A stretch of DNA of 64,000 nucleotides from Nocardiopsis suaedae. Its GTDB lineage: Bacteria > Actinomycetota > Actinomycetes > Streptosporangiales > Streptosporangiaceae. Every line of letters begins with the position of its first letter. The stretch's first letter is position 1. The stretch is taken from assembly GCF_027706745.1 (NCBI RefSeq), contig NZ_JAQFWP010000017.1:1-64000 (forward strand). The letters run 5' to 3'. The notes below the pieces were generated by a model. That model was not told the origin of the DNA. It ran no database searches and saw nothing but the letters and a program-made list of their open reading frames with translations. Position numbers and translations under genes: made by a program. Positions 1 to 64,000 of the stretch are shown here, piece by piece.

Positions 1-6
1 GGTGGG

Positions 7-39
7 GGCGGCGCGCGGGGGGGGGGGCCCCGCGCCGCC
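7..39 (-). terminator. GC-rich hairpin after the ABC ATPase gene
   Basis: GGCGGCGCG at 7-15 pairs with CGCGCCGCC at 31-39, with more G/C pairing inside the loop. It lies just beyond the stop codon of the minus-strand ABC ATPase gene, so it is probably its terminator. There is no clear U tract, and the sequence is cut off to the left by the window edge. Confidence 0.45.
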
Positions 40-48
40 GCGGTGCGT

Positions 49-867
49 TCAGGCGCCCTGTCCGCCGGCGGCCGCGGCGCGGGCGCTCCAGCGGCCCGCC
101 CGCCGCTCGATCTCGATCGGGTGGTCGAAGCACTCCGAGACGAACTTGGAGGTCAGCACCTCGTCGGCCGGGCCGCACGCCACCGTGCGCCCGGCCCGCA
201 GCAGCAGCGCGTGCGTGGTGGTGGCGGGCAGCTCCTCCAGGTGGTGGGTGACCATCACGGTGGCCATGTGCGGGCGCGCGGCGCGCAGCCGGTCCACCGC
301 CGCCAGCAGGCCTTCGCGCGCGGCCACGTCCAGGCCGGTGGCGGGCTCGTCCAGGAGCAGCAGGTCGGGGTCGGCCATCAGGGCCCGTGCGATGAGCACC
401 CGGCCCCTCTCGCCCTGGGAGAGCGTGGTCCACGGGTCCTGGGCCCGGTCGGCCGCACCGAGCAGGGCCAGCAGCTCCCCGGCGCGCGCGTCCTGCCCGG
501 GCGTCGGCTCCCAGCGCGGCGGGATCTCGATGCTGCCGGTGGCGCCGGTCAGCACCACCTCGCGCGCGGGCAGCGCCGACCGCAGGTCGTGGCGGGGGTC
601 GACGTGGCCGATGCGCGCCCGCAGCTCGCGCACGTCCACCCGGCCGAGCCGGTGCCCGAGCACGCGCACGGTGCCCCGGGTGGGGTGGGCGCGCGCCCCG
701 AGGAGTGCGAGCAGGGTGGTCTTCCCGGCGCCGTTGGGGCCGAGCAGCGCCCAGTGCTCGCCCGGGCGCACCGCGAGGGTCACCTGGTCGAGCAGGAGCT
801 TTCCGGTGCGGACCAGGTCCACCCCGTCGGCGTCGATGACGTTCCGGTCGCGCTCGTCGGCGGCCAC
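49..867 (-). CDS. ABC transporter ATP-binding protein (stand-alone ATPase)
   Basis: A 272-residue single-domain ABC ATPase with a GTG start. It shows Walker A (GPNGAGKTT, about residue 44), the signature LSQGERGR (about 150) and Walker B LLLLDEPATGLD (about 172), followed by the switch histidine in VTHHLEEL. No permease or binding-protein gene is next to it on the visible side, so the transported substrate is unknown. The short length and N-terminal RNVIDADGV fit the YlmA/ModF-like group of soluble or orphan ABC ATPases. It is transcribed away from the ferredoxin-like gene. The family call is secure; its role as importer subunit or non-transport ATPase is undecided. Confidence 0.88.
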   Translation of the reverse strand: MAADERDRNVIDADGVDLVRTGKLLLDQVTLAVRPGEHWALLGPNGAGKTTLLALLGARAHPTRGTVRVLGHRLGRVDVRELRARIGHVDPRHDLRSALPAREVVLTGATGSIEIPPRWEPTPGQDARAGELLALLGAADRAQDPWTTLSQGERGRVLIARALMADPDLLLLDEPATGLDVAAREGLLAAVDRLRAARPHMATVMVTHHLEELPATTTHALLLRAGRTVACGPADEVLTSKFVSECFDHPIEIERRAGRWSARAAAAGGQGA

Positions 868-1080
868 GGGTCACCGTCCTCCCTGGTTCGTGGGCCCTGT
901 CGGACGCCGGATCACCCTACCGCCGGGGACCCCGGGCGCGCGGCGCCGCCCGGCACCGGCCCCTGCACCGGGGGGTAGGCGCGGACCGGGCCGGTGGTCG
1001 CGCGGTCGACCTGCGCGTTTACCGTGGGAGGCGACAGTGGGCACATCGCGCCGCGATCGGCGCGGAAGGGGCGCGAGAAG

Positions 1081-1650
1081 GTGGTAGGGGATCCGTCGGA
1101 CCGGCCGTGCAAGCTCGTCGTGTGCCGGGGCTGCTGCTGCGGGACCAAGAAGAAGGTCCCCGGGGTGGACCACAAGGCGCAGCTCAAGCGGCTCAGCGGG
1201 ATCGAGGACCACGAGGGGCGGCCGGTCCCCGTGCGGGTCAGCAAGTGCCTGGGGATCTGCTTCAAGGCCAACGTGGTGGTCGTGCAGCCCTCGTCGAAGG
1301 GGCGGGCCGGCGGCGGGCGGCCGGTGTGGCTGGGCGACTTCACCGAGGACCGGCTGGTGGACGAGCTCGACGACTGGCTCTTCCAGGGCGGCCCGGGGGT
1401 GGTGCCGGTGCCTGAGCCGCTGGAGCCCCACCTCACCTCCAAGGACGCGAAGAAGCCCAAGAAGAAGAAGCTGAAGAAGCAGCTCAAGAAGAAGCGCAAG
1501 CAGGCCGAGAAGGCGCGCGGGGAGCGCACGGCCGCGCCCGCGGAGGGCGGGAAGGGGAAGAAGGGCGCGAAGGGCGGGCGCTCCGCGGACGAGGGCGGCG
1601 GCAAGGACGCGAAGAAGTCCAAGGGCAAGAAGAAGAAAAAGAAGAAGTGA
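1081..1650 (+). CDS. [2Fe-2S] thioredoxin-like ferredoxin with lysine-rich tail
   Basis: About 189 residues from GTG 1081; the open frame extends to 994, but the homology begins at the cysteines just after 1081. The N-terminal half carries a cysteine cluster (PCKLVVCRGCCCG) and, about 45 residues later, SKCLGICF (C-x3-C). This spacing is that of thioredoxin-fold [2Fe-2S] ferredoxins, with the usual acidic/tryptophan segment (LVDELDDWL) closing the domain. From about residue 118 on, the protein is almost entirely Lys, Ala, Gly and Glu, ending in a long run of lysines. Such a tail is not part of the ferredoxin fold and could bind nucleic acid or acidic partners. The electron-transfer role is inferred from the fold; partner proteins are unknown. 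Confidence 0.72.
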   Translation: MVGDPSDRPCKLVVCRGCCCGTKKKVPGVDHKAQLKRLSGIEDHEGRPVPVRVSKCLGICFKANVVVVQPSSKGRAGGGRPVWLGDFTEDRLVDELDDWLFQGGPGVVPVPEPLEPHLTSKDAKKPKKKKLKKQLKKKRKQAEKARGERTAAPAEGGKGKKGAKGGRSADEGGGKDAKKSKGKKKKKKK

Positions 1651-1691
1651 GGTGGGCCCCCGGGCCACCCCACTCCCTCTCACCGCTCCGC

Positions 1692-1718
1692 GCCCCGGGC
1701 GCCGCCCGGCGCCGGGGC
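1692..1718. terminator. Shared terminator between convergent genes
   Basis: GCCCCGG(g)CGCC at 1692-1703 pairs with GGCGCCGGGGC at 1708-1718 (11 bp with one bulged G, four-base loop). It lies between the ferredoxin-like gene ending at 1650 and the MFS gene ending at 1730, so it can serve both strands. Confidence 0.55.
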
Positions 1719-1729
1719 CCAGACCGCCG

Positions 1730-3352
1730 CTACGCGGGCGCCGCCACCTTCTCCGGCTCGCCCCCGCCCGGACCGTCGCCCCCGGAGCCGGAGCCGGGCC
1801 CCTCGTCCGCCTCCAGGGTGGTCGCCAGCGGCTTCTCCTTGATGAACAGTGACAGGACGAACCCGACCGCCACGATCGGCACCCCGTAGAGGAACACCGG
1901 CGGAAGCGCACCCGCGAAGGCCTGCACCACGAAGTCGTGCACCTGGGGCGGGAGGGCCTGCAGCATGTCCGGGGTCAGCGAGCTGAGCCCGGCCTCGCCG
2001 CCCTGCATCTGCAGCCCGCCGCCGGGCAGGTCGGCCACCCGCTCGTTGAGCCGCCCGACGAAGACCGACCCGAAGACCGCGATGCCGAACGACGCCCCGA
2101 TCTGCCGGAAGTAGTTGTTGGCCGAGGTCGCCGTGCCCAGGTACCGCGCCGGGGCCGCGTTCTGCACGATGAGCACCAGGTTCTGCATCACCATGCCCAC
2201 GCCCAGGCCCAGGACGAGCATCCCGGACGCGTTGTACAGGTAGCCGGTGTCGGCGTCCATCCGGGACAGCAGCACCAGGCCGGCCATGATCACCAGCGTG
2301 CCGGCGATCGGGAAGGCCTTGTAGCGGCCGGTGGAGGAGATGAGCCGCCCGGTGGTGATGGTGGCCGCCAGCATGCCCGCCACCATCGGCAGCATCATCA
2401 GCCCGGACTCGGTGGCCGTGGCACCGTTGACCATCTGCAGGAAGGTCGGCAGGTAGGACACGGTGGAGAACATCGCGATGCCCACGGTGATCCCGATCAG
2501 CGCGGTGAGCACGAAGTCGCGGTTGCGGAACAGCGACAGCGGGATGATGGGCTCGCTCGCCCGGCGCTCGGCCAGCACGAACAGCACGGCGCCGACGACC
2601 GCTCCGGCGCCCAGGCCGATGATGACCGGGCTGTTCCAGTCGTACTCGCTCCCGCCCCAACTGGTGAACAGCACGATGCACACGCTGGCCGCGGCGAGCA
2701 GCACCGTCCCCAGGTAGTCCAGGCGCGGCCGGGGGCCGTCCGGCTTGGGCAGGTGCAGCACGGCGGCCGCGACGGCCAGGGCCAGGGCGCCCAGCGGCAG
2801 GTTGATGTAGAAGATCCACCGCCAGTCCAGGTGGTCGGTGAAGAAGCCGCCGAGCAGCGGGCCGGCCACCGAGGCCAGTCCGAACACGCCGCCCATCAGG
2901 CCCATGTAGCGGCCGCGCTCGCGGGCGGGCACCACGTCGGCGATGATCGCCTGCGCGGTGATCATCAGGCCGCCGCCGCCGATGCCCTGCAGCGCGCGGA
3001 ACGCGATCAGCTGCGGCATGTTCTGGGCGATGCCGCACAGCACGGACCCGATGAGGAACATGCCGATGGCGAAGATGAAGACGTTCTTGCGGCCGAACAG
3101 GTCACCGGCCTTGCCGTAGATCGGCATGCCCACCGTCGCGGCGAGCATGTAGGCGGTGACCACCCAGGACAGGTGCTCCAACCCGTTGAGCTCGCCCACG
3201 ATCGTGGGCAGGGCGGTGGACACGATGGTCTGGTCGAGCGCGCCGAGCAGCATCGTCAGCATGACGCTGAAGAACACCCAGCCGACGTGCGGTTTCTTTC
3301 CGCTCTTCCGGCTCGGCGGTGCCGAGGGGTCCTCGGTGCCGGTGGTGGTCAT
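1730..3352 (-). CDS. MFS drug efflux transporter, DHA2 (EmrB/QacA) family
   Basis: A 540-residue integral membrane protein with about 14 hydrophobic segments. The first helix contains the DHA2 signature [20 protein letters not shown], followed by [12 protein letters not shown] (MFS motif A) and the glycine-rich motif [23 protein letters not shown] of proton antiporters. Members export cationic drugs, dyes or antibiotics using the proton gradient. The gene lies 102 bp downstream of a TetR regulator on the same strand, with no terminator between them, so the two probably form an autoregulated efflux operon. The C-terminal 40 residues are Gly/Glu-rich and probably cytoplasmic. The substrate cannot be read from the sequence. 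Confidence 0.92.
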
Positions 3353-3454
3353 GGATGGATCTCGCTTCCCCGTGGGATGGTTCGGGCGCCGCTCCGGCGG
3401 GCGCCGTGTCGGTTCGGTGGGCGGGTGGGCCCGGGGCGGGGGAGGGGCGCCGGG

Positions 3455-4105
3455 TCAGGCCCGCTCGGCGGGGAGCACGAAGAACTCCCGAAAGGCCTGG
3501 AACGTCTCGTCCATGACGCGCTCCAGGTCCTCCCGGAAATCCTCGGGTCCGGGCGCCGGGTCGCAGGGGCCGTGCCCGGACTCCTTGAGCCGGTGCATGG
3601 TGAACCGCATCAGCGTGGTGGCCATGAGCGCGCCGAGCTGGGCGCGCGTGCCCTCGGCGTCGCCGTCGCCGAGCCGTTCCGCGATGTCGGCGGCGACCCG
3701 CTGCTCGGTCTCGGCGAAGCGGGCCATGACGCGCGGCATCAGCGCGGGCTCCTGCTGTACCAGCCGCTTGCGCTGGTACAGGTCCCGCATGGCCGTGCGG
3801 TGCTCCTCCGGGTCGTCGCCGACGAAGGTCATCAGGTAGGCCTTCAGGTCGTCGACGGGGTCCCCCGTCGGGCCGCCCGCGACGAAGACGGCCCGGCCCT
3901 CCTCGGACGGGCCCAGCGGGCCGTCGCCCACCAGGGCGTCGTCCTTGGAGGCGTAGTAGTTGAAGAAGGTCCGGGAGGACACGTCCGCGGCGGCGGCGAT
4001 GTCGTCGACGGTGACCGCGTCCAGCCCGTGCTCCAGGACCAGCCGGACCGCTTCGCGGTGCAGGTTGCGACGGGTCTCGCGCTTCTTGCGCTCGCGCAGT
4101 CCCAT
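3455..4105 (-). CDS. TetR family transcriptional regulator of the MFS efflux gene
   Basis: A 216-residue repressor. The chosen ATG at 4105 has GGGGG just upstream and begins MGLRERKKRETRRNLHREA, the usual TetR N terminus; the frame continues to 4177, but that stretch overlaps the promoter. The helix-turn-helix is VTVDDIAAAADVSSRTFFNYYASKDDAL (about residues 32-60). The C-terminal ligand domain is of the general type that senses small hydrophobic molecules. It is the first gene of the operon with the MFS transporter, and a perfect inverted repeat sits inside its own promoter (4152-4166). Autorepression with release by an export substrate is the likely scheme. Confidence 0.9.
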   Translation of the reverse strand: MGLRERKKRETRRNLHREAVRLVLEHGLDAVTVDDIAAAADVSSRTFFNYYASKDDALVGDGPLGPSEEGRAVFVAGGPTGDPVDDLKAYLMTFVGDDPEEHRTAMRDLYQRKRLVQQEPALMPRVMARFAETEQRVAADIAERLGDGDAEGTRAQLGALMATTLMRFTMHRLKESGHGPCDPAPGPEDFREDLERVMDETFQAFREFFVLPAERA

Positions 4106-4148
4106 GGTGGTCCCCCCGTCGGAGCCGGGCCGTCCTCTGACACCCTCC

Positions 4149-4177
4149 ATCTTGCAGCCTCTGCAAAAATGCGGCAA
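4149..4177 (-). promoter_or_regulatory. Promoter and operator of the TetR-MFS operon
   Basis: On the minus strand, TTGCCG (4172-4177) and CAAGAT (4149-4154) are separated by 17 bases, a plausible -35/-10 pair. Between and overlapping them is a perfect palindrome TTGCAG-CCT-CTGCAA (4152-4166). A repressor bound here would block RNA polymerase, which is the classic TetR autoregulation geometry. The assignment to the adjacent TetR is an inference from position. Confidence 0.6.
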
Positions 4178-4226
4178 CTGAATTTCTGCGTGATCTGAAT
4201 CCCAGGCGGACGGGGGAATAACGGGA

Positions 4227-4268
4227 ACGCCGGAGGGGGCCGCCGTGGTCGGCGGCCCCCTCCGGCGT
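4227..4268 (-). terminator. Strong terminator hairpin after the ABC exporter gene
   Basis: A perfect 19-bp stem (4227-4245 with 4250-4268) and a TGGT loop, 28 bp beyond the stop codon of the ABC exporter. There is no long T tract, which is common for terminators in high-GC actinobacteria. It also insulates the exporter from the TetR promoter. Confidence 0.7.
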
Positions 4269-4295
4269 CGGTCCCCCCGCGGGTCGGGCCCGGAG

Positions 4296-6179
4296 TCAGG
4301 CCCGGGACTTCTCCTGGGAGGCGAACTGGGTCCGGTACAGCGCCGTGTACAGCCCGCCGCCCGCCAGCAGCTCGTCGTGGGTGCCGCGCTCCAGGATCCG
4401 CCCGTCCTCCATGACCAGGATCAGATCGGCCTCGCGCACCGTCGCCAGCCGGTGGGCGATCACCAGCGAGGTGCGGCCTTCCAGCGCGGTGGCCAGCGCC
4501 TCCTGCACCGCCGCCTCGGACTCGGAGTCCAGGTGCGCCGTCGCCTCGTCCAACACCACCACCGAGGGCCGCTTGAGCAGCAGCCGCGCGATGGCCAGCC
4601 GCTGCTTCTCGCCGCCGGAGAGCCGGTACCCGCGGTCGCCGACCATGGTGTCCAGGCCGTCCGGCAGCGTGTCGAGCAGGTGGCCGAGCTGCGCCGCCCG
4701 CATCGCCTCCACCAGCTCCTCGTCGGAGGCCTCCGGCCGGGCGTAGCGCAGGTTGGCGCCGACGGTGTCGTGGAAGAGCTGGGCGTCCTGGGTGACCACG
4801 CCGACCGCGTCGCGCACCGAGCCGAAGGTCGCCCCGCGCAGGTCGGTGCCGCCCAGGCGCACCGCGCCCTCGGTCGGGTCGTACAGCCGCGAGACCAGGT
4901 GGGTCAGCGTCGTCTTCCCCGCCCCCGACGGGCCGACCAGCGCCACCAGCGACCCGGCCGGCGCGGTGAAGGACACCCCGCTGAGCACCTGGGTGTCGTC
5001 GCCGGAGGCCGCCTGCGGCGTCAGCTCCAGGGAGGACAGCGAGGATTCGGCGGCGGTGGGGTAGCGGAAGGAGACCCCGTCGAACGCCACGTCCAGCGGC
5101 CCCTCCGGCAGGGGGCGGGCGCCGGGCGCCTCGTCGATCATCGGCTCCAGGTCCAGCACCTCGAAGACCCGGTCGAAGCTGACCAGCGCCGTCATCACCT
5201 CCACGTGCACGTTGGACAGCGCGGTGATCGGCGCGTACAGCCGGGTGAGCAGGGTGGCCAGCGCCACCAGGGTTCCCAGCTCGAAGGCGCCGCCGACGAC
5301 GAGGGCGCCGCCCACCCCGTAGACCACGGCGGTGGCCACGGCGGTGATCAGCCCGATCATGGTGAACAGCAGGCCGCCGACGACGGCCTGGGTGACGCCG
5401 ATGTCGCGCACCCGCCCGGCCCGGTCGGAGAAGGCCGCGGCCTCCTCCTCCGGGCGGCCGTACAGCTTGACCAGCATCGCCCCGCCGACGTTGAACCGCT
5501 CGGTCATCAGCGAGCTCATCTCGGCGTTGAGGTTCATCCCGTCGCGGGAGATCCCGGCCAGGCGGCGGCCGATCAGCTTGGCGGGGATGAGGAACAGCGG
5601 CACCAGCACCAGCGCGGCCAGGGTGATCTGCCAGGACAGCACGAACATGGTGGCCAGCACCGCCACCGTGCTGATCAGGTTGGACACGATCGACTGCAGC
5701 ACCGAGGTGATGGCGCGCTGGGCGCCCACCACGTCGGTGTTGAGGCGGCTGATGAGCGACCCGGTCTGGGTGCGGGTGAAGAACGCCAGCGGCATCCGCT
5801 GCACGTGCGTGAAGACCTGGGTGCGCAGCAGGTAGATGACGCCCTCGCCGATGCGGGAGGACATCCACCGGTTGGTCAGGTTGAGCACGGCCTCCAGGAC
5901 CGCCAGCCCGGCCACGGCCAGGGCGAGCGACGCCACCAGGCCGGTGTCCCGGTTCGCCACGCCCTGGTCGATGATCTGCTTGAGCAGCAGCGGGTTGGCG
6001 ACCACGATCGCCGACGCCAGCGAGGTGCCGACCACGAACAGCACGATGGAGCGCCAGTGCGGGCGGGCGTAGCCCACGATGCGCCGGGCGAGGCCCTTGG
6101 GCAGCGCGCTCTGCTTCGCGCTGCCGTCGTTGACCAGGGAACGGTATATCGGGGGACCGCCCCCGCCCATCATCGCCAT
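4296..6179 (-). CDS. ABC exporter half-transporter (fused TMD-NBD, MsbA/LmrA-like)
   Basis: A 627-residue protein: six hydrophobic helices in residues 35-330 (ABC type I exporter fold), then a nucleotide-binding domain with Walker A GPSGAGKTT, signature LSGGEKQRL, Walker B VVVLDEATAHLD and switch H in VIAHRL. This layout works as a homodimer or with another half-transporter; no second half-transporter is adjacent. Typical cargo is lipids, peptides or drugs; none can be assigned here. A GAGG element precedes ATG 6179. A 30-residue segment between the TMD and Walker A (about 370-400) is Ser/Ala-rich and somewhat longer than usual. Confidence 0.92.
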   Translation of the reverse strand: MAMMGGGGPPIYRSLVNDGSAKQSALPKGLARRIVGYARPHWRSIVLFVVGTSLASAIVVANPLLLKQIIDQGVANRDTGLVASLALAVAGLAVLEAVLNLTNRWMSSRIGEGVIYLLRTQVFTHVQRMPLAFFTRTQTGSLISRLNTDVVGAQRAITSVLQSIVSNLISTVAVLATMFVLSWQITLAALVLVPLFLIPAKLIGRRLAGISRDGMNLNAEMSSLMTERFNVGGAMLVKLYGRPEEEAAAFSDRAGRVRDIGVTQAVVGGLLFTMIGLITAVATAVVYGVGGALVVGGAFELGTLVALATLLTRLYAPITALSNVHVEVMTALVSFDRVFEVLDLEPMIDEAPGARPLPEGPLDVAFDGVSFRYPTAAESSLSSLELTPQAASGDDTQVLSGVSFTAPAGSLVALVGPSGAGKTTLTHLVSRLYDPTEGAVRLGGTDLRGATFGSVRDAVGVVTQDAQLFHDTVGANLRYARPEASDEELVEAMRAAQLGHLLDTLPDGLDTMVGDRGYRLSGGEKQRLAIARLLLKRPSVVVLDEATAHLDSESEAAVQEALATALEGRTSLVIAHRLATVREADLILVMEDGRILERGTHDELLAGGGLYTALYRTQFASQEKSRA

Positions 6180-6482
6180 TTCGACCTCATTCGCCTTCGG
6201 GACAACGCGCGGAACGCAGGGGAGGCGCGGCGAACCCGGCGCAGCCCTGCAGCGTCGTCAACAGCCCTCGCGGGCGCCCTGTTCCCGGGGCCGAGCAGGC
6301 GCCGAAGAGGTCGCACGCGCGGGAATACGCGGGAAACGGGGCCGGAACCGGCCTTCGTGGTACGGCGCGGTCCGCCTCCGCACCGCCGCCGCGTCCGGCC
6401 CCGGCACGGCGGCCGCGCCCGGAATCCGCGCCCAGAAGCCCGTCCTCAGAGCCCGCGCCCGGAGGCGGCGTGCCGAGCCCGC
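6180..6482. other. Intergenic region upstream of the ABC exporter
   Basis: 303 bp between the two minus-strand genes. It should hold the exporter promoter, but I see no convincing -35/-10 pair. Apparent reading frames here are GC-rich shadows without a ribosome site. I see no RNA gene or repeat in it. Confidence 0.4.
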
Positions 6483-6968
6483 TCAGAGACTGGGCGACAG
6501 GCGGTTCAGCGTCGCGCTGGTGGAGCGCCCCCGGGTGAGCGGGAGCTCCCAGAAGTCGGCCCCGAGGGCCTCGGCGCCGCGCCGTTTGGCGTCGGTGTGC
6601 GGGTCGCCGGAGGTGATGGCGAGCGCGGCGGGGTCCATCGGGCGCAGCAGGTCGGCGTAGGCGTCCCAGCCGTTGACCTCGGGAGGCCCGGAGACGATGA
6701 ACACGCCGTCGACACAGCGCAGGGCGGCCAGCAGCTCGGCGCGCTCCTCGTCGGGGTTGACGGGGCGGTCGGGGCCCTTCCAGGCGCTGACCCGCCGGTC
6801 GTCCTCGACGCCCACGACGAGCGGCAGGCCGCGGTCGCGGATGGCGGACAGGAAGCGCAGGTGGCCCACGTGGAGCACGTCGAAGACCCCGGTCACCACG
6901 GCGGGGGACGCGCCCCCCGGCGGCCCGGCGATCCAACGGGCCGTCAGCGCGGGAACCTCCATGGGCAT
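6483..6968 (-). CDS. Cytidylyltransferase-like nucleotidyltransferase
   Basis: A 161-residue protein from ATG 6968, which has AAGGTG about six bases upstream; the frame extends to 7109, but that part runs towards the tRNA region. It begins with the nucleotidyltransferase core VVTGVFDVLHVGHLRFL, where HVGH is the HxGH nucleotide-binding motif. It ends with RGRSTSATL, matching the second conserved (R)STS/T motif of TagD/RfaE/PCT-type enzymes. These transfer NMP from CTP or ATP to a phosphorylated small molecule such as glycerol-3-P, phosphoethanolamine or a sugar phosphate. The acceptor is not evident, and the gene stands alone beside the tRNA-Gly. Confidence 0.78.
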   Translation of the reverse strand: MPMEVPALTARWIAGPPGGASPAVVTGVFDVLHVGHLRFLSAIRDRGLPLVVGVEDDRRVSAWKGPDRPVNPDEERAELLAALRCVDGVFIVSGPPEVNGWDAYADLLRPMDPAALAITSGDPHTDAKRRGAEALGADFWELPLTRGRSTSATLNRLSPSL

Positions 6969-7150
6969 GTGCACACCTTCACACGATCGACCGGACGCGG
7001 AGCGGCCGCGGGCGGGGCTTGTCCGCCCGCCCCAACATATCCCCGGCAGAGGCCGTTCCCCACGCACGGGGCGCCCGTCGGCGCGCGCCGCCCGTGAGGC
7101 GGTGCCCACACCGGCCGACCGGCGGCCCGGCGGACCCCGGGAACGACGAA

Positions 7151-7174
7151 GGCCGGGTCCGTTCGGACCCGGCC
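7151..7174 (-). terminator. Terminator of tRNA-Gly
   Basis: A perfect 10-bp stem GGCCGGGTCC/GGACCCGGCC with a GTTC loop, 15 bp beyond the 3' end of the minus-strand tRNA-Gly and followed on that strand by a T-rich stretch. Confidence 0.7.
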
Positions 7175-7189
7175 CCCGGCCGTGTGCGG

Positions 7190-7260
7190 AGCGGGCGACG
7201 GGAATCGAACCCGCATGGCCAGCTTGGAAGGCTGGAGTTCTACCATTGAACTACGCCCGC
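7190..7260 (-). tRNA. tRNA-Gly (anticodon TCC)
   Basis: A 71-base cloverleaf on the minus strand. The acceptor stem GCGGGCG/CGCCCGC is perfect, with discriminator U as expected for glycine. The anticodon loop CTTCCAA sits on a CCAGC/GCTGG stem, giving anticodon TCC, and the T-loop is TTCGATT. It decodes GGA/GGG. Confidence 0.95.
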
Positions 7261-7372
7261 ATGGCTCCGGTCCCTCTGAGTTTCCTCTAGACTCGTTGAG
7301 CCGACGGGGACAAGACTACAGTCTCCGCAGCGTTGGTCGTACACCCGGACGGCGCGGCCGGCGCGAGCAGTA

Positions 7373-7447
7373 CGGGGAGTAGCGCAGCTTGGTTAGCGCG
7401 CATGCTTTGGGAGCATGAGGCCGCGGGTTCGAATCCCGCCTCCCCGA
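7373..7447 (+). tRNA. tRNA-Pro (anticodon TGG)
   Basis: A 75-base cloverleaf: acceptor CGGGGAG/CTCCCCG with discriminator A, the anticodon loop TTTGGGA on a CATGC/GCATG stem, and T-loop TTCGAAT. Anticodon TGG reads CCA/CCG. It is divergent from tRNA-Gly with 112 bp between. CCA is not encoded. Confidence 0.95.
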
Positions 7448-7697
7448 CGAGACGTCTATGGCTCCAGGTCCGGGGGCGGTGCGGCTCCCGAGGGCCGTGA
7501 GCCCCCGCCGTTCTGCCCTAGACTTGGTGTGATCAGCAGGGGGACGAGTGCGGGACCGGGTCAGGTCCCCGCTCAAGGCCCCGCGGCTCGGATCACTGAC
7601 TGCTCGGCCGGTGCCGTCCCGGACACCGCGGCCTTGCGTCGTGCCCTGCGTGCCGGGTCGTCCCGGAAAACAGCCGGAAATCTAGGAGTACCGCCCC

Positions 7698-9089
7698 GTG
7701 AAGACCGATGTCGAGGAGCTCAGCCCGACCCGGGTCAAGCTGACCATCGAGGTTCCGTTCAAGGAGCTGGACCACGCCTTCGACGAGACCTACAAGTCGC
7801 TGGCCAAGCAGGTCCGGATCAAGGGCTTCCGCCCGGGTAAGGCGCCGGCCCGGCTGATCGACCGCTACGTCGGCCGCGGTGCGGTGATCAGCGAGGCGGT
7901 GAACCACGCCGTTCCGGAGCTCTACAACGAGGCCATCCAGAAGGAGGAGGTCTTCGCGCTCGGCCAGCCCGACGTGGAGATCACCAAGCTCGAGGACAAC
8001 GACGAGCTGGCCTTCACCGCCGAGGTCGACGTCCGCCCCAAGTTCGAGGTGTCCGACTGGGAGGGCATCGAGGTCACGGTCGACGACGCCGAGGCCTCCG
8101 ACGAGCAGGTCACCGAGCAGCTGGGCAACCTGCGCGAGCGCTTCTCCACCCTGGCCGGCGCGGACCGCCCGGCCGCGGAGGGCGACCACGTGTCCATCGA
8201 CCTGTCCGCCGCGATCGACGGCGAGAAGCTGGAGGACGTCCAGGCCAGCGGCGTCTCCTACGAGGTCGGCACCAACACCATGCTCGAGGGCCTGGACGAC
8301 ACCCTGACGGGCATGTCCGAGGGCGACGAGGCCACCTTCACCACGAAGCTGGTCGGCGGCGAGCACGAGGGACAGGACGCCGACGTCACCGTCACGGTGC
8401 ACAGCGTCAAGGTCAAGGAGCTGCCGGAGCTGGACGACGAGTTCGCCCAGCTGGCCAGCGAGTTCGACACCATCGAGGAGCTGCGCGCCGACGTGCGCAA
8501 CCGCCTCGGCGAGATGCGCCGCGTCCAGCAGCTCTCCCAGGCCCGCGACCGCGCCATGGAGAAGCTGGTCGACTCGGTCGACATCCCGCTGCCGGACTCG
8601 GTCGTCGACGAGGAGGTCGACCGCCGCCGCCAGAGCCTGGAGAACCAGCTCCAGCAGGGCGGGCTGACCAAGGAGTTCTACCTGGAGTCCCAGGGCCAGA
8701 GCGAGGAGGAGTTCGACGAGGAGCTGAAGACCAGCGCCCGTTCGGCCGTCAAGGCCGGCTTCGTCCTCGACCAGCTCGCCGTCCAAGAGGAGCTGTCCGC
8801 CGGCCAGGAGGACCTGACCGCCTACGTCGTCGAGCAGGCGCAGCGCATGGGCGTCTCCCCCGACCAGCTCGCCCAGCACCTGGTCCAGTCCAACCAGCTG
8901 CAGATCGCCTACACCGAGGTCGTCCGCTCCAAGGCCATGGACCTGGTCCTGGAGAAGGCCAAGGTGTCCGACGAGTCCGGCAACCCCGTCGAGACCGCCC
9001 AGGGCGGCGACGACGAGGCCGAGGCCCCCGCCGACACGTCGGCCGCCGAGGAGTCCGAGGCCGAGGCCGAGGACGAGAAGTCCGAGTAA
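7698..9089 (+). CDS. tig: Trigger factor (ribosome-associated chaperone, PPIase)
   Basis: 463 residues from GTG 7698, with AGGAG nine bases upstream. The N-terminal domain contains the ribosome-binding signature GFRPGKAPARLI (about residues 42-53), which docks at L23 by the exit tunnel. The middle FKBP-like PPIase domain spans about 155-240 and the C-terminal helical arms about 260-420. The last 35 residues are an acidic Ala/Glu tail. It holds nascent chains as they emerge. It is the first gene of the conserved tig-clpP1-clpP2-clpX order, with its own terminator before clpP1. Confidence 0.97.
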   Translation: MKTDVEELSPTRVKLTIEVPFKELDHAFDETYKSLAKQVRIKGFRPGKAPARLIDRYVGRGAVISEAVNHAVPELYNEAIQKEEVFALGQPDVEITKLEDNDELAFTAEVDVRPKFEVSDWEGIEVTVDDAEASDEQVTEQLGNLRERFSTLAGADRPAAEGDHVSIDLSAAIDGEKLEDVQASGVSYEVGTNTMLEGLDDTLTGMSEGDEATFTTKLVGGEHEGQDADVTVTVHSVKVKELPELDDEFAQLASEFDTIEELRADVRNRLGEMRRVQQLSQARDRAMEKLVDSVDIPLPDSVVDEEVDRRRQSLENQLQQGGLTKEFYLESQGQSEEEFDEELKTSARSAVKAGFVLDQLAVQEELSAGQEDLTAYVVEQAQRMGVSPDQLAQHLVQSNQLQIAYTEVVRSKAMDLVLEKAKVSDESGNPVETAQGGDDEAEAPADTSAAEESEAEAEDEKSE

Positions 9090-9109
9090 GGCTTTCGCTC
9101 TGACGCTCT

Positions 9110-9147
9110 GGGCCCCCGGCCGCGCCGCGCGCGTGGGCCGGGGGCCC
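9110..9147 (+). terminator. Terminator of tig
   Basis: A perfect 12-bp stem GGGCCCCCGGCC (9110-9121) / GGCCGGGGGCCC (9136-9147), followed by a pyrimidine-rich GTTCGCTTTCT. It separates tig from the clpP1 promoter region. Confidence 0.72.
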
Positions 9148-9164
9148 GTTCGCTTTCTGCGGAA
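9148..9164 (+). promoter_or_regulatory. Candidate ClgR box upstream of clpP1
   Basis: GTTCGC-TTTCT-GCG at 9148-9161, followed by GAA, fits the GTTCGC-N5-GCG element that I recall as the Streptomyces ClgR site controlling clpP1clpP2 and lon. It lies about 130 bp before the clpP1 start, overlapping the tail of the tig terminator. The second half-site is imperfect (GCGGAA rather than GCGAAC). Confidence 0.45.
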
Positions 9165-9292
9165 TGCGCGGCCTTCCGGGCCGCCCCCATGCGCTCAAAG
9201 CGAACAGGCCCGCGAAGCGTGCGAGCGGGACCGTGAAGAGCGTTAGTGTCGCAAGCGTCGCAACCGTTTCGATTTCGGAGCAGGTGACGAGA

Positions 9293-9916
9293 GTGCCGCC
9301 GACCCAGAACGAGTCCACGCGAGTCGAAGCCCGTACGGCCGAGTCGCCTATTCCCCCGGTGTTCGAGCAGACGTCGCAGCGTCTGCTGCGCCAGCGCATC
9401 ATCTTCCTCGGCCAGCAGGTCGACGACGAGATCGCCAACCGCATCGTGGGTGAACTGCTGCTGCTGTCCGCCGAGGACCGCCAGCGGGACATCACGCTGT
9501 ACATCAACTCGCCGGGCGGTTCGGTCACCGCCGGTATGGCGATCTATGACGTCATGCAGTACATCCCCAACGACGTGCGCACCGTCAGCATGGGCATGGC
9601 CGCGTCCATGGGCCAGTTCCTGCTGTGCGCCGGCGCCACGGGCAAGCGCTTCGCCCTGCCCCACGCCCGCGTGATGATGCACCAGCCGATCGGCGGGATC
9701 GGGGGCACCGCCTCCGACATCCGGATCCTCGCCGACGACCTGCTGTACGTGAAGAAGATGTTCCAGGAGCGCATCGCCTTCCACACCGGCCAGACGGTGG
9801 AGCAGATCGAGAAGGACTCCGACCGGGACCGCTGGTTCACCGCCCAGGAGGCCAAGGACTACGGGTTCATCGACGAGGTGCTGGAGGGCACCCTCGACGT
9901 CTCCGGCCAGTCCTGA
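9293..9916 (+). CDS. clpP1: ATP-dependent Clp protease proteolytic subunit 1
   Basis: 207 residues. GTG 9293 is chosen because AGGTGA, an exact match to the anti-Shine-Dalgarno, lies five bases upstream; GTG 9284 in the same frame is the alternative. The catalytic triad is Ser105 (in GMAASMG), His130 (VMMHQP) and Asp179. The N terminus [22 protein letters not shown] is typical. In actinobacteria ClpP1 and ClpP2 form a mixed two-ring tetradecamer that degrades substrates fed by ClpX or ClpC. clpP2 follows after 71 bp, apparently in the same transcript. Confidence 0.96.
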
Positions 9917-9987
9917 GGGGCCGAGTCACGCCTGAGGAGTCCGGGACCGGTTACCCCCGAAGTACGGTGCATGTGGAGGGCCAGAAC

Positions 9988-10650
9988 ATGAACGAGTACG
10001 CGTACAAGGCGTTCGGCGCCGGCGGCATGGCTCCGCCGAGCCCGCAGAACCGCTACATCCTTCCGTCGTTCGTCGAGCGCACCTCGTACGGCGTCAAGGA
10101 GATGAATCCGTACAACAAGCTCTTCGAGGAGCGGATCATCTTCGTCGGCGTGCAGATCGACGACACGTCGGCCAACGACATCATGGCGCAGCTGCTCACG
10201 CTGGAGCAGATCGACGCCGACCGCGACATCCAGATGTACATCAACTCGCCGGGCGGGTCGTTCACGTCGCTGATGGCGATCTACGACACGATGCAGTTCG
10301 TCCGCCCCGACGTGCAGACGGTGTGCATCGGCCAGGCGGCCTCCGCCGCCGCGGTGCTGCTGGCCGGGGGGACGAAGGGCAAGCGCGGCTGCCTGCCCAA
10401 CGCGCGGATCCTGATCCACCAGCCCGCCACCGACGTCACCCGCGGCCAGGCCAGCGACATCGAGATCCAGGCGAACGAGATCATGCGGATCCGTAAGCAG
10501 CTGGAGTCCACGCTGGCCAAGCACACGGACAAGACGGAGGAGGAGATCTCGCAGGACATCGAGCGGGACAAGATCCTCACCGCGGAGGAAGCCAAGGACT
10601 ACGGCATCGTCGACTTCGTCCTGCCGTACCGCAAGACCTCCCTGAAGTAG
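9988..10650 (+). CDS. clpP2: ATP-dependent Clp protease proteolytic subunit 2
   Basis: 220 residues from ATG 9988, with GGAGGG seven bases upstream; the open frame runs further back, but that part overlaps clpP1. The triad is Ser119 (GQAASAAAV), His144 (ILIHQP) and Asp194. The N-terminal extension [20 protein letters not shown] is longer than in ClpP1 and resembles a propeptide; in related species ClpP2 processing and pairing with ClpP1 activate the complex. A hairpin follows before clpX. Confidence 0.96.
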
Positions 10651-10667
10651 GCGGTGTCCGCGGGCCC

Positions 10668-10689
10668 GGACGGGCCCGCGGGCCCGTCC
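10668..10689 (+). terminator. Hairpin between clpP2 and clpX
   Basis: GGACGGGCCC / GGGCCCGTCC separated by two bases, 18 bp after the clpP2 stop. It is likely a terminator or attenuator, since clpX has a 265-bp upstream region and can have its own promoter. Confidence 0.5.
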
Positions 10690-10915
10690 TCGGGGCCCGG
10701 CCCCACACGCCGCGGGCGATCGGGTGGTGAAGCCGGTCTCCCTCTTCGCTTACGCTCGTAAAGAGCGACGCACAGATCACCCCGCACGGAGTCGGCGCCA
10801 AAGGGCATATCCTGCAAGAGCGGATAGGCCCGCTGGGGACGCCTCGTACCGCGGACCGCGCAGCGGGCGCACGGGCGCCGTTGACGGGGCGGCCTACGTT
10901 TTAAGGAGTGGCTGG

Positions 10916-12190
10916 GTGGCACGCATCGGCGACGGTGGAGACCTGCTGAAGTGCTCGTTCTGCGGCAAGAGCCAGAAGCAGGTGAAGAAGCTCATTGCCG
11001 GCCCGGGTGTGTACATCTGTGACGAGTGCATCGACCTGTGCAATGAGATCATCGAGGAGGAGCTCGCCGACTCCACCGAGCTCAAGTGGGACAGCCTCCC
11101 CAAGCCGCGCGAGATCTACGAGTTCCTCGACTCCTACGTGATCGGCCAGGACCAGGCGAAGAAGGCGCTGTCGGTCGCGGTCTACAACCACTACAAGCGG
11201 GTCCAGTCCGAGGGCGACCGCCCCCGCGACGAGGACGTGGAGATCGCCAAGTCCAACATCCTGCTGCTGGGCCCCACCGGTTCGGGCAAGACGCTGCTCG
11301 CCCAGACCCTGGCCAAGATCCTCAACGTCCCCTTCGCCATCGCCGACGCCACCGCGCTCACCGAGGCCGGGTACGTCGGCGAGGACGTGGAGAACATCCT
11401 CCTCAAGCTGATCCAGGCGGCCGACTACGACGTCAAGAAGGCCGAGACCGGGATCATCTACATCGACGAGGTCGACAAGGTCGCGCGCAAGAGCGAGAAC
11501 CCCTCGATCACCCGGGACGTGTCCGGGGAGGGCGTGCAGCAGGCGCTGCTGAAGATCCTGGAGGGCACCACCGCCAGCGTGCCGCCGCAGGGCGGGCGCA
11601 AGCACCCGCACCAGGAGTTCATCCAGATCGACACCACCAACGTGCTGTTCATCTGCGGCGGGGCCTTCGCCGGGCTGGACCGCGTGATCGACCAGCGGGT
11701 CGGCAAGCAGGGGATGGGCTTCAACGCGGTGCTGCGCTCCTCCTCCGAGCACAAGGCCGAGGACCTGTTCACCGACGCCATGCCCGAGGACCTGCTGAAG
11801 TTCGGGATGATCCCGGAGTTCGTCGGGCGGCTGCCGGTCATCACCAATGTGCACAACCTCGACCGCGAGGCGCTGGTGCGCATCCTCACCGAGCCGCGCA
11901 ACGCCCTGGTCAAGCAGTACCAGCGGCTGTTCGAGCTGGACAACGTGGAGCTGGAGTTCAGCGAGGACGCCCTGGAGGCCATCGCCGAGCAGGCCATCAT
12001 CCGCGGCACCGGCGCGCGCGGGCTGCGGGCCATCATCGAGGAGGTCCTGCTCTCGGTGATGTACGAGGTCCCCAGCCGCGAGGACGTCGGCCAGGTGATC
12101 ATCACCCGCGAGGCGGTCCTGGAGCACGTGAACCCCACGATCGTCCCGCGTGTGGAGCCGGGTGACGAGCCCGAGGAGAAGAGCGCCTGA
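10916..12190 (+). CDS. clpX: ATP-dependent Clp protease ATP-binding subunit ClpX
   Basis: 424 residues from GTG 10916, with AAGGAG seven bases upstream. The N-terminal C4 zinc finger is CSFCGKS...CDECIDLC (residues about 13-40). The AAA+ core has Walker A GPTGSGKT, Walker [10 protein letters not shown] and the pore region. The position of the IGF loop, which docks on ClpP, reads MGF (KQGMGFNA). ClpX unfolds substrates and passes them to the ClpP1P2 barrel encoded just upstream. In many actinobacteria valS follows; here a DUF305/LVIVD accessory block intervenes. Confidence 0.97.
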
Positions 12191-12206
12191 GGCGCCCCTA
12201 GAGCAG

Positions 12207-12249
12207 CGACGGAGCGGCCGCCCCTCAGCGGAGGGCGGCCGCTCCGTCG
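12207..12249 (+). terminator. Terminator of clpX
   Basis: A perfect 17-bp stem (12207-12223 with 12233-12249) and a nine-base loop, 17 bp past the clpX stop codon. Confidence 0.75.
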
Positions 12250-12265
12250 TCGTCCGCGGGGCCCT

Positions 12266-12329
12266 CGATGATCTCGACAAAAGTGCTGTCGAAACCGCCG
12301 GAGTGACAGCACCTTCGTCGAGATCATCG
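12266..12329. repeat. Long palindrome with TGATCTCG ends (copy 1)
   Basis: Arms of 25 bases (12266-12290 and 12305-12329) match at 23 positions around a 14-base loop. It abuts the stop codon of the DUF305 gene on the minus strand and can act as its terminator. The outer arm TGATCTCG/CGAGATCA is shared with the palindrome at 49456-49513, while the inner sequence differs. Confidence 0.7.
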
Positions 12330-13061
12330 CTAGGAGTTCAGTGCCTCGTCCATGCGGTTGATGTCGGCCTGCTGCTCGGCGATGACGTCGTTGGCCATCC
12401 GCAGCACGTCGGTGTCCTTGCCGTCGATGGTGACGTCCTCGGCCATCTCGATGGCGCCCAGGTGGTGCTCGGTCATCAGCTCGACGAACAGCGCGTCGAA
12501 CTCCTCGCCCTCGGCGGCCTCCAGCTCGTCCAGCTGGTCCTGGACGAGCATGCCCGGCATGTCGGTGTGGTCCACCTCGATGGGGCAGGCGGCCAGGGCG
12601 CCGCCGCCGTGGTGGCCGCCGCCGTCCTCGACCCCGGCCTCGCCGTCGCGCCACTGGGTGAGGCCGCAGGAGTCGGCGTAGTTGGGGTTGCCCTCGGCGG
12701 GCCCGTAGACGTTGGTCTCCAGCCAGGCCTCCATGGCCTCGACCTCGGGCCCCTGGGCGTCCTCGATGCGGTCGGCGATCTTCTCCACGTCGCCGTCGTC
12801 GACCCGGTCGGGGACCATCGCCGTCATGTCGAGGGCCTGCTTGTGGTGCTCGATCATCTTGAGCACGTAGACCACGTCGGCCTCGTTGTGGGTGATCTCC
12901 TGGTTGGCGGCGTCGATCTGCTCCTGGGAGGCGGGCGAGGCGGACTCGCCGGGGCCGCCGGGCATCAGCACGTCGGGCTCGTCGCCGGAGCCCTCGCCCG
13001 AGCAGGCGGTGGCCGCGGCGAGGAGGAGGGCGGCTCCGAGCGCCAGGGTGGGACGCGGCAC
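12330..13061 (-). CDS. DUF305 lipoprotein, likely metal-binding
   Basis: 243 residues from GTG 13061. The signal peptide ends in a lipobox (AAATAC, Cys20), so it is predicted to be anchored outside the membrane. Two DUF305 repeats carry EHH motifs: IEHHKQALDM (His72-73) and TEHHLGAIEM (His199-200); a further GGGHHGGG occurs at 150-151. DUF305 is a four-helix ferritin-like fold, and a cyanobacterial member, CopM, is a periplasmic copper-binding protein. Cys132 and Cys159 may form a disulfide. It is divergent from three secreted propeller proteins (13305-18069), 243 bp away. Copper binding is inferred from the family. Confidence 0.85.
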   Translation of the reverse strand: MPRPTLALGAALLLAAATACSGEGSGDEPDVLMPGGPGESASPASQEQIDAANQEITHNEADVVYVLKMIEHHKQALDMTAMVPDRVDDGDVEKIADRIEDAQGPEVEAMEAWLETNVYGPAEGNPNYADSCGLTQWRDGEAGVEDGGGHHGGGALAACPIEVDHTDMPGMLVQDQLDELEAAEGEEFDALFVELMTEHHLGAIEMAEDVTIDGKDTDVLRMANDVIAEQQADINRMDEALNS

Positions 13062-13304
13062 GGGGGGCTCCTCTCGGCGGGGGAAGCGCGGCGGTCGGCC
13101 GCTTCGGGATGTCTACTGTCATCAGGGCGGGTTTGTCCAGTATCCGATCCGTCGCCACATCGTGACGCGCGGTGTGCGCACGCACTGAACTGCGCTGATC
13201 GCCGTGTGTAGTGATTTATATCGATTTTACTCATGGTCGCGGTTCGTGTGGATATGTATCTTCTTCGTGTTCACCTTCGGTATCGGCGACGATGAGGAGC
13301 CCCC

Positions 13305-14735
13305 ATGCCGAGATCCCCCCGGGTGTCCACGAGACGCCCGCTGCGTCGGCGTCCGCTGCGTCGGCGCGTGCTGAGCACGGCCGTGACCCTCCTGGCCGCC
13401 GCGGGACTGACCGCCTCCGCGCTGCCGGCCCAGGCGGGCACCCCCGTCGACGAGATCGACAAGAGCGACAACGTCGAGCTGACGGCCAACCTGCCCAAGC
13501 CCGAGGGGTTCGAGCCCACCAACTCCGACCTGGCCTTCACCGGTGACCACGTCATCGTCGGCAACTACAACGGCTTCGTCATCCACGACGTCTCCGAGCC
13601 GTCCGAGCCGGAGATCACCGCCGCGGTGCTGTGCCCGGGCGGCCAGGCCGACGTGTCGGTCAGCGGGGACCTGCTCTACTTCTCCGTGGAGTACCCGCGG
13701 GCGAACGACGAGTGCGGCGCCCCGGAGAGCACCCCCGAGGACCCGGAGGCGTTCGAGGGCATCCGGGTGTTCGACATCTCCGACAAGGCGAACCCCGAGT
13801 ACATCGCGTCGGTGCGCACGGACTGCGGGTCGCACACCAACTCGCTGATCCAGGGCGAGGAGAGCGACTACATCTACGTGTCGTCGTACGCGCCCTCGGA
13901 GAAGTACCCGAACTGCCAGCCGCCGCATGACAAGATCTCCGTCGTCGAGGTCCCCAAGGACGACCCGCAGGACGCGGCGGTCGTCGCCCAGCCGGTGCTG
14001 TTCCCCGACGGCGGCAATGAGGACCAGGACGGCCTGCTGCGGCCGACCCAGGGCTGCCACGACATCACCGTCTACGCCGAGAAGGGCCTGGCCGCCGGGG
14101 CGTGCATGGGCGACGGCATCATCATGGACATCAGCGACCCGCTGCAGCCCGAGGTCATCGAGACCGTGCGCGATGAGAACTTCGCGTTCTGGCACTCGGC
14201 GACGTTCACCAACAAGGCCGACGGCGTCATCTTCACCGACGAGCTGGGCGGCGGCGGTGCGGCCACCTGCAATGCCGAGGTCGGGCCGGAGCGCGGAGCG
14301 GACGCCATCTACGGCCTGAAGGCCAAGCCCGCCAAGGGGGAGCGGCCCGCGAAGGCGGAGCTGACCTTCAAGAGCTACTACAAGATCCCGCGCCACCAGG
14401 GCGACACCGAGAACTGCGTGGCGCACAACGGCTCGCTGATCCCGGTGAAGGGCGAGAACTACTTCGTCCAGGCCTGGTACCAGGGCGGGGTGTCGGTGAT
14501 CGACTTCAACGACCTGGAGAACCCGAAGGAGATCGCCTACTTCGACCGCGGCCCGGTGTCCGACACCGAGCTGGTGCGGGGCGGCAGCTGGTCGGCGTAC
14601 TACTACAACGGGTACGTCTACTCGGCCGAGCGCACCCGCGGGTTCGACGTCCTCCGCCTGGACGACGAGCGGCTCGACCGTGCCGAGAAGGTGCGGTTCG
14701 ACGAGCTGAACCCGCAGAACCAGGTCCGCTACTGA
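13305..14735 (+). CDS. Secreted LVIVD-type beta-propeller protein, paralogue 1
   Basis: 476 residues from ATG 13305, with GAGGAG five bases upstream. The N terminus is arginine-rich (RRRPLRRR) with a hydrophobic core ending ALPAQA-G, a signal peptide. The body has repeated segments of the form 'GNYNGFVIHDVSEPSEPE' and 'GIRVFDISDKANPEY', which are LVIVD/YncE-type propeller blades. Eight cysteines and four histidines, His177 (CGSH), His252 (GCHD), His297 (FWHS) and His374 (CVAH), recur in both neighbouring paralogues. The enzymatic role is unknown. The upstream region is AT-rich for this genome (around 13206-13235), a likely promoter, and a hairpin follows the stop codon. Confidence 0.8.
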   Translation: MPRSPRVSTRRPLRRRPLRRRVLSTAVTLLAAAGLTASALPAQAGTPVDEIDKSDNVELTANLPKPEGFEPTNSDLAFTGDHVIVGNYNGFVIHDVSEPSEPEITAAVLCPGGQADVSVSGDLLYFSVEYPRANDECGAPESTPEDPEAFEGIRVFDISDKANPEYIASVRTDCGSHTNSLIQGEESDYIYVSSYAPSEKYPNCQPPHDKISVVEVPKDDPQDAAVVAQPVLFPDGGNEDQDGLLRPTQGCHDITVYAEKGLAAGACMGDGIIMDISDPLQPEVIETVRDENFAFWHSATFTNKADGVIFTDELGGGGAATCNAEVGPERGADAIYGLKAKPAKGERPAKAELTFKSYYKIPRHQGDTENCVAHNGSLIPVKGENYFVQAWYQGGVSVIDFNDLENPKEIAYFDRGPVSDTELVRGGSWSAYYYNGYVYSAERTRGFDVLRLDDERLDRAEKVRFDELNPQNQVRY

Positions 14736-15101
14736 GGACCTCCGGCCGGGGGCCGGGCCGCTCCGGCGGCTCTGGGCCCCGGCCGCCCGCCCCGCCCTGT
14801 CCCGGTTGCGGACGCGGTAGCCGGTTTACGGACGTCCTAACGTCGGTTCATTCCGGTCCGAAAGCCGGGCGGCAGGGGAGGGGCGGGCGCCGTGCCCTGG
14901 GCCCACCCGCGGGCCCACGCGCACCCGTTCCGGCGTGCACGAATTCCCGGTCCGTGCCTGGATTGCCACGATGGGCACCGGCGACGGATGAACCGCGCAG
15001 TGTGTCGAATCGGAAGCGGTCCGGATTACCCCTCTGTACAGGAGGGGACCGGTCTATGTAGTTTGCCCGTGTTTTCGGCTCTCATCGACGAAGGAGTCCG
15101 G
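14736..15101. other. Intergenic region between propeller paralogues 1 and 2
   Basis: 366 bp. It contains a hairpin just after paralogue 1 (14743-14785) and then probably the promoter and leader of paralogue 2. An open frame from 14892 runs into paralogue 2, but lacks a ribosome site and would bury the signal peptide, so I do not call it. Nothing else is recognised. Confidence 0.5.
14743..14785 (+). terminator. Terminator after propeller paralogue 1
   Basis: CGGCCGGGG (14743-14751) pairs with CCCCGGCCG (14777-14785) over a 25-base GC-rich loop that can itself fold. It begins eight bases after the stop codon. Confidence 0.5.
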
Positions 15102-16517
15102 ATGCCGACATCCCCCCGGCCGCTCCGGCGGTCCCCGCTCGCGCGCGCCGCGCGCCTCGGCATCGCTCTGACGGGCGCGGCCGCCCTGGCCATCGGCCTC
15201 GCCCCCGCCGCCGGTGCGGCCGATACCGGCGGGAGCGGCACCGACAAGAGCGACAACATCGAGCATCTCGCCAACCTCCCCAAGCCCGAGGGGTTCGACA
15301 GCACCTCGGCCTATAACTCGGACCTGGCCTTCACCGGCGACTACGCCATCGACGGCAACTACAACGGCTTTGCCGTCTACGACATCTCCGAGCCCGAGGA
15401 GCCCGAACTCGTCACCACCGTCCTGTGCCCGGGCGGGCAGGGCGACGTGTCGGTCAGCGGGGACCTGCTGTACTTCTCCGTCGACTACCCGCGGGAGAAC
15501 GCCGACTGCGGGGCCGCCGCGAGCACCCCGGCCGATGCGGACGCCTTCGAGGGGATGCGGGTCTTCGACATCTCCGACATCGAGAGCCCGGAGTACGTTG
15601 CGGCGGTGCCGACCACCTGCGGGTCGCACACCAACTCGCTGGTGCAGGGCGAGGAGACGGACTACATCTACGTGTCGTCGTACGCCCCGTCGGAGCGGTA
15701 CCCGAACTGCCAGCCGCCGCACGACCTGATCTCGGTGATCGAGGTCCCGAAGGACTCCCCTGAGGACGCGGCGGTCGCCTCCGAGCCGGTGCTGTTCCCC
15801 GACGGCGGCAACCCGCCCGGCACCCCGAGCCGGGAGACCAGCGGCTGCCACGACATCACCGTCTACGCGGAGAAGGACATCGCGGCGGGCGCCTGCATGG
15901 GCGACGGCGTGGTCATGGACATCAGCGACCCGGTGAACCCCGAGGTCATCGAGACCGTGCGGGACGACAACTTCGCGTTCTGGCACTCGGCGACGTTCAC
16001 GAACAAGGGCGACGGTGTCATCTTCACCGACGAGCTGGGCGGCGGCGGTGCGGCCACCTGCAACGCCGAGATCGGGCCGGAGCGCGGCGCGGACGCCATC
16101 TTCGGGCTGAAGAGCAAGAAGGGCAACAAGAACCGCCCGGCCGAGGCAGAGCTGACCTTCAAGAACTACTTCAAGATCGACCGCTTCCAGGAGGACACCG
16201 AGAACTGTGTGGCGCACAACGGCTCACTGATCCCGGTGAAGGGCAAGAACTACTTCGTCCAGGCCTGGTACCAGGGCGGGGTGTCGGTCATCGACTTCAA
16301 CGACCTGGAGAACCCGAAGGAGATCGCCTACTTCGACCGGGGCCCCTTCACCGAGGGCATCAGCGGGTCGTGGTCGGCGTACTACTACAACGGCCACATC
16401 TACTCCTCGGAGATCCAGCAGGGCTTCGACGTCCTGAAGGTGACCGACAAGCGGCTCAAGCGCGCCGAGAAGGTGCGGTTCGACGAGCTGAACCCGCAGA
16501 ACCAGCCGCGCTACTGA
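15102..16517 (+). CDS. Secreted LVIVD-type beta-propeller protein, paralogue 2
   Basis: 471 residues from ATG 15102, with AAGGAG five bases upstream. The signal peptide is MPTSPRPLRRSPLARAARLG followed by a hydrophobic stretch ending PAAGAA. It aligns with paralogue 1 along its whole length, keeps all eight cysteines and the four histidines (CGSH, GCHD, FWHS, CVAH), and ends in the same FDELNPQNQ-x-RY tail. Many stretches are identical at DNA level, for example around the FWHS codons, pointing to recent duplication or gene conversion. It lacks a few residues in the loop before GCHD (PPGTPSRETSGCHD versus EDQDGLLRPTQGCHD). Separate ribosome site and terminator make it an independent unit. Confidence 0.8.
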   Translation: MPTSPRPLRRSPLARAARLGIALTGAAALAIGLAPAAGAADTGGSGTDKSDNIEHLANLPKPEGFDSTSAYNSDLAFTGDYAIDGNYNGFAVYDISEPEEPELVTTVLCPGGQGDVSVSGDLLYFSVDYPRENADCGAAASTPADADAFEGMRVFDISDIESPEYVAAVPTTCGSHTNSLVQGEETDYIYVSSYAPSERYPNCQPPHDLISVIEVPKDSPEDAAVASEPVLFPDGGNPPGTPSRETSGCHDITVYAEKDIAAGACMGDGVVMDISDPVNPEVIETVRDDNFAFWHSATFTNKGDGVIFTDELGGGGAATCNAEIGPERGADAIFGLKSKKGNKNRPAEAELTFKNYFKIDRFQEDTENCVAHNGSLIPVKGKNYFVQAWYQGGVSVIDFNDLENPKEIAYFDRGPFTEGISGSWSAYYYNGHIYSSEIQQGFDVLKVTDKRLKRAEKVRFDELNPQNQPRY

Positions 16518-16557
16518 CCCCGGTCCCGCCCGCCCCACCCTTCCCCACCCCCGCTGT

Positions 16558-16586
16558 CCGCCCGCCCCGTGACCCGGGGCGGGCGG
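16558..16586 (+). terminator. Terminator after propeller paralogue 2
   Basis: A perfect 11-bp stem CCGCCCGCCCC / GGGGCGGGCGG with a seven-base loop, 41 bp after the stop codon. Confidence 0.6.
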
Positions 16587-16662
16587 CGTACCGACGGGGC
16601 CGCGATCTGGGCCCGCATACGCCCGGCCGGCCCCGCCCCTCCCACGGAACGAGGAGTTCTGC

Positions 16663-18069
16663 ATGTCGCTATCCCCCAAGCGCAGACGGCTCGGGCGCCT
16701 CGGCGCCGCCGTCGCGGGCGCGGCGGGCCTGGCGCTGAGCCTGGTCGTGGCGCCTCCGGCCGCGGCGGACACCCCGCCGGCCGACTCGGTCACCAGTGAC
16801 AACATCGAGCACGTGGCCCACCTGCCCAAGCCCGAGGGTCTGGAGAGCACCAACTCGGACCTGGCCTTCACCGGCGACTACGCCATCGGGGGCAACTACA
16901 ACGGCTTCGTCATCTACGACATCTCGGAGCCGGAGGAGCCCGAGGTCGTCAGCACGGTGCTCTGCCCGGGCGGGCAGGGCGACGTGTCGGTCAGCGGGGA
17001 CCTGCTCTACTACTCGGTGGACTACCCGCGCGAGAGCGCGGACTGCGGGGCCGCCGAGAGCAGCCCGGCCGACGCCGACGCCTTCGAGGGGATGCGGGTC
17101 TTCGACATCTCCGACAAGGAGAACCCGCAGTACGTGGCGGCGGTGCCGACGGCGTGCGGGTCGCACACCAACTCGCTGGTGCAGGGCGAGGAGACGGACT
17201 ACATCTACGTGTCGTCCTACTCGCCGTCGGAGCGGTATCCGAACTGCCAGCCGCCGCACGACCAGATCTCGGTCATCGAGGTGCCCAAGGACGCGCCGGA
17301 GGACGCCAACCTGGCCAGCGAGCCCGTCGTCTTCCCCGACGGCGGCAACCACGACCAGGACAACCTGCTGCTGCCGACCCAGGGCTGCCACGACATCACC
17401 GTGTGGGCGGAGAAGGACATCGCGGCCGGGGCCTGCATGGGCGACGGCGTGATCTTCGACATCAGCGACCCGCTGCAGCCCGAGGTCATCGAGACCGTGC
17501 GCGATGAGAACTTCGCGTTCTGGCACTCGGCGACGTTCACGAACAAGGGCGACGGCGTCATCTTCACCGACGAGCTGGGCGGTGGCGGCGCTCCCACCTG
17601 CACCCCCGAGGTCGGGCCGGAGCGCGGCGCGGACGCGATCTTCAAGCTGAACGTCAAGGAGGGCAAGGGGGACAAGCCGGCCCGTGCCGACCTGAAGTTC
17701 CGCAGCTACTACAAGATCGACCGGCACCAGGGCGGCGAGCAGAACTGCGTGGCGCACAACGGCTCGCTGATCCCGGTGAAGGGCAAGAACTACTTCGTGC
17801 AGTCCTGGTACCAGGGCGGCGTGTCCATCATCGACTTCAACAACCTCAAGAAGCCCGAGGAGATCGGCTACTTCGACGCCGATGACCGGGTGGACGAGGA
17901 CGTCGAGGTGAACACGAACACCTGGTCGACGTACTACTACAACGGCTACATCTACTCTTCGGACATCTCCCGGGGCTTCGACGTGCTCAAGGTCGACGAC
18001 AAGCGCCTGGAGAAGGCCGAGGACGTCGAGTTCGACGAGTTCAACCCGCAGAACCAGCCGCAGTACTGA
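16663..18069 (+). CDS. Secreted LVIVD-type beta-propeller protein, paralogue 3
   Basis: 468 residues from ATG 16663, with GAGGAG six bases upstream. The signal peptide is MSLSPKRRRLGRLG plus a hydrophobic core ending PPAAAD. It is closest to paralogue 2 in the first half (shared 'GEETDYIYVSS' DNA) and to paralogue 1 in the GCHD loop (DQDNLLLPTQGCHD), suggesting mosaic exchange between copies. The eight cysteines and four histidines are conserved. The segment before the last blade is longer (DADDRVDEDVEVNTNTW). As with its neighbours, extracellular location is firm and biochemical activity is unknown. Confidence 0.8.
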   Translation: MSLSPKRRRLGRLGAAVAGAAGLALSLVVAPPAAADTPPADSVTSDNIEHVAHLPKPEGLESTNSDLAFTGDYAIGGNYNGFVIYDISEPEEPEVVSTVLCPGGQGDVSVSGDLLYYSVDYPRESADCGAAESSPADADAFEGMRVFDISDKENPQYVAAVPTACGSHTNSLVQGEETDYIYVSSYSPSERYPNCQPPHDQISVIEVPKDAPEDANLASEPVVFPDGGNHDQDNLLLPTQGCHDITVWAEKDIAAGACMGDGVIFDISDPLQPEVIETVRDENFAFWHSATFTNKGDGVIFTDELGGGGAPTCTPEVGPERGADAIFKLNVKEGKGDKPARADLKFRSYYKIDRHQGGEQNCVAHNGSLIPVKGKNYFVQSWYQGGVSIIDFNNLKKPEEIGYFDADDRVDEDVEVNTNTWSTYYYNGYIYSSDISRGFDVLKVDDKRLEKAEDVEFDEFNPQNQPQY

Positions 18070-18103
18070 GGGCAGGAGCCTTCAGGCGACTGAGTGACGC
18101 GTA

Positions 18104-18132
18104 GGGCCGCCGCCCCGCTGGGGCGGCGGCCC
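18104..18132 (+). terminator. Terminator after propeller paralogue 3
   Basis: A perfect 13-bp stem (18104-18116 with 18120-18132) and a GCT loop, 34 bp after the stop codon. Confidence 0.7.
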
Positions 18133-18161
18133 GTCCGTGTCGGTGGGGGAGTAGGGGGTCT

Positions 18162-18410
18162 CTACAGGTCCCGCCGACGAACGTCCCTGATGAAGGAGGC
18201 CCACTCAGAGGCCGGGAACGAGAGGTGCCCGAGCCCGCGGTTCTGCGTGTCACGGACGGCGATGCCGTGGGCGGAGGTCGCGGCGACCTCGACGCAGTTG
18301 CCGCCGGTCTGGTTGCTGTATCTGGATTTGTGCCAGGGGCCTGCAACCTCGACGCAGTTGCCACCCGTAGTGTTGCTGTAGCTGGACTTACGCCAGTACA
18401 TGTGAGTCAC
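18162..18410 (-). CDS. DUF397 protein with an internal duplication
   Basis: 82 residues from GTG 18410, whose GTGA overlaps the TGA of the upstream XRE gene by four bases, indicating coupled translation. The DUF397 core (WRKSSYSN...GGNCVEVA) occurs twice in succession: YWRKSSYSNTTGGNCVEVA and then WHKSRYSNQTGGNCVEVA, followed by the normal ending AVRDTQN...LSFPASEWASFI. Most DUF397 proteins have the first part once. DUF397 proteins pair with XRE/DUF5753 regulators in actinomycetes (as in the whiJ-type loci of Streptomyces) and are thought to modulate them; the exact mechanism is not settled. Confidence 0.85.
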   Translation of the reverse strand: MTHMYWRKSSYSNTTGGNCVEVAGPWHKSRYSNQTGGNCVEVAATSAHGIAVRDTQNRGLGHLSFPASEWASFIRDVRRRDL

Positions 18411-19219
18411 CGAAGTTCTCCCAATGCGGTGGAGATGAGCGAGCATGAAGTCGTCACAGGGAACGCTGCGCCCCTCAGCTCCTCAAACACTCGTGTGTAG
18501 TCGCTGACGTCTTGTGCCGCTTCGACGAGTGTGCCTGCGATCCTGGTCTCCGTGTAGGCGACTCGGCCTCTTTCGGGAGTGGTGAAGAGGCTGAACGTTC
18601 CGTCGAGCCCAGGGTGATGACTGCAGTCGAGGGGGACGACCTGGACGGTGACATGCGAGGTCGCGACCATCTCCAGTAGGTGTTCAAGCTGTCTGGACAT
18701 GATCTCACGACCGCCGATCGGACGACGCAGCACAGCCTCATCCAGTACTGCGGTCATGAGCGGGGGCCGGGATGCCGAATGGACCTTCTGTCGTTCCAGG
18801 CGAGCCTGTACCTGCTCGTCGATCTCTTCGTATGTATTCGAGGGCTGCCCAATCTGAATGATTGCGCGTGCGTACTCCTCCGTCTGCAATAGACCTGGAA
18901 TCAGGAGGGGAGAGTATTCGCGGATCTCCGTCGCCTCTTGTTCGAGTACAGCCACTCCCTGGAACCACTCTGGGAGTCCGCTGTATGTGTTCAGACCCTC
19001 CCACATCCGAGTGAGAGTGCCGTCTGTTGAGAGTGCTTGGTCTAGCTGGGCGAGATGCTCCGGTTTGGTGCCTCGCACGCCGCGTTCGAGGCCGCTGATC
19101 GTTCCGTAGGACATCATGACCCGCTTGCCGAGCTGTGTTTGCGTCATCCCAGCTTGGAGCCGTAAGCGGCGCAGCTCACGCCCGATCTTCACCCACTGGG
19201 GACGACTCCTGTCGGTCAT
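18407..19219 (-). CDS. XRE family regulator with DUF5753 domain (WhiJ-like)
   Basis: 270 residues from ATG 19219. The N-terminal helix-turn-helix is LRLQAGMTQTQLGKRVMMSYGTISGLERGVRG (about residues 20-50). The DUF5753 domain follows, with typical EQEATEIREYSPLLIPGLLQTEEYARAII and a C-terminal HPGLDGTFSLFTTPE. Such regulators are widespread in sporulating actinomycetes and act on development or antibiotic production together with DUF397 partners. The region is noticeably less GC-rich than its neighbours, consistent with horizontal movement. It is divergent from a small hypothetical gene starting at 19405. Confidence 0.92.
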   Translation of the reverse strand: MTDRSRPQWVKIGRELRRLRLQAGMTQTQLGKRVMMSYGTISGLERGVRGTKPEHLAQLDQALSTDGTLTRMWEGLNTYSGLPEWFQGVAVLEQEATEIREYSPLLIPGLLQTEEYARAIIQIGQPSNTYEEIDEQVQARLERQKVHSASRPPLMTAVLDEAVLRRPIGGREIMSRQLEHLLEMVATSHVTVQVVPLDCSHHPGLDGTFSLFTTPERGRVAYTETRIAGTLVEAAQDVSDYTRVFEELRGAAFPVTTSCSLISTALGELR

Positions 19220-19404
19220 GTCAACCAGATTGAGCTACCACTGAACCAGCGTCAACCGGAATGAATAAGAATTCCCAGTTCAGTTGACTGGCTGGCGGAA
19301 GAGAGGGGGTGTCAAGCAGGATCAATACTCAAGCGGCCCCGGTCGGCGGTGGTGCGCCGGACCGGGGCCTGAGCCCACGACCTGGAATGTCAGGTGAGGA
19401 CCTA

Positions 19405-19674
19405 ATGAGTCACCCTATCCACCCGCCCGACGCCTACAACCTCTTTCTCCTCCTCGCGTGCGACCTGCGGGAGACCTGGAACATCCGGTGGGCGGGGGAC
19501 GACCACCTCCACCCCGACCTCTACATCGCCGAGCGCCGCACCGAACTCCCGGAGCACGCCCGCGCGGTCGGCGCCACCGGCCGCGTCGCCGCCCGCGACA
19601 TCGACGAGTTCGCCCGGCGGCTCCGCGACCAGGAGGCCATCGACTGGAGCATCGGTCTGCACCCGCACCGCTGA
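19405..19674 (+). CDS. Small hypothetical protein beside the XRE gene
   Basis: 89 residues from ATG 19405, with GAGGA four bases upstream; ATG 19387 (MSGEDLMSH) is an alternative. The sequence MSHPIHPPDAYNLFLLLACDLRETWNIRWAGDD...ARDIDEFARRLRDQEAIDWSIG has no recognised domain, signal or membrane segment. It is acidic and Trp/Arg-containing. Its location, divergent from the XRE/DUF397 pair, suggests it belongs to that regulatory locus as a third member or target. No function is assigned. Confidence 0.6.
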   Translation: MSHPIHPPDAYNLFLLLACDLRETWNIRWAGDDHLHPDLYIAERRTELPEHARAVGATGRVAARDIDEFARRLRDQEAIDWSIGLHPHR

Positions 19675-19853
19675 CGCGGTCGACCACCACGGAATGACCG
19701 CAGCATGACCGCCGTGGCCCGATTCCCCTGGGGAGCCGCGGACGCCCGACCGGTCCTACGGACCCGCCGTCGGACACCCGCGGGGTGAATCGGGCCACGG
19801 CCCGCCGTCTTCTACGCTGGGCCTGTGAGCATCCCGACCCGAGTCACCGCGCC

Positions 19854-21206
19854 ATGAGCAGCAGCAAGCAGAGCGTCCACGAGCGCTACACCGCGATCAT
19901 CGCCGAGATCATGGGCAGGCGCGTCGAGACCGACATCGACCCCACCACCGAGCGCGTGCGGGAGGTCCTCGACCTCATCGGCGACCCGCAGCGCAGCTAC
20001 CGGGTCATCCACCTGACCGGGACCAACGGCAAGACGTCCACGGCCCGGATGATCGACGCGCTCCTGCGCGAGCGCCACCTGCGCGTGGGCCGCTACACCA
20101 GCCCGCACCTGCGCACCGCCCGCGAGCGGATCGTGCTGGACGGGGAGTCCGTCTCCGAGGAGGCGTTCATCGCCGCCTACGAGGACGTCATCCCCTACAT
20201 CCGCATGATCGACGAGCGCTCCGACGTCCCGCTCTCCTTCTTCGAGGTCATCACCGTGATGGCCTTCGCCGTCTTCGCCGACGCCCCGGTGGACGTCGCC
20301 GTGGTCGAGGTCGGCCTCGGCGGCACTTGGGACGCGACCAACGTCGCCGACGGCGACGTCGCCGTCGTCACCCCGATCGGCATCGACCACACCGACTTCC
20401 TCCCCGACACCGTTGAGGGCATCGCCGAGGAGAAGTCGGGCATCATCAAGCCGGGCGCGATCGCCGTCCTCGCCCAGCAGCAGCTCCCCGCCGCCGAGGT
20501 GCTCATGCGCCGCGCGGCCGAGGTGGGCGCCACCGTGGCCCGGGAGGGCCTGGAGTTCGGCGTCACCCACCGCGAGGTGGCCATGGGCGGGCAGTTGGTC
20601 ACCGTCAAGGGCCTGCGCGGCGGCTACGAGAACGTCTTCCTCCCGCTGTACGGCGAGCACCAGGCCAGCAACGCCGCCGTCGCCATCGCCGCCGTGGAGG
20701 CCTTCGCCGCCCCGGCCGAGGGCGACGACGAGCTGGACCCCGAACTGATCGGGCAGGCGCTCGGGGGAGTGGAGTCCCCGGGGCGCATGGAGGTCGTGCG
20801 GCGTGGGCCCACCGTCATCGTCGACGCCGCGCACAACCCGGCCGGGATCGCGGCGACGGTCGCCGCCGTGGAGGAGTCGTTCGACTTCACCCGCCTGGTC
20901 GGCGTGCTGGCGGTGATGGAGGACAAGGACGTCGAGGGCATCCTCGAACCCCTGGAGCCGCTGCTCACCGAGGTCGTGGTGACCCGCAACTCCTCGCCGC
21001 GCTCGCTGACCGCCGAGGACCTGGGCGACATCGCCGAGGGGATCTTCGGCAGCGAGCGGGTGCACGTGGCGCCGCGTCTGGACGACGCGATCGACCAGGC
21101 GGTGGCCCTGGCCGAGGACACCGGCGAGTTCTCCGGGACGGGTGTGCTGATCACCGGTTCGGTGGTGACGGCGGGCGACGCCGGCCACCTGCTGAAGGGG
21201 GACTGA
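19854..21206 (+). CDS. folC: Bifunctional folylpolyglutamate/dihydrofolate synthase
   Basis: 450 residues from ATG 19854. It contains the Mur-ligase-type P-loop HLTGTNGKTSTARMI (about 58-72), the GRYTSPHL substrate motif, EVGLGGTWDATN and the C-terminal domain motif VDAAHNPAG. It adds glutamate to folates, retaining them in the cell and completing dihydrofolate synthesis. It is translationally coupled to the DUF4233 gene (stop and start share one base, TGATG). The following ndk is separated from it here by about 10 kb of accessory genes, although in many actinomycetes it is close. Confidence 0.95.
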   Translation: MSSSKQSVHERYTAIIAEIMGRRVETDIDPTTERVREVLDLIGDPQRSYRVIHLTGTNGKTSTARMIDALLRERHLRVGRYTSPHLRTARERIVLDGESVSEEAFIAAYEDVIPYIRMIDERSDVPLSFFEVITVMAFAVFADAPVDVAVVEVGLGGTWDATNVADGDVAVVTPIGIDHTDFLPDTVEGIAEEKSGIIKPGAIAVLAQQQLPAAEVLMRRAAEVGATVAREGLEFGVTHREVAMGGQLVTVKGLRGGYENVFLPLYGEHQASNAAVAIAAVEAFAAPAEGDDELDPELIGQALGGVESPGRMEVVRRGPTVIVDAAHNPAGIAATVAAVEESFDFTRLVGVLAVMEDKDVEGILEPLEPLLTEVVVTRNSSPRSLTAEDLGDIAEGIFGSERVHVAPRLDDAIDQAVALAEDTGEFSGTGVLITGSVVTAGDAGHLLKGD

Positions 21207-21595
21207 TGCGGACCATCTGCGCGGTGGTGCTCGCCTTCGAGGTGATCGTGATCGGGCTGGCCGTTCCGGTCGCGATCCAGCTCAGCGGATTCTCCCCGGC
21301 GGTCGCCGGTGCCGTGTGGGGCGGCCAGGCCCTGGCGGCGCTGGTGCTGGCGGCGCTGCAGCGCAAGCACGCATGGGCGCACTGGGCGGGGTGGGTCCTG
21401 CAGGCGACCCTGCTGGCGAGCGGGTTCCTGGTGCCGGGGCTGTGGGTGCTGGGCATCATCTTCGCGGGCCTGTGGGTGGCCGGGGTGATGCTGGGCCGCA
21501 AGACCGACGCCATGAAGGCCGAGGTCGACGCCCAGGCCGCGGCCGCGCGGGCCGACGGGACCACCGGAGCGGCAGGGGCCGCAGAGGCGAGCTGA
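21206..21595 (+). CDS. DUF4233 membrane protein
   Basis: 129 residues with four hydrophobic segments (about 5-25, 33-50, 58-80, 82-100) and a short charged tail. DUF4233 proteins are found in actinobacteria almost always immediately after folC, as here with a one-base overlap. The function is not known; the coupling suggests a role related to folate or to nucleotide metabolism next door. Confidence 0.88.
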   Translation: MRTICAVVLAFEVIVIGLAVPVAIQLSGFSPAVAGAVWGGQALAALVLAALQRKHAWAHWAGWVLQATLLASGFLVPGLWVLGIIFAGLWVAGVMLGRKTDAMKAEVDAQAAAARADGTTGAAGAAEAS

Positions 21596-21626
21596 GCCCC
21601 GCCGAGTGACCCGATGGAGATGCGGT

Positions 21627-21662
21627 CTCGGGGGCGGCGCCGATCACGGTGCCGCCCCCGAG
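21627..21662 (+). terminator. Terminator of folC-DUF4233
   Basis: A perfect 12-bp stem CTCGGGGGCGGC / GCCGCCCCCGAG with a 12-base loop, 31 bp after the DUF4233 stop codon. Confidence 0.7.
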
Positions 21663-21789
21663 GTGTCCGTGCCACCGGTGCTGGTCGTCGCGGCCGCCGT
21701 ACTCGCGGTGTCCTGCGTGATGTGCCTGGTGGGCGGCCTGAAGACCCGCCGCCCGAAGACCCCCGCGGGTCGGCCGGGATGATCTGGGT

Positions 21790-22350
21790 CTAACGACGGA
21801 AGTGGTCCCTGGCCTGGGGGGTGAGGAGCAGGCCGAACACCGCACCGCTGAGGGCGGCCAGGGGCAGGGGGGCCACGGCGGGGACGATTGCGCGGTCGAT
21901 GGCCGCCGACACCGAAGCGAAGAGGGAGAGTCCGCACACGATCCCTTCGAGAACGAGTGTGCCGACCCGCACTCCGTTGGTGCGACGACCGAAGCGGGCG
22001 GCGAGGATGAGGGACGGCACCATGACGCCGAAGGCGACCGTCCCGATCGCCAAGGCGGCGATGCCCACCACGAGGATCAGGATCGCGACCCCGATAGCGG
22101 CGAGGGCATCGTAGAAGTCCGCCGGTGGCGCGCTCCCTCCGAGAGGGGAGTCCATGTAGAAGATGAGCACTAGGGCCAGCCCCGCCAGGCCCAGAAGAAC
22201 CGCGACGGCACTGACCGCTCCTTGGCCCCACAACAGGATGCGCGCGATGAGAACCGGATTGGGTGTCGGGGCGCCCGCCTCCTGGTCGGGCGGGCCGTTC
22301 GTCGGCGACAGCGCCCAGGCCGGCTGCCCCTGTGGCCGTGGATATCCCAC
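21790..22350 (-). CDS. Hypothetical multi-pass membrane protein
   Basis: 186 residues from GTG 22350, which has GGAGG five bases upstream; the longer frame to 22566 would run through the CRISPR remnant and is not credible. The N-terminal 45 residues are Pro/Gly-rich (GYPRPQGQPAWALSP...), followed by four transmembrane segments (about 48-72, 88-118, 130-152 and 160-178). It resembles the DUF4190/DUF4870-like small actinobacterial membrane proteins only in architecture; no family is assigned. The gene faces the folC operon, convergent with it. Confidence 0.6.
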   Translation of the reverse strand: MGYPRPQGQPAWALSPTNGPPDQEAGAPTPNPVLIARILLWGQGAVSAVAVLLGLAGLALVLIFYMDSPLGGSAPPADFYDALAAIGVAILILVVGIAALAIGTVAFGVMVPSLILAARFGRRTNGVRVGTLVLEGIVCGLSLFASVSAAIDRAIVPAVAPLPLAALSGAVFGLLLTPQARDHFRR

Positions 22351-22492
22351 GTGCGCCTCCTCGCCCTCCGGGGTCGAAGTCGACCCACCGTACAGCCCGA
22401 GCAGGAGTGTGCGTTCTACGATGGGCGCTTCTGGGGAGGGGACGTTGTTCAAAACAAGAGGTTGTTCGGTGAATCGCCCCAGGTCAGCGAGG

Positions 22493-22581
22493 CTGTTCCC
22501 CGCACGTGCGGGGATGGACCCTGCATGCGCAGCCTTTCCGGGACCTTGGACGTCTGTTCCCCGCACGCGCGGAGACCGGTC
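22493..22581 (+). CRISPR. Minimal CRISPR remnant: two repeats, one spacer
   Basis: Repeat 1 (22493-22520) is a 28-base type I-E repeat: CTGTTCCCCGCACGTGCGG followed by GGATGGACC. A 33-base spacer (22521-22553) follows. Repeat 2 (22554-22581) keeps the first 19 bases but is degenerate in the last third (GAGACCGGTC), as expected for a trailer end. The 17 bases CGCCCCAGGTCAGCGAG just before repeat 1 are nearly identical to those before the main array (45531-45547), so the leader is also preserved. No cas genes are visible. Confidence 0.8.
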
Positions 22582-22601
22582 CCTGGCCCCGGCTCCCGAG
22601 G

Positions 22602-22636
22602 GGGCGGTGTCGGCGCCTATCGCGCCGACACCGCCC
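22602..22636. terminator. Hairpin between CRISPR remnant and secreted-protein gene
   Basis: A perfect 15-bp stem GGGCGGTGTCGGCGC / GCGCCGACACCGCCC with a CTATC loop. It can end the remnant's transcript on the plus strand and that of the convergent secreted-protein gene. Confidence 0.68.
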
Positions 22637-22721
22637 TCCCTCTCCGGGCTGACCGCCTGAGGGGAAGAGGTGAGCGGTCAGCCGTGTCCTGGGCGCCCCT
22701 GTCGCATCGGCGCCTCGGTCG

Positions 22722-23108
22722 TCAGCAGGTCTCGATGCCCGCGGTGGTGATGAGGTGGCCGCCGTACAGGTAGTAGTAGCCACCGTGCAGGGCCGAGTAC
22801 GGGGTCTTCACCCACGTGTTGCCGTGGCTGTTCGTCAGCTTGCAGTCGATGGTGATCTTGTCGCCCGCGAACAGGGTCGGCCCGACCACGTTGCCACGGC
22901 CGTAAGGGATGTCCCGGTAGCGGGTCCTGGCGGTCTCCACCGTGCGGATGTAGTCGGCGCTGGCCGACGCCACGCTGAAGGCCGGAGCGGACTCCCCGGT
23001 GTCCGCGGGGAGGGCCGCGGAGATCCCGGAGAGCGCCATGGCGAAGGCGCCGACGACGGCGGCGCGCTTGCCGAGGGGTGCGAGGCGGGGGGTGAGCGAG
23101 GATTTCAT
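22722..23108 (-). CDS. Small secreted protein, probable SH3-like domain
   Basis: 128 residues from ATG 23108, with GAAGGA five bases upstream. A signal peptide (MKSSLTPRLAPLGKRAAVVG, then a hydrophobic core, cleavage near ALPA-DTG) is followed by about 90 mature residues. The segment VVGPTLFAGDKITIDCKLTNSHGNTWVKTPY...GGYYYLYGGHLIT resembles bacterial SH3-type wall-binding modules of actinomycetes, where 'G..v.v.C' precedes 'G..W...GGyV...yl'. Two cysteines, one in DCKL and one as the last residue, could form a disulfide. The role in wall binding is inferred. Confidence 0.7.
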   Translation of the reverse strand: MKSSLTPRLAPLGKRAAVVGAFAMALSGISAALPADTGESAPAFSVASASADYIRTVETARTRYRDIPYGRGNVVGPTLFAGDKITIDCKLTNSHGNTWVKTPYSALHGGYYYLYGGHLITTAGIETC

Positions 23109-23430
23109 GGCGTCCTTCGTTGAATGAGGACCAGCGGGGGGGGAGGCCGTGTACCTCGGCCCAGGAGCGAGGGGCGAACGTTGCGACGCCCGGACGGAGG
23201 GCGGTCGCGAACGTCGGCACACGTGCCGGAACGTGAGGCGAACCGGCCGACGAGCACCGATTCGGCTCCTCACGGGACGGCATGCTCGCAGTACGCCGAT
23301 CCGCCGCGCAAAGAACTTCGACAGAGCTCTAATTCCCCAGCTCGGACCCCCGTGGGTGCTGTCGGGACACGGACGGGCCAGGACCCCGCGACGCTGGTCG
23401 TCCCGGCCCGTCCCTCGGTGACCGTCTCCG
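23109..23430. other. Intergenic region upstream of the secreted-protein gene
   Basis: 322 bp between two minus-strand genes. It includes a relatively AT-rich stretch near 23305-23335 that may hold the promoter. No terminator hairpin, RNA gene or credible short frame is seen. Confidence 0.4.
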
Positions 23431-24999
23431 TCAGGCCTGCGTGACGCTCCTCGCGCCAGCCGGGGCCGCCGCCTCCGGTGCGGGCCCGAACCATTCCTCC
23501 AGTGACCTGCGCAGTCCGGGCACCGAGGTCTCTGCGGGCTCATCGACCCCCGCCGCCCAGGCGATGTGGCAGTCCGGGCGGATCAAGAGCGCGTCGGCGG
23601 GACGGTCGTCCGTCGTTCCCCCGCACACCTCCACGCGGTCCTTCCACCCCTCGGCGGCCTCGCGCAGTTCCGGGCGGTCGGACAGGACCAGCAACAGTGG
23701 CCGCCCCTCCCGCATGAGTTCGGCGACGTCAGTCGTCCCCACCTCCGTGTCCACGGCCAGGTCCTCCACGAACGTCCCGGTCAGCGGGTGGGCTCCCGGT
23801 GCCGGTTCCGGATGGCGGACATCGGCCCCCGCCAGCAGGCCCGCCATCCGGCGCTTCGCCGGCTCATCGGCCACCAGCTCCTGGAACAGCTCCCGCAACG
23901 CGTCCGCCGCCGGGTCGAGCCCTCGCCGGAGCGCCACCTGGGCCCGCGTGTGCAGCAAGGTCCGCTCGGCGGCCGCGCGGCGCTCCCCTCCGTAGGTGTC
24001 CAGAAGCCCCTCCGGAGCCCACCCCTGGACGGCCGCGGCCAGCTTCCACCCCAGGTTCACCGCGTCCAGCATCCCGGCGTTCAGCGCGATCCCCGTCGCC
24101 GGGAACAGGTGCGCCGCGTCCCCGGCCAGCAGGATCCGCCCATCCCGGTAGCTCTCGGCCTGCCGCGCCTGGAAGGTGAACCGCGACAGCCGCCGCGCCT
24201 CGCCCATCGGCAGGTCGACTCCGAGCACCTTCTCGACGCTCGTCCGGAACTCCTCCGCGGTCATCGGCGCCTCGTCGTCCCCGTCGAACCGCTCGAACTC
24301 GGTCGTGAAGACCGACATCCCGTCCGGGGAGGCCGCGAGGGCGAATACGCCGCCTTCTGTGCGGGTGAACCCGCCTTCGACCCTGCCGTGCCCGGGCACG
24401 TCGACGCCTCCGTCGTCCCGCACCGTCACCGACTCGGGCACCCCGACCTGCGCCAGCCGGTTCACCTCCGGGTACGTGGTCCCCGGGAACCCGATCCCCG
24501 CCGACTCCCGGACCCTGCTGCGCGGCCCGTCGCACCCCACCAGGTAGCGGGCGGTCGCCCGATACGCGCCCCCGGGGCCGCGGACGCGGACGGCCACGCC
24601 GTCCGCGTCCTGCTCCAGGCCGAGCACCTCGTGCCCCCGGCGCACCTGCCCACCCAGCCCGGTGGCGTGCTCCTCCAGCAGCTCCTCCAGGTGCGGCTGC
24701 GGGAGCGCCATCGCCCGCATCGGGGAGTCCTCCAGCCCGGTCAGGTCCACGTGGACCCCGCCGAAGGGGAAGCGCGGCGCCGGGTGGGCGTCCCCGCACG
24801 CCGCCGAGAACCGGGCGAACAGCCCCCGGTGGTGCAGCAGGTCGAGGATCCGGCCGCCGAGCCCGCTCGCCTTGGCGGCCTCCGGGCGCCGCGCCCGCCG
24901 CTCCAGGACCAGTGGGCGCACCCCCGCCAGGCGCAGCTCGCACGCCAGCATCAAGCCGGTCGGGCCCGCCCCCACGATGATCACGTCTGAATCCGTCAC
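23431..24999 (-). CDS. FAD-dependent aromatic hydroxylase (PheA/TfdB family)
   Basis: 522 residues from GTG 24999. The N terminus has the dinucleotide-binding GAGPTG motif (VIIVGAGPTGLMLACELRLAG), CDGPRSRVRE (the DG motif, about residue 155) and the second FAD-binding GD motif LLAGDAAHLFPATGIALNAGMLDAVNLGWKL (about residue 293). The C-terminal 150 residues form a thioredoxin-like domain as in RdmE/RebC/phenol hydroxylase-type proteins. These enzymes hydroxylate aromatic rings in polyketide tailoring, rifampicin inactivation or aromatic catabolism. No polyketide genes are nearby, so detoxification or catabolism is more likely than biosynthesis. It follows a 52-residue ORF and a MocR-type regulator on the same strand. 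Confidence 0.85.
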   Translation of the reverse strand: MTDSDVIIVGAGPTGLMLACELRLAGVRPLVLERRARRPEAAKASGLGGRILDLLHHRGLFARFSAACGDAHPAPRFPFGGVHVDLTGLEDSPMRAMALPQPHLEELLEEHATGLGGQVRRGHEVLGLEQDADGVAVRVRGPGGAYRATARYLVGCDGPRSRVRESAGIGFPGTTYPEVNRLAQVGVPESVTVRDDGGVDVPGHGRVEGGFTRTEGGVFALAASPDGMSVFTTEFERFDGDDEAPMTAEEFRTSVEKVLGVDLPMGEARRLSRFTFQARQAESYRDGRILLAGDAAHLFPATGIALNAGMLDAVNLGWKLAAAVQGWAPEGLLDTYGGERRAAAERTLLHTRAQVALRRGLDPAADALRELFQELVADEPAKRRMAGLLAGADVRHPEPAPGAHPLTGTFVEDLAVDTEVGTTDVAELMREGRPLLLVLSDRPELREAAEGWKDRVEVCGGTTDDRPADALLIRPDCHIAWAAGVDEPAETSVPGLRRSLEEWFGPAPEAAAPAGARSVTQA

Positions 25000-25156
25000 C
25001 GGCCCCGCCCCTCGTCGTTCGTCACCGTCGGGATCGGATTCCGTTCCGCCGACCCCGGCCACGGCCGATGATTCTGCGCCATGACTGGGGTCTTGCCGCA
25101 AGTCCCCCGGTGCGCTATACGTTGAGAGTGGCGGGGAGGAATTTTCCCCGCCTTCG

Positions 25157-25315
25157 TCATTCCCGGGCCTCGTCGACGAGCCGGGACAGGTCGCGGCCAC
25201 CTCCATAGCCGAAGGACGCGGACGAGCCCTCGAAGTCCATCTCCACCCCGTCAAGGGTGTCGATGGCCTCTCTCGCCCTCCTGTACTCCGCCGACGATTC
25301 GCGCTCGTTCTCCAT
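25157..25315 (-). CDS. Short acidic protein (52 residues) downstream of the MocR gene
   Basis: From ATG 25315, nine bases after the regulator's stop, with GAGGGG five bases upstream. The product starts MENERESSAEYRRAREAI and ends GGRDLSRLVDEARE; it is charged, rich in Glu/Arg/Asp, with a glycine-serine stretch in the middle, and likely helical at both ends. Third-position GC is high, as in real genes here. The spacing and ribosome site argue for translation with the regulator. No family is recognised. Confidence 0.55.
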   Translation of the reverse strand: MENERESSAEYRRAREAIDTLDGVEMDFEGSSASFGYGGGRDLSRLVDEARE

Positions 25316-25324
25316 CTCCACCCC

Positions 25325-26788
25325 TCACACCACGACCGCACCCAGGGACACCGACCTCGGGGTCCCCTTCGGCGCCGTGTAGGCGTTCCACGCCTCGGCC
25401 AGCCTCCGCACGCCCTCCGCCAGGCGGTCCGGGTCGGGGGAGAACGGCAGCCGCAGCCGGTCGCGGCTCCCTCCCGTCGCGTCGATGGCCGGGCCCGGCA
25501 GCACCGCCACCCCGTGCCTGATCGCCACCTGCGCGAACGACGCCGCGTCCCCGCGCGGCAGGCGCACCCACACCGTCTGGCCCCCCGCCACCGGCGGGCA
25601 CTCCCACTCCGGCAGCAGCCGCTCCAGCTCCGCCCGCAGCAGGTCGTGCCCCTCCCGCAGCTCCCGGACGCGGCGCCCGCGCACCTGCTCGTAGTCCTCC
25701 AGCAGCTCCGCCGCGACGAGCTGGGAACCCACCTCCCCGCCCAGGTCCCGCATCGACTTCAGCCGCACCAGCCGCGCCACCAGCTCCTCGCGGGCGCGCA
25801 GCCACCCGACGCGCAGCCCTCCCCAGGCCACCTTGCTGAGCGACCCCACCGTGACCGCCTCCCCGTAGGCGGCCAGCGGCGGCGGGGCCGGTGAACCGTC
25901 CAGCGACAGGTCGGCGGCGACCGCGTCGTCCACCAGCACCACCCCGTGCTGCGCCGCCGCCCGCACCAGCCGCCGCGCCGCCAGCGGCGGCAGCACCGAC
26001 CCGGTCGGGTTGTGGTGGTTGGGCACCGTGTAGGCCAGCACCGGGCGGCGCTCGGCCATCAGCCGCACCGCCCGCGCCACGTCCAGCCCGTCCGGGCCGG
26101 TGGCCACCGGCATCAGCGCGGCCCCCGACGCCCGCAGCACGTCCAGCGCCCCCGCGTACGTCGGCGCCTCCGCCAGCACCCCGTCACCCGGCGCCACCAG
26201 GTGTTCCACCAGCAGCGACAGCGCCTGCTGCGCCCCGGTGGTGACGAGCACCTGCCCCGGCGCGGTCGGCACCCCCTGCGCCGTGTACTTGGCGGCCACC
26301 GCCTCCCGGAGCCGCGCCAGCCCCGCCGGGTGGTAGCCCAGGTCGACCGCGGAGGGCAGGGACAGCCCGCCGTAGGCGCGGACGACCTCCGGAGGCGGCT
26401 CCTCCGGGGCGGCGCAGCTCAGCACCACCGTCCCGTCCTGCGGCTCGATCAGCTGCAGGAACATCGGGTTGACCGGCCCTTCCTCCGCCGCCGGGGGCAG
26501 CGGCACCGCCTCGGCCACCCGGGTGCCGCTGCCCTGGCGCCGCTCGATCCGCCCCTCGCCGCGCAGCTCCTCGTAGGCCGCGACCACCGTGGTGCGCCCC
26601 ACCGCCAGCGCCGAGGCCAGTACCCGGTCGGGCGGCAGGACCGCCCCGGCGCGCAGCGTCCCCTCCTCGATCAGCCGCCGCAGCCGCCCGGCCAGCAGCA
26701 GGTACAGCGGCCCCCGCCCCGCCGACCAGCGCCCCAGCAGCGACGCCAGGGTCCGCGTGTCCACCTTGTCCGTTCCCATGCGGACCAT
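25325..26788 (-). CDS. MocR/PdxR-type regulator (GntR HTH fused to aminotransferase)
   Basis: 487 residues from ATG 26788, with AAGG four bases upstream; ATG 26779 is an alternative three codons in. The N-terminal winged helix is GPLYLLLAGRLRRLIEEGTLRAGAVLPPDRVLASALAVGRTTVVAAYEEL (about 28-77). The rest is a class I aminotransferase-like domain with NHHNPTG and SLSKVAWGGLRVGW, where the Lys near residue 319 would hold PLP. MocR proteins use PLP or an adduct as a sensor, usually controlling vitamin B6 or amino-acid genes. It is divergent, 52 bp away, from a PLP-dependent trans-sulfuration enzyme with an inverted repeat in between, so that gene is the likely target. Confidence 0.9.
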   Translation of the reverse strand: MVRMGTDKVDTRTLASLLGRWSAGRGPLYLLLAGRLRRLIEEGTLRAGAVLPPDRVLASALAVGRTTVVAAYEELRGEGRIERRQGSGTRVAEAVPLPPAAEEGPVNPMFLQLIEPQDGTVVLSCAAPEEPPPEVVRAYGGLSLPSAVDLGYHPAGLARLREAVAAKYTAQGVPTAPGQVLVTTGAQQALSLLVEHLVAPGDGVLAEAPTYAGALDVLRASGAALMPVATGPDGLDVARAVRLMAERRPVLAYTVPNHHNPTGSVLPPLAARRLVRAAAQHGVVLVDDAVAADLSLDGSPAPPPLAAYGEAVTVGSLSKVAWGGLRVGWLRAREELVARLVRLKSMRDLGGEVGSQLVAAELLEDYEQVRGRRVRELREGHDLLRAELERLLPEWECPPVAGGQTVWVRLPRGDAASFAQVAIRHGVAVLPGPAIDATGGSRDRLRLPFSPDPDRLAEGVRRLAEAWNAYTAPKGTPRSVSLGAVVV

Positions 26789-26796
26789 TCTGCCTT

Positions 26797-26823
26797 GATT
26801 GGCCCTGTACCAGCGGACCAATC
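26797..26823. promoter_or_regulatory. Candidate MocR operator in a divergent promoter
   Basis: GATTGG (26797-26802) and CCAATC (26818-26823) form a 6-bp inverted repeat with a 15-base spacer, filling the 52-bp gap between the divergent regulator and trans-sulfuration gene. A GGACCA direct repeat (26782-26787 and 26815-26820) is also present. Control of both genes from this site is inferred. Confidence 0.45.
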
Positions 26824-26840
26824 CCCGGTGGCATGGAGGC

Positions 26841-28025
26841 ATGGAACGCACCGAACTCGACGACGCGACCCGCAGCGTGCACCCCCCGGTGTCCGAGCCC
26901 GAGGGCAGCACCCCGCTGGGCGCCCCGCTCCACCTCGACCACCAGTTCGCCTTCGCGACGGCCGAGGCGCTGGCCGGGGCCTTCAACGGCCCCGACGCCG
27001 CGCCCCTGTACGGCCGCTACTCCAACCCCACCGTCCGCTCCCTGGAACACGCCCTCGCCGACCTCGAACGCGGCGCCGCCGCCACCGCCTACGCCTCCGG
27101 CATGGGCGCCATCAACGCCGTGATCACCGCCCTCGTGGGCAGTGGCGACCACGTCATCACCCAGCGCGCGCTCTACGGCGGCACCCATGCGCTCTTCACC
27201 GACCTGGAGAAGCGGTGGGGCGTGCAGGTCGACCGGGTCTCCGGCGACGACCCCGAAGAGGTGTGGGCCCTGTTGCGCCCGAACACCCGGCTGCTCTACC
27301 TGGAGACCATCGCCAACCCCACCACCCGCGTGAGCGACGTGCCCGCGCTGGCCGCCGTCGCCCGCGAGGCCGGGGTCCCCACGGCCGTCGACAACACCTT
27401 CGCCACACCGCTGCTGTTCCGCCCCCTCGACCACGGCGCCGACATCGCCCTCCACTCCACCAGCAAGTACCTCGGCGGACACGGGGACGCGATCGGCGGC
27501 GCCGCCGTCTTCGCCGACCGCGGCCTGCACCGGCGGGTGTGGGAGCACGGCGTCGAGCTGGGCGCCTGCGCCTCGCCGTTCAACGCCTGGCTCACCCTGC
27601 GCGGCCTGCGGACGCTGGCGCTGCGCGTCCCCCGGCACAGCGCCAACGCGGCCGCGATCGCCCGCCGCCTGGCCGACCACCCGGCCGTGCGCTCGGTCGC
27701 CCATCCCGACCTGCCCGACCACCCGGACCGCGACCGGGCCTCCCGGCTGCTCGCCTCGGGCGGCGGCGTGCTCTCCTTCGACCTGCGCGGCGGCCGGGCG
27801 GCGGGCGCCGCCTTCACCGAGGCGCTGCAGGTGGCGAGCCTGGCCCCGTCCCTGGGCGACGTGAAGACGCTGGCGATGGCGCCCGCCTCCACCTCCCACC
27901 ACCGCCTCACCGCCGCCGAGCTGGAGGCCGCCAGCATCACCGAGGGGACGGTGCGGATCGCGGTGGGCATCGAGGACCCCGACGACCTGTGGGCCGACAT
28001 CGAGCGCGCCCTCGCCGCCGTTTGA
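26841..28025 (+). CDS. Trans-sulfuration family PLP enzyme (cystathionine synthase/lyase-like)
   Basis: 394 residues from ATG 26841. It has the Cys/Met metabolism fold: YGRYSNPTVRSLEHALADLE, SGMGAINAV, TVDNTF-type AVDNTFATPLL and the PLP lysine in LHSTSKYLGGHGD (Lys209), plus SLGDVKTLAMAPASTSH near the end. Members include cystathionine gamma-synthase, gamma-lyase, methionine gamma-lyase and O-acylhomoserine sulfhydrylase, which cannot be separated by sequence inspection alone. No Met/Cys biosynthesis genes are adjacent. The divergent MocR regulator suggests induction by a PLP-reactive amino acid. The ATG is close to a GGTGG nine bases upstream. Confidence 0.88.
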   Translation: MERTELDDATRSVHPPVSEPEGSTPLGAPLHLDHQFAFATAEALAGAFNGPDAAPLYGRYSNPTVRSLEHALADLERGAAATAYASGMGAINAVITALVGSGDHVITQRALYGGTHALFTDLEKRWGVQVDRVSGDDPEEVWALLRPNTRLLYLETIANPTTRVSDVPALAAVAREAGVPTAVDNTFATPLLFRPLDHGADIALHSTSKYLGGHGDAIGGAAVFADRGLHRRVWEHGVELGACASPFNAWLTLRGLRTLALRVPRHSANAAAIARRLADHPAVRSVAHPDLPDHPDRDRASRLLASGGGVLSFDLRGGRAAGAAFTEALQVASLAPSLGDVKTLAMAPASTSHHRLTAAELEAASITEGTVRIAVGIEDPDDLWADIERALAAV

Positions 28026-28167
28026 CCGCGGGGGCGGGGAGGGGGCCGGGCGCTGTCCCGTGCCGGAACCCCTGTGCGGCAGGGGATGCAGGTCTGTTCG
28101 CCGATCGGGAGGGCCTGGCATCATTCAGGAATCCGGGCCCAGCTGGGCCCCTTCCCCAGGAGTTCCC

Positions 28168-30081
28168 GTGCTCGCTCCCCTGCGTAGTGATGACCCGCGC
28201 ACAATGGGCCCGTACCAGCTCAGGGCGCGTCTGGGCGCAGGAGGCATGGGGCAGGTGTTCCTGGGCCGCTCCAAAGGCGGCCGCCCCGTCGCCGTCAAGC
28301 TCGTGCGCGAGGAGTTGGCCGGGGACGCGGGCTTCCGGCGCCGGTTCGCCCTGGAGGTGGACGCCGCACGCCGCGTCGGCGGGCACATCACCGCGCAGGT
28401 CGTCGACGCCGACACCGACGGTGCCCGGCCGTGGCTCGCCACGGCCTACATCGCGGGCCCGTCCCTCCAGTGGGCCGTCGACGAGCACGGACCGCTGCCG
28501 CCGCGGTCGGTCGCCGACCTGGGGGCGGGCCTGGCGGAAGGGCTGGCCGCCGTGCACGCCGAGGGCCTGGTGCACCGGGACCTCAAACCCGGCAACGTCA
28601 TCCTGGCCGAGGACGGGCCCCGGGTGATCGACTTCGGGATCGCGCGCGCCATGGACACGACCAGCTTCACCCAGAGCAGGACCTTGCTGGGCACCCCGGC
28701 GTTCATGTCCCCCGAGCAGGCGCGCGGAGAGGAGATCGGACCGCCCAGTGACGTGTTCTCCCTCGGGTGCGTACTGGCCTTCGCCGCCTCGGGCGACGGC
28801 CCGTTCGGCTCGGGCGTGCCGCACGCGGTGACCTACAGGATCGTCCACGAGGCGCCCGACCTGTCCGGGATCTCGCGGCGCCTGGCCAAGCTGGTGAAGT
28901 CCTGCCTCGAAAAAGAGCCGGGGCGAAGACCCTCCACGGACGATGTGCTGGACGACCTCGCACCACAGGCGGAGGAGGCACCGCCCGGCGCGCACTGGGT
29001 GCCCGACGCGGTCACGGAGGTCATCACCCGGGAGAAGACCAGGGTCCTGACCCTCGTCGGCCCCGAGGAGGCAAAGGCCGCGTCAACCGGGCCCGAGAGA
29101 GCGAAGGAGGCGGCGAGGCGGGCGGGGGACCCCAAGACCGAAGCGCGGGTCGAGCCCCGGAAACCGCAGTCCTCCGAGCCTCTGACAAGACGGAGGCATT
29201 CGGCCCCGAAGGCTGTCGGAAAGACGAACGTGAACTGGACCTTCACGGCGGTCAACTTCCGAGGCCGCAATCATGAGCGGTTCACGGTCGTGTTCCCACC
29301 CGGTGGAAGCGTTGAGGACGGGAGAGTCTGGGGCACCTCCGTCTACAGTGACGACTCATCGGTGGGCCTTGCCGCCGTCCACGCTGGGCTGATCACGTTG
29401 AAACACGGCGGCAAGGTCACGTTCGAGGTCGGGCCCGGCCAAGTGTCCTATGCCGGATCTATCCGGAACGGCGTGGCATCCGCCAAGGGCGGTAGGTCGC
29501 GCGGAAGCTTCGTGTTCCCCCCTAAGCCGCAGGAGCACGCACCGCTGAGGCGATGGGCCGCATCCCCTCGGTCACCCCGTACGGCGGGTACGCCGGATAC
29601 GGCGACCGGCGATGGTGCGACGGGCGCCGGCACCTCTACGAGCGGAACGTCGTCGTCCTCCCAAGACGAGACGGCTGTCCTCGGCTGGGCGGCGGCCGGA
29701 ATCGCCGCTGTCGGCGTGGCGCTCCTGTATCTCAACCACACCGAGTTCGCCGTATGGGCGAGCCAGTGGGCCAACGGCGGCACCGCGGAGATCGTGGCGG
29801 GCGACTGCATCACCTACATCGGCGACGATGAGCCGGTGGAGATCCCCTGTTTCTCCGCCGCGGCCGCGTACACCGTCGCGGAGGTGCGCCCGGTGTCCGC
29901 CGACGGAGACGCCTTCTCCTTGGACGGCCCCACCATTCTTGAAAGCAGCGAGTCCGGCTTGGAGCCCGGGGTCATGCGCCATGTCTGCGATGACGTGCCC
30001 GCCTGGACCCGTGAATCGCCCTCCTTCGACCTCTCCACCGGCGACATCGCCTGCCTCGTCCCGAACACGGATTCCGACTGA
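28168..30081 (+). CDS. Membrane Ser/Thr protein kinase with LCCL domain
   Basis: 637 residues from GTG 28168, with AGGAG five bases upstream. Kinase domain, residues 15-275: glycine loop LGAGGMGQV, Lys44, HRDLKPGN (Asp138), DFG (155-157), activation segment LGTPAFMSPEQA. After an acidic/basic linker, residues about 356-450 match LCCL domains: VWGTSVYSDDSSVGLAAVHAG, then GQVSYAGSIRNGV and SRGSFVF. This LCCL lacks the cysteines of eukaryotic ones. A Ser/Thr/Gly linker leads to one transmembrane helix (about 503-522) and a 115-residue outer domain with four cysteines (GDC, EIPC, RHVC, DIAC). By this topology the LCCL is cytoplasmic. It probably transduces an external signal; substrates are unknown. 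Confidence 0.9.
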   Translation: MLAPLRSDDPRTMGPYQLRARLGAGGMGQVFLGRSKGGRPVAVKLVREELAGDAGFRRRFALEVDAARRVGGHITAQVVDADTDGARPWLATAYIAGPSLQWAVDEHGPLPPRSVADLGAGLAEGLAAVHAEGLVHRDLKPGNVILAEDGPRVIDFGIARAMDTTSFTQSRTLLGTPAFMSPEQARGEEIGPPSDVFSLGCVLAFAASGDGPFGSGVPHAVTYRIVHEAPDLSGISRRLAKLVKSCLEKEPGRRPSTDDVLDDLAPQAEEAPPGAHWVPDAVTEVITREKTRVLTLVGPEEAKAASTGPERAKEAARRAGDPKTEARVEPRKPQSSEPLTRRRHSAPKAVGKTNVNWTFTAVNFRGRNHERFTVVFPPGGSVEDGRVWGTSVYSDDSSVGLAAVHAGLITLKHGGKVTFEVGPGQVSYAGSIRNGVASAKGGRSRGSFVFPPKPQEHAPLRRWAASPRSPRTAGTPDTATGDGATGAGTSTSGTSSSSQDETAVLGWAAAGIAAVGVALLYLNHTEFAVWASQWANGGTAEIVAGDCITYIGDDEPVEIPCFSAAAAYTVAEVRPVSADGDAFSLDGPTILESSESGLEPGVMRHVCDDVPAWTRESPSFDLSTGDIACLVPNTDSD

Positions 30082-30153
30082 GCGGCCGACCGGTGCCCGC
30101 CCTGTGGCCCCCCCCCTTCCGAGCCCCGGAGGACGCCGTCTCCGGTCGGCCGC
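30082..30153. terminator. Long-loop inverted repeat between convergent kinase and RidA genes
   Basis: GCGGCCGACCGG (30082-30093) is the exact reverse complement of CCGGTCGGCCGC (30142-30153), with 48 bases between. It starts immediately after the kinase stop codon and lies 13 bases beyond the end of the convergent ridA-like gene; likely a shared termination structure. Confidence 0.45.
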
Positions 30154-30166
30154 CCGTGGAACCGCC

Positions 30167-30574
30167 TCAGTCGACGAGCGCCGTGGCCTCGATCTCCACC
30201 AGGTGGTCGGGGATGTCCAGCGCGGCGACGCCGATCACCGCGATCGGGGGCGTCGGCGCCTTGCCCAGCGCCTTCGCCACCCGTTCCATGCCCTCCAGGA
30301 ACACGGGCATCTTGTCCGGCGTCCAGTCCACGACGTACACGGTCAGCCGCGCCACGTCGTCGAAGGTCGCCCCCGCCGCCTCCAAACCGGTGGCGACGTT
30401 CCGGTAGCACTGCTCGATCTGCGCGGCGAGGTCCCCCGCGCCGACCGTGTTCTGCTCGGCGTCCCAGGACACCTGCCCGGCCACGGACACCAGCTTCGCC
30501 CCGGTCGCGACCGACACCTGCCCGTACAGGCCGATCTCGGGCAGTCCCTCGGGGTGCATCAGCGTGACGGCCAT
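30167..30574 (-). CDS. RidA/YjgF family protein
   Basis: 135 residues from ATG 30574, with AAGGAG five bases upstream. It has the Rid fold signatures LVSVAGQVSWDAE, LAAQIEQCYRNVATGLEAAG and the C-terminal VEIEATALVD. Canonical RidA hydrolyses reactive enamine/imine intermediates from PLP enzymes; the arginine normally required for that (IPxRxx) is replaced here by PPIAVIGVAALDIPDHLVEIEA, so this is more likely a Rid-subfamily paralogue with another or no deaminase activity. It is divergent from an HxlR regulator with a palindrome between them. Confidence 0.85.
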   Translation of the reverse strand: MAVTLMHPEGLPEIGLYGQVSVATGAKLVSVAGQVSWDAEQNTVGAGDLAAQIEQCYRNVATGLEAAGATFDDVARLTVYVVDWTPDKMPVFLEGMERVAKALGKAPTPPIAVIGVAALDIPDHLVEIEATALVD

Positions 30575-30621
30575 GCCGCTCCTTCCCTCGTGCGCGGCGC
30601 CCGTCGGCCCACGCTCTCTTG

Positions 30622-30638
30622 CGGTTACCCGGGAACCG
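30622..30638. promoter_or_regulatory. Imperfect palindrome between ridA-like and hxlR-like genes
   Basis: CGGTTaCC-C-GGgAACCG, a 17-base palindrome with one mismatch pair, lies in the 122-bp divergent gap. A similar GTAACGGGGGAACC stretch is found about 45 bp further on, close to the HxlR start. HxlR regulators usually bind such sites as dimers; the assignment is positional. Confidence 0.35.
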
Positions 30639-30696
30639 TAGGAGAGTGAGCGCCGACGCGGAAGAACGCACTTCTCCGTAACGGGGGAACCCGGCG

Positions 30697-31089
30697 GTGA
30701 CCGAGCAGGGCAGGGGCGGAACGGACATGAAGGGCGAAGCGGACGCGGACCTGCGCCGGGCGGACTCCCTGGCGCGGGAGATCTTCTCCGACGTCGCCAA
30801 CAAGTGGGCGCTGCTGATCATCGAGGCCCTGGGGGAGCGCACCCTGCGCTTCACCGAGCTGCGCGCCGAGGTCGAGGGCATCAGCCACAAGATGCTCACC
30901 CAGAACCTGCGCATGCTGGAGCGCAACGGCCTCGCCGAGCGGACCGTCCACCCCACCGTCCCGCCCCGCGTCGACTACGCCCTCACCGGGCCCGGCCGCG
31001 ACCTGCGCGAGGCCGTCGACCTGTTCTGCGACTGGACCCGCGCCAACCTCGCCCACATCGAGGGCTCCCAGAGCCGGTTCACGGGGTGA
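30697..31089 (+). CDS. HxlR family transcriptional regulator
   Basis: 130 residues from GTG 30697 (ATG 30727 is an internal alternative). The winged-helix pattern is DVANKWALLIIEALGERTLRFTELRAEVEGISHKMLTQNLRMLERNGLAERTVHPTVPPRVDYALT, the HxlR/MarR-like hallmark 'gkW...iL..L..g..RF.eL...i.gis.k.Lt..Lr.Le..GLv.R'. It lacks the redox cysteine of the YodB/HypR type. It probably controls the divergent RidA-family gene and itself. Confidence 0.9.
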   Translation: MTEQGRGGTDMKGEADADLRRADSLAREIFSDVANKWALLIIEALGERTLRFTELRAEVEGISHKMLTQNLRMLERNGLAERTVHPTVPPRVDYALTGPGRDLREAVDLFCDWTRANLAHIEGSQSRFTG

Positions 31090-31273
31090 CCGGCGCCCGT
31101 CCCACGGGGATTAGGGGCTGCCCCGAACCGGCCTCGGGACCGCCGCCGCGCGGGTAAAGTTGCGCTCACCGGGGCCGACGGCGCACCCCTCGCGCGGGCC
31201 GACCGCCCATCGCGGGTGCCGACCGAAACCGTCGGCCGCCCCGTGCCTACCCGAGATCCCTGAGGAGAACCAC

Positions 31274-31684
31274 GTGGAGCGCACTCTTGTCCTGATCAAG
31301 CCCGACGGCGTCCGGCGGAGCATCATCGGCGAGGTCGTCTCCCGCATCGAGCGCCGCGGCCTGCGCATCGTCGCCATGGACCTGCGCACGCTCGACGAGG
31401 AGACCGCCAAGACGCACTACGAGGAGCACGCCGAGCGCCCGTTCTTCCCCTCGCTCGTCGAGTTCATCACCGGCGGCCCGCTGGTGGCCATGGTCGTCGA
31501 GGGGGAGCGCGCCGTCGAGGCCTTCCGCGCCCTGGCCGGGGCCACCGACCCGGTCTCCGCCGCGCCCGGCACCATCCGCGGCGACTTCGCCCTGGAGGTC
31601 CAGGCCAACATCGTGCACGGCTCGGACTCGACCTACTCGGCCGAGCGGGAGATCAAGCTCTTCTTCCCCGAACTGCAGGCCTGA
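31274..31684 (+). CDS. ndk: Nucleoside diphosphate kinase
   Basis: 136 residues from GTG 31274, with GAGGAG six bases upstream. It starts [15 protein letters not shown] and carries the phospho-acceptor histidine in NIVHGSDS (His115). It exchanges the terminal phosphate between NTPs and NDPs. The length is that of the bacterial tetramer or hexamer type. In many actinomycetes ndk lies next to folC-DUF4233 and upstream of mreB; here only the mreB side is preserved. Confidence 0.97.
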
Positions 31685-31700
31685 CCGCCGGACCGGTCGC

Positions 31701-31721
31701 CGTCGGCCGCCCCGGCCGACG
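31701..31721 (+). terminator. Terminator of ndk
   Basis: An 8-bp stem CGTCGGCC / GGCCGACG with a GCCCC loop, 16 bp after the stop codon, followed by TCTTCGTCC. Confidence 0.55.
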
Positions 31722-31768
31722 TCTTCGTCCGCCCGCGTCCTCAGCGGTGCAACGATTCGGTGTGTTTG

Positions 31769-31798
31769 CGTAACGGAGCAACTCCCCAGCGTTACGAT
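31769..31798 (+). promoter_or_regulatory. Candidate mreB promoter with inverted repeat
   Basis: CGTAACG (31769-31775) and CGTTACG (31790-31796) are exact inverted repeats 14 bases apart; the second overlaps TACGAT (31793-31798), a plausible -10 about 90 bp before mreB. The stretch is AT-richer than its surroundings. An operator for mreB control is possible. Confidence 0.4.
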
Positions 31799-31888
31799 AC
31801 GGGTGCTGGATCCACATCCGTGCTGGAACGAGACCCTATTGCCCGCCCCGTGCGCGACGCGCCGATTCGGTGCCGCTGAGGACGATTC

Positions 31889-32923
31889 ATGACCACTAAT
31901 CTCGCCTTTCTCGGCCGCGACATGGCGGTCGATCTCGGTACCGCCAACACGCTGGTCTACGTGCGCGGCCGGGGCATCGTGCTGAACGAGCCCTCCGTCG
32001 TGGCCCTCAACACCTCGACGGGCAAGATCGTCGCGGTGGGCGTCGAAGCGAAGCAGATGATCGGTCGCACCCCGTCCGACATCACCGCGGTCCGCCCCCT
32101 CAAGGACGGCGTCATCGCCGACTTCGAGATCACCGAGCGCATGCTGCGCTACTTCATCCAGAAGATCCACCGCCGCCGCCACTTCGCCAAGCCGCGCGTG
32201 GTCGTCGCCGTCCCCAGCGGCATCACCTCGGTGGAGCACCGCGCCGTCAAGGAGGCCGGCTACCAGGCCGGCGCCCGCCGGGTGCACATCGTCGAAGAGC
32301 CCATGGCCGCCGCGATCGGCGCCGGGCTCCCGGTGCACGAGCCCACCGGCAACATGGTCGTCGACATCGGCGGCGGCACCACCGAGGTCGCCGTCATCTC
32401 CATGGGCGGCATCGTCACCTCCCAGTCCATCCGCGTCGGCGGCGACGAGCTGGACCAGGCGGTGATGACCTACGTCAAGAAGGAGTTCTCCCTGATGATC
32501 GGGGAGCGCACCGCCGAGGAGCTCAAGTTCGCCATCGGCTCGGCCTACCCGACCGGCGCCGAGGAGCTGCACGCCGAGGTGCGCGGGCGCGACCTGGTCA
32601 GCGGCCTGCCCAAGACGGTGGTGCTCTCCGCCGCCGACGTCCGCCAGGCCATCGAGGAGCCGGTCACCGCCATCATCGACGCGGTGCGCACCACCCTGGA
32701 CAAGTGCCCGCCGGAGCTGTCCGGCGACATCATGGACCGCGGCATCGCCGTCACCGGCGGCGGCGCCCTGCTGCGCGGCCTGGACGACCGGCTGCGCCAC
32801 GAGACCGGCATGCCCATCCACCTGGCCGAGAACGCGCTCGACTCGGTCGCCATCGGCTCGGGGACGTGCGTGGAGAACTACGAGCGCCTGAACCAGGTCC
32901 TCGTCCCCGAACGGCGGCGCTGA
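31889..32923 (+). CDS. mreB: Rod shape-determining protein MreB (bacterial actin)
   Basis: 344 residues from ATG 31889. Actin-fold nucleotide motifs are present: [14 protein letters not shown] (phosphate 1), [15 protein letters not shown] (phosphate 2) and [15 protein letters not shown] near the C terminus. It polymerises under the membrane and organises wall synthesis; in filamentous actinomycetes its main role is in spore-wall formation rather than in tip growth. It is the first gene of an mreB-mreC-mreD-mrdA-rodA operon whose members overlap or are one base apart. Confidence 0.97.
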
Positions 32924-32924
32924 C

Positions 32925-33860
32925 ATGCGGCGCGACGGCCCACGCCCGCGCCTGGTCCTGGTCCTGCTGGTGGCGGCCGCCATCGCGCTGATGGTGCTGG
33001 ACGGCCGCCCGGGCACCGACCCGGTCACCTCCACCGCCCGCGCCGCGGCCGGGGCGGCCTTCGGCCCGGTCGCCGGGGCGGTCACCACCGCCGCCCGGCC
33101 GGTCGCCGACGGCTACCGCACGCTCGCCGCCGCGCCCGGCGCCCGTGCGCGCATCGAGGAGCTGGAGGAGCGCAACCGCCGCCTCAGCGCCGAGCTGGCC
33201 GCCGCCGAGCAGGACGGCGTCCGCTCCGAGCGCCTCGACGACCTGCTGCACCTGTCCGGCCTGGGCGGCTACGAGATCGTGCCCGCGCAGGCGGTGACCC
33301 GGATGGGCTCGGGCGGCTACGCCGAGACCGTCACCCTGGACGCCGGCACCCGCGACGGCATCGCCCGCGACATGACCGTGGTCGACGGCTCCGGCCTGGT
33401 CGGCCGCGTCATCCGGGCCTCCCGCTCCACCGCCACCGTCCTGCTGTTCACCGACGGCGCCTCCTCGGTGGGGGCGCGCATGGAGGGCACGCGCGACATC
33501 GGCGCGGTGCACGGCCGCTCCCGCGCCCTGGACGGCCGCGCCCCCGCCGTCCTGGAGCTGATGCAGGCCGACGCCCCGCTGGAGGAGGGCGACCGGGTGG
33601 TGACCATGGGCTCGCACAACGACGCCCCGTTCGTGCCCGGCGTGCCGCTGGGCACCGTGACCCGGGTGCGCGAGACGCCCGGGGCGCTCACCCGCACCGC
33701 CGAGATCCGGCCCGCGGCCGACCTGGGCTCCCTCGACGTGGTGGGGGTGGTCGTCGGCGCACCGGAGGAGGACCCGCGCGACTCGGTCCTGCCCGAGAAG
33801 CCGGACGGCGACGCCGCGCGGCCGCCCGGGCGCGCCGACCGGCAGGAGGGGGACCGATGA
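32925..33860 (+). CDS. mreC: Rod shape-determining protein MreC
   Basis: 311 residues from ATG 32925, one base after the mreB stop. An N-terminal membrane helix (about 8-24) is followed by a coiled coil (EELEERNRRLSAELAAAE, about 78-100) and the two beta-barrel domains, with conserved GLVGRVI and ASVGARMEGTRDIG-type segments. MreC lies outside the membrane and links MreB/MreD with the penicillin-binding protein. The Asp/Arg/Pro-rich C-terminal tail is dispensable-looking. It overlaps mreD by four bases. Confidence 0.95.
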   Translation: MRRDGPRPRLVLVLLVAAAIALMVLDGRPGTDPVTSTARAAAGAAFGPVAGAVTTAARPVADGYRTLAAAPGARARIEELEERNRRLSAELAAAEQDGVRSERLDDLLHLSGLGGYEIVPAQAVTRMGSGGYAETVTLDAGTRDGIARDMTVVDGSGLVGRVIRASRSTATVLLFTDGASSVGARMEGTRDIGAVHGRSRALDGRAPAVLELMQADAPLEEGDRVVTMGSHNDAPFVPGVPLGTVTRVRETPGALTRTAEIRPAADLGSLDVVGVVVGAPEEDPRDSVLPEKPDGDAARPPGRADRQEGDR

Positions 33861-34420
33861 AGGGGGCGGTGACCGCGCTGCTGGTGGCCGCGGCGGTGCT
33901 GGTCCAGGCCGCGCTGGTCAACCGGCTTCCGCTGCCCTGGGATGTGGGCCCCGACCTGGTCGTCCTGGCCGTGGCCGCCACCGCGCTGCGCAGCGGCCCC
34001 GCCGGGGCGGCCGTCACCGGGTTCTGCGCCGGGCTCGCCGTGGACCTGCTGCCGCCCGCCGACCACGAGGCCGGGCGGTACGCGCTGCTCTACTGCCTGG
34101 CGGGCTACCTGGTCGCGCGCTACGGGCGGGTGGAGGGCCGGGGCCGCGCCCGGACCTACGGGACCGCCGCGGCGGCCGCCCTCGGCACCGCCGCCGGGTT
34201 CGCCCTCCTGGGCGCGGGCCTGGGCGACCCGCGGGTGGGCCTGGCGGCCGCGGCCCTCGCGGTGCCGCTGTCGGCGGCGGAGACGATGCTCGTCAGCCCC
34301 CTGGTACTGGCCCCGGTGGGGCGGATCATGCGGGCGGTCGCCCCGGACGCCTACGCCGAGGGCGGCTACCCCGACCTGCCCGCGTTCAGCGGGGGAGGGA
34401 CGCGCGGATGGCGTGGATGA
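33857..34420 (+). CDS. mreD: Rod shape-determining protein MreD
   Basis: 187 residues, mostly hydrophobic, with about five membrane segments (LLVAAAVLVQAALVNRLPLPW, LVVLAVAATALRSGPAGAAVTGFCAGLAVDLLPP, LLYCLAGYLVAR, and others). It starts with ATGA overlapping mreC and its end overlaps mrdA by 13 bases. MreD is the membrane part of the elongation complex. The family call rests on position and topology, since MreD sequences diverge strongly. Confidence 0.88.
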   Translation: MKGAVTALLVAAAVLVQAALVNRLPLPWDVGPDLVVLAVAATALRSGPAGAAVTGFCAGLAVDLLPPADHEAGRYALLYCLAGYLVARYGRVEGRGRARTYGTAAAAALGTAAGFALLGAGLGDPRVGLAAAALAVPLSAAETMLVSPLVLAPVGRIMRAVAPDAYAEGGYPDLPAFSGGGTRGWRG

Positions 34421-36606
34421 GGAGGCGGCGGCCGGGGCGGCCCCGGCGGCGCACCGGCGGCGCACCGGCCAAGGAGGGGCCCACCCCCCGGACGGCGCCC
34501 GGCAGGCGCGGGCTGGTGCTCGCCCAGGTGCTGGTCCTGGCGCTGTTCGCGGCGCTGGGCGTGCGCCTGTGGTACCTGCAGGTGCCCATGGGCGAGCACT
34601 TCGCGCGGCTGGCCGAGGCCACCCACACCGAGGAACTGGTGGTGCCCGCCACCCGTGGCCTGATCCTGGACCAGGCGGGGCGGCCGCTGGTGCGCAACCG
34701 CACCGCCCTGGTGGTCTCGGCCGACTGGCACGCCCTGCAGGCGCTGCCCGACCAGGGGGCCGAGGTCCTGGAGCGGGTGGCCGAGGTGGTGGGCGAGCCC
34801 GCCGACACGATCAAGAAGCGCACCCGGCTGTGCGGCCCGGAGGTGAGCCGCCCCTGCTGGCCCGGATCGCCGTACCAGCCGGTCACCCTGGCCGACGACG
34901 TGGACCCCCGGGCGGCGCTGCAGATCATGGAGCGCAGCGAGGACTTCCCGGCCGTCTCCGCCCAGCACCTGGCGGTGCGCGACTACCCCAACGGAGAGCT
35001 GGCCTCCCAGGCGCTGGGCTACCTCCAGCCGGTCACCCAGGAGGAGCTGGAGGCCCGCGAGGAGCTGCGCAAACAGTACAGCGGCGTGGACCAGGTGGGC
35101 CGGGACGGCCTGGAGGCCACCTACGACGCCGAGCTGCGCGGCACCGCCGGGGTGCGCACCCTGGCCGTCAACAACCGCGGCGAGGTGACCGGGGTCGTCG
35201 GCGAGCAGGCCCCCGAGCCGGGCATGCACCTGGTCTCCACCATCGACCAGCGGGTGCAGAAGACCGTGGAGGACGCCCTGCGGCGCGGCATCGACCGGGC
35301 GCGCGGGGCCGGCCACCCGGCCTCCACCGCCGCGGGCGTGGTGATGGACGTGCGCACCGGCGGCATCGTGGCCTCGGCGAGCCTGCCCTCCTACGACCCT
35401 TCGGTCTGGCAGGGCGGCATCGACCAGAAGACGTTCGAGGAGCTGCTCAGCGAGAAGGCCGGGTCGCCGCTGACCTCCCGGGTGATGCAGGGGCAGTACC
35501 CGCCCGCCTCCACCTTCAAGGTGTCCTCGCTGGCGGCGGGCGTGAAGGGCGGCCAGCCGCTGCGCGGCACCTACTCCTGCCCCTCGTCCATCTCGGTGGG
35601 CAACCGCTCCTTCGAGAACTACGAGGGCTCGGCGCACGGCGCGCTCAGCCTGCACCGCGCCATCGTGGTCTCCTGCAACACCGTCTTCTACCAGATGGCC
35701 TACGACGAGTGGCGCCAGGACGAGCGCAAGAAGAAGCCCGACGACGTGTTCGCCCGCACCGCCGAGGACTTCGGGTTCGGCCAGGCCACCGGCGTCGACC
35801 TGCCGCACGAGGCCGCCGGGCGCATCCCCACCCGCGAGTGGAAGCGGGAGCTGTGGGAGGCCACCAAGGACGAGAGCTGCAAGCGCGGCAAGGAGGGCTA
35901 CCCCGGCGTCGCCGAGGAGGACCCGGGGCGGGCCGCGTATCTGAAGAGGGTCGCCAAGGAGAACTGCACCGACGGCTACCGGTGGCGCGCCGGCGACGCG
36001 GTCAACTTCTCCATCGGGCAGGGCGACGTCCTGGTGACGCCGCTGCAGCTGGTGCGCGCCTACGCGGCCGTCGCCAACGGCGGCACCCTGTGGGAGCCGC
36101 GCGTGGGCAAGGCGCTGGTCTCCGCCGACGGCGGGACCGTGAAGCGGATCGAGCCGGAGAAGGCCGGGGAGCTGGACGTGCCCCCTCAGGTCCTGACCTA
36201 CATCCAGAAGGCCGTCACCCAGGTGCCCAAGGAGGGCACCGCGCGCGGCGCCTTCGGCGGGTTCCCGCAGGACGAGGTGTCCATCGCCGGGAAGACCGGT
36301 TCGGGGTCGGCGCTCAACAGCGACTCCACCGCCTGGTTCGCCTCCTACGCCCCGGCCGACGACCCGCGGCTGGCCGTGGTGGTGGTCGTCCCCAAGGGTG
36401 GCACCGGTGGTGAGACCGCCGCGCCCATCGTCCGGGAGATCTACGAGGGCATCTACGGCTTCACCCGCGAGGGCGGGGAGAAGGGCGAGGGCGGCTCGGA
36501 CAAGAGCGTCAAGGGCGGGGAGCCGGACCTGACCGGCGGCGAGCCCACGGAGGAGCTGCCCGAGGTGCGCAGCGACGGCACCATCGGCCTGGCGGCGGGG
36601 GAGTGA
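34408..36606 (+). CDS. mrdA: Penicillin-binding protein 2 (elongation transpeptidase)
   Basis: 732 residues from ATG 34408, inside the mreD end. After an Arg-rich cytoplasmic tail comes one membrane helix (about 33-55), the class B dimerisation domain, and the transpeptidase with the three motifs STFK (Ser368-Lys371), SCN (Ser422-Asn424) and KTGS (from Lys629). It cross-links peptidoglycan during elongation, paired with the RodA glycosyltransferase encoded next. The C-terminal 50 residues are Gly/Glu-rich and unordered. The overlap with rodA (GTGA) indicates coupled translation. Confidence 0.96.
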   Translation: MAWMRRRRPGRPRRRTGGAPAKEGPTPRTAPGRRGLVLAQVLVLALFAALGVRLWYLQVPMGEHFARLAEATHTEELVVPATRGLILDQAGRPLVRNRTALVVSADWHALQALPDQGAEVLERVAEVVGEPADTIKKRTRLCGPEVSRPCWPGSPYQPVTLADDVDPRAALQIMERSEDFPAVSAQHLAVRDYPNGELASQALGYLQPVTQEELEAREELRKQYSGVDQVGRDGLEATYDAELRGTAGVRTLAVNNRGEVTGVVGEQAPEPGMHLVSTIDQRVQKTVEDALRRGIDRARGAGHPASTAAGVVMDVRTGGIVASASLPSYDPSVWQGGIDQKTFEELLSEKAGSPLTSRVMQGQYPPASTFKVSSLAAGVKGGQPLRGTYSCPSSISVGNRSFENYEGSAHGALSLHRAIVVSCNTVFYQMAYDEWRQDERKKKPDDVFARTAEDFGFGQATGVDLPHEAAGRIPTREWKRELWEATKDESCKRGKEGYPGVAEEDPGRAAYLKRVAKENCTDGYRWRAGDAVNFSIGQGDVLVTPLQLVRAYAAVANGGTLWEPRVGKALVSADGGTVKRIEPEKAGELDVPPQVLTYIQKAVTQVPKEGTARGAFGGFPQDEVSIAGKTGSGSALNSDSTAWFASYAPADDPRLAVVVVVPKGGTGGETAAPIVREIYEGIYGFTREGGEKGEGGSDKSVKGGEPDLTGGEPTEELPEVRSDGTIGLAAGE

Positions 36607-37793
36607 GCACCGTGTCCACCGTGCGCTCCGCACCCGAGCCCCTGCGCCGCGGCACCGCCTCGCGGGCGTTCCGCACCGTGGCGGGCAACCGCCCGCGCCG
36701 CCTCGACCGGGCCCTCATCGGCGGCGTCCTGGCGCTGACCGCGATCGGCACGCTGCTGCTGGCGGCCGCCACCTATGAGCCCGGGCACCCGGAGAGCCCG
36801 CTGGTCTACGTCGAGCGGCACCTGGCGCACGTGGGCATCGCGCTGGCGGCCGGGGCGGCCGTCGCCTTCGTCGACTACCGCAAGCCCCGCGCCTACGCCC
36901 CGATCGTGTTCATCGCCTCCGCGGTGCTGCTGGCGCTGGTGCTCACGCCGCTGGGCGAGGTGGTCAACGGCTCCCGGTCGTGGGTCGCGCTCGGCCCGGT
37001 CCAGCTCCAGCCCTCCGAGTTCGCCAAGGTGGGCCTGGTGCTGATGGCCGCCATGCTGCTGGGCGAGCCCCGCGACGGCGAGACCGCACCCACCAGCCGG
37101 GACGTGCTGTTCAGCCTCGGGGCGCTGGCGGTCCCGCTGGGCCTGGTCATGCTCCAGCCCGACCTGGGGACCGGCATGGTGGTGGGCGTCACCTACCTGG
37201 CCATGCTCACCCTGTCCGGGGCGCCGCTGCGGTGGATCGCCGGGCTGCTGGCCTGCGGGGTGGCGGCGGTCGTCGCGGTGTGGTGGTTCGGCCTGCTCAA
37301 GGCCTACCAGCTGGCGCGCTTCACCAGCTTCCTGGACCCCTCCATCGACGCGCGCGGCACCGGCTACAACGCCAACCAGGCGATGATCGCCGTCGGTTCG
37401 GGCGGCATCAGCGGCACCGGCCTGTTCCGGGGGGAGCAGACCGCCGGGCGGTTCGTCCCCGAGCAGCACACCGACTTCATCTTCACCGTCGCCGGGGAGG
37501 AGCTGGGCTTCGTCGGCGGCATCGCCGTCATCGGGCTGATGGCGCTGGTGCTGCTGCGGATCCTGCGCATCGCCGCCGGGTGCGAGCAGCCCTACGCCCG
37601 GCTGGTGTGCGTGGGCGTGGCCGCCTGGTTCGCCTTCCAGGCGTTCATCAACATCGGCATGACCATCGGCGTCACCCCCATCACCGGCATCCCGCTGCCG
37701 TTCGTCTCCTACGGCGGCAGCGCCACCATCGCCAACATGTGCGCGGTCGGCCTGGTCCTCGGGGTGCACGCGCGCGACCGGGGCTTCGAGTGA
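36603..37793 (+). CDS. rodA: RodA, SEDS peptidoglycan glycosyltransferase
   Basis: 396 residues from GTG 36603, overlapping the mrdA stop by four bases. About ten membrane helices with SEDS hallmarks: GSRSWVALGPVQLQPSEFAKVGLV, MLQPDLGTGMVVG (catalytic Asp region) and the final NIGMTIGVTPITGIPLPFVSYGGSATIAN. RodA polymerises lipid II together with PBP2. It is the last gene of the mre operon; the radical SAM gene follows after 57 bp. Confidence 0.96.
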   Translation: MSTVSTVRSAPEPLRRGTASRAFRTVAGNRPRRLDRALIGGVLALTAIGTLLLAAATYEPGHPESPLVYVERHLAHVGIALAAGAAVAFVDYRKPRAYAPIVFIASAVLLALVLTPLGEVVNGSRSWVALGPVQLQPSEFAKVGLVLMAAMLLGEPRDGETAPTSRDVLFSLGALAVPLGLVMLQPDLGTGMVVGVTYLAMLTLSGAPLRWIAGLLACGVAAVVAVWWFGLLKAYQLARFTSFLDPSIDARGTGYNANQAMIAVGSGGISGTGLFRGEQTAGRFVPEQHTDFIFTVAGEELGFVGGIAVIGLMALVLLRILRIAAGCEQPYARLVCVGVAAWFAFQAFINIGMTIGVTPITGIPLPFVSYGGSATIANMCAVGLVLGVHARDRGFE

Positions 37794-37850
37794 TCCGGCA
37801 TACCCTGGTAGGGCACGTGCCGCAGAACCCGACCCGGAGGCGACAGTCCC

Positions 37851-39800
37851 ATGTCCTTCAATGCCGGTGAGAGCGTCCTTCCGCAGCTGGAGGCGCTCCT
37901 GCCGCGTGTGCAGAAGCCCATCCAGTACGTCGGCGGCGAACTCAACTCCGTCGCCAAGGACTGGGAGGGCGCCGAGGTCCGCTGGGCCCTGATGTACCCG
38001 GACGCCTACGAGGTGGGCGTGCCCAACCAGGGCGTGCAGATCCTCTATGAGGTCCTCAACGAGCGCGAGGGCGTGCTCGCCGAGCGCACCTACGCGGTCT
38101 GGCCCGACCTCGAGGCGCTCATGCGCGAGCACGGCATCCCGCAGTTCACCGTCGACGCGCACCGCCCGGTGGGCGGCTTCGACGTGCTGGGGGTCAGCTT
38201 CGCCAGCGAGATGGGCTACACCAACCTGCTCACCGCCCTGGACCTGGCGGGCCTGCCGCTGCATGCGGCCGACCGCACCGACGACCACCCGGTGGTGCTG
38301 GGCGGCGGGCACGCCGCGTTCAACCCCGAGCCCGTGGCCGACTTCCTGGACGCCGCCGTCCTCGGCGACGGCGAGGAGGTCGCCCTGGCCATCACCGAGG
38401 TCGTGCGGGAGTGGAAGCGCGAGGGCCGCCCGGGCGGCCGCGACGGGCTGCTGGAGCGGCTCGCGGCCGGGGGCGGGGTGTACGTGCCGCGCTTCTACGA
38501 CGTGGACTACCTGCCCGACGGGCGCATCGGCGGCTACCGGCCCAACCGGCCCGGGGTGCCCTGGCAGGTGCAGAAGCACACCGTGATGGACCTGGACTCC
38601 TGGCCCTACCCCAAGGCGCCGATCGTGCCGGTGGCCGAGTCGGTGCACGAACGGTACAGCGTGGAGATCTTCCGCGGCTGCACCCGCGGCTGCCGGTTCT
38701 GCCAGGCGGGGATGATCACCCGCCCGGTGCGCGAGCGCAGCAAGGAGACCGTGCAGTCCATGGTCGACGAGGGGGTGCGCAACACCGGCTTCCAGGAGGT
38801 GGGGCTGCTCTCGCTGTCCAGCGCCGACCACACCGAGATCGGCGGCATCGCCAAGGGCCTGGCCGACGCCTACGAGGGCACCAACACCGGCCTCTCGCTG
38901 CCCTCCACCCGGGTGGACGCCTTCAACATCGACCTGGCCAACGAGCTGACCCGCAACGGCCGCCGCTCGGGCCTGACGTTCGCCCCCGAGGGCGGCAGCG
39001 AGCGGATGCGCCGGGTGATCAACAAGATGGTCACCGAGCAGGACCTCATCCGCACCGTCACCGCCGCCTACGAGGCCGGGTGGCGCCAGGTCAAGCTGTA
39101 CTTCATGTGCGGGCTGCCCACCGAGGAGGACGAGGACGTCCTGGCCATCGCCGACCTGGCCACGGAGGTGATCCGGACGGGCCGGGAGGTCACCGGCCGC
39201 AAGGACATCCGGTGCACCGTGTCCATCGGCGGGTTCGTCCCCAAGCCGCAGACCCCGTTCCAGTGGGCGGGCCAGACCCCGGCCGAGACCGTGGACGCCC
39301 GGCTGCGCAAGCTCCGCGACGCGCTGCGCGCCGACAAGCGCTACGGCAAGTCGGTGGGCCTGCGCTACCACGAGGGCAGCCCGTCGATCATCGAGGGCCT
39401 GCTCTCCCGCGGCGACCGCCGGGTGGGCGCGGTCATCGAGCGGGTGTGGCGCGACGGCGGCCGGTTCGACGGGTGGAGCGAGCGCTTCTCCTACGAGCGG
39501 TGGATGCGCTGCGCCGAGGAGGCCCTGGCCGGGCAGCCGGTCGACGCGGACTGGTTCACCGTGCGCGAGCGCGCCGAGGACGAGGTGCTGCCCTGGGACC
39601 ACCTGGACGCCGGGCTCGACCGGTCGTGGCTGTGGCAGGACTGGGAGGACGCCCAGCACGGCGAGGAGTCGGTGGAGGTCGACGACTGCCGCTGGAACCC
39701 CTGCTACGACTGCGGGGTGTGCCCCAGCATGGGCACCGAGATCCAGATCGGCGTGTCCCCCGCGGACCGCTCGAAGCTGCTGCCGCTGAGCGTGGTCTGA
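37851..39800 (+). CDS. B12-binding-type radical SAM protein (TIGR03960 family)
   Basis: 649 residues. The N-terminal third resembles a cobalamin-binding domain (VLGVSFASEMGYTNLLTALDLAGLPL). The radical SAM core begins with C277-x3-C281-x2-C284 (RGCTRGCRFCQAG) and runs to about 500. A C-terminal cysteine group (DDCRWNPCYDCGVCP) could hold a second iron-sulfur cluster. This protein is nearly always followed by a DUF2344 partner, as here, and located before rne-rplU-rpmA. Recent work on relatives suggests RNA modification, but the reaction in this family is not established to my knowledge. Confidence 0.9.
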   Translation: MSFNAGESVLPQLEALLPRVQKPIQYVGGELNSVAKDWEGAEVRWALMYPDAYEVGVPNQGVQILYEVLNEREGVLAERTYAVWPDLEALMREHGIPQFTVDAHRPVGGFDVLGVSFASEMGYTNLLTALDLAGLPLHAADRTDDHPVVLGGGHAAFNPEPVADFLDAAVLGDGEEVALAITEVVREWKREGRPGGRDGLLERLAAGGGVYVPRFYDVDYLPDGRIGGYRPNRPGVPWQVQKHTVMDLDSWPYPKAPIVPVAESVHERYSVEIFRGCTRGCRFCQAGMITRPVRERSKETVQSMVDEGVRNTGFQEVGLLSLSSADHTEIGGIAKGLADAYEGTNTGLSLPSTRVDAFNIDLANELTRNGRRSGLTFAPEGGSERMRRVINKMVTEQDLIRTVTAAYEAGWRQVKLYFMCGLPTEEDEDVLAIADLATEVIRTGREVTGRKDIRCTVSIGGFVPKPQTPFQWAGQTPAETVDARLRKLRDALRADKRYGKSVGLRYHEGSPSIIEGLLSRGDRRVGAVIERVWRDGGRFDGWSERFSYERWMRCAEEALAGQPVDADWFTVRERAEDEVLPWDHLDAGLDRSWLWQDWEDAQHGEESVEVDDCRWNPCYDCGVCPSMGTEIQIGVSPADRSKLLPLSVV

Positions 39801-40236
39801 GACGCGGAAGGCGAGAGTGTATGGCCCGGTGCCCCGCTCGCACCGGGCCATACGTGCAGTAAGACGGACGGTGGGCCCCGAAGGTTTGCACGTTCGCCGA
39901 AAAATCTCCAAGAATCTTTGGCGCCGGGGATTTTCGCAGGTCACCGTGGCGTTCTCCGGGTAGCGGGGCGGCCGGGGGACCGGACCCGCGCGCCCGGGCG
40001 GGTGGCGTGTCCGCTTTTCAACCGGTGTCGCCCTGGGAACAGCACGGGTGTGCCCTGAGCGCGCCGTCGGGGGCCGGCAGGCCCCGTTCGGTCGGGTGAT
40101 GGGCGCTCGCCCCCGGGGCGGTGGCGCGCTCCGCCCCCCGCGGGCCGTAGGCTGAATGGGACGTGAATTCCCCAGGTGGGTGTGTCGTGTTGGTATCGGC
40201 ACCCCGCCAGGGGGGTCGACGAGGAAAGGAGTTCCG
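39801..40236. other. Intergenic region between radical SAM and DUF2344 genes
   Basis: 436 bp. It holds a terminator hairpin (39820-39852), an AT-richer part (39895-39935, with AAAAATCTCC and AATCTTTGG), then probably the promoter of the DUF2344 gene. Open frames on both strands here are without ribosome sites. No tRNA or small RNA is recognised. Confidence 0.5.
39820..39852 (+). terminator. Terminator after the radical SAM gene
   Basis: A perfect 12-bp stem TATGGCCCGGTG / CACCGGGCCATA with a nine-base loop, 19 bp after the stop codon. It ends the mre-rodA-radical SAM region. Confidence 0.7.
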
Positions 40237-41061
40237 CTGCCCCCCGCACCTGAGGGCACCGCTTCGCCCGCCGACGACCGACCCGCACCGAGGCTGCGCG
40301 TGCGCTACGCCAAGCGCGGCCGAATGCGTTTCGCCAGCCATCGCGACATCGCGCGCGCTCTGGAGAGGGCGATCCGCAAGGCGGGCGTTCCCGTCGCCTA
40401 CTCGGCGGGGTTCACACCGCACCCGAAGCTCTCCTACACCGGGGCCGCCCCCACCGGGGTGGCCAGTGAGGCGGAGTACTTCGAGATGGTGCTCGCCGAG
40501 TCCGTACCGCCGGCGCGGGTGCGCGCCGGCCTCGACGCCGCCCTGCCCGACGGGTTGGACGTCGTGGAGGCCGTCCCGGCGGAACCGGGAGGCCTGGCCG
40601 ACCGGTTGCAGGCCTCGCAGTGGCGGGTGGAGCTGCCCGGCGTCGCCCCCGACGACGCCGAGAGTGCGGTGGCCGCCTTCATGGCGGCCGACAGCGTCGA
40701 GGTCGAGCGGCTCACCAAGAAGGGCCGCCGCCGCTTCGACGTCCGCGCGGCCGTCGTCCGACTGGAGTCGGACGCGCGTGCCGCAAGGGAACACAACGCG
40801 ACATATGCCATACTTCGGATGGTCGTCCGGCACACCGCACCTGCCGTTCGACCGGACGACGTGGTGACCGGCCTGCGTCACGCGGCCGGCCTGGCGCCGC
40901 CGTCATCGCCGATGATGACCCGGCTGGCGCAGGGGCCGCTGGACGAGGGGACCGGAGGGATCGCCGACCCGTTCGCGACGGATCGACGGGGCGCGACCCC
41001 CGGACCCGCGGAGGGGGAGCGGCAGGCGCCGCCCCCGTCGGGGATCGCGGGCCCGACATGA
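40237..41061 (+). CDS. DUF2344 radical SAM-associated protein (TIGR03936), probable CTG start
   Basis: 274 residues if started at CTG 40237, which has a perfect AAGGAG five bases upstream; the first ATG in this frame (40156) has none. The DUF2344 core is RLRVRYAKRGRMRFASHRDIARALERAIRKAGVPVAYSAGFTPHPKLSYTGAAPTGVASEAEYFEM, with the expected FTPHPK motif. The protein ends in a Pro/Gly tail. It always accompanies the TIGR03960 radical SAM protein upstream and is fused to it in some bacteria. Start choice is uncertain; the family call is firm. Confidence 0.85.
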   Translation: MPPAPEGTASPADDRPAPRLRVRYAKRGRMRFASHRDIARALERAIRKAGVPVAYSAGFTPHPKLSYTGAAPTGVASEAEYFEMVLAESVPPARVRAGLDAALPDGLDVVEAVPAEPGGLADRLQASQWRVELPGVAPDDAESAVAAFMAADSVEVERLTKKGRRRFDVRAAVVRLESDARAAREHNATYAILRMVVRHTAPAVRPDDVVTGLRHAAGLAPPSSPMMTRLAQGPLDEGTGGIADPFATDRRGATPGPAEGERQAPPPSGIAGPT

Positions 41062-41181
41062 CGACTTTGCCCCGGCGGCGGGAGGCCGCCGGGCGCCGAC
41101 ACAGCGACGACAGCTCTCGCGCGCCGCGGCCGGGCACCGAGCCGGAGCCGCGCCCGAGAGCTCTGACGGGAGACCGCCCGG

Positions 41182-44100
41182 ATGCTCGAGAACGAGCCCA
41201 ACGGCGGTGCCGAAGGCACCGCGGGAACAACTGAAACAGCAGGGAACGACGGCGAGGTCACGGTGAGCGCGCCCGCCGGGCGCCGGGGGGTGCGGGCCGC
41301 CGGCCCGCCACCGGAGCCGGACGCCCCGCAGGCCGCCCCCGCCGCGCCGCTCACGCGGCCGGCCGGGCAGGTGGACGACGACGCCCACCAGGTGGTCGTC
41401 TCCGCCCCCAAGGCCGCGGGCACGGCGCGCCGGGTGATCACGCCCGAGGAGCCGCCCGCCCCCGCCGTCCCCGCCCGGCGCACCGTCACCGCGGCCGAGG
41501 CCGTGGAGGACGCCGACGGGGCCGAGGAGGAAGGGCAGGAGGACGAGCAGGGCGCCGCCGCTGCCGCGCCCGAGGAACCGGCCGAGAAGCCGGCGGAGAA
41601 GCCGCGCACCCGCACGCGGGCGCGCCGCGCCGCCAAGGCCGAGAGCGCCGACGCCGGCGCCTCTGGCGAGGCGGAGTCCGCCGCGCAGGCCGAAGAGCCG
41701 AAGGCGGGCGCGAAGAAGGCGCCCGCCAAGAGGACCACGGCGCGAAAGAAGGCGGCGCCCGAGCCGGAGCCCGAGGCCCCCGCCGCCGACGACCCCGCCG
41801 CCGGGGCCGCGGAGGCGACGGCCGCCTCGCCGTTCCAGTCGCCCATGGTGCTGTTCCAGCCGCCGGTGGCCCCGCCCGCGGGCGCCCCCGCCGCGGCGTC
41901 GAACGGCACGCACGCGCCCGCCGAGGCCGAGGCCGACACCGAGGACGACGCGGACGAGACCGCTGAGGAGACCGACGAGGCCGAGGCCGACACCGAGGAC
42001 GCCGACGCGTCGGCGGAGGGCTCCGAGGAGCGCCCCACCCGCCGTCGCCGCCGCCGGGGCGGACGCGGGCGAGGCCGGTCCCGCTCGGGCGACGAGGCGG
42101 GCGACGACGAGGTCGGCGAGGGCGAGGAACCCGCAGCCGAGGCCGAGGCCGCCGACGGCGGCAAGGCCGCCCGGCAGGCCGAGTCCGACGAGGGCGGGGC
42201 GGGCAGCCGCCGCCGTCGCCGTCGGCGCCGCCGGGGTGCCGGGGACAGCGGCGGCGGCGAGGAGCCGGCGCCCAAGGACGACCCGCCCAACACCGTGGTG
42301 AAGGTGCGCGAGCCGCGCGCGGCCGCCACCGCCGAGAACGAGGTCCAGGCGGTCCGCGGCTCCACCCGCCTGGAGGCCAAGAAGCAGCGCCGCCGCGAGG
42401 GCCGCGAGCAGGGCCGCCGCCGCGCCCCGATCGTCACCGAGTCGGAGTTCCTGGCCCGCCGCGAGTCGGTCAAGCGCGACCTGGTCGTCCGCCGCATCGA
42501 GGACCGCACCCAGATCGCGGTGCTCGAGGACGACGTCCTCGTCGAGCACTACGTGGACCGCGCCACCCACCGCTCCTACGTCGGCAACGTCTACCTGGGC
42601 CGGGTGCAGAACGTGCTGCCGTCGATGGAGGCCGCCTTCGTCGACATCGGCAAGGGCCGCAACGCGGTGCTGTACGCGGGCGAGGTCAACTGGGACGCCT
42701 CCGGCATGGAGGGCCAGCCCAAGCGGATCGAGTCGGTGCTCAAGTCCGGCCAGTCGGTGCTGGTGCAGGTCACCAAGGACCCGCTGGGGCACAAGGGCGC
42801 CCGGCTCACCAGCCAGATCAGCCTGCCCGGCCGCTACCTGGTGTACGTGCCCGACGGCAACATGACCGGCATCAGCCGCAAGCTCCCCGACAAGGAGCGG
42901 GCGCGGCTCAAGCAGATCCTCAAGAAGGTGATGCCCTCCAACGCCGGCGTGATCGTGCGCACCGCCGCCGAGGGCGCCAGCGAGGAGGAGCTGGAGCGGG
43001 ACATCTCCCGCCTGGCCTCCCAGTGGGAGTCGATCAAGCGCAAGTCGAAGTCGGCCTCGGCGCCCTCGCTGCTCAACAGCGAGCCGGACCTCACGGTCAA
43101 GGTGGTCCGGGACGTCTTCAACGAGGACTTCTCCAGCCTGGTCGTCTCCGGCGGCGAGGCCTGGGACACGGTCCGCGAGTACGTGGACTACGTGGCCCCG
43201 CACCTGTCCGAGCGGCTCACCCGCTGGGACGGCGAGCGGGACGTCTTCGAGGCCTACCGGATCGATGAGCAGATCACCAAGGCGCTGGAGCGCAAGGTGT
43301 GGCTGCCCAGCGGCGGCTCGCTGATCGTCGACCGCACCGAGGCGATGACCGTCGTCGACGTGAACACCGGCAAGTTCACCGGCCAGGGCGGCAACCTGGA
43401 GGAGACGGTCACCAAGAACAACCTCGAGGCGGCCGAGGAGATCGTGCGCCAGCTCCGGCTGCGCGACATCGGCGGCATCATCGTGATCGACTTCATCGAC
43501 ATGGTGCTGGAGAGCAACCGCGACCTGGTGCTGCGGCGGCTGCTGGAGTGCCTGTCCCGGGACCGCACCAAGCACCAGGTGGCCGAGGTCACCTCGCTGG
43601 GCCTGGTCCAGATGACCCGCAAGCGGGTCGGGCAGGGGCTGCTGGAGGCGTTCTCGCACTCCTGCGAGCACTGCAACGGGCGGGGCCTGGTGCTGTCCAG
43701 CGAGCCCGTCGAGGGCAAGGGCGGCGGCTCCGGGGGCGGCCGGAAGAAGAAGGGCAAGAACGGCTCGGAGAAGGGCGCCGAGAAGGCGTCCGACAAGGGT
43801 GCCGACGCGGCTGACGAGAAGGCGGAGAAGGCCGACCGGTCCGACGGGCAGGCGTCCGAGCAGGCCGCCGTCAAGGAGGACAAGCCCGCGGCGAAGGGCG
43901 CCGACAAGGCGCCTGAGAAGGCGTCGGAGAAGGACGCGGCGCCGGAGCCCGAGGCCAAGGAGGCGCCCAAGAAGCGGTCGTCGAGGCGCAGGTCCGCCAA
44001 GCAGGCCGCCGCGCCCGAGGAGCCCGCGGCGGACGCGGCGGCAGCCGAGTCGGCCGCCGGGGCCGCGGAGGCGCCGGCCGAGCCGGTGTCCGAGGCGCCC

Positions 44101-44574
44101 GCCGAGGCCGCCCAGGACACCGCCGAGGGCGGGACGGCGGAGGAGGAGCAGGAGGCGCCCAAGAAGGCCAAGCGCGCCTCCACGCGGTCCACCGCCAAGA
44201 CCACGGCGTCCAAGGCGAAGACCACCAAGAGCGCCTCCAAGACCGGCACCAAGGCGGCCGCGAAGAGCACCGCCGAGGCCGGGGCGAAGAAGACCACGTC
44301 CACGCGCCGGAGCAAGAAGGCGGCGGAGGAGGCGGCCGAGCCCGCCGACGAGACCGCCGCTCCGGCTGCGGACGCGGCCCAGCAGGCTTCCGCGGAGCCC
44401 TCGGGCGCCGCGGCGGCGGAGCAGGAGGCGGCCGCGTCCGACGGCGCCGCGGCCCCTGCGGACTCCGCCGACGCCGGGGAGGCCGACGGCGGGGCCGAGC
44501 GCCCGCGCCGCCGCCGCACCCGGCGCACCAAGACCGGCGGCACCCCCTCGGAGTCGGCGGTCGTCGAGGCCTGA
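41182..44574 (+). CDS. rne: Ribonuclease E/G (Rne/Rng family)
   Basis: 1130 residues. The catalytic core is about residues 430-840: S1 RNA-binding part (HRSYVGNVYLGRVQNVLPSMEAAFVDIG), 5'-sensor and the DNase I-like part with VVDVNTGKFTG and VIDFIDM (metal-binding Asp residues), then the zinc link SCEHCNGRG. Unlike the E. coli enzyme, the core is flanked by long disordered arms on both sides: N-terminal about 430 residues rich in Glu/Ala/Pro with Arg-blocks (RRRRRRGG), and C-terminal about 290 residues of Ala/Lys/Glu. This is the actinobacterial arrangement. It initiates mRNA decay and processes rRNA/tRNA, with the arms binding partner proteins. Confidence 0.96.
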   Translation: MLENEPNGGAEGTAGTTETAGNDGEVTVSAPAGRRGVRAAGPPPEPDAPQAAPAAPLTRPAGQVDDDAHQVVVSAPKAAGTARRVITPEEPPAPAVPARRTVTAAEAVEDADGAEEEGQEDEQGAAAAAPEEPAEKPAEKPRTRTRARRAAKAESADAGASGEAESAAQAEEPKAGAKKAPAKRTTARKKAAPEPEPEAPAADDPAAGAAEATAASPFQSPMVLFQPPVAPPAGAPAAASNGTHAPAEAEADTEDDADETAEETDEAEADTEDADASAEGSEERPTRRRRRRGGRGRGRSRSGDEAGDDEVGEGEEPAAEAEAADGGKAARQAESDEGGAGSRRRRRRRRRGAGDSGGGEEPAPKDDPPNTVVKVREPRAAATAENEVQAVRGSTRLEAKKQRRREGREQGRRRAPIVTESEFLARRESVKRDLVVRRIEDRTQIAVLEDDVLVEHYVDRATHRSYVGNVYLGRVQNVLPSMEAAFVDIGKGRNAVLYAGEVNWDASGMEGQPKRIESVLKSGQSVLVQVTKDPLGHKGARLTSQISLPGRYLVYVPDGNMTGISRKLPDKERARLKQILKKVMPSNAGVIVRTAAEGASEEELERDISRLASQWESIKRKSKSASAPSLLNSEPDLTVKVVRDVFNEDFSSLVVSGGEAWDTVREYVDYVAPHLSERLTRWDGERDVFEAYRIDEQITKALERKVWLPSGGSLIVDRTEAMTVVDVNTGKFTGQGGNLEETVTKNNLEAAEEIVRQLRLRDIGGIIVIDFIDMVLESNRDLVLRRLLECLSRDRTKHQVAEVTSLGLVQMTRKRVGQGLLEAFSHSCEHCNGRGLVLSSEPVEGKGGGSGGGRKKKGKNGSEKGAEKASDKGADAADEKAEKADRSDGQASEQAAVKEDKPAAKGADKAPEKASEKDAAPEPEAKEAPKKRSSRRRSAKQAAAPEEPAADAAAAESAAGAAEAPAEPVSEAPAEAAQDTAEGGTAEEEQEAPKKAKRASTRSTAKTTASKAKTTKSASKTGTKAAAKSTAEAGAKKTTSTRRSKKAAEEAAEPADETAAPAADAAQQASAEPSGAAAAEQEAAASDGAAAPADSADAGEADGGAERPRRRRTRRTKTGGTPSESAVVEA

Positions 44575-44581
44575 CGGGCAC

Positions 44582-44613
44582 GGGCCGGACCGCGGTGCGC
44601 TGCGGTCCGGCCC
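44582..44613 (+). terminator. Terminator of rne
   Basis: A perfect 12-bp stem GGGCCGGACCGC / GCGGTCCGGCCC with an eight-base loop, starting eight bases after the stop codon. Confidence 0.65.
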
Positions 44614-44774
44614 CGACCCGGGCGTGCCGGGTCCTGACCGGGCGGTGGTAACCTAAAGGTCGGTGCGTCGGCGCGCCCCTATCGTTCGCGCGCCCGAGAC
44701 CCGACTTCGATTCCCACGCCCCCTAGCGGGAGCCCGGTGGGTATGGGGCTGCGGTCAACAGCAGCGCATTTCAC

Positions 44775-44792
44775 TCCCCGCCTCGGCGGGGA
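44775..44792 (+). promoter_or_regulatory. Small hairpin in the rplU leader
   Basis: TCCCCGCC / GGCGGGGA forms an 8-bp stem with a two-base gap (7 bp with a CTCG loop), 30 bp before the rplU start. A leader structure acting on L21 synthesis is possible; nothing more supports it. Confidence 0.3.
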
Positions 44793-44821
44793 TTGTCCAC
44801 GAGCAGGAAGAGAGTTCCCCG

Positions 44822-45130
44822 GTGTACGCGATCGTGCGAGCGGGCGGCCGACAGGAGAAGGTGTCTGTCGATGACGTCTTGAACATCGACAGGGTCTCCG
44901 AGGAGGCCGGTTCGACGGTGTCCTGGGAGCCGCTGCTGATCGTCGACGACGGCAAGGTCGTCAGCGACTCCAGCGAGCTGAGCGGCTACAAGGTCACCGC
45001 CGAGGTCCTCGGCGAGGCCAAGGGCCCGAAGATCAACATGATCAAATACAAGAACAAGACCGGTTACAAGAAGCGCCTGGGTCACCGCCAGAAGTACACC
45101 CGGGTCCGCGTCACCGGCATCGCCAAGTAG
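44822..45130 (+). CDS. rplU: 50S ribosomal protein L21
   Basis: 102 residues from GTG 44822; the frame extends upstream to 44663, but the known length and the preceding AGGAAGAGAG element favour this start. [20 protein letters not shown] is the standard N terminus, and the end [29 protein letters not shown] is the L21 signature. It binds 23S rRNA domain I/II. It is co-transcribed with rpmA (14-bp gap). Confidence 0.96.
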
Positions 45131-45144
45131 AGGAGGGCTCCCCG

Positions 45145-45405
45145 ATGGCACACAAGAAGGGCGCATCGTCCAGCCGTAACGGGCGCGACTCCAACGCTAA
45201 GCGGCTCGGTGTCAAGCGCTTCGGCGGCCAGTCCGTCAAGGCCGGCGAGATCCTGATCCGTCAGCGCGGGACGAAGTTCCACCCCGGCGACAACGTCGGC
45301 CGCGGTGGCGACGACACCCTGTTCGCGCTGGTCGAGGGCAAGGTCGAGTTCGGCAACCGGCGCGGCCGCAAGGCCGTCAACATCGTCCCGGCCGGCGCCG
45401 AGTAA
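45145..45405 (+). CDS. rpmA: 50S ribosomal protein L27
   Basis: 86 residues starting [48 protein letters not shown], the standard L27 sequence; the N-terminal tail reaches the peptidyl-transferase centre. There is no Firmicutes-type N-terminal cleavage peptide. A strong hairpin follows and then a CRISPR array, whereas in most actinomycetes obgE comes immediately after. Confidence 0.97.
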
Positions 45406-45439
45406 TCAGGCGCGCCGCGAGACGGAGCATTCCGCGTAG

Positions 45440-45475
45440 AGGCGGGTCGGGAGGGGGAACCCTTCCGGCCCGCCT
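45440..45475 (+). terminator. Terminator of rplU-rpmA
   Basis: A 16-bp stem (45440-45455 with 45460-45475, two G-U pairs) and a GGAA tetraloop, followed by TTCGT, 34 bp after the rpmA stop codon. It separates the ribosomal genes from the CRISPR leader. Confidence 0.75.
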
Positions 45476-45548
45476 TTCGTGGATGATGGGGACGTGCGAA
45501 GTGGCATGAGAGGGCAGCGTCGCGAGGGAACGCCCCAGGTCAACGAGA
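45476..45548 (+). promoter_or_regulatory. Presumed CRISPR leader
   Basis: The 73 bp between the rpmA terminator and the first repeat. Its last 20 bases contain CGCCCCAGGTCAACGAG, almost identical to the sequence before the CRISPR remnant at 22493. In type I-E systems the leader is on the 5' side of repeats in this orientation, so it would drive plus-strand transcription and direct new spacer insertion. Confidence 0.6.
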
Positions 45549-46126
45549 GTGCTCTCCGCACGCGCGGGGATGGACCCTCCTTGGCGGGCAGCGCCCGCAG
45601 CACCACATCGTGCTCTCCGCACGCGCGGGGATGGACCCGCTCCGCGACGAACACACCCCGGCCAGGGCGTGTGCGCCCCGCACGCGCGGGGATGGACCCT
45701 CCAGGGCCAGCTCCGGGCCCATTTTCACCACGTGCGCCCCGCACGCGCGGGGATGGACCCAGGGTGAGCATGATCGGCCAAAAGGAGCACGAGTGCGCCC
45801 CGCACGCGCGGGGATGGACCCTCCTGGCCGTCCTCCCACGCCGCCTCGCGGCGGTGCGCCCCGCACGCGCGGGGATGGACCGTCCACGTGCTTGGACAGC
45901 ACCAGGGTGTCGACGTGGTTCCCCGCACGCGCGGGGATGGACCCCGCGCCGCGATCGCGCGAATGCTGATCCCCTCGTGCTCCCCGCACGCGCGGGGATG
46001 GACCCCAGTAGGCCCAGCCGATCACGTCGTTCGCGATGTGCGCCCCGCATGCGCGGGGATGGACCCAGAGCCTCGCGCAGCCCCGTGGGAAGCCGGTAGT
46101 GCTCCCCGCACATGCGGGGATGCGCC
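45549..46126 (+). CRISPR. Type I-E-like CRISPR array: 10 repeats, 9 spacers
   Basis: Repeats of 28 bases start at 45549, 45610, 45671, 45732, 45793, 45854, 45916, 45977, 46038 and 46099; spacers are 33 bases (34 for the sixth). The consensus begins GTGCKCCCCGCACGCGCGG and ends GGATGGACC, with a CCCCGC/GCGGGG hairpin as in type I-E repeats. Variants: repeats 1-2 have CTCTCC, 3-6 CGCCCC, 7 has GGTTCCCC, 9 has GCATGC, and the last ends GATGCGCC, the usual decay at the trailer end. Eight of nine spacers begin with C, so the true repeat may be 29 bases. No cas genes are in the window, so the Cas machinery must be elsewhere or absent. Confidence 0.97.
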
Positions 46127-46348
46127 GGGCCCGTCCGGCGGGTGCCGCGTGCCGTCCCCCCGTGCCCCCACGGTGTGATCGGTCTCCCTCCCGCATATGC
46201 CTTCGCCGTCGTTTGGTCCGACCGTCTAGAGTGTTGACTGGTGGATCTTTCCTCCCCGCCCGGACCGGACCGGCGGGTCGAGGGTTTTCACACGGCAGAA
46301 TCCGCGCGCCGGAAAGCGCGCAGGCGCGACACGGGGAGAACCAGGCAC
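46127..46348. other. Region between CRISPR array and obgE
   Basis: 222 bp that should contain the obgE promoter. TCTAGAGT near 46226 and TTGACT near 46236 are visible but not properly spaced. A GGGGAG element at 46333-46338 may serve obgE. No gene is seen. Confidence 0.4.
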
Positions 46349-47719
46349 ATGCCCGATTTCGTCGACGAAGCGGCCTTGCACGTCAAGGCCGGTGACGGCG
46401 GGCACGGCTGTGCCTCCATCCACCGGGAGAAGTTCAAGCCCCTCGGCGGCCCCGACGGCGGCAACGGCGGGCGCGGCGGCGACATCGTCCTAGAGGTCGA
46501 CCCGCAGATCTCCACCCTCCTCGAATACCAGCGCCGCCCCCACCGCCGGGCCGGGAACGGCACCCCCGGCAAGGGCGGCAACCGCAACGGCGCCAACGGC
46601 GACGCCCTCGTGCTCCCCGTCCCCGACGGCACCGTCGTCACCGGTGAGGACGGCGAGGTGATCGCCGACCTCGTCGGCGCCGGGACCCGGCTCGTGCTCG
46701 CCGACGGCGGCGCGGGCGGCCTGGGCAACGCCGCCCTGGCCTCGCCCAAGCGCAAGGCCCCCGGCTTCGCCCTCAAGGGCGAGGAGGGCCTCTCCGCCGA
46801 CGTCCGCCTGGAGATCAAGACCATCGCCGACGTCGGCCTGGTCGGCTTCCCCAGCGCCGGGAAGTCCTCCCTCATCGCGGCCCTGTCGGCGGCAAAGCCC
46901 AAGATCGCCGACTACCCGTTCACCACGCTGATCCCCAACCTCGGCGTCGTCGACTCGGGTGAGGTGCAGTACGTCGTCGCCGACGTGCCCGGCCTCATCC
47001 CCGAGGCCAGCCAGGGGCGCGGCCTGGGCATGAACTTCCTGCGGCACATCGAGCGGTGCTCCACCCTCGTGCACGTCCTGGACTGCATGACCGCCACCTA
47101 CGACCCCGACCGCGACCCGGTCCGCGACCTCGACGCCCTGGAGGCCGAGCTGGCCGCATACGGCGAGCTGATGGAGGTCGACCTGTCCGACCGGCCCCGC
47201 CTGGTCGTCCTGAACAAGATCGACGTGCCCGACGCCCGCGAGCTGGCCGAGATCGTGCGCCCCATGCTGGAGGAGCGCGGCCTGAAGGTGCTGGAGGTCT
47301 CCGCCGCCAGCCGTGAGGGCCTGCGCGAGCTGGCCTTCGCCATGGGCGGCGAGGTCGCCCGTGCCCGCGCCGCCCGGCCCGAGCCCGAGCCCACCCGGGT
47401 GGTCCTGCGCCCCCGCGAGATCGGCGGGGCCTCGTTCGAGGTCGTGCCCCTGGGCGACAACACCTTCCGGATCCGCGGCACCAAGCCCGAGCGCTGGGTC
47501 CGCCAGACCGACTTCTCCAACGAGGAGGCCGTCGGCTACCTCGGCGAGCGCCTCGACCGGCTCGGCATCGAGGACGCCCTCGCCAAGGCGGGCGCCGCCG
47601 CCGGGGCCGAGGTCTACATCGGCACCGAGGAGGACTCCGTGGTCTTCGACTGGGCACCGGGCGTCGACACCGACCAGGCCCCGATCGGCCCGCGCGGCAG
47701 CGACTCCCGGCTGGGCTGA
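46349..47719 (+). CDS. obgE: GTPase Obg (ribosome assembly)
   Basis: 456 residues from ATG 46349; earlier in-frame starts lack the Obg N terminus. The glycine-rich Obg fold is residues 1-158 ([33 protein letters not shown]). The G domain follows with GFPSAGKSS (P loop), DVPGLIPEA (G3) and NKID (G4). The C-terminal OCT domain is about 345-430 ([40 protein letters not shown]). It takes part in 50S assembly and in stress and sporulation control. The C-terminal 25 residues are a short extra tail. Confidence 0.97.
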
Positions 47720-47787
47720 CGCCGCGCGGGCGGGGTGGCAGGCGCCCGGCCGCTTCGACGATCGACACAGATGGGAAGTCGTCCGCC

Positions 47788-49137
47788 GTGCACCAGGAAG
47801 GCACAGCAGGGCAGGGTAAGGACAGCGCCTCCGGGACCGCCGGGGGCGGGGCCGCGGGAGGCGCCCGGGGGGAGTTGCGCGCGGCGCGGCGCGTGGTGGT
47901 CAAGGTCGGCTCCTCGTCGCTGACCACCCCCGACGGGCACATCGACACCGACCGCATCGCCGAACTCACCGACGTGCTGGCGCGCCGCCGCGCCGCCGGG
48001 ACCGAGCTGGTGCTCGTCTCCTCCGGGGCGGTCGCCGCGGGCATGGGGCCGCTCGGGCTGGCCGCCCGCCCCCGCGACCTGGCCACCCAGCAGGCCGCGG
48101 CCAGCGTCGGCCAAGGGCTGCTGGTGGCCCACTACACGGGCGCGTTCGCGCGCCACGGGCTGACCGCCGCGCAAGTGCTCCTCACCGTGGAGGACCTGAT
48201 GCGGCGGGTGCAGTACCGCAACGCCCAGCGCACCTTGCGGCGGCTGCTCGACATGGGCGGCGTGCCCATCGTCAACGAGAACGACACCGTCGCCACGCAC
48301 GAGATCCGGTTCGGCGACAACGACCGCCTGGCCGCCCTGGTCGCGCACCTGCTGCGGGCCGAGGCGCTGCTGCTGCTCTCCGACGTGGACGCGCTCTACG
48401 ACGGGAACCCCGCAAAGCCGGGGACCCGCCGCATCCCGCGGGTGACCGGCGCGGGCGACCTGGACGGGGTGGACGTCGGCGGCACCGGCGGGCGCGGGGT
48501 CGGCACCGGCGGGATGGTGACCAAGCTGGAGTCGGCGCGGATCGCCACCGAGGCGGGTGTCCCCACGGTGCTCACCTCGGCGGCGAACGCGGGGGAGGCG
48601 CTGGCGGGCGCGTCGGTGGGCACCCTGTTCACCGCGTCGTCCAAGCGGCGGCCGACGGCCCGGCAGCTCTGGCTCGCGCACGCGACGGCGGGCCGCGGGA
48701 CCGTGGTCCTGGACCCCGGGGCGGTGCGGGCGGTGGCGGCCGAGCACGCCTCACTGCTGCCCGCCGGTGTGGTGAAGGTCGAGGGCGACTTCAGCGCCGG
48801 CGACCCGGTCGACCTGTGCGACGAGGACGGGCGGCCGGTGGCCCGCGGGCTGGTGAACTACGACGCCGCGGAGATCCCGATGCTGATGGGGCGCTCCACC
48901 CGGTGGCTGGCCCGCGAGATGGGCCCCGAGTACGAGCGGGAGATCGTGCACCGCGACGACATGGTGCTGCTCGACCGCGCCCGGTCGGTCGGCGGGACGC
49001 GCACGCCGAAGACCGGACGCAGCGGCGCCCCGGACGCCCCGGACGCCCCGGACGTTCCGAAGGCGTCGGGCGCGCCGGGGGCACCGGACGGCCCGTCCCC
49101 GAAGGCGACGGCCCCGGCGGGCGGCTCCCCGGCGTAG
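47788..49137 (+). CDS. proB: Glutamate 5-kinase
   Basis: 449 residues from GTG 47788. The amino-acid kinase domain begins about residue 33 ([17 protein letters not shown]), with [17 protein letters not shown] and [23 protein letters not shown] domain follows (about 300-380: [30 protein letters not shown]). It catalyses the first step of proline synthesis from glutamate. Both ends carry extra low-complexity sequence, notably a 50-residue tail of [20 protein letters not shown] repeats not found in most ProB. proA lies 628 bp downstream on the same strand. Confidence 0.95.
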
Positions 49138-49765
49138 CCGGTCCCCGAACGGTGCCCCGAACGGTGCTCGGACGCGGGCGGTGACCCCGCCAGGCGTTCG
49201 GTCGGCCCCCGACCGCACCGGCCGAGCCGTCGCGGACCCGACGGCGGGCCCGACCGGGCGGGGTGCTTATTCGGGCGGCCCCGCAGCCGATGGCACCCTC
49301 GCGAGTCCGATCAGCGAGCCGTGGCCTCCGTTGCTCGATGGTGTCCGCCGGAGAGGTGGAACTTTCAGCGGCCGTGGTCACCGTCCGCCTACGACCTTCA
49401 GCCGTCCGCCGACAGGCGCCCCGTCGGTGCGCCCCCCTCCGCCGCGGATCCCCGATGATCTCGGGAGAAACGACGCTAAAACCGCGCTTGTAGCGTCGTT
49501 TCTCCCGAGATCAACAACTGAAGAGGGCCGGAGCGGCCGCTCAGGGCTCGTCGGACGGAGAACCTCCCGACCGACCACGAGAACCCCTGACCGCCACGAG
49601 AAGTACCGGGCCACGGCTGGCCGGGACCGCGCGATCCGCGGTTCCGGCCACCGGCCCCACCCGGTCGGCGCTCGCCCCACCCCGGCGGGGGCGGCCGGAA
49701 TAAGCTGGGCGCAGGCCCGACACCCGATCCACGACCACGACATTCCCGAGCGAATGGAACCCCTG
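49138..49765. other. Long intergenic region between proB and proA
   Basis: 628 bp with no credible gene; the frames crossing it show no domain or ribosome site. It holds a 23-bp perfect palindrome (49456-49513) and, near 49740-49765, the proA leader. The length is unusual, as proB and proA are normally closer. Confidence 0.5.
49456..49513. repeat. Long perfect palindrome with TGATCTCG ends (copy 2)
   Basis: Arms of 23 bases (49456-49478 and 49491-49513) match perfectly across a 12-base loop. The outer ends TGATCTCG / CGAGATCA are the same as in the palindrome at 12266-12329; the inner halves are different. It lies in the middle of the proB-proA gap and could end proB transcription or be a small mobile repeat. 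Confidence 0.7.
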
Positions 49766-51022
49766 ATGAGCAACACCGAGCGCGAGGTGCACGACGCCGC
49801 CCGCAGGGCCAAGGACGCCGCGGCCGACCTCGCACCGATGAGCCGGGCGGACAAGGACGAGGCCCTCGCCGCGGTCGCGGACGCGCTGGTCGCCGAGGCC
49901 GCCTCCATCGTCGCCGCCAACGCCGAGGACCTCGACCGGGCGCGCGCCGCCGGGGAGACCGAGGCCTACCTGGACCGCCTCGCCCTCACGGAGGAGCGCG
50001 TCTCCGGCGTCGCCGACGCGGTCCGGGCCGTCGCCGAGCTTCCCGACCCCGTCGGGGAGGTCGTCTTCGGCTCCACCCTCCCCAACGGCCTGGAGCTGCG
50101 CCAGGTCCGGGTGCCCCTGGGCGTCGTCGGCATCATCTACGAGGGCCGCCCCAACGTCACCGCCGACGCGGCGGCGCTGTGCCTCAAGAGCGGCAACGCC
50201 GCCCTCCTGCGGGGCTCCTCCTCGGCCTACTCCTCCAACACCCGCATCGTGGAGGTGATCCGGGGGGCCCTGGAGAAGACCGGCGTCCCCGCCGACGCGG
50301 TGCAACTGGTGCCCGGTTCGGGGCGCGACTCGGCGCAGGCGCTCATGAGCGCCCGGGGGCTGGTCGACGTGCTCATCCCGCGCGGCGGGGCCAACCTCAT
50401 CCAGGCCGTGGTGCGCGACTCCACGGTGCCCGTCATCGAGACCGGCGCCGGGAACTGCCACGTCTACATCGACGAGCACGCCGACCTGGACAAGGCGGTG
50501 GCCATCGCGGTCAACGCCAAGGCGCAGCGGGTGTCGGTGTGCAACGCGGCCGAGACGCTGCTGGTGCACGAGCGGATCGCCGACCGCTTCCTGCCGCGGT
50601 TCCTGCGGGAGATCGGCGACCTGGGCGTCACCGTGCACGGCGACGACCGGGTGCGCGCCCTGGACGACCGCGCCGTGGCCGCCACCGAGGAGGACTGGAG
50701 CACCGAGTACCTGTCGATGGACCTGGCCGTGAAGGTGGTCGAGACCCTGGACGAGGCGATGGCGCACATCCGCGCCTACTCGACGGGGCACACCGAGGCC
50801 ATCGTCACCGACTCGCAGGCGGCGGCGCGCCGCTTCACCTCGCGGGTCGACTCGGCGGCGGTCATGGTGAACGCCTCGACGCGGTTCACCGACGGCGGGG
50901 AGTTCGGCTTCGGTGCGGAGATCGGCATCTCCACCCAGAAGCTGCACGCCCGCGGCCCGATGGGGCTGCGGGAGATGACCTCCACCAAGTACATCGTCAC
51001 CGGTGACGGCCAGGTGCGCTGA
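49766..51022 (+). CDS. proA: Gamma-glutamyl phosphate reductase
   Basis: 418 residues from ATG 49766, with GGAA five bases upstream; ATG 49754 (MEPLMSN) is an alternative four codons earlier. It contains the ALDH-type fold with [18 protein letters not shown], the [12 protein letters not shown] catalytic-cysteine motif and [32 protein letters not shown] near the end, all typical ProA. It reduces gamma-glutamyl phosphate made by ProB to glutamate semialdehyde. A 17-bp terminator follows. Confidence 0.97.
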
Positions 51023-51382
51023 TACCGGGAGGGGGCTGCCCCACGGCCCGGAAGATCCGCGGGGCCCACCGCGCCGAGAGCGCGGTGGGCCCCGCGGCCG
51101 TGGTTGCCCCGACCGCCTTGGTCGCCCGTGACCGCCCTCGGCCGCGCCCGTCCGGCCCCGGGCGCCCCCGGCCGCGCTCGAAGCGGCGCGGATGTCCGTT
51201 CCGGCGGCCGGTCCGGCGCCCCGCACGTGCGGGTTCGCAGGTGAGCGCTCTATGCGGTGGACCGGTCACGGGGAGCCGACCGGCGAGGCGGGCCGCCCGG
51301 GTCCGAACGGCGCTCACACGGGCCCCGTGAGGCACTACGATGCCGGAACAGTAGGAGTTTTCGCGTTTCCGGGAGCCCCCCA
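51023..51382. other. Intergenic region between proA and methyltransferase gene
   Basis: 360 bp. It holds the proA terminator (51057-51097) and then GC-rich sequence without a gene. TACGAT at 51336-51341, 42 bp before the methyltransferase start, is a possible -10 box; no matching -35 is clear. Confidence 0.45.
51057..51097 (+). terminator. Terminator of proA
   Basis: A perfect 17-bp stem (51057-51073 with 51081-51097) and a seven-base loop, 35 bp after the stop codon. Confidence 0.75.
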
Positions 51383-52198
51383 ATGACCACCGATCAGCAC
51401 CCGCCGTCCGGATCGACGTTCGACAGCGGGGTGCCCACGGCCGCCCGCGTCTACGACGTCATGCTCGACGGCAAGGACAACTACGCCATCGACCGGCAGG
51501 TGGCCCAAGCGAGCCTGGAGGTCATGCCCGAGCTCAAGGAGATCGCCCGGCACAACCGGGAGATCCTGCACCGGGTGGTCCGCCACGTCGCCGCCGACCA
51601 GGGCATCGACCAGTTCCTCGACCTGGGGTCGGGGCTGCCCACCGCGCGCAACACCCACGAGGTGGCCCAGCAGGCGAACCCCGCGGCGCGCGTGGTCTAC
51701 GTCGACATCGACCCGCTGGTGTCCGCGCACGGCCACGCCATCCTGGCGGAGAACGCCTACACCCACGTCGTGACCGGCGACATCCGCGACCCGCGCTCCG
51801 TGATCGACCACCCCGAGGTGCGCGAGCTCATCGACTTCGACCGGCCGGTGTGCGTGATGCTGTGCGGCATCCTGCACCACCTCCTCGACGAGGAGGACCC
51901 CAACGGCATCGTCGCCGCGTTCCGGGACACGGTCGTCTCCGGGTCCTACTTCTTCATCACCAACTTCACCCGCCTGGGCGACGCACCCGAGAGCGTGGAG
52001 CTGGAGCGGGTCCTGCTGAGCCAGCTCGGCACCGGCCGGGTGCGCACCGTCGAGGAGCTGATGGCCTACTTCGACGGGATGGAGCTGCTGGCCCCCGGGA
52101 TGGTCCCGCTGCCGCTGTGGCGGCCGGACGGCATCGTCCCGGACAGCACCTCCATCGCGGCGCGCTTCATGACCGGGGGAGTGGCGCGCAAGGACTGA
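51383..52198 (+). CDS. SAM-dependent methyltransferase (PF04672 family)
   Basis: 271 residues from ATG 51383, with GGGAG seven bases upstream. It shows the family's opening FDSGVPTAARVYDVMLDGKDNYAIDRQVA, the SAM-binding QFLDLGSGLPTARNTHEVAQQ, VVYVDIDPLVSAHG and the closing SIAARFMTGGVARK. Dozens of such paralogues occur in each streptomycete-like genome; their substrates are unknown. The gene is an accessory insertion between proA and nadD. Confidence 0.9.
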   Translation: MTTDQHPPSGSTFDSGVPTAARVYDVMLDGKDNYAIDRQVAQASLEVMPELKEIARHNREILHRVVRHVAADQGIDQFLDLGSGLPTARNTHEVAQQANPAARVVYVDIDPLVSAHGHAILAENAYTHVVTGDIRDPRSVIDHPEVRELIDFDRPVCVMLCGILHHLLDEEDPNGIVAAFRDTVVSGSYFFITNFTRLGDAPESVELERVLLSQLGTGRVRTVEELMAYFDGMELLAPGMVPLPLWRPDGIVPDSTSIAARFMTGGVARKD

Positions 52199-52236
52199 AG
52201 GCGCGGCCGGACGCGGCCCGGGGGGCCCAACGGGCC

Positions 52237-52276
52237 CGCGCCCCCTGCCGTCCGCCGCACCGACGGCGGGGGCGCG
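52237..52276. terminator. Shared terminator between convergent methyltransferase and M48 genes
   Basis: CGCGCCCCC(t)GCCGTC at 52237-52252 pairs with 52262-52276 (15 bp with one bulged T), loop of nine bases. The convergent genes end at 52198 and 52282. Confidence 0.7.
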
Positions 52277-52281
52277 GCCCG

Positions 52282-53337
52282 TCAGTTCTGCCGGCTGTCG
52301 GAGTCGCCCCGGCTCCCGGCGCTCTTCCAGCGCTCGGCGACCGTGTCGAAGATCTTGCCGCTCGCGTTGGCCGCGGTCCCGGCGACGTCGCGCACCATGC
52401 CCACCAGTGGGTCCGAGGAGCGCTCCCAGGACTGCTTGTAGGAGTTGGCGGCGTTGCGCGCCTCCTCGCTGACCGAAGCGTCCTTGTCGCCGGAGCGGCG
52501 CGGGTAGTCCCCGGCGAGGATGGTGCGGTACGAGCCGTCCTCGATCCAGCGGTGCAGCTCGGCGGTGCGCACCACGGCGAAGGGGTGGGTGGTGCCGATC
52601 AGGCTCATCACCTTCAGGAGGCTGTCGCGCGCGTCGCCCCCCTCGTCGTACTCCTTGGCCTGCTCCAGGAAGGCGTCGGTGTTCATCTCGGCCAGGCGCG
52701 AGCCGCCGGCCATCTTCATCAGCGCGCGCTTGGCGGCGTCCGGGTCCTGGGCGGCCAGCAGGCCCGCGCGGTCGCAGGACAGCTCGGACTTGCGGTACCA
52801 CTCCTCCAGGGCGGCGACGATGGCGCGCAGGCCGATGTAGCCCAGCGGGATCCAGGCCACGCGCGCGGCCAGGTTGATCAGGGCCAGGAGCATGGTGCGG
52901 TAGACGGCGTGGCCGGACAGGATGTGCCCGACCTCGTGGCCCACCACGAAGCGCTGCTCCTCGGCGTCGAGGAGGTCGAACAGCCCGCTGGTCATGACGA
53001 TGAACGGTTTCTGGCTGCCGATCGCCATGGCGTTGGGCTTGGGGTCCATCTTGATGTAGAGCTCGGGCACCTCCTTGAGGTCGAGCACGTAGGCGGCGTC
53101 GCGCACGTAGTCGTGCACCTCGGGGAACTGGCGTTCCCCGACCCGCACGGCGCCGGAGAGGAACATCAGGCGCAGCGCGCGCTCGTTGAACAGCCCTGAG
53201 AGCTTGCGGAAGACCTCGTCGAAGCCACGGAGCGACCGCAGGGCGACCAGTGCGCCGCGGTCGGCCGGGTGCTCGTAGGCGCGGGAGGAGATGTCGTCGA
53301 GTCGGACGCGGGCGCGGTCTGGTGTGTTGGTGGCCAT
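52282..53337 (-). CDS. M48 family metallopeptidase (HtpX-like)
   Basis: 351 residues from ATG 53337. The zinc motif HEVGH is at 134-138, with the third ligand Glu185 in [13 protein letters not shown]. Two hydrophobic segments (about 147-175) may loop into the membrane. The preceding segment [23 protein letters not shown] is typical of Ste24/HtpX-type proteases, which degrade misfolded membrane proteins. It lacks the N-terminal four-helix membrane domain of classic HtpX, and a 65-residue C-terminal extension is present. The gene is divergent from nadD. Confidence 0.9.
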
Positions 53338-53602
53338 GTCGGCATGCTATGCGCGCCTCCCCGGCCGACGCCACGATTTCCGGCAACGAGATATGACGCG
53401 AATCCGGCGCCGCCCGGAAGGCCGTGCGTGCGGCCGGGTCCCGGCCCGCCGAGGGGGCGGCGCGGGGGCCGGGACCCGTCCGCGGGCGCGCCGTGGGCCG
53501 GTGCCCGGGGACGCGCCCGGCGCGGGTGCGGGGACGGCGCGGTGGACGCCTTCGGTTAGTCTCGGCGGCGGCTGGAAAAACCGGTGTAAAGGGAGCGATG
53601 AG

Positions 53603-54280
53603 GTGGCGAACGGAGCGATGGGCGCGGGCGCCGGCCGGGGTCCGGGCCGTCCACGACGCGTGGGGGTCATGGGCGGCACCTTCGACCCGATCCACCACGG
53701 GCACCTCGTCGCCGCCAGCGAGGTCGCCCACCTGTTCCACCTGGACGAGGTGCTGTTCGTCCCGGCGGGGCGGCCCTACCAGAAGGACCTGGACAAGGTG
53801 GCCCCGGCCGAGGACCGCTACCTGATGACGGTCATCGCCACCGCGGAGAACCCGCAGTTCAAGGTGAGCCGGATCGAGGTCGACCGCGAGGGCCCCACCT
53901 ACACCATCGACACGCTGCGCCAGCTCCGCTCCGACTACGGTCCGGACGTCAAGCTGTTCTTCATCACCGGCGCCGACGCCCTTGGCGCTATCCTGAGCTG
54001 GCAGAACGTGGACGAACTCTTCGAACTCGCGCATTTCGTGGGCTGTAACCGGCCCGGGCACCGGCTGACCGACACCGGGCTGCCCGACGGCAAGGTCAGC
54101 CTGGTGGAGATCCCGGCGCTGGCGATCTCCTCCACCGAGTGCCGGGAGCGCGTGGGCAAGGGCGAGCCGATCTGGTACCTCGTCCCCGACGGGATCGTCC
54201 GCTACATCAACAAGACCGGGCTCTACCTCGACGACCCGTCGGCGGGGCGGACCCCAGGGGAGGCAGCTACTTCATCGTGA
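53603..54280 (+). CDS. nadD: Nicotinate-nucleotide adenylyltransferase
   Basis: 225 residues from GTG 53603, with GGGAG seven bases upstream (ATG 53618 is an alternative). The core starts [20 protein letters not shown], with the HxGH motif HHGH, and the second motif [14 protein letters not shown]. It adenylates nicotinate mononucleotide in NAD synthesis. Its GTGA stop overlaps the start of rsfS by four bases. Confidence 0.96.
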
Positions 54281-54669
54281 CCGCTACGGACAGGGCCGTC
54301 GAGCTCGTGAACATCGCCGCCGAGGCGGCTTCGGACAAACTCGCCCAGGAGGTCGTCGCCTTCGACGTGAGCGACCAGCTCGTCATCACCGACGCCTTCC
54401 TGCTGTGCTCCGCCCCCAACGACCGGCAGGTGCGCTCCATCGTCGACGAGGTGGAGGAGCGCCTGCGCGAGGCCGGCGCCAAACCGGTCCGCCGTGAGGG
54501 CGAGCGCGACGGGCGCTGGGTGCTGCTGGACTACGTCGAAATCGTCGTGCACGTCCAGCACGAGGAGGAGCGCGGCACCTACGGCCTGGAGCGGCTGTGG
54601 AAGGATTGCCCCGCGATCACCCTGCCGGAGAGCGCGCGGGGCCGCGAGCGCACCCAGGACGGCGCCTGA
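54277..54669 (+). CDS. rsfS: Ribosomal silencing factor RsfS
   Basis: 130 residues from GTG 54277, overlapping nadD. It has the family sequence [52 protein letters not shown] and [32 protein letters not shown]. It binds L14 on the 50S subunit and blocks joining with 30S under starvation. The 15-residue charged tail is usual in actinobacteria. Confidence 0.96.
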
Positions 54670-54749
54670 GCGGTCCGTGGGGCGGCCCCTGGGGGCCGGT
54701 CCGCCGCCGATCAGCACCGACCTGCACCGACCGCACAGGAGTTGAGTCG

Positions 54750-55376
54750 ATGGCCGAATCCCGTCGTGTCCTCTGCTGGCGCCACGGCCAGACCCAGTGG
54801 AACGCGGACAAGCGCTTCCAGGGGCAGTCCGACATCCCGCTCGACGACGTCGGGCGCGAGCAGGCCCAGCGCGCGGCGCGCCTGCTGGCCGCGCTGCGGC
54901 CGGACGCCGTCATCGCCTCGGACCTGCGCCGCGCGGCGGACACGGCCGGGTACCTGTCGGAGGCCACGGGGCTGGCCGTGCACACCGACAAGGGGCTGCG
55001 GGAGCGCTTCGGCGGGCCCTGGGAGGGGCTGACCACCGCGGAGATCCGCGAGCGGTGGCCGGAGGAGAACGCCCGGATGGAGATCCCCGGCGGTGAGCCC
55101 ATCGAGGAGGTGGGCGAGCGCGTCGCCGAGGCGGTCGAACGCGGGCTGGAGCGGGTGCCCGAGGGCGGGCTGCTGGTGGCCGTGGGCCACGGGGCGGCGC
55201 TGCGCGCGGGCATCAACCGGATGCTCGGGCTGCCCGTGGAGATCCGCCAGGCGCTGGGGCCGCTGGGCAACTGCTCATGGTCGGTGCTGGGGCCGCTGCG
55301 CGTGGGCGGGTGGCGCCTGCTGGAGCACAACGCCTCCAGCCTCCCGGAGGAGAGGATCCTCGGCGACGACCGGTGA
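54750..55376 (+). CDS. Histidine phosphatase family protein
   Basis: 208 residues from ATG 54750, with CAGGAG eight bases upstream. It contains the phosphoglycerate mutase-like motif CWRHGQTQWN (catalytic His in RHG), ASDLRRAADTA, and the second histidine VAVGHGAAL. It removes phosphate from a small molecule; the usual position after nadD-rsfS in actinobacteria suggests a conserved housekeeping role, possibly in phosphoglycerate or NAD-related metabolism, but the substrate is not known. A tRNA-Ala follows. Confidence 0.9.
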   Translation: MAESRRVLCWRHGQTQWNADKRFQGQSDIPLDDVGREQAQRAARLLAALRPDAVIASDLRRAADTAGYLSEATGLAVHTDKGLRERFGGPWEGLTTAEIRERWPEENARMEIPGGEPIEEVGERVAEAVERGLERVPEGGLLVAVGHGAALRAGINRMLGLPVEIRQALGPLGNCSWSVLGPLRVGGWRLLEHNASSLPEERILGDDR

Positions 55377-55490
55377 GCGCGTCCCCGCAGGTCCAGGGGG
55401 AGCGTTCGGAATCCGTTTCGACTAATCGGGCGGATTCCGCTATCGTTCAGGGTGTCGGCAGGGCGGTTCCCCCGCCCCCGCCGGACCCGA

Positions 55491-55563
55491 GGGGCTATGG
55501 CGCAGTTGGTAGCGCGCCTCCATGGCATGGAGGAGGTCTGGGGTTCGAATCCCCATAGCTCCA
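55491..55563 (+). tRNA. tRNA-Ala (anticodon GGC), copy 1
   Basis: 73 bases: acceptor GGGGCTA/TAGCTCC with the G3-U70 wobble that identifies alanine, discriminator A, anticodon loop ATGGCAT on CCTCC/GGAGG, T-loop TTCGAAT. It is identical to the tRNA at 57681-57753. An 18-bp hairpin follows. Confidence 0.96.
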
Positions 55564-55570
55564 CAGAAGC

Positions 55571-55609
55571 GAACGGCCCGGTGCGGATGCGATCCGCACC
55601 GGGCCGTTC
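55571..55609 (+). terminator. Terminator of tRNA-Ala copy 1
   Basis: A perfect 18-bp stem (55571-55588 with 55592-55609) and a three-base loop, followed by GTCGTTCCC. Confidence 0.75.
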
Positions 55610-55705
55610 GTCGTTCCCGCGCTTCGCCTCCGCCTCCCACGGTTCCGTCCGGTCCCGGCCACCGGGCGGGGAACCGCTTTCATCACGGGCCTCGTCCCAG
55701 CTTCC

Positions 55706-56359
55706 GTGACGAACTACTGGGAGCGGGAGCCGAAAGATCAGCCGGCGTCGGAGGAGATCTCCCTGCCGACTGCGACCCGGCTGCTGTGGGCCATGGTCGG
55801 CCTGATGTTCCTCGCGGGGGTCCTGCATTACGCCGTGCTGCCGTACACGGCCGGGTTCATCCTCCTCTGCCTGGCATGGCCCGCTGCTGCCTGTTGTGCC
55901 GGGATCTGGGCGTACGCGGCATCGGTGCGGTTCAGGGGATTGGCCGTGGGCTTCGCCGCCGTGCTGGTGCTTGCCGGGTCGGCGCTGTTCCTCGCCAGAG
56001 CGGCCGTGTACCACGTCTGGGCCGATGAGGTCCGCTGCACGGTGGCGGCGACGAGCACATGGGACGAGATGGTCTTCCGCTACAACCGCAGAGGCGGCGG
56101 AGGGCGCCCCGCCCATGAGGTCGAATGGGAGTGCGCCGGTGAACGGGTCACGGTGAAGAAGGCCGGGACCCCATCCGTCGAGGAAGGTGAGACCCAGGAC
56201 ATGGCCTACGACCCCGAGGGGCGCCTGCCGCTTGAACGGGCGCGGAAGGTTATGGAGCTGTGGATCCCCGGCAGCGCGGGAGCGATATCCCTCGGTGTGG
56301 TGATGTACCTCGGCCGCTACCCGCGACGCCCCGCCTGGACCCGGACGGACAAGGCCTGA
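55706..56359 (+). CDS. Hypothetical membrane protein A (paralogue of next gene)
   Basis: 217 residues from GTG 55706. Three to four hydrophobic segments lie at about 27-45, 48-70, 76-98 and near 190-205. Between them is a soluble part with DEVRCTVAATSTWDEM and AHEVEWECAGERVTVKKAG, each with one cysteine that could pair outside the membrane. It ends in a short basic tail. The next gene has the same order of segments and motifs (EEVRCTVVAAET, HEVEWDCAGEQVSVRRVG, MAYDPTGRLRLE), so they are tandem paralogues. No known family is recognised. Confidence 0.7.
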   Translation: MTNYWEREPKDQPASEEISLPTATRLLWAMVGLMFLAGVLHYAVLPYTAGFILLCLAWPAAACCAGIWAYAASVRFRGLAVGFAAVLVLAGSALFLARAAVYHVWADEVRCTVAATSTWDEMVFRYNRRGGGGRPAHEVEWECAGERVTVKKAGTPSVEEGETQDMAYDPEGRLPLERARKVMELWIPGSAGAISLGVVMYLGRYPRRPAWTRTDKA

Positions 56360-56363
56360 GGGC

Positions 56364-57146
56364 ATGCCGACCGCCCAAAACCGCGACCCCTACGGCGACG
56401 AAGAGTCGAGGGACCGGACACCGCTGATCGTCACCGTGGTCTTCGCCACGGTGGCGGGCCTGACGTTCTTCCTCGCGCTCGTGCACTATTTCGCCCTGCC
56501 GCAGTGGCTCGGCTTCCTCCTGCTCTGCGTGGTGTGGCTCGTCGGGTTCGGCTGCTCCCTGGCCTGGGGCCGCTGCGCGAGTGCCGGGTGCGCCGGGTCG
56601 CTCGTGGGTGCGGCCGCGGGGCTCGTGCTGCTCTGGGCGGTGGTCCTGGCGGCCCGGGTCCTGGCCTACGACTCCTTGACCGAGGAGGTCAGGTGCACGG
56701 TGGTCGCGGCCGAGACGCGGGTCGTGCGGCAGGACCCCTTCAGCGAGCGGCGGAAGCGGTTCGTCCACGAGGTGGAATGGGATTGCGCGGGCGAGCAGGT
56801 CTCCGTGCGCCGTGTCGGAGCGTTCGGCGGAGAGGGCGGCGAGCCCGCGCTCCGCTATTCGGAGGGGGAATCCCATGTCATGGCGTACGACCCCACGGGG
56901 CGCCTGCGGCTCGAACCGGCCGCGGGTGCGACGGACCTGTGGACACCGTCGGTGATGGGGGCGGTGTCGCTTGGGACGATGGTGCTCCTCGCCAGGCCGA
57001 CGCTCCCGTTCAGGCGGCCGTGGTCAGGGAAGGCCAGGAAGGACCGACGCCCCCACAGGCGCGACCCGTGGGGGATCGACGACGACGGGGACTCGGATCG
57101 GTCGGACCGCCCTGACCCGTGGGAGAAATACGGCTTCGACTTCTGA
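56364..57146 (+). CDS. Hypothetical membrane protein B (paralogue of previous gene)
   Basis: 260 residues from ATG 56364, five bases after its paralogue ends, so co-transcribed. It has the same plan: N-terminal polar part, hydrophobic segments at about 20-40, 44-66, 70-95 and about 190-210, and an outer section with TEEVRCTVVAAE, VHEVEWDCAGEQVSVRRVG and HVMAYDPTGRLRLEP. The C terminus adds about 40 charged residues with Asp/Arg/Pro and ends EKYGFDF. The two proteins share roughly one third of positions by eye. Function unknown. Confidence 0.7.
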   Translation: MPTAQNRDPYGDEESRDRTPLIVTVVFATVAGLTFFLALVHYFALPQWLGFLLLCVVWLVGFGCSLAWGRCASAGCAGSLVGAAAGLVLLWAVVLAARVLAYDSLTEEVRCTVVAAETRVVRQDPFSERRKRFVHEVEWDCAGEQVSVRRVGAFGGEGGEPALRYSEGESHVMAYDPTGRLRLEPAAGATDLWTPSVMGAVSLGTMVLLARPTLPFRRPWSGKARKDRRPHRRDPWGIDDDGDSDRSDRPDPWEKYGFDF

Positions 57147-57188
57147 CCCGCCGTCAGGGCCGTCCGTGTGTCCGACCCCGCCAGGCGG

Positions 57189-57509
57189 TCACAGGTACAG
57201 GCCGGTTCCCTGCTGTGGGGACTCGTTGGCTACGGCGTGGATGTCGCGTTCCCTCAGGACCAGGTAGCGCTCGGCCTGGAGTTCGACCTCCAACTGGTCC
57301 TCGGGGTTGAACAGGACCCGGTCACCGGTCTTGACGTGTCGGGCGCTGGTGCCCGCGCCGCAGACCTCGCCCCATACGAGGCGGGTCGCCATCTTCACGG
57401 TGTCCGGGATGACCAGCCCGCCGGTGCTGCGGCGCTCCCCCTTCTCCGGGAGCAGCCGCACGAGCAGGCGATCGTGGAGCATCTGGATTTCGAGCTTTGA
57501 ATCGGGCAC
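57189..57509 (-). CDS. GroES-like co-chaperonin (orphan)
   Basis: 106 residues from ATG 57509. It follows the Cpn10 plan: IQMLHDRLLVRLLPEKGERRSTGGLVIPDTVKMATRLVWGEVCGAGTSARHVKTGDRVLFNPEDQLEVELQAERYLVLRERDIHAV, with 'TGGLVIP' at the mobile-loop position. It is more divergent than housekeeping GroES, has a 15-residue C-terminal tail, and no groEL lies nearby. It could cap one of the cell's chaperonins or have a separate role. It is convergent with the membrane-protein pair. Confidence 0.82.
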   Translation of the reverse strand: MPDSKLEIQMLHDRLLVRLLPEKGERRSTGGLVIPDTVKMATRLVWGEVCGAGTSARHVKTGDRVLFNPEDQLEVELQAERYLVLRERDIHAVANESPQQGTGLYL

Positions 57510-57680
57510 CCTGCAAGCCTATTGGGTCCCGACCCGTGACCGGGCGGGATGGCCGGTGCGGGGTGGTGGGCCGCCACCGGGGTGAACACCTGGGGAACGG
57601 CGCGAGCACCCCTGCGGATCCGGTAGAGTCGAGGTGTCGCCGCGGCGAGGCCGGACACCGGCACGCAGGGGCGACGACCA

Positions 57681-57753
57681 GGGGCTATGGCGCAGTTGGT
57701 AGCGCGCCTCCATGGCATGGAGGAGGTCTGGGGTTCGAATCCCCATAGCTCCA
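57681..57753 (+). tRNA. tRNA-Ala (anticodon GGC), copy 2
   Basis: 73 bases identical to copy 1 at 55491, including the G3-U70 pair. The upstream 40 bp are different, so the repeat is limited to the tRNA itself. Confidence 0.96.
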
Positions 57754-57785
57754 CCGGGTGGGCCGTTGTGCACACCGTTTTCTTC

Positions 57786-57824
57786 AGAGGTCGCTTGCGC
57801 CGGTGAGGCGGGGCGGCCTCTTTT
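57786..57824 (+). terminator. Probable terminator of tRNA-Ala copy 2
   Basis: AGAGGTCGC (57786-57794) pairs with GCGGCCTCT (57813-57821; one G-U), followed by TTTCG, 33 bp after the tRNA. Confidence 0.5.
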
Positions 57825-57984
57825 CGTTCCGTAGGGATGCGGGGACCGGGGTGAAGCGCCCGGATCCGTGCCCGCTCCCCGCTCTCCCGACCCTGGGCGG
57901 GCACTCCGCACGGGGCGTCCGGCGCGGTCGGCCGAGGGGACACCCGTTGCGCGCGGCCGACGGCCTGGGCGCCTGCCGAGGGGC

Positions 57985-58971
57985 TCAGACGGCCTGGCGG
58001 ACGGGGGCGCCGACCAGTCGCTGCCGGTAGGCGGTGGGGGACTCGCCGAACTCGGCCTTGAACAGCCGGCTGAAATGCGCGGCGTCGTGGAGGCCCCAGC
58101 GGCCCGCCACCCATGAGACGGGGCGGTCGGCGAACAGGGGGTCGGCGAGGTCGCGGCGGATGTGCTCGAGGCGCCGGGAGCGGATCCACATCGAGACCGT
58201 CTGCCCCTCCGACGAGAAGATCGTGTGGAGGTGCCGGGTCGAGATGTAGTGGGCCCGCGCGATGGAGGACGGCGTGAGGTCGTGCTCGCCGAGGTGCCGG
58301 AGGATGTACTCGCGCACCTCCCGCGCCAGACTCCGGGCCGGGTGCGTCGCCGGCCCCTGGCGGCGGTGCAGTTCCTGCGACAGCATGGTGACGAGCAGGT
58401 CCAGAGCCGAATGGACCAGTCGTGACGCGTGGCTGTCGGCCAGCTGGTCCATGTTCCTGCCGAGCTCGACGAAGAACGGGTTGATCACCCGGCCCAGGCC
58501 GTCCTCCCCGGGGAACCGCGTGGCGGTCACCCGGGCGACCTCGTCGCGCGGCAGGTCCACGAGCTCGTGCGGGAACATGATGACCATGGCCCGGCTCCGC
58601 TCGGGGAAGGTCAGCGTGTACGGCCGATGCGTGTCATAGATGGCCAGGTCGCCGGGGCCCAGTCCCACGGAGCGGCCGTCCTGCTCCAGCACCGCGGGGC
58701 CGGCCAGCTGCAGGCTCAGCTTGTAGAACCGGTCGCCGCCGTCCGAGATGAGCTCCGGGGTCCGCCGCACGACGTGCGGCGTCGCCGCGATCCCGAACAG
58801 GGAGACGTTGTCGACCACGGTCTGGGCGATGTGGCCGTGGAAGGCGACGCCGCCGAGCTCGTCGATCCTGAGCGGTACGACGGCGTGCGCGACCGCGGAT
58901 CTCCAGGCGTCGAGAGCGAGTGGCGCGTTCGGCGTGGCGGTCGCGTGGCTCGCGCTGGCGGAAACGGACAT
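57985..58971 (-). CDS. AraC family regulator of the amine-oxidase cluster
   Basis: 328 residues from ATG 58971, with AAGGA about six bases upstream. The N-terminal half is a cupin-like sensor (VVRRTPELISDGGDRFYKLSLQLAGPAVLEQDGRSVGLGPGDLAIYDTHRPYTLTFPERSRAMVIMFP). The C-terminal domain has two helix-turn-helices: LTPSSIARAHYISTRHLHTIFSSEGQTVSMWIRSRRLEHIRRDL and VSWVAGRWGLHDAAHFSRLFKAEFGESPTAYRQ. This is the arrangement of FeaR-like activators of amine catabolism. It is divergent, with 224 bp between, from a copper amine oxidase, and so probably its activator. Confidence 0.9.
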   Translation of the reverse strand: MSVSASASHATATPNAPLALDAWRSAVAHAVVPLRIDELGGVAFHGHIAQTVVDNVSLFGIAATPHVVRRTPELISDGGDRFYKLSLQLAGPAVLEQDGRSVGLGPGDLAIYDTHRPYTLTFPERSRAMVIMFPHELVDLPRDEVARVTATRFPGEDGLGRVINPFFVELGRNMDQLADSHASRLVHSALDLLVTMLSQELHRRQGPATHPARSLAREVREYILRHLGEHDLTPSSIARAHYISTRHLHTIFSSEGQTVSMWIRSRRLEHIRRDLADPLFADRPVSWVAGRWGLHDAAHFSRLFKAEFGESPTAYRQRLVGAPVRQAV

Positions 58972-59195
58972 CGCTCGTCCTTCCCCCGACGGGTGGCGGG
59001 TGCCGGTGATCATATACGATCCGTGGTGTTGTCTCTACCACATTTCCGAGACGTTCGTCAGCGCCGCTTGTCCGAGCGCGCAGACCGTTTGACGACCCGC
59101 GACCGATCGGGCGGGTGGGCCGGGGCGCCCCCGCGCGGACGGCTACGTTGATCCACGACCCGCGACCGCTGGCACCCCTGTACGGAGGAGGATCG

Positions 59196-61181
59196 TTGAC
59201 GACGGACACCACCCCGCGCGGCACCCGGCCGTCGTCGTTCGGTGTGACGCACCCGCTCGACATGCTGACGGCCGAGGAGATCTCCGCGGCCCGGGAGATC
59301 CTCGTCCGCCACGGCAAGGTCGGCCCGGCGACCCGGTTTCCGCGCGTGCTGCCGGTCGAACCGGACAAGCGGGCCGTCCTGAGCCATACCCCCGGCGCGG
59401 ACGACTTCGACCGCAGCGTGCTGGTCACCCTCCTGGACACCGCCACCGGCCGGGTCGGCGAGGCCGAGGTGTCCGTCACCGGCGGCGCGGTCACCTCGTG
59501 GCGGGACCTGCCGACGGGGGAGCACCCGTACGGCCAGCCCCCGTACCTGCTGGAGGAGTACGGCCGCGCCGCCGAGATCGTCAAGGCGGACCCCCGGTGG
59601 CAGGCGGCCATGGCGCGCCGCGGCATCACCGACACGGCGCACACGTTCGTCGCCCCGCTCGCGCCCGGCTACTTTCCCCGGGAGGGCGAGACGGGTCGGC
59701 GCATGATCCGGTCGCTCACCTTCCACCGGCGCCACGAGGGCGACAACCCGTGGGCGCACCCCGTCGAGGGGCTGGTCGCGCACGTGGACCTGACGGCCGG
59801 GGAGGTGACCCGGCTGGACGACGAGGGCGACGTCCCCGTGCCGCTGGACGACTGGAACTACAAGCACACCGGACCCGCCCGCACCACGCTGAAGCCGCTG
59901 GAGATCACCCAGCCCGAGGGCCCCTCCTTCACCGTGGACGGCACCCTCGTCCGCTGGGAGGACTGGTCCCTCCGGGTCGGCTTCAACGCCCAGGAGGGGC
60001 TGGTCCTGAACGAGATCGCCTTCCGCGACGGAGACGAGGACCGCCCCGTCATCTACCGGGCCTCCGTCCCCGAGATGGTGGTGCCGTACGGCGACCCGGC
60101 GGCCCCCCGCTACTGGATCAGCTACTTCGACGCGGGCGAGTACGCCCTCGGCAAGAACGCCAACTCGCTCAAGCTCGGCTGCGACTGCCTCGGCGAGATC
60201 ACCTACTTCGACGCCGTGGTGGCCGACGACAACGGCGACCCGATGCCCATCCCGCACGCCGTGTGCATGCACGAGGAGGACTACGGGATCCTCTGGAAGC
60301 ACACCGAGCCGGGCGAGGCGTCCCAGGTGCGGCGCTCCCGCCGCCTCGTGCTCTCCTACTTCGCCACCATCGGCAACTACGACTACGGGTTCTTCTGGTA
60401 CTTCTACCTCGACGGCTCGATCCAGATGGAGGCCAAGGCGACCGGCATCGTGTTCGCCGGGGCCGCGGAGCCCTGGACCGAGAACCCCCACGCGCCGGAG
60501 ATTGCACCGGGCATCATCGGCCCGGTCCACCAGCACATCTTCTGCGCGCGGCTGGACATGTCCGTCGACGGGCCCGAGAACTCGGTCGAGGAGGAGAACC
60601 TCGTCGGGATCCCCACCGGGCCGCGGAACCCGTACGGGAACGCGTTCACCTACGAGCGCGTCCCGCTGTCCCGCGAGTCGGAGGCCGTGCGGGACGCCGA
60701 CAGCGAGGCCGGACGCCGGTGGTACGTCACCAGCGCGCACCGGCGCAACGCCGTCGGCAGGCCCACGGCGTACCAGCTCACCCCGATGGCGGGCCCACGG
60801 CTCATGGCCCAGCCGGGCTCCTCGGCGGGCGACCGCGCCGCGTTCGCCCGCCACCACCTGTGGGTGACCGCGCACGACCCGGCCGAGCGCTTCCCGGCCG
60901 GGGACTTCCCGAACCAGCACGCGGGAGACGGCATCGGCCGGTGGGTGCAGGCCGACCGTGCGCTCACCGACACCGATGTCGTCCTGTGGCACACGTTCGG
61001 GCCCACCCACATCCCCCGGCCCGAGGACTGGCCGGTGATGCCCGTCGACTACTCGGGGTTCTGGCTCAAGCCGCACGGCTTCCTCGACGCGAACCCGGCG
61101 CTCGACCTGCCGGACGGGTCCGCCGGCGGGCACAGTGGGCACGGCGGAACCGGTGGGTCCGCCGACGGCCGCTGCCACTGA
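59196..61181 (+). CDS. Primary-amine oxidase (copper/TPQ)
   Basis: 661 residues. TTG 59196 is the best start: GGAGGAGG is four bases upstream and it begins LTTDTTPRG; no ATG fits. The precursor Tyr of the TPQ cofactor is in TIGNYDYGF (Tyr395), the copper ligands are in HQH (His445, His447) and THIPRPEDW (His605), and the catalytic base Asp is in SYFDAGEY (about 312). There is no signal peptide, so it is cytoplasmic. It oxidises primary amines (phenethylamine, tyramine, histamine types) to aldehydes with release of NH3 and H2O2. The neighbours fit aldehyde removal. The substrate is not decided by sequence. Confidence 0.95.
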   Translation: MTTDTTPRGTRPSSFGVTHPLDMLTAEEISAAREILVRHGKVGPATRFPRVLPVEPDKRAVLSHTPGADDFDRSVLVTLLDTATGRVGEAEVSVTGGAVTSWRDLPTGEHPYGQPPYLLEEYGRAAEIVKADPRWQAAMARRGITDTAHTFVAPLAPGYFPREGETGRRMIRSLTFHRRHEGDNPWAHPVEGLVAHVDLTAGEVTRLDDEGDVPVPLDDWNYKHTGPARTTLKPLEITQPEGPSFTVDGTLVRWEDWSLRVGFNAQEGLVLNEIAFRDGDEDRPVIYRASVPEMVVPYGDPAAPRYWISYFDAGEYALGKNANSLKLGCDCLGEITYFDAVVADDNGDPMPIPHAVCMHEEDYGILWKHTEPGEASQVRRSRRLVLSYFATIGNYDYGFFWYFYLDGSIQMEAKATGIVFAGAAEPWTENPHAPEIAPGIIGPVHQHIFCARLDMSVDGPENSVEEENLVGIPTGPRNPYGNAFTYERVPLSRESEAVRDADSEAGRRWYVTSAHRRNAVGRPTAYQLTPMAGPRLMAQPGSSAGDRAAFARHHLWVTAHDPAERFPAGDFPNQHAGDGIGRWVQADRALTDTDVVLWHTFGPTHIPRPEDWPVMPVDYSGFWLKPHGFLDANPALDLPDGSAGGHSGHGGTGGSADGRCH

Positions 61182-61194
61182 CCCGGCGCGAGAG

Positions 61195-61228
61195 CGGCCC
61201 CGCGGCACCTTCGGGTGCCGCGGGGCCG
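61195..61228. terminator. Shared terminator between amine oxidase and ALDH genes
   Basis: A perfect 15-bp stem (61195-61209 with 61214-61228) closed by C(TTCG)G, a very stable tetraloop. The convergent genes stop at 61181 and 61254. Confidence 0.8.
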
Positions 61229-61253
61229 TGTACTCCTGCGGGCGCGGGCGGCG

Positions 61254-62660
61254 TCAGGCCGCGATGACCTGCGGCACGCCGACGGCCTTGAGTCCTTCCA
61301 CGCCGAACTCCAGGCCGTAGCCGGAGCCCTTGACCCCTCCGAACGGCACCATCGGGTGCAGGGTCCCGTGCTTGTTGATCCAGACCGTGCCGGCCTCGAT
61401 GCGCGCCGCGACCTCCTCGGCATGCTCGGCGTCGCTCGACCACACCGACGCGCCGAGCCCGACGTCCAGGGCGTTGGCCTGGTCGACCACCGCGTCGAGG
61501 TCCGTGTACGCGAGGATCGGCAGCGCCGGTCCGAACTGCTCCTCCACGACGAGCGGCGCGTCGGCGGGCAGGCCGGTGACCAGCGTCGCCGGGTAGAAGT
61601 GGCCGGGCGCCCCGCGGTCGGGGTCGCCCCCGGTGACCACGCGCCCGCCCGCGGCCCTGGCCTGCTCGACGAGGCCGTCGACGATCCGGAACTGGGCGGC
61701 GTTGGTGAGCGGCCCGAGCATGCTCTCCTCGCTGACCCCCGGCCCCATCGGCATCCGGGCGGCCACCTCGGCCAGCGCCTCGACGACGTCGTCGTGGAGG
61801 GTGTGGTGCACGTACAGGCGTTTGAGCGCCGCGCACGTCTGCCCCGTATTGATGAACGCGCCCCAGAAGAGGTCCTCGGCGATGGCGGCCGGGTCGGCGC
61901 CGGGAAGCACGATGCCCGGGTCGTTGCCGCCGAGTTCGAGCGTGAGCCGCGGCAGGTTGTCCGCGCTGGCGGCGGCGATCGCCTTGCCCGTGCGGGTCGA
62001 GCCGGTGAACATGATCTTGTCGAACGCCGGGTGCGCCGCGAGCGCGGCACCGAGGCCGCCGTCCCCGGACAGCACCGTCAGCACGCCCTCGGGGAGCACC
62101 TGGTTCACGATCGCGGCCAGCGCGAGCACCGAGAGCGGCGTGTCCTCGGACGGCTTCATCACCACGGTGTTGCCCATCCGCAGCGCGGGCCCGAACTGCC
62201 AGGAGGCGATGAGTGCCGGCCAGTTCCAGGGCCCGATGGCGCCCACCAGGCCCACGGCGCGGTACCTGAGCGTCGCCTGGCCGGATCCGTCGTCGAGCAC
62301 CCGCTCGGGTTCGAGCGGGGTGGCGGCGGCGGTGCGCAGCCAGGCGGCGACCCCGCCCGCCTCGAAGCGGCTGCCCGGGCCGTTGAGCGGCTTGCCCTGC
62401 TCGCGGGAGATCAGGTGCGCCAGCGCTTCGGCGGACCGGTCGACGGCGTCGGCCGCGGCGTTCAGCAGCCGGGAGCGCTCCTGGTGGCCGAGCGCCTCCC
62501 AGGTGGGCTGGGCCTTCCGGGCGGCCGCCACGGCCCGCTCCAGGTCGTCGGTGCCGCGTTCCGGAGCCCGGCCGATCTCCTCGCCGGTGGCGGGGTCGGT
62601 GACCGGCCGACCGCCCTCCGGCGCCGCCACGGCAGCCAGCAGGTTCTCGTAGTTCTCCAT
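61254..62660 (-). CDS. Aldehyde dehydrogenase family protein
   Basis: 468 residues from ATG 62660. It shows PWNWPALIASWQFGPALRMGNTVVMKPSEDTPLS, the catalytic Glu in TLELGGNDP, the catalytic Cys276 in NTGQTCAALKRLYVH, and EEQFGPALPIL near the end. It oxidises an aldehyde with NAD(P)+. Next to an amine oxidase it most probably removes the aldehyde product. Its relatives include the DhaS/betaine-aldehyde-like group. Confidence 0.92.
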   Translation of the reverse strand: MENYENLLAAVAAPEGGRPVTDPATGEEIGRAPERGTDDLERAVAAARKAQPTWEALGHQERSRLLNAAADAVDRSAEALAHLISREQGKPLNGPGSRFEAGGVAAWLRTAAATPLEPERVLDDGSGQATLRYRAVGLVGAIGPWNWPALIASWQFGPALRMGNTVVMKPSEDTPLSVLALAAIVNQVLPEGVLTVLSGDGGLGAALAAHPAFDKIMFTGSTRTGKAIAAASADNLPRLTLELGGNDPGIVLPGADPAAIAEDLFWGAFINTGQTCAALKRLYVHHTLHDDVVEALAEVAARMPMGPGVSEESMLGPLTNAAQFRIVDGLVEQARAAGGRVVTGGDPDRGAPGHFYPATLVTGLPADAPLVVEEQFGPALPILAYTDLDAVVDQANALDVGLGASVWSSDAEHAEEVAARIEAGTVWINKHGTLHPMVPFGGVKGSGYGLEFGVEGLKAVGVPQVIAA

Positions 62661-62759
62661 GTCCTCACCTCTGTGTCGTTCACCATGCGTGGTCGGTGCC
62701 CCGGTCCGCCCGAGCGGGCGCCTGTGCGCGCGCACGGGACCGGCGCGGACGTGCTCGGC

Positions 62760-63524
62760 TCACGCGGGGAAGGCCGAGCGCGCGGAGAAGCCGAAATCCA
62801 TGGTCAGGGCCGTTCCATGGATCCCCGCGGCCTGCGGGGAGGCGAGGAACAGCACGTGCTCGGCGACGTCCTCGGGCCGGTGGACCGGGTAGTCGGCGTC
62901 GGCGAAGTCGCGGCGCCCGAGGCTGCTCCGGCTCATCGGGGTGTCGACGACGGACGGGCAGACGGCGTTGACGCGCACCTCGCCCGCCGTCTCCACCGAC
63001 AGCGCCCGCGCCAACTGCACCACGGCGGCCTTCGAGGCGCAGTACGGCACCATCCCCGGTGCGGCGACGAGCGCCGAGTCGCTCGCGACCAGGACCGCCG
63101 CGCCGTGGGGGGAGCGGCGCTGGGCCGGGAGGGTGTGCTTCAGCACCAGGAACGCGCCGGTGGTGTTCACGGCGAAAATCCGCTGCCAGTCGGCGAGGGA
63201 GACCTCTTCCAGCGGGGTGCCGACGGGCCCGGACACCCCGGCGCACGTGACGACGGCGTCGATGCGGCCGAGGCGGTGGAGCGTCGCCCCGACCGCCGAG
63301 CGCACCGACTCCTCGTCCGTGACGTCCGCGGCGAACGCCTGGGCCCGGTCGGGCGTGCCGAGGGCGGCCGCCCGCTCTCGGGCGCCGTCGCCGTCCTGAT
63401 CCAGCAGCACGGGCGTCGCGCCCCGGTCCGCCGCCGCGGCGGCGACCGCGGCGCCGATGCCGCTCGCGGCGCCCGTGACGAGGACGACGAGGCCCCCGAG
63501 GTCCGAGGAAGGGGTGGTCACCAT
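62760..63524 (-). CDS. SDR family oxidoreductase, first copy
   Basis: 254 residues from ATG 63524. It has the classical Rossmann TGAASGIG (17-24), NNAG-equivalent VTCAGVSG, active Ser in ASDSALV, and YCASK (Tyr161, Lys165). The end GIHGTALTMDFGFSARSAFPA lacks the usual 'vDGG'. It reduces or oxidises an alcohol/ketone with NAD(P). It is on the same strand as the ALDH (99 bp) and the second SDR (49 bp), so probably one transcript. Confidence 0.9.
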   Translation of the reverse strand: MVTTPSSDLGGLVVLVTGAASGIGAAVAAAAADRGATPVLLDQDGDGARERAAALGTPDRAQAFAADVTDEESVRSAVGATLHRLGRIDAVVTCAGVSGPVGTPLEEVSLADWQRIFAVNTTGAFLVLKHTLPAQRRSPHGAAVLVASDSALVAAPGMVPYCASKAAVVQLARALSVETAGEVRVNAVCPSVVDTPMSRSSLGRRDFADADYPVHRPEDVAEHVLFLASPQAAGIHGTALTMDFGFSARSAFPA

Positions 63525-63573
63525 ATGTTCCCTGCCTTTCGGCGGTGGATCGGTGCCGTTTCGCGGGCGGCCA

Positions 63574-64000
63574 TCAGCCGAACGCCAGGGTCGGCACGTC
63601 GACGATGTGCGCGCCGCCGTCCACCACGAGGGTCGCGCCGTTGACGTACGTCGCGTCGGGCCCGAGCAGGAACGCCACCACACCGGCGATCTCCTCCGGA
63701 TCGGCGGGCCGTCCGAGCGGCACGTCGCGCGTCACCTCGGCGTAGGCGGATTCGACGTCGGCCGCGCCGCCGCCCTCGACGAGCACCTGCATCTCCTGGT
63801 CGGCCATCGGTGTGCGGACCCAGCCGGGACAGACGGCGTTGGCCCGCACGCGGTGCCCGTAGTCGCGGGCGAGCGACCGCACGAGCCCGAGCAGCGCGTG
63901 TTTGCCGACCGTGTACCCGGCCGTCTCCGGCCCCGCCCGCAGGGCCGCGAGCGAGGAGACGACCACGATGCTTCCACCGGACCGCACCAGCGGTTCGAGC
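63574..64000 (-). CDS. SDR family oxidoreductase, second copy (5' end outside the window)
   Basis: The reading frame is open to the last base; 142 codons are visible, which is the C-terminal half of an SDR. SIVVVSSLAALRAGPETAGYTVGKHALLGLVRSLARDYG has the active Ser and YTVGK (Tyr, Lys), followed by RANAVCPGWVRTPM and the standard ending DATYVNGATLVVDGGAHI. The missing N terminus would carry the NAD(P) motif. It is the upstream member of the SDR-SDR-ALDH run. Confidence 0.9.
   Translation of the reverse strand, partial: LEPLVRSGGSIVVVSSLAALRAGPETAGYTVGKHALLGLVRSLARDYGHRVRANAVCPGWVRTPMADQEMQVLVEGGGAADVESAYAEVTRDVPLGRPADPEEIAGVVAFLLGPDATYVNGATLVVDGGAHIVDVPTLAFG

Follow-up and report, generated by a model that had tools for sequence, protein, structure and literature searches.

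Within the window (the whole stretch of 64,000 nucleotides of Nocardiopsis suaedae DNA that was analysed), three genes for secreted propeller proteins lie in tandem on the forward strand, at 13305..14735 (propeller 1, 476 aa), 15102..16517 (propeller 2, 471 aa) and 16663..18069 (propeller 3, 468 aa), with mutual identities of 70-74%. Each of the three matches the LVIVD repeat above its cut-off, and they score 52-63 bits against the choice-of-anchor B model TIGR04312, which is below the curated cut-off of 100. Beside them on the reverse strand (12330..13061) is the only DUF305 gene of this genome, which codes for a 243-aa protein of CopM-like two-domain organization with the lipobox ATAC. The divergent intergenic region between this gene and propeller 1 (13062..13304) was read directly, and no PHO, Zur or CsoR-like site was recognized in it by eye or from word counts, which turned up only words common within Nocardiopsis. 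Related loci carry up to four tandem propeller paralogues.

Eight cysteines (C110, C137, C174, C204, C251, C267, C322 and C371) and five histidines (H177, H208, H252, H297 and H374) are invariant in propellers 1-3. The preliminary description of this locus was thus right about the eight cysteines and wrong in counting exactly four histidines, as it had passed over H208; its four positions in propeller 1 (177, 252, 297 and 374) were correct. All five histidines are kept in 141 near homologues apart from one unread base (H208, 13926..13928, in the motif QPPHD, in 141 of 141), as are two carboxylates, E313 (14241..14243, 141 of 141) and D116 (13650..13652, 140 of 141). In a 99-sequence alignment that includes distant relatives, H208 is retained in 33 rows and lost from the distant members, while H177 (13833..13835), H252 (14058..14060), H297 (14193..14195) and H374 (14424..14426), together with Glu313, persist in nearly all of them, which identifies these four as the meaningful histidines and agrees with the earlier expectation that they would be conserved across the family. 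The eight cysteines, considered as metal ligands and rejected, are lost in distant members that retain the His/Glu set, and they are co-lost in pairs, most strongly for C251/C267 (phi 0.94) and strongly for C174/C204 (0.85), so that disulfides are the likelier role, even if the assignment of pairs is not clean and other pairings score high too.

An AlphaFold2 model of propeller 1 (pLDDT 93.5, pTM 0.93; model residue numbers are protein residue numbers minus 47) consists, by our reading of the DSSP assignment, of seven blades of four strands each, blade 7 being completed by the N-terminal strand. In this model, D116, H177, H252, H297 and H374 are placed where the innermost strands of blades 2, 3, 4, 5 and 6 begin (D116 as a carboxylate before the inner strand), i.e., one residue per blade at the same pole of the predicted channel. 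The proposal of one histidine per blade is therefore borne out by the model, where the four occupy equivalent inner-strand positions in successive blades. The second strand of blade 5 ends at E313, and H208 lies where an outer strand starts, away from the axis and outside the core site. From strand register and homology, we infer that these candidate ligands would converge at the channel.

A genome-wide scan yielded 405 relatives of these propellers, the best 80 of which represent 76 distinct loci, all in Actinomycetes. When a profile of 102 proteins from these loci was compared with all PDB sequences, the only matches were 5hrm (E 6.7e-5) and 5ioj (E 1.3e-4), both of Sb-PTE, the haloalkylphosphorus hydrolase/phosphotriesterase of Sphingobium sp. 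TCM1, which is likewise a seven-bladed propeller. Foldseek searches with the propeller 1 model also ranked 5hrm chains first (E 4.9e-13 and 6.9e-13), with the next match, an unrelated fold, about four orders of magnitude behind (4.5e-9). The VIA-align ranking returned generic WD40 propellers, with 5hrm absent among the 50 matches listed, and is non-discriminating within this fold, so that this absence carries no weight. Identity between Sb-PTE and the window propellers is 13-18% overall; their homology is established by profile-profile comparison of the propeller family with 35 Sb-PTE-type sequences (Sb-PTE as encoded on a Sphingobium plasmid, plus 34 relatives), which gave a probability of 98.8% and an E-value of 8e-17 (99.6% in global mode).

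The predicted metal-site residues coincide as well. In the 99-row alignment, H177, H252, H297, E313 and H374 share their columns with Sb-PTE H258, H317, H389, E407 and H475, with 97, 97, 80, 95 and 94 rows in agreement, respectively, and D116 falls in the equivalent blade, one column from Sb-PTE E201. These five Sb-PTE residues, with Glu201, are reportedly the ligands of its binuclear center, and to our knowledge Sb-PTE is the only characterized propeller of such a kind. The report on this enzyme names in its title a binuclear metal center in a seven-bladed propeller (Mabanglo et al., 2016). Among the 35 Sb-PTE-type sequences, E201, H258, H317, E407 and H475 are retained in 34-35, and the H389 column holds Gln in most rows; those of the sequences that were read by eye have the His one place on (TQHT vs. 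GFHS), which corresponds to an alignment shift. Sb-PTE differs from the window propellers in lacking H208 and most of the eight cysteines, and in its sixth ligand, which is Glu201 where the propellers have an Asp (D116) one column off. Sb-PTE-like proteins from Paraburkholderia (L139, 27-28% identical to Sb-PTE), Tsukamurella (L142) and other Actinomycetes (L143-L157) have the same ligands as the window propellers and form a clade of their own on the tree, which is well supported and distinct from the family of the window propellers.

The DUF305 protein was correctly recognized in the preliminary description, both as a family member with two EHH motifs and as a lipoprotein: it matches PF03713 with 141 bits (E 3.4e-41; Pfam cut-off 27), contains the MIEHH/MTEHH pair, and belongs to a group in which 82 of 90 related DUF305 ORFs have a lipobox-type Cys. 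Its two motifs (M69-H72-H73 at 12843..12857 and M196-H199-H200 at 12462..12476, reverse strand) are kept in 70 of 70 relatives and are part of a set of invariant residues in the same 70 sequences (M69, H72, H73, M79, M110, M168, M171, M196, H199, H200 and M206). Both motifs have the MxxHH pattern reported in CopM (PMC11836926), an exported protein that binds Cu(I) tightly (PMC4335983). The PDB relatives of the DUF305 protein are 2qf9 and CopM itself (5fej), and its score against the CopM equivalog NF049983 of NCBIfam is 82 bits, below the cut-off of 90. CopM of Synechocystis is, like the window protein, an extracytoplasmic two-domain DUF305 protein with MxxHH motifs; the window protein differs in being a predicted lipoprotein and in being encoded beside a propeller rather than a copper efflux operon.

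Co-occurrence with DUF305 in other genomes, also anticipated from the window, was found on a broad scale. At 69 of the 76 loci drawn from the best 80 of 405 relatives, a DUF305 gene adjoins the propeller, and most of the seven loci without one lie on short contigs or close to the end of a contig; at L047 and L076, DUF305 is absent beside the propeller although the flanks are complete. A phylum-wide sample contained 27 propeller loci of at least 440 bits, and at 20 of them a DUF305 gene lies no more than ~1.5 kb away (distances counted from listed positions). The two genes are divergent in Nocardiopsis, Streptosporangiaceae and Saccharopolyspora, and DUF305 is co-directional and downstream of the propeller in L087-L089, L101 and L103. 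In the Sb-PTE-like clade the arrangement is again co-directional, in contrast to the window locus, with DUF305 directly downstream on the Paraburkholderia plasmid, on the Tsukamurella plasmid and in most of L143-L157; the Paraburkholderia case extends the linkage in this clade to a Betaproteobacterium. One apparent propeller-DUF305 fusion (L156, a single stop-to-stop ORF) was not counted, because the C-terminal end of the propeller is encoded in a different frame. Mapped onto the tree, linkage takes 11 changes vs. ~30 for shuffled labels, and the linked clades are set apart by unlinked ones. This repeated adjacency and the conservation of the residues across genera exclude chance.

The linkage is frequent rather than strict. 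A single-contig genome (G226) encodes a propeller with all ligands and no DUF305, the plasmid neighborhood of Sb-PTE itself is devoid of DUF305, unlike the window locus, and the more distant propeller clades are mostly without it, which suggests that DUF305 is a frequent partner and not an obligate subunit. No other recurrent neighbor family emerged from a Pfam scan of 156 neighboring ORFs, which contained housekeeping synteny and scattered genes; CopC, CopD, Sco and oxidases were not recurrent among them, and neither phosphatase neighbors in this set nor a phosphate-starvation operator in the divergent intergenic region were found.

The interpretation that we consider moderately probable is that of a secreted metallohydrolase of Sb-PTE type with the DUF305 lipoprotein as its metal partner. 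Each propeller would be a seven-bladed, secreted enzyme, rich in disulfides, whose metal center lies at the rim of the central channel and is built from His 177, 252, 297 and 374, Glu313 (the predicted bridging ligand) and probably Asp116, i.e., the ligand set of Sb-PTE. For the metal, chemistry and substrate, we infer that two divalent metal ions would most likely activate water, and that a phosphoester or related ester may be hydrolyzed outside the cell, with the three tandem copies possibly serving substrate range or dose. The membrane-held DUF305 lipoprotein would most likely bind copper via its His/Met motifs and may manage the metal of the propeller, either by delivering it or by keeping copper out of the site; a supplier and a protector both fit what we observe.

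Four histidines with two carboxylates form the phosphotriesterase pattern and argue mildly against copper in the hub, and the wealth of His and Met in the partner points to copper nearby. If DUF305 loaded copper into the hub, the propeller could be a copper enzyme carrying out an extracellular oxidation, with no kinship to SBP56. The 11 invariant His/Met residues of DUF305, the tight Cu(I) binding of its relative CopM (PMC4335983) and the repetition of the linkage in two separate clades speak for such an enzyme, but a ligand set that includes two carboxylates is more like that of dinuclear hydrolases than that of known copper hubs, other copper-related genes (CopC, CopD, Sco, oxidases) do not recur as neighbors, and some propeller carriers do without DUF305, so that we regard it as rather unlikely. 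It is tempting to speculate further that a widespread two-protein extracytoplasmic system exists, in which DUF305 loads or guards an Sb-PTE-type propeller hub with copper in the active site and the original function of the propellers that degrade flame retardants was that of a copper-linked secreted metalloenzyme, a scenario that we rate as rather doubtful. Alternatively, DUF305 could be a copper scavenger and not a supplier, shielding a Zn, Mn or Fe propeller from wrong copper uptake. This would suit the His/Met residues of DUF305 (copper) and the ligands of the hub (harder divalent ions) alike, as well as the propeller carriers without DUF305; yet a general scavenger need not adjoin the propeller, and we consider this role unlikely.

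Against a catalytic role one may cite that the LVIVD repeat has been described in cell-surface proteins (PMC2447325), that up to four paralogues occur in tandem, and that no paper assigning an activity to these propellers was found in the open-access literature. They might be surface binding or adhesion proteins with a structural metal site, which we deem improbable because a six-residue constellation at one pole, kept despite very low identity, looks like an active site. The SBP56/methanethiol oxidase family, propeller enzymes that bind metal through histidines, had been named as a precedent, and a propeller with conserved histidines and a copper link through DUF305 would be in line with membership. 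Pfam, however, gave no SBP56 (PF05694) match in the three propellers or anywhere in the genome, and Sb-PTE is the better precedent, being the nearest in the PDB by both fold and sequence and coinciding at the metal-site residues; this kinship is therefore highly improbable and was set aside.

The metallohydrolase reading, with DUF305 as metal partner, places the window propellers in a family of Sb-PTE-type metallopropellers with a recurrent DUF305 partner. No paper on the propeller-DUF305 pairing was found in the open-access literature on DUF305, LVIVD and choice-of-anchor B. In this way Sb-PTE, which degrades flame retardants, is linked to a large family, found in Actinomycetota and Pseudomonadota, that has its active-site residues. 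Both the function of these propellers and the reason for their association with a lipoprotein of copper-binding type thereby become open to direct tests. Although no DUF305 neighbor was seen and the eight cysteines are not conserved in the TIGR04312 choice-of-anchor B members (L108-L110), these proteins also share the His/His/His/Glu/His columns of the window propellers.

The propeller/DUF305 cluster is flanked by clpP/clpX and folC (window 9164-21206), and because clpX or folC also lies near the propeller cluster in relatives from other Nocardiopsidaceae genera, this genomic position is old in the Nocardiopsidaceae. The XRE/DUF5753 regulator encoded downstream of the propellers (window 18407-19219) was ruled out as part of the conserved propeller unit, since a close copy occurs near propellers only in L001, the locus of the nearest relative.

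Tandem propeller paralogues reach about four beside one DUF305 gene in Nocardiopsis species (loci L012, L009, L010, L020-L022 and L039). Many Nocardiopsis loci have the words TTTTGTCCAGT and TGAGTAGAAA in common within their divergent promoter region, which in the window spans 13062-13304; no regulator was recognised. Elsewhere, BAR11 of Saccharothrix, a catalase-binding protein that is secreted and elicits plant defence, also belongs to DUF305 (PMC5900052).

In the separate Sb-PTE-like clade, named after the phosphotriesterase of Sphingobium sp. TCM1, two overlapping ORFs on a Tsukamurella plasmid (NZ_LR134466; L142:3866-5418) correspond to one propeller gene split by a frameshift, which is preceded upstream by zinc ABC transporter genes and overlapped on its 3' side by a DUF305 gene.
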